The notes under the pieces are model-generated. The model ran no database searches. It was not told where the DNA came from and saw only the letters and a program-made list of their open reading frames with translations. Positions 1-34,517 of a stretch of DNA of 34,517 bases are shown piece after piece (positions within the stretch are counted from its first letter, which is position 1; each line of letters opens with the position of its first letter). The translations under genes and the position numbers were made by a program. This DNA comes from Planctomycetaceae bacterium. GTDB lineage: Bacteria; Planctomycetota; Planctomycetia; Planctomycetales; Planctomycetaceae. The stretch covers positions 1 through 34,517 of the forward strand of contig JAQGHT010000557.1 in NCBI GenBank assembly GCA_028291565.1. Direction: 5' to 3'.

Positions 1-1138
1 CGATTGGGGTCTTGGTAAACCATATCGGCATCTGGATTTCTGCGTTATCTTAAATCGACATGCGTCTGGAAGGCGGTTGGTGTTAATTTGCAACACAGTC
101 TCGCAGCCCTGGATGCAATTAGGCCGAAGTCGGTCGTGCGTCAGCCCCGCTGATTTTGGAACACAATACCAATCGATGCTTTAAGGCGACAACTTGAGCC
201 CAACTTGGAGGGCAAAAAGGTCGTGTTGAGAAATAACGACTCAGACGGGATTGGAAGAGATTAACCGTGAAGATCCGGTGGTGATCGCCAGGTATGGAGA
301 CTTTCGTGAGTCTCCGTGATATTCCAGGATATTGGGAAAAGGAAGAGATGGATCGGGCATCTCGCCGTTTGAGTTGGAAGGATCCCAACCATTCCGAAAT
401 GGCGGAACGTGAAAGTGAGTCTGTGGAAAATCACGTCTGGCTTGCCACCGCAAGTAGGTCGATTTTGCTAAATCGCCAAGACCGGGATGCGTGAGCGCAA
501 CTCGGGACTGCGCCGAGGCTATGGCCGGTGTTCAAAGTGAACTACGAATGATGAAATGGCGTTTTTGACAAAACAGGTCCATTTCATTTCTGAGATTTCG
601 CTCTCACTGGCCAGGCCGCGAGCGATTTATGGGATGATGTTGCCAGCCGTTAACGCTAGAGATTGAGCGAGCAGCTCGGTGGCAATGAGAGTGGTCCGTC
701 GTTTTCGCTCGAATCGGAATGGGCGAAAGTCGTTTTCCTGACGGTGGGGCACTGCATTGTGTACAGTGGGGACAAAGAGGCCAATGGTTCTTATGGACCA
801 TCAGGCTTACTGTCCCGGCCGGTTCGGACGGCAGCGTTGGTGCGGCCTGTCAGATGTTGCGGGGCCCGTCCGATAGAAATCGGATTTTCGCCAATAGCGC
901 AAATCCAGACAGCACAAGCGGCAGCGTCGACAGCACTGGACATTGCCTGGTCAACCCTGCAATCGGCGGCATTGTGGTATGCCCGCAGTGGAGGCGGTCG
1001 TTACGATCACTGACTTCTAAGCATTTGTATGGTACATCGGGTATCGATCAAAAAATCATCCGGATGAAACATTTCGTTACACGTCGGGCGAAGCATTCCG
1101 CGAAAACGTACGGCCTGATCGAAGTACTTCGTGAATCA

Positions 1139-4100
1139 TCAAACCGTTTGTAGTTTGCCCCACCGTGATCCCGATCGGCTTCCAATTGTGCGAGTGACAT
1201 GCACCGCTGGTTGTTCATATTTTCGAAGTGCGGCGTCGAGCAGCAACAACCCGATTCCTGATGCAAACAAGGTATCTGGAGTGAATTTTACTTCCGAATC
1301 GGTGGCGGTTTCTGCGGGTGGTAACTCCAAATGCGTGGCTGGAGTTTCATTTTCAACCGTCGAAATGAAAGCGCTGTCATTCAATATCCGCACGTTCGCC
1401 AGATGAAGGTTGTTCAACGGCGTATTCATTTCTGGAGCGAACGTGACAGATTGCGAAAGGTCCGCTTCTTTGGTTCGCATCACGCTCGATTCGTCGAATT
1501 TGATATCCGAGTCAAGTGAATTCGTGTCGCGCAACAGGGTGGTCGGGGCATCGTCAGCATCTTGTGAATTCAAGTGGGATCCTGAGTCGTCCGCGATTTC
1601 GTCGTTTGCCTTTGACGACAATGAGGACTCAATCAGACTTAGTAATTTGCGCATCGAGTTCAAAGCCGGTGCGGAATCTCCGATTTCCGAACCAGTCCTG
1701 CCAACCGGGCCGTCCGCCAATTCCGCCAGGCCAATCAGTCCGAGGCTGTCTTTCAAATCTGAAGCACGCCGGACCGAGCGAGTGGCCTGGTAAATCAGTC
1801 CGGAACGGTCGAGAGAACCGCCGCTTACGGTCGGGATTGCGATGACAACACCATCTGCATTGGCGGGCAAAGTAATTTTGAGCGAACCCGTGCGTTCAAC
1901 CAGGAACGTGGACGACGTTAAACCATTCGAGTCCGTAGCTGCTGCTCCCGTTGATGAAACACCACCAATGGACGAACCCGTGCCAAAACTACTTCCAATC
2001 GACCCGAAAGACGAACCTCCTGGATTTGAACCGAACGAGGAGCTCGAACTGCCACCGGAACCCAAGTCTTCTGCATTCACAAGTCGGAGACCCACCGCAG
2101 GTGCGGGGCCTGAAAATAGCGGAGGTGGATTATCATGGACAAAAATCGCCTTAATATCCACATGATATGCCAGGGCATGCGATTGTGATGCTGGCCAATT
2201 TCCAACGCGCAAAACATAACTTCCTGCACTCAGGATAGATTGTAACCTACCCAGACTCTCCGATGTGCTTGCCGCCAGAACGTTTCCGAGGGTATCAAGG
2301 ACTTGAATTCCAACCCCTGCCGGCAAGTGGCCCGAGGACAGGCTGAATCTGTAGCTTTGGTCTTGCAACAATTGAAAGCTGTAATCATCGGACGTGTCGT
2401 GATTTCCCGAGGAACTGGAATTCGCGATGCGCTGGACCGTCACTCCGGCCACCAATTCCTTAGGGAACAACACTCCGAGTTGTTGCGGCAAACCTGTCGA
2501 GCTTGATTCTGTATCGTGTGTCCAGATGCGTGGGTCGCCTTGTGTTCCCGGATTCGTTTGGGCCACCGTGAAGTTGACCACATAGTCACCCTGGCTTGTA
2601 TTACCTACAAGCGAATTGCCAACAATATTGGCCAGCCCCTGAGTCCCATCGAGATGTAACTGATAACTTCCAGCCGGCAACCGGTCGAGCACCGAAAAGC
2701 TGGCGACAAAGGTTGTCGAATCAAACGCGGTCAGACGCGGAAAATACTTTTGCCCTAATGAGTCTTGAATGTACACCGCGGAAATCGAACTCTGCGACGT
2801 CGTGTCGAATGCCGTGTTTGCCAATTGTGTCAGATTCATGAATTCTGAAAATTGCACGCTGAATCCGGCTGGAGCCGAGGATAACTGACTTTGATCCGGG
2901 ATCGAAACCGAAGCGACTTCAGGGGCGTCCGGAATCGGGATCACTCGCAAATTCAGGACATACGCCCCCACGTTCTGACCCACGGTGCCGCTATGCGGTA
3001 ATTCTGGATCAAAAGCCGCGCCGTCCAAATCAGACGTTTGTCCTTCGGCCGGCGACGTCAGATTTCGACCTTGAGAAACGGCGATGTAATAGTCACCGGC
3101 ATCAAGTCCCGCAGCCAGAGCCGAATCGAACGCGAGGGGGACCTTGTTATCCGCAGTGCGAGTTGCATTGGCGGTATTGTTGTTGGCTGCGATCAGTTGC
3201 AAATGCCCTGTCGCAGGATCAAGTCGATACAGACTCAGGCCTGAATCCAACCGGGAATTGATTCGACCTGCGAACACTTCGGCTTGCAATCCGATTCGAT
3301 CCGTCGACGTCACCGTAAAGTGATACAGATCCACGTCGTTTCCGGGTAGTTGGGTCGGGTCGGTGCTACTCGCATTATAAAAGGGATCATCACCAATCAC
3401 GCCAGCGATCTGCACCAATCCCTGCTGTTCGAGATTTCCAATTTCAATGGCCGAACTGGGAGTGTCATTTCCTCCCAGGCCAGTCTCCAGAATCGCAGCC
3501 CCGGAAACATCCAGAGGCACAGTCATCCGAATATTGCCATTGGGATCCAACACAATGACCTGATAATTCCCGGCCGTAAATGCCCGCGTCGGAGCGATCT
3601 GTAATTCGAAGATCGAACTGTTGCTGTTTGTCCAGGCAAGAGGTACGTCGTGTCCGGTCGCGTCAACTAATTGCACCGTCGGGACGAATCCCAGAGCCTG
3701 ACTGAAATCGATTCGCGCCGCGAGTGATGAAATATCGGTCGCCAGCACAACTGCGCCACTTGAGGAATTTAACGGCAAGGACACAGGCGTGATGTCGAGG
3801 GTGTACGCGCCCGTCTGGCCCGGCAGCCCGGTATCTGCGATCGATGAGCTAAAGTATTGATTGCCGAGTCCGCTGACCGCAACGAAATACGTCCCCGGAG
3901 CCAGCTGGCGCTGTATTTCTGCAGGACCGGTATCTGTAGAACTGTTTTGGACCAGCAGCCGATGGGCATCCAATGTCGAATGATCGTTGAAATCGTACGC
4001 GGAATTGTTATAGAGGCCCAGCACGCCCGAAGAGGCGCTGAATTCGACATTCGACGCGGCGGTCAATGTGAAGCGATACCAGTCGACTTCAGTGCCACGC

Positions 4101-4303
4101 GTCAGGTTGCCTGGAATCTGGACATCTTGACCATTATTTAATGAGCCCAAATCGGCGGCATTGCTGAGAACGTCCGTGGGATCGCTTGGGGGATCGACAG
4201 TGATCGGTCCCGTCACAGGATTACTCGAAAGCAGAGTCCTGACTTCCAGGAGTTCCGCTGACAGATTAGGGAAATTTCGTTTGCGTCTCAATGAGGTATC
4301 CAC
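1139..4303 (-). CDS. Large secreted/surface protein with LEPR-XLL-like N-terminus and pre-peptidase (PPC)-like domains
   Basis: 1054-aa ORF. N-terminus LSAELLEVRTLLSS resembles the planctomycete LEPR-XLL motif. PPC-like segments such as GNDVDLYHFTVTSTDRIGLQAEV and TEVDWYRFTLTAASNVEFSAS. Gly/Ser-rich linker and a short hydrophobic segment near the C-terminus. Confidence 0.85.
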   Translation of the reverse strand: MDTSLRRKRNFPNLSAELLEVRTLLSSNPVTGPITVDPPSDPTDVLSNAADLGSLNNGQDVQIPGNLTRGTEVDWYRFTLTAASNVEFSASSGVLGLYNNSAYDFNDHSTLDAHRLLVQNSSTDTGPAEIQRQLAPGTYFVAVSGLGNQYFSSSIADTGLPGQTGAYTLDITPVSLPLNSSSGAVVLATDISSLAARIDFSQALGFVPTVQLVDATGHDVPLAWTNSNSSIFELQIAPTRAFTAGNYQVIVLDPNGNIRMTVPLDVSGAAILETGLGGNDTPSSAIEIGNLEQQGLVQIAGVIGDDPFYNASSTDPTQLPGNDVDLYHFTVTSTDRIGLQAEVFAGRINSRLDSGLSLYRLDPATGHLQLIAANNNTANATRTADNKVPLAFDSALAAGLDAGDYYIAVSQGRNLTSPAEGQTSDLDGAAFDPELPHSGTVGQNVGAYVLNLRVIPIPDAPEVASVSIPDQSQLSSAPAGFSVQFSEFMNLTQLANTAFDTTSQSSISAVYIQDSLGQKYFPRLTAFDSTTFVASFSVLDRLPAGSYQLHLDGTQGLANIVGNSLVGNTSQGDYVVNFTVAQTNPGTQGDPRIWTHDTESSSTGLPQQLGVLFPKELVAGVTVQRIANSSSSGNHDTSDDYSFQLLQDQSYRFSLSSGHLPAGVGIQVLDTLGNVLAASTSESLGRLQSILSAGSYVLRVGNWPASQSHALAYHVDIKAIFVHDNPPPLFSGPAPAVGLRLVNAEDLGSGGSSSSSFGSNPGGSSFGSIGSSFGTGSSIGGVSSTGAAATDSNGLTSSTFLVERTGSLKITLPANADGVVIAIPTVSGGSLDRSGLIYQATRSVRRASDLKDSLGLIGLAELADGPVGRTGSEIGDSAPALNSMRKLLSLIESSLSSKANDEIADDSGSHLNSQDADDAPTTLLRDTNSLDSDIKFDESSVMRTKEADLSQSVTFAPEMNTPLNNLHLANVRILNDSAFISTVENETPATHLELPPAETATDSEVKFTPDTLFASGIGLLLLDAALRKYEQPAVHVTRTIGSRSGSRWGKLQTV

Positions 4304-4766
4304 CGTCCACCATCAATCCATTCAAAGGCCCGTTTTGAAGCATCGCCGAACAGTACGCGAATCTGGCAAGTGCTTCAGCGTTCTGATGTCTGGTCGCGCT
4401 CTTTATCCGGAACGCGAAACTTCCACACAATTGTTTGTCTAGAGGTGAGCGTAGGTCGTGAATTCATTCAAATTGCGGCGAATCGCAAATCTCGACCAAT
4501 TCGTCGAATTTCAAAGGATTGTCTGGTTGGATCTGTCAACATTACTGAATGTGACGAGAAGAGGGGTTCGTTCAGAAACGAACATTGAGGTTGCGGAGTG
4601 GCAACGAATTGGGGCAGATTTCGGGGTCGTAAGCTGACCATGCTCGTGCAAGACAGCGCCGTGAGGGATTTTTAGACGGCGAATTGAGCGTGGCTGACGC
4701 TGCCGTGAGTTCCGAACCCAGCGGGGAATTCACCCACGCGGACAAGCCCTGAAACCCTGCAGTTCG

Positions 4767-6014
4767 TCATTCGTCTGTTAAGACGACGACCTCAGCTCCC
4801 GGGTAATAGTGAGCTAGAATCTCCAGGCCGTTTTTACCGGCGTGACCCAGGCCCCTCGCGCCCCATTGGCAAAGCCCCACACCGTGACCATTCCCGGAGC
4901 CTGTAAAGACCCAGTTGGTCCCCTGCGCCGCGACCTGGAAATGATGGCTATACAACCCATTCGTGCCGAGAATTCGCCTGAAGGTCGTCGCAGGGAGGGA
5001 AACTGTTTGTTTTCCGTCCGACATGATCACGGGCGCCACACCACCTGGATGCGGAACTGGACCGACTGCCAGCGAAGTTAAGGATTCGAAACGGGATCCC
5101 TGATCCGCGAAATAGCGATGCAGCTTTTCCTGCACTTCTGCGTTCGTTCGCAGAGTTTGCCACCGATAAAGTGGGGAGTCCGCGCACCACTCGCAGATCA
5201 CGCTTTGATGGGGAAATGCGGCGTCGGAAAAGAAATCACTTCCGAGTGACGTGCGTCCACTGCAGACCGCGGAATAGTAAGTGCAAAAGAGTTTCCCCTC
5301 ATAAGTACAGACCATTCCCGCCGTCTCGTAGGCCAATTGCAGACTTTCGGCACTGTCACCCGCCAGCATTCGTCCGTCGCTGGACAAATAACGCCGGCCA
5401 TTATACTTCTGACTGCGGGTCGAGGCGTGGAGATCGTAGAACGCGCCAGGATTTGCGTTCTGCATCTGTGCCAACGCGTAGCTACGTGCGGTAATCGCCT
5501 GGGCTTTACGGGCTTCAGGGCCAAATTCCCGAGGCATTTCCGAATCGACCACGCAGGCGACATAGTCTTCCAGCGGCACGACATTCACGAGTTGCATGCG
5601 GCCGCCAGGAATCCGGATCAGCTGCACCTTTCCTGGATATTCCTTTTCACCCACCCAGACCGCTCCATTTGCCGCAGGGGTAATTTCTAATCGGGGCGCG
5701 GAGAGTTCTCGCTGATCCCAGCGAAAGCCGTTCAAAACCAGCGTCACCGCTGTTTTGGCTTGTCGCGGCTGGTTGAGCAGAATCTGGGTCCCGCCCACCG
5801 GAGTGACCTGGAAGGGACCATCGATTTGAATGGAGACCGTAGTCACGGCTTCAGGAACCAGGCAAACACGAATCGGGCGGAACTTGGCGACGCCTTGAGG
5901 TGGCTGAATGACCAGGCGGGCTCGCTGTCCGCGCTGCCGTGGGAACAAGATCAAGGCAATCACAAACGAAAAGGCCAAGCCTGCAATGATCCACGTTCCT
6001 GTGGGTTTTCGCAT
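4767..6014 (-). CDS. SpoIID/LytB domain protein with N-terminal membrane anchor
   Basis: ORF track extends to 6182, but the ATG at 6014 (MRKPTGTWIIAGLAFSFVIALILF) gives a clean TM/signal start. SpoIID-like motifs: LEDYVACVVDSEMPREFGPEARKAQAITARSYAL, CTYYSAVCSGRT, GSGNGHGVGLCQWGARGLG. Confidence 0.85.
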   Translation of the reverse strand: MRKPTGTWIIAGLAFSFVIALILFPRQRGQRARLVIQPPQGVAKFRPIRVCLVPEAVTTVSIQIDGPFQVTPVGGTQILLNQPRQAKTAVTLVLNGFRWDQRELSAPRLEITPAANGAVWVGEKEYPGKVQLIRIPGGRMQLVNVVPLEDYVACVVDSEMPREFGPEARKAQAITARSYALAQMQNANPGAFYDLHASTRSQKYNGRRYLSSDGRMLAGDSAESLQLAYETAGMVCTYEGKLFCTYYSAVCSGRTSLGSDFFSDAAFPHQSVICEWCADSPLYRWQTLRTNAEVQEKLHRYFADQGSRFESLTSLAVGPVPHPGGVAPVIMSDGKQTVSLPATTFRRILGTNGLYSHHFQVAAQGTNWVFTGSGNGHGVGLCQWGARGLGHAGKNGLEILAHYYPGAEVVVLTDE

Positions 6015-6206
6015 CGGCTTGGCCTTTAATGATCGCGGCGCGCGTCCGGCGTAATTCTGGATTGACTTTGAACTTTGCGATTCACGGCGAGCGTCCGGTG
6101 TCAACCGGATGCTCTTTGAAGTTGTTGTTCGTGTCGAAGAAAGTCTTCCACACTCAAGAACCATTGGGCTACTGCCCACCACTCACCAGAATTTGCAATA
6201 ATTCCA

Positions 6207-7577
6207 TCAATCACCACGCAGCTTCAGACCTAAATCAGTCAGCTTGCTGCGGACTTCGTTCAACGACGTCACGCCGAAGTTCTTGCTTTCCAGCAATTCT
6301 TCCTGTGTTCGCTGCACGAGTTCGCCCAATGTTGTAATCCCCAGCCGCGACATGCACTTGCGAGCACGCACCGAGAGATTGAGATCTGCAACCGGACGGC
6401 CCATAAGAGCCTGTTCCTGCGGCGACAGGGCTTCGTTGCGATAGTAGTCCCGCGACTTGCTGTCTTTGCTGCTGGCGGCCGTCGTCTGCAGTGCCTGTCC
6501 GAGGGACAATCCCTTGGACTCGAGCATCAACTTGATTTCGTTGAGCGACGTGTCTCCGAAATTCTTGCTGCCGAGCAATTCCTGTTCGGTAATCTTCGTC
6601 AGATCGCCGAGGTTGCGAATTCCCATCTTTTGCAGACAGTTCCGGGCTCGAACCGAAAGTTCGAAGTCCGTCACCGGGATTTCCAGCAATTGACTGAGGC
6701 GTGCCTGGTTCCGCAACGACTCTTCGTCGTAGTACATGCCTTGGGCAGCATCGATATCTTTGAGATAGAGACGCGCCCGCTGATGATTAGGCTGGACTTC
6801 CAGAACTCGCTTAAAGCAATACGCCGCAGCGGGATAATTCTCCAGATCTTCGTACAATAGACCCAGATTCATCATTGCACCGAGGTACAATGGCGGCCGG
6901 GAGAGTGACCGCTCATAGAGCCGGACAGCTTCTTCATCGTTACCGCGCAACATGTTCTCTGCGGCCAGAGAGAACAAGGCCTTCGAATGGTACGGGTCCA
7001 TGTCGACGGCACGTTCGAAGTATTCCACCGCACCGTATGTGTCGCCTCGATCCGAAAGAATGCAACCCATCTGGTAGCAATATTCGGCGCGTGTCGCCCC
7101 ACCCAGTGGAGCGGAACTATGGACCAACTTTTCAGCTTCTTCCAATCGCCCCTGCGCCCGAATTGCCCCAGCGCGGCTCAGACGGCAATCCACGGCGTCC
7201 GCACCAAGCTTTTCAGCCCGGTCAAAGGCTTCAACCGCATCCTCGAACCGTTCCAAGCCGAGCAACACTTGTCCGTCGTAGTACTGCGCGACAGGATCTT
7301 TGTCCAATTCGGACAATAAGTCATGGGCGCGAGGCTGCTGGCCGAGGAAGTACAGCGTTACGCCGACTTTGGCCCTCAGTTTGGGAGATTTGTCGCCGGT
7401 CAGAAATTTTTCTTCCAGGGTTTGGATTTCCTGCCGGACTTCAGAATACTGACTGCGAGCAACCGCTCGCTCCAGATTCTTCGCCTGTTCGAAGCCGAAC
7501 GGGCCGTCACTCTGCAGAAGTTCACGCACATTCACCGGCTGTTGAGCCACAAGTAAACTATCCTTGCTGCGTCCCAT
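6207..7577 (-). CDS. TPR protein with two C-terminal RNA polymerase alpha-CTD-like modules
   Basis: TPR-like repeats (YYDGQVLLGLERFEDAVEAFDRAEKLG; AVEYFERAVDMDPYHSKALFSLA; AAYCFKRVLEVQPNHQRARLYL). Two modules containing ELSVRARNCLQKMGIRNLGDLTKITEQELLGSKNFGDTSLNEIK and NLSVRARKCMSRLGITTLGELVQRTQEELLESKNFGVTSLNEVR. The ORF track starts at a TTG (7592); an in-frame ATG lies at 7577. Confidence 0.85.
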   Translation of the reverse strand: MGRSKDSLLVAQQPVNVRELLQSDGPFGFEQAKNLERAVARSQYSEVRQEIQTLEEKFLTGDKSPKLRAKVGVTLYFLGQQPRAHDLLSELDKDPVAQYYDGQVLLGLERFEDAVEAFDRAEKLGADAVDCRLSRAGAIRAQGRLEEAEKLVHSSAPLGGATRAEYCYQMGCILSDRGDTYGAVEYFERAVDMDPYHSKALFSLAAENMLRGNDEEAVRLYERSLSRPPLYLGAMMNLGLLYEDLENYPAAAYCFKRVLEVQPNHQRARLYLKDIDAAQGMYYDEESLRNQARLSQLLEIPVTDFELSVRARNCLQKMGIRNLGDLTKITEQELLGSKNFGDTSLNEIKLMLESKGLSLGQALQTTAASSKDSKSRDYYRNEALSPQEQALMGRPVADLNLSVRARKCMSRLGITTLGELVQRTQEELLESKNFGVTSLNEVRSKLTDLGLKLRGD

Positions 7578-7806
7578 CCGCCAACGCTCCAAAGATGTGT
7601 TTGACTCTCAGGCCTTCCAGCGAGTCCAGCCAATGCCGAAACAGGACGCTGACGCCCGGTCAAACACAATAATGATTCAAGATCTGATTCTATACAATCA
7701 GCGCCCCGGTTTTGGCCGGTTCGCAATCCGGTAGAGTATAGCCGCACATCATTTAGATGCAAGCCATGCCGTCAAATCGAGTCCGGCTTATCCGAAACAC
7801 CCATTT

Positions 7807-8151
7807 TCAAACGGGATCTTTTCGCCAGGCAGAGAAGACAAAACCCGGCTCGTCGGAGTTCGCCAACGGAAATGCACTCAGAACTTTGGACCGCCCGAGA
7901 TTCGCACGAACGTCAGAACGGATCTCTTCAACTGCCGCTTCATCGAGCTTTTCGTGGGGAAATTCCTGCTTCGCAATTTGCGTGATCAATTCGGTTGTCG
8001 AACGGACTTCTTCGGTCTTGGCTTTGTCTGAAACCGGATTTGTCTCGTTCTTTTTGGCTGGCTCGTCCGCGTGGCCTGCGATGACCGCAGCCAAAGTCGA
8101 TCCAGTCGCGACAGATCCCGTGAACTGACGGCGTGTCATGCGATCTGGCAT
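7807..8151 (-). CDS. Small protein with putative Tat signal, function unknown
   Basis: 114-aa ORF beginning MPDRMTRRQFTGSVATGSTLAAVIAGHA (twin-arginine-like leader) followed by a charged, helical-looking region. Confidence 0.6.
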   Translation of the reverse strand: MPDRMTRRQFTGSVATGSTLAAVIAGHADEPAKKNETNPVSDKAKTEEVRSTTELITQIAKQEFPHEKLDEAAVEEIRSDVRANLGRSKVLSAFPLANSDEPGFVFSAWRKDPV

Positions 8152-8241
8152 AGGTCGAGTCCTTCGGAAAATGAGTAGCGCTTAGATCGTGGACCAATCG
8201 GGACAAGCCCGGCCTCGGAAATTCATTGACAAGCGTCGCCT

Positions 8242-9141
8242 TTAAGACTTCATACCGCGAAATCGCTTCCGATCCAACCGACACGACAATAATTGCGTTG
8301 CGTTATCGGCGGCGGCCGCAATCCCAAATTGCACCGCGTCGATCACTTCGGCTCCTTCGTCCAATGCGACGGCGATTCCTGCCGCTAGGCTGTCGCCACA
8401 ACCGATCGGATTCACGACTTCAACTTGCGGCGGAATGAAATTCCAGGTCCTGCCCAGCGAACTGACCCACACCGCGTGCGGACCGTCGGTGATGACGACC
8501 CAGCGCGCCCCCTGCTCGTTCAAATCCAGCATCGCAGCTTGCAAGGCCAGATCATCAGTCAAATCTCGCCCCAACGTTTTGGCCAATTCGGCTCGGTTTG
8601 GTTTGACGAGAAATGGTCGGGCCGACAGAGCGTGCAGCAACTCTGGTCCGCGAATGTCCAGGATTGTACGCCCCGAGGTCTTCTTGACAAGGTCCAGATA
8701 ATACGTCGCTGGAGTCCCTTGTGGCAATGAGCCACTCAGTACAACCACTTCCGCAGATTCTGATTCGACTTGATAAATGTCCTGGAATTCGGCCAGTTCT
8801 GCTGCGGTAAACGCACCCGTATTCTCAACCAGTTCGGTCGTTGTGCGATTTCCCTGATCGAGAATCGTCGTACAAACTCGCGATACGCTACGTGTTTGCA
8901 CCCACCGCTGAGAGATACCTAGTGCGGCCAGATCCATCTGCATCGCAGAAAATGGCCATCCGCCGCCAGCCGACAGGAGCCGCGATTCAGCCCCCAGGAA
9001 ATGCGTGGCCACCCCAACATTTAATACCTTTCCCGACGCATACCAGTGGGCTTCCCGAGCCCGGTTGACCTCACCCGTTTCCACGTGGTCAAATACCAGA
9101 ATTTGCTGCCAGGCGGGTGTCAGTCCTGCCGCGAGAATCAT
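8242..9141 (-). CDS. PfkB-family carbohydrate kinase (1-phosphofructokinase/tagatose-6-phosphate kinase-like)
   Basis: N-terminus MILAAGLTPAWQQILVFDHVETGEVNRA, SGKVLNVGVATHFLG, and C-terminal signature VVNPIGCGDSLAAGIAVAL. Confidence 0.85.
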   Translation of the reverse strand: MILAAGLTPAWQQILVFDHVETGEVNRAREAHWYASGKVLNVGVATHFLGAESRLLSAGGGWPFSAMQMDLAALGISQRWVQTRSVSRVCTTILDQGNRTTTELVENTGAFTAAELAEFQDIYQVESESAEVVVLSGSLPQGTPATYYLDLVKKTSGRTILDIRGPELLHALSARPFLVKPNRAELAKTLGRDLTDDLALQAAMLDLNEQGARWVVITDGPHAVWVSSLGRTWNFIPPQVEVVNPIGCGDSLAAGIAVALDEGAEVIDAVQFGIAAAADNATQLLSCRLDRKRFRGMKS

Positions 9142-10322
9142 TGCAAAGACTCCAGAATCTCCAGCAATTCGACATCCGAAATCTTTCGTGGATTCCCGTC
9201 AAGACTGTTGCCATGCGAACTCTGCACGATGGCCGGCAGTTGGCTGGATTGCACACCCACCGCAGACAACCGGCGCGGGATCTTTAACTCGTCCAGCAAG
9301 TTGGTAATGGTGTCCAACCCCGCTTCAATGGCAGCTCGCGGACTGGCCCAGTTGCGGCCGGTCATGACCGTCATCACGCGTGCCAGTTCCACTTGACTTG
9401 CCTCCGCGTTCACGCGAATCGCGGTCGGCAAGAGCATCGCACAAGCCAGTCCGTGAGGAACTCGACAGTGGACTCCGAGCGCCGCGGCGATACCGTGTGC
9501 GACGCCCAATCCTGAATTTGCTAAAGCCATGCCGGACAACAAAGCCGATTGAGCCAATAGTTCTCGAGCCGGTCGATCATCCGGCTGATGGAAAGCCCGA
9601 CGGAGGGCCGCGACCACGCCTTCCAGGCCCCGTTGGCACAAGGCCTGCGGGATGGGCTTCGCGCGGCAGGAGATATTGCTTTCGATCAACTGCGTGAGTG
9701 CATCCATACCGGTCGCGGCGGTGACCGCGGCAGGAACGCTGACTGAAAGCTCGGGATCGATCAACACGAGCTTCGGGACCATCATGTCCGACCGCAGACT
9801 CTTTTTGAACGGCGGCGAATAAGAAGAAATGACAGCATTTTTCGTCGCTTCCGAACCCGTGCCACTCGTGGTCGGCAGGACGACGAGTGGCAATGGCTGC
9901 TGCTCAATCTTCAGGCCTTTGCCGACTCCTTCCAGGAAATCCAGCACGGAACTCCCGTGCGTATTCGTCAACAGCGCCGACACCGCTTTCGCCAGATCGA
10001 TCGCTGAGCCTCCGCCGACCGCAATGACGAAATCTCCGTCGGTGATCGAACTGGCTCGCAATTGATTTACGAGCTGGTCGACGTCACTCACTTCGGGTTC
10101 ATGCGTGATGGCCGCACACCGGATCGAATCAATGCCAACCGACTTGAGGTCGTCCAGAAGTGATTCAATCACGCCATTTTGATCGAGAGTCCGTGAGCCT
10201 GAAATCAGGAACGCCCTGCGACCCAGGCCGCGAACCAGATTTCCCAATTCGCTACGGCGTCCCCAACCGAATACGATGCGCGGCGGGGCGAAGAACTCAT
10301 AGGCAGGGAGTGATGACAGCAT
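9138..10322 (-). CDS. Iron-containing alcohol dehydrogenase family protein
   Basis: GGGSAIDLAKAVSALLT, LPTTSGTGSEATKNAVIS, DALTQLIESNIS, GVAHGIAAALGVHCRVPHGLACAMLLP are typical of the Fe-ADH fold. Confidence 0.9.
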   Translation of the reverse strand: MLSSLPAYEFFAPPRIVFGWGRRSELGNLVRGLGRRAFLISGSRTLDQNGVIESLLDDLKSVGIDSIRCAAITHEPEVSDVDQLVNQLRASSITDGDFVIAVGGGSAIDLAKAVSALLTNTHGSSVLDFLEGVGKGLKIEQQPLPLVVLPTTSGTGSEATKNAVISSYSPPFKKSLRSDMMVPKLVLIDPELSVSVPAAVTAATGMDALTQLIESNISCRAKPIPQALCQRGLEGVVAALRRAFHQPDDRPARELLAQSALLSGMALANSGLGVAHGIAAALGVHCRVPHGLACAMLLPTAIRVNAEASQVELARVMTVMTGRNWASPRAAIEAGLDTITNLLDELKIPRRLSAVGVQSSQLPAIVQSSHGNSLDGNPRKISDVELLEILESLQ

Positions 10323-10369
10323 TGCAGGAGGATAATTGGTGTTTGACCGATTATCAATCCTTGTGGCAT

Positions 10370-10568
10370 GACACTCTGTGTCGTGATCAGTGAGTCAGGA
10401 GCGAAGCGACTGGCGAGGTATCATCCGCGTGATTTCACCCGATCATCAGTTCACACCAACCATTAGCTTTTTTCAGCTTTTTCGCAGAGTCAATTCCAAC
10501 GCGTTCTGTTCGAAGGATGCCGCGCCAGTCGCTGCGCTTCTAGCTCGCCTCTTGCGACACGGAGTGTC
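10370..10568. repeat. 199-bp element bounded by ~46-bp imperfect terminal inverted repeats
   Basis: Left arm 10370-10415 gacactctgtgtcgtgatcagtgagtcaggagcgaagcgactggcg. Reverse complement of right arm 10523-10568 is gacactccgtgtcgcaagaggcgagctagaagcgcagcgactggcg. 35/46 identical by hand alignment. Confidence 0.8.
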
Positions 10569-10739
10569 GCACCACATTGGGGCCTATTCCGCACAAGCCA
10601 GAGGCTTATGCTACGACAAAGCTGGACGAACTCTGAAGCGAAGGGCTATTATCCGGCGTCGGTCTCGGCAAAGTCTGCTCAAATACAAAGCGGATGCGTC
10701 GAGTTTCTCTTTCGAACGACTTTTGGGAGTCTGTTTCCG

Positions 10740-11768
10740 TTGTCATTCACCTCGAGTTCTGATTCCTCCGACTTCGTTTCAGCCTTAAAGATTGGTTGCG
10801 AAGCATGCCGGACTCGGGGTTCCAGGATTCTCGTCGCCGTTTCGGGAGGGGCGGATAGCGTCGCGTTACTACGCGGCCTGACGGCCCTGCGAGAATCCCT
10901 TGAACTCGAAATTCATGTCGGACACCTGAATCACTTGCTGCGAGGCGACGCGTCGGACGCGGATGCGGATTGGGTGCTGACCCTGAGTCGAAATCTCGGT
11001 CTACCATGTCATCTGGGAACTCGCTCAGTGCTGAGCATGGCTGAACTGGGTAAGCAGGGCCTCGAAGGAGCGGCCCGGATGGCCCGCCGTCAGTTTCTGG
11101 CGCAAGTCGCCCGTGAAAACGAATGCACGCAAATCGCAGTGGCCCATACATCGGATGATCAGGTTGAAACGATTCTGCACCACATCATTCGCGGCACTGG
11201 GTTTGCGGGATTGGCCGGGATGCAACCCCTCGATTTCGGCAGTCCGGTTCCTTTTGTGCGTCCGATGCTGGCGATCAATCGCCAGCAGGTTGAGAGTTTT
11301 CTCGCGATTCTCGGACAAGACTTTCGCACAGATATGACGAATCAAGATACTGATCTAACCCGGAATCGAATTCGGCACGAATTGCTGCCCACTCTGGAGC
11401 GCGAATACAATCCTCAAGTCCGGCAAGCACTTTTACGACTGGGTCAGCAAGCCCGGGACGTTCATTCGGACGAACGTGACCTTTCTGAACAATTATTGAG
11501 CGAGTCGCTATTAGAGAGTTCTCCGCAACTCTGCCGACTGCTCTGCGAACCGTTTCAGAATCAGCCTCCGCATCGCATTCGCGAGTGCTTCGTCGGGCTC
11601 TGGAAAAAACAGAACTGGCCCCGCCAGCAAATGGGGTTTCGAGATTGGAATCGTCTCGTCGAATTGCTGCAGCAACCGGAGGGAGCGATGGATCTCCCGG
11701 GCCGAATTCACGTTCGGCGCAGAGGCGGACTACTGGTGATCAGTGTGTCACGACTCTCCGAGTCGTGA
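10740..11768 (+). CDS. tilS: tRNA(Ile)-lysidine synthase
   Basis: P-loop motif RILVAVSGGADSVALLRGL, HLNHLLRGDASDADADWV, GLEGAARMARRQFL, VAHTSDDQVETILHHIIRGTGFAGLAGM. The ORF is open from ATG 10608; TTG 10740 with GGGAG about 10 nt upstream fits the expected N-terminus length better. Confidence 0.85.
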   Translation: MSFTSSSDSSDFVSALKIGCEACRTRGSRILVAVSGGADSVALLRGLTALRESLELEIHVGHLNHLLRGDASDADADWVLTLSRNLGLPCHLGTRSVLSMAELGKQGLEGAARMARRQFLAQVARENECTQIAVAHTSDDQVETILHHIIRGTGFAGLAGMQPLDFGSPVPFVRPMLAINRQQVESFLAILGQDFRTDMTNQDTDLTRNRIRHELLPTLEREYNPQVRQALLRLGQQARDVHSDERDLSEQLLSESLLESSPQLCRLLCEPFQNQPPHRIRECFVGLWKKQNWPRQQMGFRDWNRLVELLQQPEGAMDLPGRIHVRRRGGLLVISVSRLSES

Positions 11769-11831
11769 AATGATTTCAACGTGAGGCGCTAATCCAACGT
11801 TGTCGTCCGCACATTTCACGACACGGAGTGT
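11748..11831. repeat. REP-like palindrome pair at the tilS 3' end and tilS/dnaE convergent junction
   Basis: Perfect hairpin tcacgact-ctccg-agtcgtga (11748-11768). 11753-11771 (actctccgagtcgtgaaat) matches the reverse complement of 11813-11831 (acactccgtgtcgtgaaat) at 17/19. Confidence 0.7.
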
Positions 11832-11840
11832 TTGGCCAGA

Positions 11841-14800
11841 CTACTCTGAATACGAATTCTGCTTTGTTTTCTTTCGAGCGTCGCCAATAAATCGGATGTT
11901 CTGTTTGCCTAACAGCTCTGACAGTTGTCGCTCCATTTGAGCATCTGCCGTGACACGCAGGTCTGACGAGACCGGGAATTTGAATTTCTTTTCCGGGTTC
12001 GCATCATCGAATGACTCGATCAGCACGACGACATCACATTTGCCTGGAAAGTTGCAGAGAATGCCGCGGGCCTGCACGAAATCGGCTTCCGTGTGCATGC
12101 CTTTTTGAAAACGTAAGATGACTTTTTCCGTGAATTTCTTATCCGCCGCTTCCAGAGTGATAATTTCAGAGACGACCAGGTTTGGCTCACGGTTCTTCTT
12201 ATCGATTCGGCCCCGGACAAACACGATTTCTTCCGATTTGACCAGTTCGCCCTGCCGAGAAAAATCTTCTGGCCACATGATGCACCGCATGATGCCCGTC
12301 ACGTCTTCCAGGTCGAAATTCACGTATTTGGAGTGGCCGTTCTTGCTCGGCTTCTTGGTTTGGGCCTTCTTGATCGAGCCAATCATGCCCCCGACCATCA
12401 CTTCGGTGCGGTCTTCCAAACCGGCCAGGTCTTTGTTGACGTGCGACGCATACGCCGACAGTTTTGTCGAATGCTCGGTGAGCGGATGCGATGTCAAATA
12501 AAAGCCGATCACTTCTTTTTCGAAGGCCAGGATCTGACTGTGTGTCAATTCCGGCACTTCAGGCAGTGCGAGTGGTGCTGCGACCTGTCCTGCCTTCGTC
12601 GGCTTCTCGTCTTCATCACCAAACAAACTCTTCTGGCCGCTCAGCCGATCACGTTGTTTGGACGCCGAGCCTTGAATGGCGCGCTCAACAACCGCCAGAT
12701 GCTGTGATCGTGACGCTTTGAAGGAATCCAAGGCGCCGGCCTTAATCAGGATTTCGAGTGCACCCTTCGAGAGCACCTTGGAATCCAGACGTTCGGCCAG
12801 GTCGAAGATATTCTTGAACGGACCGCGCGCCTGCCGTTCGATGGCCAGAGCTTTGACGACTGGAGTTCCCAGTCCCTTGATCGCTGAGAGACCGAAGGAG
12901 AGTTCTTTGTCACCAACAACACTAAATTCCGTATCGGACCGATTCACGTCTGGTGGATAGAGTTTCAAATTCATCCGTCGGGCGTCGTCCACGTGTTCGT
13001 TGATCCGCTCGGTGTCTTCCATTTCGCAAGACAACAGTGCGGCCATGAATTCGGCGGGAAAATGGGCTTTCAGAAACGCCGTTTGGTAGGCGATGGCACC
13101 GTAGGCCGTGGAGTGCGACTTATTGAAGCCATACCCGGCAAATTTCTCGATCATGTCCCAGAATTCACCGGCCTGCTTCTGGTCGAGACCTTCCTGCTGA
13201 GACCCCTTCAAGAATTGCTCCTTGAATTTCATCATCAAGTCGAGCTTTTTCTTACTGATCGCCTTAATACAGGCATAGGACGAGGAGAGCTCGATCCCGC
13301 CCAGGCGATTCAGGATCCGCATCACCTGTTCCTGGTACACCATCACACCATACGTCTCATTGAGAATGTCATCAATGATGGGGTGGACTTTGGGATGGGG
13401 TTCTTTTTTGTTTTTGACGTTGACATACGTCATCACCATGCCGCCTTCGAGCGGGCCGGGGCGATACAATGCCGAGGTGGCGATGATGTCCAGGAAGCTG
13501 TCCGGCCGCATCTTTTGCAGCAGATCACGCATTCCACCACTTTCCAACTGGAAGATCCCTTTTGTCTCGCCGCGTTGCAGCAAGGCAAAGGTCGCCTTAT
13601 CGTCCATCGGAAATTTTTGCGGATCGATGTCTCTTCCGGTCCGCTTTTTGACGTTGATCACGGCCTTGTCGAGAATCGTCAGATTCCGCAAGCCGAGAAA
13701 GTCCATCTTCAGCAGGCCGGCCTTTTCGACCTCGGTCCACTGCGTGATGATTTCTTCCTTGCCGGTGATCCTCTGGAGCGGCACGTATTCGACAAGCGGC
13801 CGGTCACCGATCACCACGCCCGCGGCATGGGTGCCGCAGCTGCGGGCCAAGCCCTCCAGCTTCATGCCGATGTCCAGGACTTCCTTGATCTGAGCGTCAT
13901 TGTTGTAGGCTTCCAGCAAGTCTGGACTTTCCTGAATGGCATCCTTCAATTTAATGTTCAGAGTTTCAGGAACGGACTTGGCCACCTCGTCGACTCGATC
14001 GAGTGGAATTTGTAACGCGCGGGCCACGTCGCGAATTACGGCCCGAGCCTTCAACGTGCCGAACGTCCCGATCTGAGCGACGTTTTCGCTGCCGTATTTC
14101 TGCTTCACATAATTGATGACCAGTTCGCGGCGATCACGACAGAAGTCGATATCGATATCCGGCGCCTCAACACGGTTCGGATCCAGGAAGCGTTCAAACA
14201 GCAAGTCGTATTTAAGCGGGCAGACGTTACTCAGTCCCAGTGTATAGGCCACCAGAGCACCGCAAGCCGAACCACGTGCCAGGCAGGGGATTCCGTTTTC
14301 GGTTGCGAATCGAGCGAAATCCCAGACGATTAAGAAATAGCTGGCGAATCCCATCTTCCCGATGACGCCCAGTTCAAATTTCAAACGGTCGAGATATTTC
14401 TGGTCATTCGCGTTTTCACCATAGCGCCAAATCAGACCCTTTTCACACAACTCCCGCAGATAATCGATATCCTTCTTCTCGTCCGGGGGGGTGAAAACAG
14501 GGAAGTGCCGCGTTTTCAGATCGAGTTGGATATCGACTTTGTTTGCAATTTCCTGGCTTCGTGCGACGGCGTCATCCAGACCGGGAAATGCTTGATACAT
14601 TTGCTCGGGCGAGCGCAGGAAGAATTGGTCACTGTCGAGTCGCATGCGTTTGGTGTCGGCTCGGCTGGTATGTGTATTAACGCAGAGCAGTACGTCGTGC
14701 GCGGCAGCATCTTCCTGGGTCAGGTAATGCGTATCGCTGGTGGCCACGAGCGGCACGCCGAGCTCTTTGGACAGATCAATCGTCCCTTCGGCACACAGTC

Positions 14801-15368
14801 GCTGGATTTCCAGACCGCAGTTCTGGATTTCCAGGTAATAATCGTCGCCAAAGGTCTTGCGGTACCAGCCCACGACGTTACGGGCTTCGTCCATCCGATT
14901 TTCGAGGATCATTGACGAAAGTTCGGCCGAACAGCAACCCGAAAGACAAATCAACCCTTCGTGATGCTTGGCCAGAATTTCCTTGTCAATTCGCGGCTTA
15001 TAGTAAAAGCCTTCCAGGAAGGCGTAAGAAGCCAGCTTGATCAGATTCTGGAAACCGACGCGATTCTTGGCCAGTAACGTCAGGTGGAAACTGGCTTCCT
15101 TGGTCCGTGAGGCGCCCCCTTTTTCGAACCGGCTGCCAGGCGCGATATAGGCTTCATAACCCAGGATGGGGTTGATCCCGCCGTCCTTGCATTTGGAGTA
15201 AAACTCCAGGGCGCCATACAGATTACCATGGTCGGTAATCGCCAGCGAATTCATTCCCAGTTCCTTGGTCTTCTTGACCAGGTCGGGGATGCGGTTCGCT
15301 CCATCCAGCAGGCTGTACTGAGTATGGCAATGCAGGTGAGCGAAAGGGCGAGCGACAGCTTCAGCCAT
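11841..15368 (-). CDS. dnaE: DNA polymerase III subunit alpha
   Basis: 1175-aa ORF: PHP domain FAHLHCHTQYSLLDGANRI, SCGTHAAGVVIGDRPL, PDIDIDFCRDRRELVINYV, GYGFNKSHSTAYGAIAYQTAFLKAHFPAEFMAALLS. Confidence 0.98.
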   Translation of the reverse strand: MAEAVARPFAHLHCHTQYSLLDGANRIPDLVKKTKELGMNSLAITDHGNLYGALEFYSKCKDGGINPILGYEAYIAPGSRFEKGGASRTKEASFHLTLLAKNRVGFQNLIKLASYAFLEGFYYKPRIDKEILAKHHEGLICLSGCCSAELSSMILENRMDEARNVVGWYRKTFGDDYYLEIQNCGLEIQRLCAEGTIDLSKELGVPLVATSDTHYLTQEDAAAHDVLLCVNTHTSRADTKRMRLDSDQFFLRSPEQMYQAFPGLDDAVARSQEIANKVDIQLDLKTRHFPVFTPPDEKKDIDYLRELCEKGLIWRYGENANDQKYLDRLKFELGVIGKMGFASYFLIVWDFARFATENGIPCLARGSACGALVAYTLGLSNVCPLKYDLLFERFLDPNRVEAPDIDIDFCRDRRELVINYVKQKYGSENVAQIGTFGTLKARAVIRDVARALQIPLDRVDEVAKSVPETLNIKLKDAIQESPDLLEAYNNDAQIKEVLDIGMKLEGLARSCGTHAAGVVIGDRPLVEYVPLQRITGKEEIITQWTEVEKAGLLKMDFLGLRNLTILDKAVINVKKRTGRDIDPQKFPMDDKATFALLQRGETKGIFQLESGGMRDLLQKMRPDSFLDIIATSALYRPGPLEGGMVMTYVNVKNKKEPHPKVHPIIDDILNETYGVMVYQEQVMRILNRLGGIELSSSYACIKAISKKKLDLMMKFKEQFLKGSQQEGLDQKQAGEFWDMIEKFAGYGFNKSHSTAYGAIAYQTAFLKAHFPAEFMAALLSCEMEDTERINEHVDDARRMNLKLYPPDVNRSDTEFSVVGDKELSFGLSAIKGLGTPVVKALAIERQARGPFKNIFDLAERLDSKVLSKGALEILIKAGALDSFKASRSQHLAVVERAIQGSASKQRDRLSGQKSLFGDEDEKPTKAGQVAAPLALPEVPELTHSQILAFEKEVIGFYLTSHPLTEHSTKLSAYASHVNKDLAGLEDRTEVMVGGMIGSIKKAQTKKPSKNGHSKYVNFDLEDVTGIMRCIMWPEDFSRQGELVKSEEIVFVRGRIDKKNREPNLVVSEIITLEAADKKFTEKVILRFQKGMHTEADFVQARGILCNFPGKCDVVVLIESFDDANPEKKFKFPVSSDLRVTADAQMERQLSELLGKQNIRFIGDARKKTKQNSYSE

Positions 15369-15720
15369 GAGTCCATTCCCAATAGAAAACGACAGACGCC
15401 GCTGACAAATTTGTCAAACACGGGTCGCGCGGGACGAGAAGGCCTCGCCACTTTCTGATGCACGGGATCCCGGCTGTCGTGGCGGGTATTCTACACGATC
15501 CCGGGTGATCACCCAAGCGTGACGCGCATTAAGGCGAGCCGGGAATCAGCGCAATCGTTTTGATTGGCGAAGTCAATCGTCGTTTCTACGAAAGGCACGC
15601 ATGAATTCAAAGCACGGCCGACTGAAATCGTCATCCCAAGTTTGGAGTAACGTCTTCAGCCGGCGCGGTGGACTTCCGCCGCAAATCGGCAATGCAAAGC
15701 AACCGACTTCGTGCGGTCAG

Positions 15721-16067
15721 CCTTCAGGTTTTGAAGTTGCGCTGTTTGAGCGATTTAAAACGAGAATTGAAGACCATTCCGTATTTGCAGACCAACGGGC
15801 GGCGATTCGACAGCCCAAGCCAACGGCCTGGGATTGGCCCTTGATGAATCTCACAAGCCCCAAACGGGGCGCACCCGACGCCAACCTCCAACTGGGTTTG
15901 AGACAGCTCAGGTTGCGGCCCGTTGGGGCTTGTGAGATTCATTGATCGCACTTGTCCCAAGCCGATGGCCTGGGCTGTCGAATCGCTACCCTTTGGGCCG
16001 CAAAAGCCGACAAGTCGGAACATCTGCACAATAGCCAATCAAAGAGTGCAACTTCAAAGCCTTCAGG
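15721..16067. repeat. 347-bp long imperfect inverted repeat
   Basis: Outer arms ccttcaggttttgaagttgc (15721-15740) vs cctgaaggctttgaagttgc (RC of 16048-16067), 17/20. Middle gcgattcgacagcccaagcc vs gcgattcgacagcccaggcc. Inner tgaatctcacaagcccc present in both arms. Arms share one centre near 15894. Confidence 0.85.
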
Positions 16068-16082
16068 CGGGATTCCCACTTT

Positions 16083-16406
16083 TCAATTGCTCACATTGGC
16101 GTCGAACACGCGGACGAGCTTCCAATTGGGTTTGTTTTCTTCAATGAACTGCTTGTGGCGGGTATGGACCTGATAATCGTCGTGGGCCTTACGGCTTTCG
16201 AAAACCATCTGCAGAGCGACATCGAAGCCACGATCATTCACTTCGCGATCCAGGTCCGGAACCAGAGTTCCCGCTGCGAATAAAACCGTGCCTGGATGAG
16301 CGGTCAGGTATTTGTTGCAGGCGGCAACCAACTTTTGCTTGGCGGCCTCGGAATTGTCATGCAGAGTGAAATAAACCATGTGCCCAATCATTTGCGTTCC
16401 AGCCAT
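16083..16406 (-). CDS. Dabb (stress-responsive alpha/beta barrel) family protein
   Basis: MIGHMVYFTLHDNSEAAKQKLVAACNKYLTAHPGTVLFAAGTLVPDLDREVNDRGFDVALQMVFESRKAHDDYQVHTRHKQFIEEN matches the Dabb pattern. Confidence 0.85.
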   Translation of the reverse strand: MAGTQMIGHMVYFTLHDNSEAAKQKLVAACNKYLTAHPGTVLFAAGTLVPDLDREVNDRGFDVALQMVFESRKAHDDYQVHTRHKQFIEENKPNWKLVRVFDANVSN

Positions 16407-16684
16407 TCAATCAATCCTCGTTCAGGAAAAAAGTTCTCGCGCACCAAATCTGCCAGAAAGCGCGTGTACGTTGAAGAGTTTAATGAAAACCGCTTCGAAT
16501 GCGAGTCTCGGAAAGACTGCCTCGAATTCCAGCGTCGTGAGGGATCTTGCGCGGCTGATTTCCGCGGAGCCACGTCTACGAAATCTTGGGTCTCAGCCCA
16601 GAAACCGAGCGAACCGCCCCAAACACTGGCGCAACTTCAAGATGTGGAGGCGCGACTCCATTGATCGTTATCCGACGGCGCGAA

Positions 16685-18139
16685 TTACGGTGCCAGCCGG
16701 ACAGGAGTCAATTGCTGCACGCGCAGTCGATCCGCCCGCAACTGTTGATCGAAGCCACGAGCCCCATTGATTCCCATTTGCTGGCCCACATAACGTTCCA
16801 GATTCAGTCCCGTACCACCGTCGAGATAACACAGCAGTTGTCCATTGGGCTTGATCAGAACATAGGGTGGAACGCCAGGTACAGGGTTTCTCACCCGGGC
16901 GACAATCCCCGCCCCCTGAAAGCGAGAGCTTCCAGGACTTGGTTGCGGCGTGAATCCGACAGCGCTTCCAGCGGATCCGGGTCCGTTGGCCGGATCGGGA
17001 GCTACCGCCGGCGGAGTTCCGAACACACCGCTACGTGGATCCACCTGTACGCCATTTTGATTGTTGGGACGATTCGGCAACATTCGTGTGTAGGATGGTG
17101 GACGTTGTTCGCGCATCGCCATTTCCACCGCGTTGCGCTGGATTAGCTGATCTCGCCGCAATTCTCGCAATCGCAATTCCACCAGCGGCAACATGGAAGT
17201 TCCAGTCGCTGCCTGCTGCAGTGCGAGCAATTCTGGTTCGATGGCCGACATGTCCCACTGGCTTTCGGGTAACTCCCGAATCGTCCGCATTTTTTGACCA
17301 ATTGTCTGGAGTTCGCGTCGAATCGTCGCCTGATCAACTGCGGGCCCCAGTGTTCCCAGGCCGACTCCGCTGCCCAGATCGGAATACGATTCGTCCTCAG
17401 CAGGTTTCGATCTCGGAGCATGAGCGACTAACGGCGCAGGCCCTTTTTCGGGGACCACGGGGGACGCGGTCGTATGGCTGTCACCCTTTTTGGGCGTCGA
17501 TTTCGCCACGGCCAAGTTGGGTTCTTCAGATGATTTGACATGCGAGTGAGCAGGTGCCGTCTGTTTTGAAGCAATGACTTTCGGTGAACCATCGGGATTC
17601 AATTCCACCAGCGAACTGCCTTTGACCCAGCGATATTCGTTGCGCGGCGGCTTGATGCGATACCAGACTTCCTTCACCTGCCGTCCACTTTTTTCCGTTT
17701 CGAGTGATTCTTCGCTCAGGATTTCGATCGTATCACCGCCGTTGAGTCGAACCTGTTCGACATCACGTTGAGTGCTATTAAAGGCTCCGACACGTACCAC
17801 GACCGGATCCTTCCCGATGACCGTTCCCTGCTGGCCGTTGCGTTCTGCATATTTCGCTGGAAACCAGCTGAAGCTCCCTTCAGGGGGTTCGATCATGAAC
17901 CAACCGCCAGGATCCTTCCGTAAGACTTTGACTCGTTGACCATTCGTCAATTTCAACGTGGGATAGAAGCGTTCTTTGCCAGGACCGCTGCGGGCATAGA
18001 CCTCCTCTCCGGGAGCCCCTTGCACCAGAGCTTCAAAAGGCTGAATTGGTGCCGCGCCGGCGTGCGCGCACCACAATCCTGCGGCAACAGCACACACGAC
18101 AAACAACTGGAATTGGCGAGGCAAATGCATGGCGGCCAC
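16685..18139 (-). CDS. Secreted SH3-like domain protein
   Basis: Signal peptide MHLPRQFQLFVVCAVAAGLWCAHAGAA. Two SH3b-like segments: EVYARSGPGKERFYPTLKLTNGQRVKVLRKDPGGWFMIEPP and VVVRVGAFNSTQRDVEQVRLNGGDTIEILSEE...WYRIKPPRNEYRWVKGSSL. Pro-rich C-terminal region. Confidence 0.75.
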   Translation of the reverse strand: MAAMHLPRQFQLFVVCAVAAGLWCAHAGAAPIQPFEALVQGAPGEEVYARSGPGKERFYPTLKLTNGQRVKVLRKDPGGWFMIEPPEGSFSWFPAKYAERNGQQGTVIGKDPVVVRVGAFNSTQRDVEQVRLNGGDTIEILSEESLETEKSGRQVKEVWYRIKPPRNEYRWVKGSSLVELNPDGSPKVIASKQTAPAHSHVKSSEEPNLAVAKSTPKKGDSHTTASPVVPEKGPAPLVAHAPRSKPAEDESYSDLGSGVGLGTLGPAVDQATIRRELQTIGQKMRTIRELPESQWDMSAIEPELLALQQAATGTSMLPLVELRLRELRRDQLIQRNAVEMAMREQRPPSYTRMLPNRPNNQNGVQVDPRSGVFGTPPAVAPDPANGPGSAGSAVGFTPQPSPGSSRFQGAGIVARVRNPVPGVPPYVLIKPNGQLLCYLDGGTGLNLERYVGQQMGINGARGFDQQLRADRLRVQQLTPVRLAP

Positions 18140-18477
18140 CTCCCTGATGGGCTGGCGGATGGAACTGAAATCTCCCTGACAGACCTGTTCGTTTTCAGCT
18201 CAATGATTCAGAAAACTCTAAAAAATCGAGTCAAACCAGCATCTTGTCAGAGTTTATGAAATCGGAAATATAGGAACGACGCGACCATTCCGCGCACCGC
18301 GCGGTCTGGTCGCTCAGCAATTGGGGGAAATTCTGTTCCGCAATCCAGGAAACACACGATTAGGAACGGCAGGCAGGATTTTTGACTTCAAGGAATGCGG
18401 ATTGGTAATGCATTCCGGCAAACTCGACAAGATCAATCTGAGTCTTGTACCGAACCAAGTTTCCCGGCTGATGCAGT

Positions 18478-21387
18478 TTACTGCCCCGGAATCACTTGCA
18501 CGTCCGAATTTTTGATTCGCCGCAACGCCATGATCGTCGGTTTATCTCCGTGATCGTCCTTTCCGCCGAATTCTTGTGGCAAATGTGACGAAGACGAGTA
18601 ACCAGTCGCGCCAAAGCCCTGGGTCTCCAGGATGTCGCCTTGAAATCGATAGAGAAAGCAAATTGAGCGATCGGTCGGAGCATTAGGTGAAGCCATCGCG
18701 GGAGCTGGGCCCGGCCGCCCATCGGAAATGTGCCCATATTGTTCAAATTGCCGGATCTGGATAAATTTTGTCGTTTTGGTTTGCCCCAAATTCACAACGC
18801 CACGACATCTCACTTGACCATTGTTGTGGACCATGAACAGCCGGCCATCGATCGTCCAACGATCGAGAGTCGGCGGTGGCCCCAATTTCGGGTCAATCTC
18901 TTTGAGTTCATCCTGGATCCAGTTTCCTTGCAATGCAGCGAGCTCGGCATTTGTGATCGCTGCTTTTTCCATCTCGATGGGGTCGGTTGTGATCTCGTCG
19001 CCTTCCTGCATGAAATCAACCCGCGAACCGGGGATTGGCTTACACGCCGAGCGATCTGATTGAACGGCGATCACCTCCAGGCAACCAATACAATCCTTCA
19101 AGTTGTTCGATTCGTCTGGTGCGTCGGATGGTCTCCTGGACGGTCGAAAGACATTCAGAGTCTGTCCAAGCGTCAGGCCATCGTCGACTCCCAATGAGAT
19201 TTCTGTATACCCCTGCAAATCGACACTGAGAATTCTTCCCGCAAACTTAACCGGCTTTTGAACGGGCCGTGATTTGATCGCCACTTGTCCTCTACCTCTA
19301 ACAGGACCCATTATGTTTCCCACGGTGCGAGCTGAGGGATCGGATTCTGGCTCAAACTGATTTTTGGCGCTCGAATCAGGATCGTCATAAGTTGGAACCG
19401 TCGGAACTCGATAATTGTTGACCTGCGCGGGCGTCATCAGCTTCACTCGGGACGCGGCAGCATTCGACGTATCGGCTTCAGTGTCCCACTGCAGGGGGTT
19501 CTCAATGTTCAGCAAGTCCGCCACGCGTTTCTGAACAATCTGATCCTTCAGTTGCTCCCGTTGGGCCAATGACGCCCTGAGCTTCTCCATCCTGATTTCG
19601 AGTACTTTGAGTTCGTCAATTCGCTGGCGATGTTTCAGCTCAAAATGTTTTGCGGTGACTTGCTCCAATTCGTTTCGAATTCCCGGCTGTTCGGCAGGAG
19701 TCGCGGTGCGGTACTTCCGCACCAGACCCTGCTCTTCATTCGCCAATTTTGTGTCTGAAGCAGCGACAAGTGGCGTCGAGATCGCCAGTATTGCACTAAT
19801 CAGTTTGGCTTCCTCCAGCGTCACAAGAATGGTGAGATTGTCACCGTGTTTCGCGAACAAACTAAAAATCAGATTTTGTCCCTGTTGAGCGAGCCGTTCG
19901 CTGACATGACTGAGTTGTGCTCTTGTGAGCGTCACCACCTGCTTACCTGCGGGGATGGGAGGAAGAGGAACATCGGGGACATTTGAAGCAGGTGCGGGCT
20001 TCATTCTTGCAATCGCACTCGCGACCACGTCAGCGGGAAAAGCCACACTGCCGCCTCTGGAACTTGTGTCCTGACCTAATACGAGTGCTTGAACAACGCC
20101 GCTTTGGTACAAGACGCTTCCGGGCAACATGATCGTATCGAACCGAAGCTTCAAGTTCGCCTGCGACGTGCTCTTGTTGCGTTCCAATTCTTTCGAGATT
20201 AACTTGGATGAAGCAGCCTGACGGAGACCCGGGATCGCCTCACTTAAGCGGCATGTTTCGCCAACGTTCAGCGCGCTATTAGAACTGGGAAATGTGATGA
20301 ATTCTGAGTTTTCAGGAAAACTCGAAGTGATACCCCACATCGCTAAGCCAGTTTGCTCATCCAGAAACGCGTAACCCACTTCAAAAGTTTGCCCATGACG
20401 GTAGACCACGGTTGATTGGAAGGGCGGCAAAATCTGTTGGGTGAAAGCCACAGGAATCAAAAAATGTCCCTCGGCATCAATAAAGGGAACGACGATGACG
20501 TAATGGTCGCCATTCTGCAGCGTGTAGTCGAACAGCCCCATTCCAGGAGGCAACTTTTGCCCACGAATTTGTGCCATTTGCTGCTCGGTCGTCGGCTGCG
20601 GAATCCCAGGTAGCATCAAGCCCGAACAAAGTCGATTCGTAATCTCGACAACACGCTTGGCGGAGATGGCATAAGCGACGTGCGTTTCAGGAACTCCGAT
20701 CACGAAAGCCACAAATTCGCCTTGTTCGATCATCAACGGTCCAGGAACGATCGTCGGCAGTGGGCTGTTTCCCGATTCCGCCACACCCCACTGCTGCGCG
20801 TTTGTTAACTTTTGTTTATTGAATTCTGTTGTGACATCAATAACTCCCAGTTGCATCCCCGCTTTGCGTTTGACTTCGAACGGATTTAATTTTGTATCAA
20901 GTTCCAGTAACTCTGCGGCGGTCTGAAGCGGCAATGCGGTTTCCGTATTCCAGATATAGCGATAGGCACAGTGCAGGTCAGTTTCCAGTAATGCCAGGCC
21001 AGTCTCTGCATCGCGGCAGAGGGGGCGCGCTGTCAACGGCGTTGTGCCGTTGGAGGCAGGTTCGGACAGCCCTTTGACAAACACTTTCGAGACCTCACAA
21101 CCGTTTTCGTCTACCGGGAGCACCGCGATCAGATACTGATCCTGCCGGATGAACACGCCCGTCGTTGTGGCCCGTTTTTCTTTCCCGGCGTATTTGAGTT
21201 CTAACGCGACGATCGGGCTTTGCACCGTCTGCCGCACCTTCACAGCTTCCGTTGCATTTTTCGTCGGATCCAACGGTTTCACAGGCAGTGCAGGGTTTGG
21301 CAGCGCCCGATCCTCCGAGTACCCGTACTTAGCCCCACACATCAGACAGGCCAAAGCCAAAATCGCGAATCGAGTGTTTCGGAACAT
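18478..21387 (-). CDS. Large exported protein with protease-like N-terminal segments and a TIGR03067-like C-terminal domain
   Basis: ATG at 21387 preceded by gaggag SD and followed by MFRNTRFAILALACLMCGAKYGYS (signal). N-terminal IVALELKYAGKEKRATTTGVFIRQDQYLIAVLPV resembles a trypsin-like fold. C-terminal LQGNWIQDELKEIDPKLGPPPTLDRWTIDGRLFMVHNNGQVRCRG resembles the planctomycete TIGR03067 domain. Confidence 0.65.
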   Translation of the reverse strand: MFRNTRFAILALACLMCGAKYGYSEDRALPNPALPVKPLDPTKNATEAVKVRQTVQSPIVALELKYAGKEKRATTTGVFIRQDQYLIAVLPVDENGCEVSKVFVKGLSEPASNGTTPLTARPLCRDAETGLALLETDLHCAYRYIWNTETALPLQTAAELLELDTKLNPFEVKRKAGMQLGVIDVTTEFNKQKLTNAQQWGVAESGNSPLPTIVPGPLMIEQGEFVAFVIGVPETHVAYAISAKRVVEITNRLCSGLMLPGIPQPTTEQQMAQIRGQKLPPGMGLFDYTLQNGDHYVIVVPFIDAEGHFLIPVAFTQQILPPFQSTVVYRHGQTFEVGYAFLDEQTGLAMWGITSSFPENSEFITFPSSNSALNVGETCRLSEAIPGLRQAASSKLISKELERNKSTSQANLKLRFDTIMLPGSVLYQSGVVQALVLGQDTSSRGGSVAFPADVVASAIARMKPAPASNVPDVPLPPIPAGKQVVTLTRAQLSHVSERLAQQGQNLIFSLFAKHGDNLTILVTLEEAKLISAILAISTPLVAASDTKLANEEQGLVRKYRTATPAEQPGIRNELEQVTAKHFELKHRQRIDELKVLEIRMEKLRASLAQREQLKDQIVQKRVADLLNIENPLQWDTEADTSNAAASRVKLMTPAQVNNYRVPTVPTYDDPDSSAKNQFEPESDPSARTVGNIMGPVRGRGQVAIKSRPVQKPVKFAGRILSVDLQGYTEISLGVDDGLTLGQTLNVFRPSRRPSDAPDESNNLKDCIGCLEVIAVQSDRSACKPIPGSRVDFMQEGDEITTDPIEMEKAAITNAELAALQGNWIQDELKEIDPKLGPPPTLDRWTIDGRLFMVHNNGQVRCRGVVNLGQTKTTKFIQIRQFEQYGHISDGRPGPAPAMASPNAPTDRSICFLYRFQGDILETQGFGATGYSSSSHLPQEFGGKDDHGDKPTIMALRRIKNSDVQVIPGQ

Positions 21388-21567
21388 CAGAAGACTCCTC
21401 AGAATCATGTCACTTGGTCGCTGTGTTATTCTCGTTGCCAGGACGCAACACGAAGGCGATGGCACCGAATATTTATTGTTGTTCATTGATCCCCCCATCC
21501 AATGGGTGGAAAGTGCGAGGGTTCACGATCAGTCCCGTGACTCTCGAATTTCACAGATCGGGCAATT

Positions 21568-21601
21568 GAAATCTGAAATCTGAAATATCTCAAATCTCAA
21601 A
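21568..21601. repeat. Short AT-rich heptamer-like repeat
   Basis: gaaatctgaaatctgaaatatctcaaatctcaaa shows a ~7-bp period immediately at the kinase stop codon. Confidence 0.5.
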
Positions 21602-23030
21602 TGCCATTTGCCTTAAGTTCCTGTTCTAGATGATCAATTCCCAACCTCAATTCCAGCACGTCAGGAGTCAATCGATCTTCCCACGCCCCGTTGGTGCCAG
21701 AATCTGATCCAGAGACTGGCGTTTGCACTGGCCCCTCTGGAGTCGTCGCGGGGAATGCATCAGTCTGAGTCACCACACTGGCCTGCGAGACCTCTTGAGC
21801 TGGTTGCCAGCAAATCCAAGTCGCAATACTCAGCATCGATGCAATCGGAACTGCGATCCAGATCCACCACCGGCCACGCAATCGAAACCGGTGCTGTGGC
21901 ACGGATTTCGGGAGCGGAACCATCGTTGGTTGTTGGACATGGGCCAGGCAGCCACTCAAAATCTCTGCTAAATGTTTCGCCGAGCCAATACGTTCGGCCG
22001 CGTGCTTGTTGAGCAATGCGGCGATGACGGCCCATAACCAGACGGGAACAGACGGATTGATCTCGCGCAAGGGACGCGGTTCGCTCTCGCAGATCCGCCG
22101 CAAAATCGCCAACGTGCTTTCAGCCCGAAATGGGGGATGTCCTGTACACATCGCATACAGCACACTTCCAAGACTGAACAAGTCGGAACGATGATCGACC
22201 GGTTCGCCTTTTGCCTGTTCGGGCGACATGTATTGTGGCGTCCCCGCGATGACTCCGCTGCGCGTCACACTGGCGTCATCAACCGCCCGTGCCAGGCTGA
22301 AGTCGGTCAGCAGCACTCGGTCGACATTCTTTTCCAGAAGGATATTCGCCGGCTTGATGTCACGATGAACCAGTCCTTGAGCGTGCGCGGCGGCCAATCC
22401 TTCCGCGACCTGAAAACCGATTCGCAAGATTTCTGTGATCTCCAGCGGTCCCACCCGGTCGAGTCGCTGCTGTAACGATTCCCCCGCCACAAACGGCATC
22501 ACCAGATATGGCAGGCGATGGGTCGCATTGACGGAATGAATTGCCACAACGTGTTGATGGACGACCGCTGCCGCAGCTTGTCCCTCGCGAGCGAATCTTT
22601 TTCGCGCTGCGCCGCTGCTGGCCCATTGTGGTGCCAGGACTTTGATCGCGACATACCGATTCAAATCGTGATCATAGCCCTTCAGGACGACCCCCATGCC
22701 CCCACGGCCAATGATCTCAAGAACCTCGTATTCTCCCAAACGTCCCAACATGGCGGGATTATCAGACGGGTCCAGAAAATCTAAGGACACGGTATCGACA
22801 GCGTCCGGGCCCGCTAACTTGGAAGTCACCTCTTCGGTCAAACCACTCAGGAATTCTCGAGTTTGATGCCACCAGGTTTCGTCGGCCGCGAGACCTTCCA
22901 ATTGCTGGCGGCACCGGGGGCAGACGTCGAGATGCCGAGCGAGCTCTGCCTGTTCAGAGTCACTGAGACCATCGTCAATCAAGCGTTGCAGTCGTGCGGC
23001 ATCGCAGCGGAGTTTGGAAGCAAACATCAC
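21597..23030 (-). CDS. Ser/Thr protein kinase with N-terminal zinc-finger (anti-sigma-like) segment and C-terminal TM helix
   Basis: IGRGGMGVVLKGYDHDLNRYVAIKVL, HRDIKPANILL, GTPQYMSPEQAKGEPVDHRSDLFSLGSVLYAMCTGHPPF. N-terminal HLDVCPRCRQQLEGL (H-x3-C-x2-C). TM segment WWIWIAVPIASMLSIATWICW. Confidence 0.93.
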   Translation of the reverse strand: MMFASKLRCDAARLQRLIDDGLSDSEQAELARHLDVCPRCRQQLEGLAADETWWHQTREFLSGLTEEVTSKLAGPDAVDTVSLDFLDPSDNPAMLGRLGEYEVLEIIGRGGMGVVLKGYDHDLNRYVAIKVLAPQWASSGAARKRFAREGQAAAAVVHQHVVAIHSVNATHRLPYLVMPFVAGESLQQRLDRVGPLEITEILRIGFQVAEGLAAAHAQGLVHRDIKPANILLEKNVDRVLLTDFSLARAVDDASVTRSGVIAGTPQYMSPEQAKGEPVDHRSDLFSLGSVLYAMCTGHPPFRAESTLAILRRICESEPRPLREINPSVPVWLWAVIAALLNKHAAERIGSAKHLAEILSGCLAHVQQPTMVPLPKSVPQHRFRLRGRWWIWIAVPIASMLSIATWICWQPAQEVSQASVVTQTDAFPATTPEGPVQTPVSGSDSGTNGAWEDRLTPDVLELRLGIDHLEQELKANGI

Positions 23031-23136
23031 AAAGTACTCAAAGGATCGAAGTCGAGAAATAACACTGCACTGTGAATCAAACGGGTCAGAACCCGCGCAT
23101 CAATTACCGTTGTGACTAGTGACAAGTATTCATCAG

Positions 23137-23279
23137 CCCCGGAGGGCGACGCCGTGAAGGATTTTGGTGGCTGAATTCGTGAGAATTTGGGCCGATCGAC
23201 GTGTTTCGCCCGAAATCTCACGATTTCAGCTACGCGGAATGCGCCACAATAAAATCCTTCACGGCGTAACCCTCCCGGG
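23137..23279. repeat. 143-bp imperfect inverted repeat between sigma factor and kinase genes
   Basis: Outer arm gacgccgtgaaggatttt vs RC ttacgccgtgaaggatttt. Inner arm tgaattcgtgagaatttgggc vs RC tgaaatcgtgagatttcgggc. Confidence 0.8.
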
Positions 23280-23366
23280 TGGGTGAGTTCAGAAACTTAT
23301 TAATTCTCCAGTCCAAAGCGACGGAGCCCCTTCTTCTGCGAATGGCTCAGGAGGCCACGTGTTATG

Positions 23367-23963
23367 CTAAATCACCTGCGAAACCTCCTGCACTTTCTTT
23401 CGCAAACGCGACATGATGCGGCTGCGTGAAACATAAATCACACCGGCTGCAACACCCAATTGATCTGCGACTGTCGCGACATCTTGTCCTTCCACAGTGG
23501 TTCGCCAAAAGGCCTGCCATGTCGCTTCACGAAATTCGTTTCGAATCTGTAACGCGGCCCACTGGAACATTTGACGCTGCTGTTCCTGGTCAAAAGTCGC
23601 CGACTCGGCATCGTCCGCTGGAATGGCTTCCAGGAACTGACGGAAGTCCGAATCGCCGAACGCCTGAGGCCGGCGTTTCTGGCGGATCAACATGTTCACC
23701 GTCACATTTCGCGTCACCCGATTCAGCCAACCTCGAAACGAACCGCGGCCCGGGTCGGGCTGCCAGGTCTCGATGGCCTTTGCCACCGCCATCAAAACCT
23801 CTTGCGTCACCTCATGGGCATCGGCATCCTGGATGCCACGGCGGCGAGCCAGACGGTAGATCAGGGGTTGGTAAATCTCCAGAAACTCGTGCCACGCCCG
23901 CTCCTGTTGCGGCTCGCGCAACCGCAGGAGCAGGCTCGGTCGTGTTTCCGGAGCAGAATTCAT
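23367..23963 (-). CDS. ECF RNA polymerase sigma factor
   Basis: From ATG 23963: MNSAPETRPSLLLRLREPQQERAWHEFLEIYQPLIYRLARRRGIQDADAHEVTQEVLMAVAKAI...FRGWLNRVTRNVTVNMLI...ATWQAFWRTTVEGQDVATVADQLGVAAGVIYVSRSRIMSRLRKKV: sigma-70 region 2 and 4 pattern. Confidence 0.92.
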   Translation of the reverse strand: MNSAPETRPSLLLRLREPQQERAWHEFLEIYQPLIYRLARRRGIQDADAHEVTQEVLMAVAKAIETWQPDPGRGSFRGWLNRVTRNVTVNMLIRQKRRPQAFGDSDFRQFLEAIPADDAESATFDQEQQRQMFQWAALQIRNEFREATWQAFWRTTVEGQDVATVADQLGVAAGVIYVSRSRIMSRLRKKVQEVSQVI

Positions 23964-24522
23964 GCATTGATCTCCGAATCGACGCTGGAAAAGGCCGAAG
24001 AGGTCCAGATAAGTTGAAATCAAAACAGAAGTGATGCGACTCTTATACTTCGTGTGGATAAAAATGTCACAGGATGGCGAGGTCACAGTCCGAACAGGGA
24101 TTACGTATCGCAAATTCGTCAGGCGAATTACCAAACTCCAGATCGGACATCGGGAAAACGCAGTCGTCAATTGCGATTCCGTTCCGAATGTCTCTGGCAA
24201 ACGTCTGCAAGTATCTCAATCGACGTAGTCTTTTTCTTGCACGGAATCTGAAAAAAACTCGCCCAATTGTCGTTACAGCTTACCAAGCAAGAAGTTGCAA
24301 CTTCAGGCGGCATGCCCTGTTGGCAGTGAGACGATAAACGCAGAGTCTGTGGCCCGAGCTCGACTTGCGCCAGGGTTAACGCCACAGCCGAAGTGAACAT
24401 GTCGCTACCTGGATCTGGAAACTTGCTCGCCCATCCGCTATCGTTTCTGGCACCTCGCATTTTCCGTACGGACCTCATTCGGTCTGGCACTTCAATTCTG
24501 GGCTTTCCCGGAGACTCTGTTC

Positions 24523-25386
24523 ATGGCATTTGATCGTTCACTAGCTCAAGACCTGGTTCAGGCTTCCTTTTATTCTTATGACTTTGACTTGGCCCATTTC
24601 GCTGGTCCAGTCACGGTTTTGGAAGACATTCACGAACCTGGCTTTGCTCCGACATCCAACGCCAGCTTGCTCGAATTTCCAGACAAACGCGTCCTGGCGT
24701 TTCAGGGAACGATCACAGAATTCCGGCACGGGAAATTTGATTCGGAATTGCTCTCACTGATTGACTGGGCACAGAATTTCAAGGCCTTACGCAGGCCATC
24801 CGCGTTGGTGCCGGGTGAAGTCCACGATGGCTTTCTCAACCAACTCCTCTTGATTTGGGATCAAATTGTCGCGGCCTTGAATGCGGTCGGCAAAAACAAA
24901 CCTCTGTTTATTACGGGGCACAGTCAGGGTGGAGCAATCGCTGCGATTGCGACGAAGGCGCTCGAATTGAAGATGATCGATGTCCGTGCGACCTACACGT
25001 TTGCGGCACCGCGCGCGGGCGACGGGACATTTCGCGATTCGGTTCAGACACCCGTATATCGCCTGGAATTCGGCGATGACATTGTGCCGCACGTCCCATT
25101 GCAGTTGATCGTCAAAGAGTTTCTGGCCGAACAACATGGATTCTTAGGGGGAATCGCCCAGGACTTGCTGGGCAAATTGCTCGACAACTTCAAGGAGGAC
25201 GACGGGTACGAAGCCGTCGGAAATTTGATTTACCGGCGGCCTGATGGGCCGCTTCAAATGGGCTTGTCTGCGGCAGACGAGACGAGCTTGGCATTGGAAC
25301 GAATCAAGCTCCTGGCCAAAGGCAAATCGAACCTCGCCGAGCACCATCATTTAAGTAATTATCTGAACATGATCACAGAGGACTAG
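24523..25386 (+). CDS. Class 3 lipase family protein
   Basis: Nucleophile elbow FITGHSQGGAIAAIATKALEL (GHSQGG at 24916-24933), AFQGTITEF oxyanion-like region, YTFAAPRAGD and FGDDIVPHVP typical of Lipase_3. Confidence 0.85.
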   Translation: MAFDRSLAQDLVQASFYSYDFDLAHFAGPVTVLEDIHEPGFAPTSNASLLEFPDKRVLAFQGTITEFRHGKFDSELLSLIDWAQNFKALRRPSALVPGEVHDGFLNQLLLIWDQIVAALNAVGKNKPLFITGHSQGGAIAAIATKALELKMIDVRATYTFAAPRAGDGTFRDSVQTPVYRLEFGDDIVPHVPLQLIVKEFLAEQHGFLGGIAQDLLGKLLDNFKEDDGYEAVGNLIYRRPDGPLQMGLSAADETSLALERIKLLAKGKSNLAEHHHLSNYLNMITED

Positions 25387-25655
25387 CTCGACCGGATTCG
25401 GCGGCTTTGTCGATTACTGTTTTGACGAGATGGAAAGACTGGGATGCGCAAACTCAAGTGCTGGAATTATACAACTGAAATGAGTTCGCCACTCCTGAGA
25501 TCAAAGCAGAAATTATCGAATATCTGACGCTCTTTGCGGAACAGAATGCGGATGTTTCCATTCCGAGTCAACATGCCCTGAAGAGTGCTCGACAAGCGGT
25601 GGCGAGTCTCAAGCGGCTACGCCGTTTGGATCCAAATGCCTTTGATGAACCTTGA
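25386..25655 (+). pseudogene. Possible C-terminal gene remnant with in-frame stop
   Basis: Frame reads ARPDSAALSITVLTRWKDWDAQTQVLELYN*NEFATPEIKAEIIEYLTLFAEQNADVSIPSQHALKSARQAVASLKRLRRLDPNAFDEP*. Protein-like composition but no start codon and one internal TGA at 25476. Confidence 0.45.
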
Positions 25656-26019
25656 TTCGTGAGCGACGAACAATTTGCTCCTCAGCATTTGTCTCCATCA
25701 TTCTTCCATGATCATCCTGCCTTTTCCCCTCCATGATCCTGCCACACCTCGTGACAGATGAATTACGAAGGGGAGCGCGAGCCCCCCAGTTCGGAGTTTT
25801 CAGAGAATTTGGAACCGAACGCGATCGCGTGTCGATAACGAGCGCCAGACCCAACCGTGACAAATGCCTCTGAGAAGATTTACGCCCCCTCCCAGTCAGG
25901 TTATGATCGAGGGTTCCTGAAGCGTATTCACTTCGACCGCATTAACCGAACGGGTTCGGGAGGATGAAGCACTTGAGGAGCGGGAAATTCAGGACTTACT
26001 CCACAATGGAGATCGCGGT

Positions 26020-27393
26020 ATGCAGTCAAAAAATGCAGGGTCTGCTCCCAATCGACTCGGGTGTTCGGGGTTTCGCGCGCTGACGTCGCGACGGCAGGCG
26101 ATTCAGGCAGGTGTGTGCGGCGCTCTGGGACTCTCGTTGGGTGATTTGTTTCGGTTGCAGGCCCGAGCAGCTGAAACTGTCGCCGCGGGGGCGACTCCCA
26201 AAGCACTGAGCGTCATACAACTCCATTTGCCCGGCGGCTTTCCGCAACAGGAATCCTTCGATCCGAAACCCGAAGCGCCCGTCGAATATCGGGGCTCGTT
26301 TGGCGTCGCGAAAACGAAAACCGGTGAAGTTTTCAGTGAGAATCTTCCCAAGACTGCTGCAATTGCCGATCGCGTCACCGTCGTTCGCAGCGTTGTCGGG
26401 CGGATCCCCGATCATCAACAGGCTACTTACCATCTTTTCACGGGCTATACCCCGACGACGGTGATCGATTACCCTCAGATGGGATCGATCATCTCCCACG
26501 AGCTTGGACCGCGTGGCATTTTGCCGCCCTATGTCGCGATACCAACCAATAATTCATTTGCTGGCGGTACCGGATTTCTGCCAAGTACATTTGGTTCATT
26601 TGATCTCAACGCCGATCCCGGACAGAGGAATTTCAAGGTCCGCGATTTTTCGATTCCGGAAAGCGTGTCGACCGAACGCTTCGGACGCCGTAAATCGGCT
26701 CGCGAAATCGTCGAAAAACGATTGAGGACGCTGGAAGCCGATCCGGCGATGCTCGATACCATGGATGATTTCTATCGTCGAGCTTACACCCTGCTGACTT
26801 CGCCTTCCGCTCAGCAGGCGTTTTCGCTGGATTCCGAATCGGAATCGACGTTCGCATTGTATGGCCGAGATGTCAAAGGCCAGGACAATCAACTGGCGGG
26901 ACTGGCAGGCCGGTTGATGCTGGCGCGCAGGCTGGTCGAATCTGGCGCGCGATTTGTGACCGTGACTTACGGCGCGTGGGATTGTCATGTCAACGTAAAA
27001 AAAACGTGCGCTGATCAGATGCCGGCTCTCGACCAGGCGATCTCGGGGTTGGTCACAGATCTCGCCGATCGAGGGTTGCTGGACACGACGCTGTTAATGG
27101 TGACTTCGGAATTTGGCCGCACGCCACTCGTCAATACCACCAGCGGGCGTGACCATTGGGCTCGAGTCTATTCGATGTTACTGGCGGGCGGCGGATTGGC
27201 CCGAGGCCTGATGTATGGCGCCAGCGACGCAACAGCCGCGGAGCCTGCCCGTGACGCCGTTCCATTGGAAGACATTTTGTATACGATCTACCATCAGCTC
27301 GGAATCAACGCGGACAAGGAACTGGTTGCATTCGGCACGCGTCCCATTGAGATCATCAACGGTGGAAAACTCGTGAAGGGATTGCTGGCTTAA
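26020..27393 (+). CDS. DUF1501 domain-containing protein (Tat-exported)
   Basis: [32 protein letters not shown] leader, [90 protein letters not shown]. Confidence 0.93.
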
Positions 27394-27542
27394 GTTTTTG
27401 CAGCATCGTCGAATGATGATGACTGCAGGCCGATCATTCAAATTGCTCGCCTTGGACAGGAATTGCAGAACGAGAGAAACGATTCTCCGATCCCCCAATC
27501 AGGAATGCAGCAACTTATCTGCTTTTCGGTCTGAATTTGCGC

Positions 27543-27652
27543 TGATTAGCGGAGATTAGTGTTCCCAATTTGCATCGTCTCTTCCTGCAGTCGGCTACCC
27601 ACCGTTTGAGAATTCAGAATTTGGAATGTTGAACACTAAGCTCCGCTAATCG
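27543..27652. repeat. 110-bp intergenic element with 22-bp terminal inverted repeats
   Basis: 27543-27564 tgattagcggagattagtgttc vs RC of 27631-27652 cgattagcggagcttagtgttc, 20/22. Confidence 0.75.
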
Positions 27653-27661
27653 GGGAAATTC

Positions 27662-30277
27662 TTGCTGGCCACTTTTTTGAATCGCAACGAGATGAAGATC
27701 GCGTCAAGTTTTATGCATCACTATGAAATGGCCAGGCGAATCAATCGAATCACACGTTCTCGTGTTGTGATTGTTGGTTTGCTGTTTGGGACTCTCGTCT
27801 GGTCCCAATTCGCAACAGCCAACATGCTGTTTCACATCGAAGTCGTTACTCCACGCGTGGGTCAGCGGGGCACCACGGTAGAATTGCTGATTCAGGGCGC
27901 GTGTTTGGCGAATCCTCGTGAAGTGGTGTTCTATCGTCCGGGAATCCGCGCGATCGAGATCGAAGCACTGCCGAAGCTGCAATATCCCCAGGGGCGGGCA
28001 CACGGCGGACGGGCTGAAGAGCAGGTGCGTTGCCGGTTTGAAATTGCACCAGACTGCCCGCTAGGAGAACATCCGTTTCGGATTCGCACGGCGACAGATT
28101 TGACTTCACTCGCTACATTTCAAGTAACACCTTTTCCAGTCGTTGATGAGAACGAAAAGGGAAATAATTCCAACGACACCCTGGAAACGGCGTTGCCTGT
28201 GACTCCGAATGTGTCCGTACGCGGTCGCATTGGCCCCAGCAATCGGGGAGATGTCGATCTGTATCGAGTGCCTGCGGTTGCCGGAGGCCGATTGTCTGTT
28301 GAAGTCGATTCGGTACGGATTGCCGAAGACCATTACGGTGGTTCCGAATTCGATCTCGCGGTGCGAATTCTCGACGAAACCGGACGTGAATTGGCATCAA
28401 ATGATGACAGCGCACTGCATGTTCAAGATCCGTTGATCGCCGTCAAGCTGCCACGTGACGGAGTCGCCTACGTCGAAGTCCGGCGTTCCCTCTACACGTC
28501 TGACGACCGTCCCTATTGCGTCCATATTGGTACCAATCGACGTCCGCTGGCGATCTATCCTCCGGGCGGACCAGTAGGCACACAAGTGAATGTCAAATTG
28601 CTTGGCGATCCACTGGGCGAATTGACAGAGACACTGGAAGTCCCTGCAAAAGCCGGGAACTTCGAGTACTTTGGAGATGCGCCCTCAGCACTGACATTGC
28701 GGGCGGCGGCGTTCGGGAATGTTCTGGAAGATGTCGATACTCCTGAGACGCGTGTCAGCCAGTTACCAATCGCCGTCAATGGCATTATCTCGGAACCGGG
28801 CGACATCGACGGTTTTCGTCTGTCGGTCAAGAAGAGCGACCGCTTGCGGGTCCGAGTATTTGCCCGGACGCTGGGCTCACCAATCGATCCTGCCATCCGC
28901 ATCCGCCGGGTCCCGACAACACGTTCTGATGTCAGTGACAAAACACAGAATGTTGCTGGCAAGCAGGACGCGACCGGAGACGCGATCGAATTAGTCGCGG
29001 ACGATGCGACGCTGAACGATCGTGATATCTTCGGTACCGGGTTCCGTGCCGGCGGCGGTTTGAAGGATGTGCTGGATCCATCAGTCATCTGGCAGCCCGC
29101 TGCAGATGGTGATTACATTCTTGAAGTTTACGACACCTTGGGACTGGGATCGGCCACGGGTGTTTATCGCGTTGAGATTGAACCTGCTGTGGATTCCGTG
29201 CATGTCTTGTTGCGAAGCACGGCCTTTGACTGGGTGGAATGCATGCGTGTGCAGAATCTGGCGGTTCCCCAGGGCAACCGCTGGACTGTCACTGTCAGCC
29301 TGCCGCAAGGACAAGGGAGCAAGTTCCAGGGAGAACTCGAACTGGTTGCCCAAGGCCTTCCGCCTGGGGTGCGCTGCATCGTACCTAGAGTTCAAGCCGG
29401 GCAAATGGCGGTTCCGGTTCAGTTCCTCGCCGACGCGACAGCCCAGCCGGGCACCGCGCGGATCCTGCTCGAAGCACGACCGGTTGATACGACTCAGAAG
29501 ATCGAAACGAGTTGCCAGCAGGCACTGCCGTTTATCAATCATTCCGGTGGCGATGCCTGGAGAACAGTGCGGCTGGATCGGTTTGTCTTGGCCGTCACGG
29601 ATACGGCCCCCTTCACGATCAGTATCGCGCCACTGTCCGCGGCATTGGTCCAAGGTGGGGAATTGGCTATTCCGATCAAAATCACTCGCCGGCCGGGTTT
29701 CAACGAGCCCATTGAATTTCAATGCGAATGGCTGCCAAAGGGAGTCAACGGACCTCCGGCCGCGACCATTGCCAGCGGCGAAAATGAAGCCGTATTGCGA
29801 GTCTCCGCCGAGCCCCAGGCGCCCGTCGGCAAATGGCCCTTCGTCGTGATTGCGTCAACAACGCAAGGCAACGGCCATCCTTATCTGGGCGCTGGAATCA
29901 TTCGCGTCTCGTCCGAAATGGTCGAGTTGCCGATTGCCGAACCATTCGTGATTCTGGCCAGCCGGCCGGAAAGCGTGCGACGTGGTGACCACGCCAGGTT
30001 TCTGTGGAACGTACAGCAGAAGAACCCCTTTGAAGGATCCGCGCAAGTGCGGTTGTTGGGATTGCCGAAGGGAGTTCGCGTCGTTGAGCCGCTCCCGACG
30101 CTGACCAAGACATCGACTGAGGTCGTGTTTGACATCGAGGCCAGTGACGAGGCGCTCTTAGGCCGCGTCAGCGGGTTAAGTTGTGAGTTGATCGTCCGGT
30201 CCGGCGGTCAGGAGATCCGCCAGCGAACGGGAAATGGCACACTGCGCATCGATCCCGCGAAAGTGAGTACGCCATAA
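27662..30277 (+). CDS. PPC-domain secreted protein
   Basis: Signal region RSRVVIVGLLFGTLVWSQFATA. PPC-like blocks NRGDVDLYRVPAVAGGRLSVEVDSVRIAEDHYGGSEFDLAVRILDETGRELASNDD and GDIDGFRLSVKKSDRLRVRVFARTLGSPIDPAIRI. Internal ATGs are plausible alternative starts. Confidence 0.88.
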   Translation: MLATFLNRNEMKIASSFMHHYEMARRINRITRSRVVIVGLLFGTLVWSQFATANMLFHIEVVTPRVGQRGTTVELLIQGACLANPREVVFYRPGIRAIEIEALPKLQYPQGRAHGGRAEEQVRCRFEIAPDCPLGEHPFRIRTATDLTSLATFQVTPFPVVDENEKGNNSNDTLETALPVTPNVSVRGRIGPSNRGDVDLYRVPAVAGGRLSVEVDSVRIAEDHYGGSEFDLAVRILDETGRELASNDDSALHVQDPLIAVKLPRDGVAYVEVRRSLYTSDDRPYCVHIGTNRRPLAIYPPGGPVGTQVNVKLLGDPLGELTETLEVPAKAGNFEYFGDAPSALTLRAAAFGNVLEDVDTPETRVSQLPIAVNGIISEPGDIDGFRLSVKKSDRLRVRVFARTLGSPIDPAIRIRRVPTTRSDVSDKTQNVAGKQDATGDAIELVADDATLNDRDIFGTGFRAGGGLKDVLDPSVIWQPAADGDYILEVYDTLGLGSATGVYRVEIEPAVDSVHVLLRSTAFDWVECMRVQNLAVPQGNRWTVTVSLPQGQGSKFQGELELVAQGLPPGVRCIVPRVQAGQMAVPVQFLADATAQPGTARILLEARPVDTTQKIETSCQQALPFINHSGGDAWRTVRLDRFVLAVTDTAPFTISIAPLSAALVQGGELAIPIKITRRPGFNEPIEFQCEWLPKGVNGPPAATIASGENEAVLRVSAEPQAPVGKWPFVVIASTTQGNGHPYLGAGIIRVSSEMVELPIAEPFVILASRPESVRRGDHARFLWNVQQKNPFEGSAQVRLLGLPKGVRVVEPLPTLTKTSTEVVFDIEASDEALLGRVSGLSCELIVRSGGQEIRQRTGNGTLRIDPAKVSTP

Positions 30278-32692
30278 ATGACTCGCCAGTTCAATTCCAA
30301 CGCTTCGAAATTCGCAAGCGCTGGTGTTCGGAATCCAATGTTGCAGCGAAAGTTTGTTTGGATGTCGTATTTCAATTTCACAACTCGAAAAAAACAGCCG
30401 GATGTCTTAGCCGTCGGAACTTTGATTGTTTCGCTGTGCGTCGTTTTTGGACTTTGCCTCCCGAAATGGCAAGATCAGGCGGCTGCTGCGGAAAAGCAGA
30501 CTTCCGCTGCCGTAGCGGTTGCCGATAAACAGACATCGGATTCCCCACCGAGCTTCCGCCGCGATGTCATGCCCATCTTCTTCCGGGCTGGCTGTAATTC
30601 GGGCACCTGTCATGGCTCAGCACGCGGTAAGGACGGTTTTTTGCTGTCCCTTTTCGGTTTCAATCCGAAAGGGGATTACGAACGGGTGACCAACGAAATC
30701 GTGGGTCGCCGGGTCAACACCGCCGTTCCCGAGCAGAGCCTGCTGTTGCTCAAAGCAATCGGCGCGGTCCCACATACCGGTGGCAAGCTCTTCGATCGTG
30801 ATAGTGACTATTATCGCACATTGCTACGCTGGATCACGGCCGGAGCGCCGGATGACGCGGCGTCGATTCCGGAGACTTTGGAACTCTCACTGTCAAAAGA
30901 CCGGTTGGTTTTCGAACAAGCGGGTGCGATGGAGTCCCTGCGTGCCGTCGCACGAGCCAGCGACGGTTCGAAGCGCGATGTCACTGCATTGGCGCGGTAT
31001 TTGACCAACGACTCCAGCGTCGCGACGATCGATTCGAACGGTCAAGTCAAAGCCGTTGGGCCCGGAGATACCTACGTCTTCGCCCGATTCAATCGATTTA
31101 CGATTGGAACCGAAGTCATTGTCTTACCTTCGGCGACGGGGTTTACATGGCCAAATCCGCCAGTCAACAACTATATCGACGAGCTGGTATTCGACCGCTT
31201 ACAAAAGCTGCGAATCGCGCCCTCTGAATTGTGCGACGACGAATCATTCCTGCGTCGCCTGATGCTGGATCTCGTCGGCCGGCCTCCGACCGTCGAAGAA
31301 TACCAGGCCTTCATGGCCGCGCCGAATTCAGATAAACAGAGCAAGCGCGCTGCGAAAATCGATGAACTGCTGGCGACCGATGCCTTTGCGGATGTCTGGA
31401 CTGCGATCTGGGCCGAACAACTGCGGGTCATGGGAGGCAACTACGCTCCTGACGCCACACATCTTAAAGCGGCAGACGCCTATTTCACCTGGATTCGGCA
31501 ACAGATGCGTTCCGGACGGCCACTCAATGAATTCGTGGCCGATATGGTGGCCTCTTCGGGCAGTAATCTGACCAATGGTCCGGCCAACCTCTATACGATG
31601 CTGGTTCATCGGCCTCGTTTTGAACCCAAGGTTTTCGCGTCCGACTTCTCCCAACTTTTTCTGGGCGTGCAGATTCAATGTGCCGAGTGCCATAACCATC
31701 CGTTCGACCGTTGGACGATGGATGACTATTACGGCTTAGTGAGTTTCTTTACGGGTGTCCGGCGAAAGAATGGGGCCGAATCTCGGGAGTGGTTAATCTA
31801 CGCGGATCCTGCCGCATCGCCGGCGCGGCATTTGATCGACGACCGGCCGATGCCGGCGAAAGTATTGGGGGGCGAAAGTCCGGTGGAGAGCAGCAGCGAT
31901 CCCCGCCGGGCCCTGGCTCAATGGTTGACTTCGCCCGACAATAAAATGTTCAGTCGAAATCTGGCGAACCGCATTTGGGCCCATTTTCTGGGGCGCGGCA
32001 TTATTGAACCGGTGGACGATGTACGAGTTAGCAATCCGCCAGTCAATGGACCTCTATTGACGGCGTTATCGGAACACCTGGTCAAATCCGGATTCAATCT
32101 GCGGGCTCTGGTTCGAGATATCTGCAACTCGCGGGTCTATCAGCTCAGTATCTCACCGAACGCTTCCAATGCCCGCGACACGCGTCAGTTTTCGCATGCT
32201 CGGCTGAGGCGGTTGCGTTCAGATATCCTGTTGGACTCCATCGTGGCGGTGACTGACAGCCCCCGTAATTTTGACGGCTTTCCAGCGGGCACGAAGGCCG
32301 TCGAATACTATCCCCGGTCCAGCGGCGGGACTGAAGGTCCGAATTTCGGTGATGCCTTCTTCGCGACATTTGGACGTTCCAGCCGAGCCACCATCTGTGC
32401 TTGCGAGACCAAGCGGGAGCCGACACTCTCACAAGCGCTGCATCTGGTCGCCGGAGATACGCTCCGCGACCGCCTGGCAAGTGGTGGCGTGGTGCAGAAA
32501 CTGGTTGAGACCAAAGCGACACCGGAAGAGATCATTGATGGATTATTCATTCGGGTCCTGAGCCGTCATCCCACCACTGGAGAGTTGACGGCAACCCGGG
32601 CTTTGGTCGGCGAGGCGATCAAAGATCAGGCTGCCTATGAAGACATCTTCTGGAGCTTGTTGAATTCGACCGAATTCGGGTTCAATCATTAG
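30278..32692 (+). CDS. DUF1549/DUF1553 domain protein with N-terminal cytochrome-like segment and Ig-like (Big_2) insert
   Basis: FFRAGCNSGTCHGSARGKDGFLLSLFGFNPKGDYERV, NNYIDELVFDRLQKLRIAPSELCDDESFLRRLMLDLVGRPPTVEEYQAF, CAECHNHPFDRWTMDDYYGLVSFF, NRIWAHFLGRGIIEPVDDVRVSNPPVNGPLL. Confidence 0.93.
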   Translation: MTRQFNSNASKFASAGVRNPMLQRKFVWMSYFNFTTRKKQPDVLAVGTLIVSLCVVFGLCLPKWQDQAAAAEKQTSAAVAVADKQTSDSPPSFRRDVMPIFFRAGCNSGTCHGSARGKDGFLLSLFGFNPKGDYERVTNEIVGRRVNTAVPEQSLLLLKAIGAVPHTGGKLFDRDSDYYRTLLRWITAGAPDDAASIPETLELSLSKDRLVFEQAGAMESLRAVARASDGSKRDVTALARYLTNDSSVATIDSNGQVKAVGPGDTYVFARFNRFTIGTEVIVLPSATGFTWPNPPVNNYIDELVFDRLQKLRIAPSELCDDESFLRRLMLDLVGRPPTVEEYQAFMAAPNSDKQSKRAAKIDELLATDAFADVWTAIWAEQLRVMGGNYAPDATHLKAADAYFTWIRQQMRSGRPLNEFVADMVASSGSNLTNGPANLYTMLVHRPRFEPKVFASDFSQLFLGVQIQCAECHNHPFDRWTMDDYYGLVSFFTGVRRKNGAESREWLIYADPAASPARHLIDDRPMPAKVLGGESPVESSSDPRRALAQWLTSPDNKMFSRNLANRIWAHFLGRGIIEPVDDVRVSNPPVNGPLLTALSEHLVKSGFNLRALVRDICNSRVYQLSISPNASNARDTRQFSHARLRRLRSDILLDSIVAVTDSPRNFDGFPAGTKAVEYYPRSSGGTEGPNFGDAFFATFGRSSRATICACETKREPTLSQALHLVAGDTLRDRLASGGVVQKLVETKATPEEIIDGLFIRVLSRHPTTGELTATRALVGEAIKDQAAYEDIFWSLLNSTEFGFNH

Positions 32693-32713
32693 TGATATCT
32701 GGACAAGCACGCG

Positions 32714-32734
32714 CCACCGGGCTTGCCCCGGTGG
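32714..32734. terminator. Short GC-rich hairpin between DUF1549 and cytochrome/WD40 genes
   Basis: ccaccggg-cttgc-cccggtgg: perfect 8-bp stem with 5-nt loop; no U-tract follows. Confidence 0.45.
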
Positions 32735-32875
32735 GTCCACGGCCTTTGCACTACTTTGTATAAAATTGATCAGCCGCGGTAACTATCGACCTGAAACGCA
32801 TCAACTGAAGTTTGCGTAAGTTTTAGCGATAGAAATCCCCTGGTCGACAACTTCGCCTGACTTGAGACCTTTATA

Positions 32876-34264
32876 ATGCATCGTTTGCTCCGATTGACTG
32901 TCCTGCTCCTGTTCGCCGGCGGCTCAACGTTCGCGGCTGACAAGCCGGTGACCTACGATGAACAAATCCGGCCGATCTTGAAGCAATATTGCTTCAAGTG
33001 TCATGGAGAAGATCAACAGAAGGCCGACCTGAATCTGTCGGCTTTCCGTTCTGTCGTGAAAGGTGGCAGCGCAGGCAAAGTTGTCATTGCCGGCCGGGCG
33101 AGTGCCAGTTTGCTGTTTCAAGCAATTACCAACGAAGATGCAGCCGCTCGGATGCCGCCGAACAATCCGCCGCTGCCCGCGGAAAAGATCGAATTGATTC
33201 GGGCCTGGATTCAGGATGGTCTGAGGGAATCGAGTGGCAGCAAATCGCTGGGCACCGCTCGCGACCTGAGCTTCAAGCCCAGTGCTGGCGTAATGGTGAA
33301 ACCTGACGGACCGCCCCCCATGCCGGTCAATCTTCCAGAAATCGCCGTGCCGCCAACGGTTCGTCCGATGCCGGTGATTTCGATGGCTGCCAGTCCCTGG
33401 GCCCCGTTGCTGGCGGTCTCGGGATATGAACATATTCGTCTGATCGATCTGGCAACCCAAAAGCCCATTGGCGTGCTTCCCTTCCCTGAAGGCGAGCCTC
33501 AGGTCTTGCGGTTCAGCCGCGATGGGAAGGTCTTGATGGCGGCCGGCGGACGACCAGTTCAATCGGGAAAAGTGGTACTGTATGACATCCAGAGTGGCAA
33601 ACAGCTGGCTGCAATTGGCGACGAGATTGATGCGGTACTCGCGGCGGATCTCAGTCCTGATCAGAAACTCGTGGCATTAGGTGGCTCCGGGCGTGTGGTC
33701 AAAGTCTTTAGTACTGAAGATGGAAGCCTGAAATACAAGATCAGCAAGCATACCGATTGGATCACGGCGCTGGCCTTCAGTCACGATGGGAAGCAATTGG
33801 CGACAGCGGATCGGGCTGGCGGTATTCATCTATGGGATGCGAATTCGGGCGCCATTTTGCTGTCGCTGGCCGAACATAAGCAGGCCGTACGGACTCTCAG
33901 TTGGCGAAGTGACAGCCAGATGCTGGCATCGGGAAGTGAAGATGGCTTGCTGGTCTGGTGGAACACGTCTGACGGCTGGCCCGCAATTTCCAAGGGCAAT
34001 GCGCATCCTCCGGCGCGAAAACCTGGAGTTTACGGCAAACTTCCCAATGGGGTTCTGTCCGCGGTTTTCGATCCGCAGGGGCAGCTGTTCAGCGTCGGCC
34101 GGGATCGCCTCGCCCGCCTGTGGGATGCGGGCGGAAATCAGGTTAAAACATTTGATGTCTCCAATGCGATTCCAATTCAGGCGGCAATCAGTTTTGACGG
34201 GAAATTGTTGATTGCGGGCGATTCAGTAGGGATGTTGCATTACTGGCCGGCCGGCAAACCTTAA
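32876..34264 (+). CDS. Planctomycete-type cytochrome c (PSCyt1-like) fused to WD40 repeats
   Basis: Signal peptide [21 protein letters not shown], heme motif [46 protein letters not shown], then WD40 blocks ([63 protein letters not shown]). Confidence 0.93.
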
Positions 34265-34271
34265 GTAAACA

Positions 34272-34311
34272 AAGAACCTGCCGAGCCGTGGGAGTAAACC
34301 CACTGGTTCTT
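34272..34311. terminator. Nested hairpin just downstream of the cytochrome/WD40 gene
   Basis: Outer stem aagaacc/ggttctt (34272-34278 / 34305-34311) and inner stem gtggg/cccac (34288-34292 / 34299-34303), starting 7 nt after the TAA. Confidence 0.5.
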
Positions 34312-34517
34312 CTTGGACGCACACAGACAACCGATTCCCTGGCCTGAAACTCAAGTTTTGAAGTCGCACTCTTATGGCTTTTTCGGCTAGGTCCCGTCAG
34401 ATGTAACGATGAAAAACAAGTGTCGTCGAGCGTGATGACGCGGAATTTTGCAATTTGATCATGAGGTTTTTCCGACTTAGTGTTGGGTATTGAGATGGAA
34501 GGTTTGAGCGAGGTCGA

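Follow-up and report, generated by a model that had tools for sequence, protein, structure and literature searches.

The question raised by this locus is what produces a long inverted repeat between the Dabb gene and dnaE of a planctomycete. Within the window, which is the whole stretch of 34,517 nucleotides that was analyzed, the initial annotation had placed a 347-bp inverted repeat with arms of approximately 150 bp at positions 15721-16067, had noted conserved blocks in the arms and the possibility of a very long hairpin, and had attributed the repeat to no gene. This description held in all these respects. The element at 15729-16059 is a small gene-less transposon, one of dozens in its own planctomycete genome, and most of the long hairpin is the nested cargo of a second, unrelated type of mobile element. 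We consider it very probable that the feature is a non-autonomous MITE of the DDE family (IS4/IS701-like), carrying a nested, gene-less array of Y1 ends (HUH, IS200-like, TIRYT-type) and amplified as a unit. This accounts for a group of long hairpins found between genes in planctomycetes and links them to two transposases.

Boundaries and internal organization of the element

The left 148 bp of 15729-16059 align with the reverse complement of the right 149 bp in one local alignment with two small gaps. The score of this self-alignment was 57, compared with a maximum of 13 among 500 shuffles and of 30 among 670 other 331-bp slices of the window. The conserved blocks were recovered by a repeat search (30 nt at 83%, 50 nt at 84% and 20 nt at 100%), and complementarity is weak in the middle of each outer arm (approximately 15750-15783). 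The predicted RNA fold reaches -201 kcal/mol on the plus strand and -212 kcal/mol on the minus strand, with z around -12 against shuffled controls on both strands. Domain searches confirmed the flanking genes as Dabb (PF07876) and DnaE (PHP, pol III alpha, finger, HhH and OB domains). The two ORFs that lie over the inverted repeat, 15601-15945 (+) and 15724-16038 (-), matched no Pfam family, and their earlier designation as by-products of the symmetry is therefore right. Spurious ORFs over repeats of this kind should not be taken for genes.

The range 15721-16067 extends from target duplication to target duplication, exact to the base. The same 8-bp sequence, CCTTCAGG, is found on the plus strand at 15721-15728 and at 16060-16067, in accordance with an 8-bp rule in 30 family members. 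Between the two copies lies a complete MITE of 331 bp without coding capacity (15729-16059), which has at its ends the terminal inverted repeats TTTTGAAGTTGCGCT (15729-15743, plus strand) and AGTGCAACTTCAAAG (16045-16059, minus strand), the latter recognized by end-sequence match and self-alignment. The left 15-mer is identical to that which ends autonomous ISs in other Planctomycetota.

The interior follows the order A-B-C-loop-C'-B'-A', each letter representing a short palindrome. On the plus strand, palindrome A (GCAGACCAACGGGCGGC, 15787-15803) is conserved in copies, palindrome B (CAGCCCAAGCCAACGGCCTGGG, 15811-15832) is of a type that flanks Y1 transposase genes in related members of the phylum, and palindrome C (AAGCCCCAAACGGGGCG, 15855-15871) was read from the sequence, as was C'; the order A-B-C also occurs in genome G011 and in other planctomycete copies. 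The central loop (15872-15915) occupies the position of the Y1 gene in gene-bearing relatives, which have the order B-C-[Y1 gene]-C'-B' (L302 and L300). On the minus strand follow palindrome C' (CGGCCCGTTGGGGCTTG, 15916-15932), which pairs with C in the fold, palindrome B' (15956-15977), detected by the B-pattern search, and palindrome A' (GCTACCCTTTGGGCCGC, 15985-16001), again conserved in copies.

Elsewhere in the window, TTTTGAAGTCGCACT at 34356-34370 has two mismatches to the MITE end and lies near the contig end at 34517; it is probably a further family copy cut by the assembly. A lone right-end-like sequence without a partner, GGCGCAACTTCAAGA, is located at 16628-16642, approximately 570 bp from the element.

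A family of gene-less elements and its autonomous relatives

In the own-genome assembly (10.1 Mb, 85% complete), BLAST with the element revealed homologous sequence at at least eight other loci (C1245, C526, C43, C618, C283, C730, C710 and C683), with 75-88% identity over the matched parts and several copies truncated. The 14-bp family end (TTTTGAAGTTGCGCT...AGCGCAACTTCAAAA ends), with at most one mismatch, gave 111 matches in this genome versus 12 for the reversed control, and the ends often form convergent pairs 280-345 bp apart. The family thus consists, as expected of MITEs, of multiple dispersed copies without coding capacity.

The flanks of 30 end pairs showed an identity of 0.56, compared with 0.336 in shuffled pairs (z = 7.5), at the offset corresponding to an 8-bp duplication outside TTTT...AAAA. 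At the other offsets from 4 to 14 the z value was near zero, except for 2.7 at offset 4. A target duplication of 9-10 bp, counted from TTTG/CAAA, was rejected, as the peak at 10 arises when one terminal base from each inverted repeat is counted together with the 8-bp duplication. The duplication is perfect (8/8) in the window copy, L002, L035 and L103. Several own-genome end pairs showed no matching duplication, for which recombination or decay would be needed. The insertion sites are palindromic, of the AGCCCGAAGCGCAAGCGAGTGC, GGCGAGGCTCCTGCCGAGCC and GCCTTCAGGCGGGA types, and the AGCCCGAAGCGCAAGCGAGTGC-type site is itself repeated in this genome (40 matches versus 4 in the control). REP-like palindromes in Planctomycetota are hot spots at which an IS group inserts that lies beyond current curated family models.

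Three forms of 131 bp (C376, C1036 and C755) are devoid of the inner part and retain a single A-type palindrome. These forms, which have no B-C-C'-B', could be empty or secondarily deleted; since one A is retained, slippage between A and A' could equally well have removed the inner part, and they were rejected as proof of an empty site.

A search of 101 genomes from the same family detected the exact 15-bp end in 16 of them, and reversed controls were near zero. In a Schlesneria MAG, an end pair 1506 bp apart encloses a 484-aa protein, P0001, and is flanked by an 8/8 duplication, CGCGCAAG. P0001 matches Pfam DDE_Tnp_1 (E = 3e-17), and its motif YSLRWQIELFFKELK has, by eye, the IS4-type YREK spacing Y(2)R(3)E(6)K, so that both the domain and the motif characteristic of IS4 are present. 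Its scores were 56 bits against the NCBIfam IS4 model (cut-off 115) and 106 bits against the IS701 model (cut-off 150). The autonomous relatives resemble IS4 and IS701 in their DDE_Tnp_1 domain, YREK-like spacing, length of approximately 1.5 kb and inverted ends, but score below both NCBIfam cut-offs and generate 8-bp duplications, whereas IS701 is known for 4-bp duplications.

The same ends with perfect 8-bp duplications were found in other Planctomycetota (L148, L149, L150, L151 and L166), as well as in one copy of Zavarzinella formosa (L168, 8/8). The duplication matches at 7/8 positions in L164 and at 6/8 in L165, and as far as the contig reaches in L161 and L163. The MITE ends are consequently shared with transposase-encoding elements (L143/L148, L149, L150, L151, L161, L163 and L166), all of them in genomes other than its own. 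In L148, L149, L161 and L163, the left flank reads CCCGA followed by the 8-bp target, and the right flank, where present, continues with CGAGGG. Zavarzinella formosa also has shortened copies with identical ends (L167-L172). In two of its IS copies, L171 and L172, the right flank repeats the left flank in reverse complement, as would be expected if copies that had inserted into palindromic sites in opposite orientations had recombined. In genome G070, all 10 occurrences of the exact 15-bp end are on the plus strand of the contigs and none is on the minus strand; the right ends that were read there carry a one-base difference.

A protein search of the own genome (85% complete) found no close relative of the P0001-clade DDE transposase, which implies either that the transposase lies in the missing 15% or that the MITEs of this genome are orphaned. 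The five DDE_Tnp_1 genes of the own genome were considered as autonomous partners, and none has matching ends; C289, an own-genome DDE_Tnp_1 gene, showed a weak 40-residue match to P0001 and no such ends.

Nested Y1 palindromes and recurrent combinations of ends and cargo

With regard to the interior, a search of 149 Planctomycetota genomes for palindrome B in the form CAGCCCAGGSCANCGSCCTGGG, one mismatch being allowed, gave matches in 18 genomes, and controls were near zero. The matches often form inverted pairs 111-172 bp apart, and the order of palindromes at these loci is that of the window. In genomes G193 (L300) and G011 (L302), a Y1 gene (IS200-like, PF01797) lies exactly between C and C'. 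Most of 30 loci of this Y1 clade are flanked by inverted palindromes of the A-B-C kind, including L327 (49-bp arm at 98%) and L332 (30 bp at 100%). The own genome contains a comparable element on C1201 (L308), with the order A-B-C-[Y1 gene]-C'-B'-A' and class-b palindromes AGTCCCGTCAGGGACG, TAGCCCACCG...CGGTGGG and AAGTCCCGCCAGGGACG. The cargo of the sister MITEs L035, L044, L047 and L079 matches its arms at 77-90% identity, and the C1201 element itself lies outside DDE-type ends. Three own-genome Y1 genes were examined as possible partners of the class-a cargo, and none had class-a palindromes nearby.

TIRtrons are Y1 genes with palindromic terminal repeats (PMC3733652), and class 3 Y1 genes of Planctomycetes adjoin atypical secondary structures (PMC6006769). 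In layout, L302, L300 and, for sister class b, L308 correspond to TIRtrons/TIRYTs and resemble class 3 TnpA-Y1 loci, with a Y1 gene between inverted, self-complementary palindromes; in contrast, the window array is geneless and lies inside a DDE-type MITE. REPINs (PMC3116915) share with this array a geneless inverted palindrome pair, the hairpin and the link to Y1 transposases, but they differ from its multi-palindrome A-B-C layout and its enclosure by a DDE-type MITE. Reading the palindromes by eye, we noticed no GTAG tag of the REPIN/RAYT type.

In one tandem array with a period of approximately 302 bp (L274, G193 C5 230000-236500), inverted B pairs surround a Y1 gene together with an apparent restriction-modification specificity gene, and the palindromes of this array give spurious ORFs rich in SPGQRPG/ALPWA.

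Among the 30 own-genome pairs, those of 284 bp or more form long inverted repeats when folded. By their interiors they belong to at least four classes, a (that of the window), b, c and d, which have only the ends in common, and a further class, e, was found in C796. The A-B-C layout is present in classes a, b, c and e; for class d, no Y1 gene with matching palindromes was found. Recombination between the arms would be expected to invert the central loop, and two of seven class-d elements indeed have it in inverted orientation. Other inverted repeats lie between the same ends in relatives, such as CTGATCTACACTAATCTACGCTAATC in G001 (L126). Same DDE-type ends with at least four unrelated Y1-like palindrome arrays provide a testable system. 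DDE-type MITEs might repeatedly recruit Y1 arrays, either because the hairpin brings the ends together or because the composite is moved by two unrelated transposases as a dual-mobility mini-element, a proposal that we regard as speculative and rather unlikely. Such dual mobility, if true, would combine double-stranded cut-and-paste with single-stranded HUH transposition.

In several genomes, an A-B-C/C'-B'-A' array seems to lie inside other, genome-specific outer repeats such as TTCGTAAAAAGTCG and AACCTACCCC (L280 and L282 in G308, L287 in G233, L275-L279 in G252), which suggests that such arrays may quite generally be nested, in a variety of outer elements.

As a class, bacterial MITEs such as RUP, NEMIS, Nezha and EFAR, among others, have been described (PMC3733652). 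The present family resembles them in being short and geneless, in its terminal inverted repeats in common with ISs, in its target duplication and in its ability to fold, but differs in that its cargo is a palindrome array of another transposon class and in its palindromic insertion sites. ISs that target REPs have been catalogued in Pseudomonas, Sinorhizobium and Neisseria (PMC1525189); they likewise insert into extragenic palindromes, whereas here a planctomycete family with 8-bp duplications is concerned. Among open-licence papers, we found neither the family end sequence nor a description of an end family with 8-bp duplications in planctomycete palindromes or of DDE-type MITEs in which Y1 palindrome arrays are recurrently nested.

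Origin of the element and alternative explanations

In the proposed scenario, the ends TTTTGAAGTTGCGC...GCGCAACTTCAAAA would have served as recognition sites for a DDE transposase; the enzyme would have cut a short palindromic sequence with an 8-bp stagger and placed the element there, the target at the Dabb-dnaE locus being GCCTTCAGGC. The inverted array A-B-C/C'-B'-A' inside the MITE would represent the gene-less end structure of a Y1 transposon, and the DDE transposase would have multiplied the composite of MITE and array as a whole. The boundaries, the target duplication, the copies, the autonomous relatives with the same ends and duplications and the Y1 genes in the same palindrome layout are the observations behind this scenario. 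Weighing against it are the negative searches of the own genome for a DDE transposase of this clade and for a Y1 gene with class-a palindromes, as well as the end pairs devoid of a matching duplication. From the supporting observations we infer past transposition by a P0001-clade transposase in the organism's own lineage, where the transposase gene would since have been lost or is unsampled. The Y1-type array was presumably acquired before amplification, since copies with an 8/8 duplication (window, L002 and L035) contain it. As for the order of nesting, a Y1 element could have entered the MITE or the ends could have been acquired around a Y1 array, both being compatible with the data.

With its location 15 bp past the Dabb stop codon and on the same strand, the element may form part of the 3' end of the Dabb transcript. 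This position, together with the strong fold on both strands, would suit a functional structured RNA or terminator, i.e. a hairpin at the 3' end of the Dabb transcript that is selected for its fold. A search of 15300-16500 against Rfam found no family; the best match, sR60, scored 17.4 bits against a cut-off of 50, which is chance-level. Among six copies, eight pairs with two-sided changes were observed versus 3.4 expected, a small excess of compensatory changes, but pairing was hardly above that of shuffles (84.6% versus 83.4%). In sister subfamily d, the number of such pairs was at chance, and covariation was rejected as evidence of RNA selection. Furthermore, what defines the family is its transposon ends and duplications, and these ends also occur on sister elements whose interiors are unrelated. 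A selected RNA is accordingly improbable, and the idea of a dedicated hairpin RNA locus gives way to a symmetry explained by the terminal inverted repeats of the MITE and its nested Y1 palindromes.

It is more doubtful still that the locus represents only a Y1-transposase element of the REPIN/TIRtron type, mobilized by an HUH enzyme, with incidental outer ends. Although its A-B-C/C'-B'-A' layout is that of gene-bearing Y1 elements, the boundaries, the 8-bp duplications and the copies coincide with the DDE-type ends and not with the palindromes, and such duplications are not known from IS200-type elements. A one-off local inverted duplication at the Dabb-dnaE locus, which the initial annotation had tied to an absence of copies elsewhere, is favored by nothing except the symmetry itself and can be dismissed in view of the homologous loci, the 111 end matches versus 12 and the dozens of elements with the same ends.

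Apart from this MITE with its Y1 cargo, the window contains further inverted repeats. Two of them, at 10276-10680 and 23001-23400, have self-alignment scores of 30 and 25, respectively (shuffles of the main element reached at most 13). Another, at 27401-27560, has GATTAGCGGAGATTAG-like arms and resembles the CTAATCTACGCTAATC cargo inside the MITE of G001 (L126).
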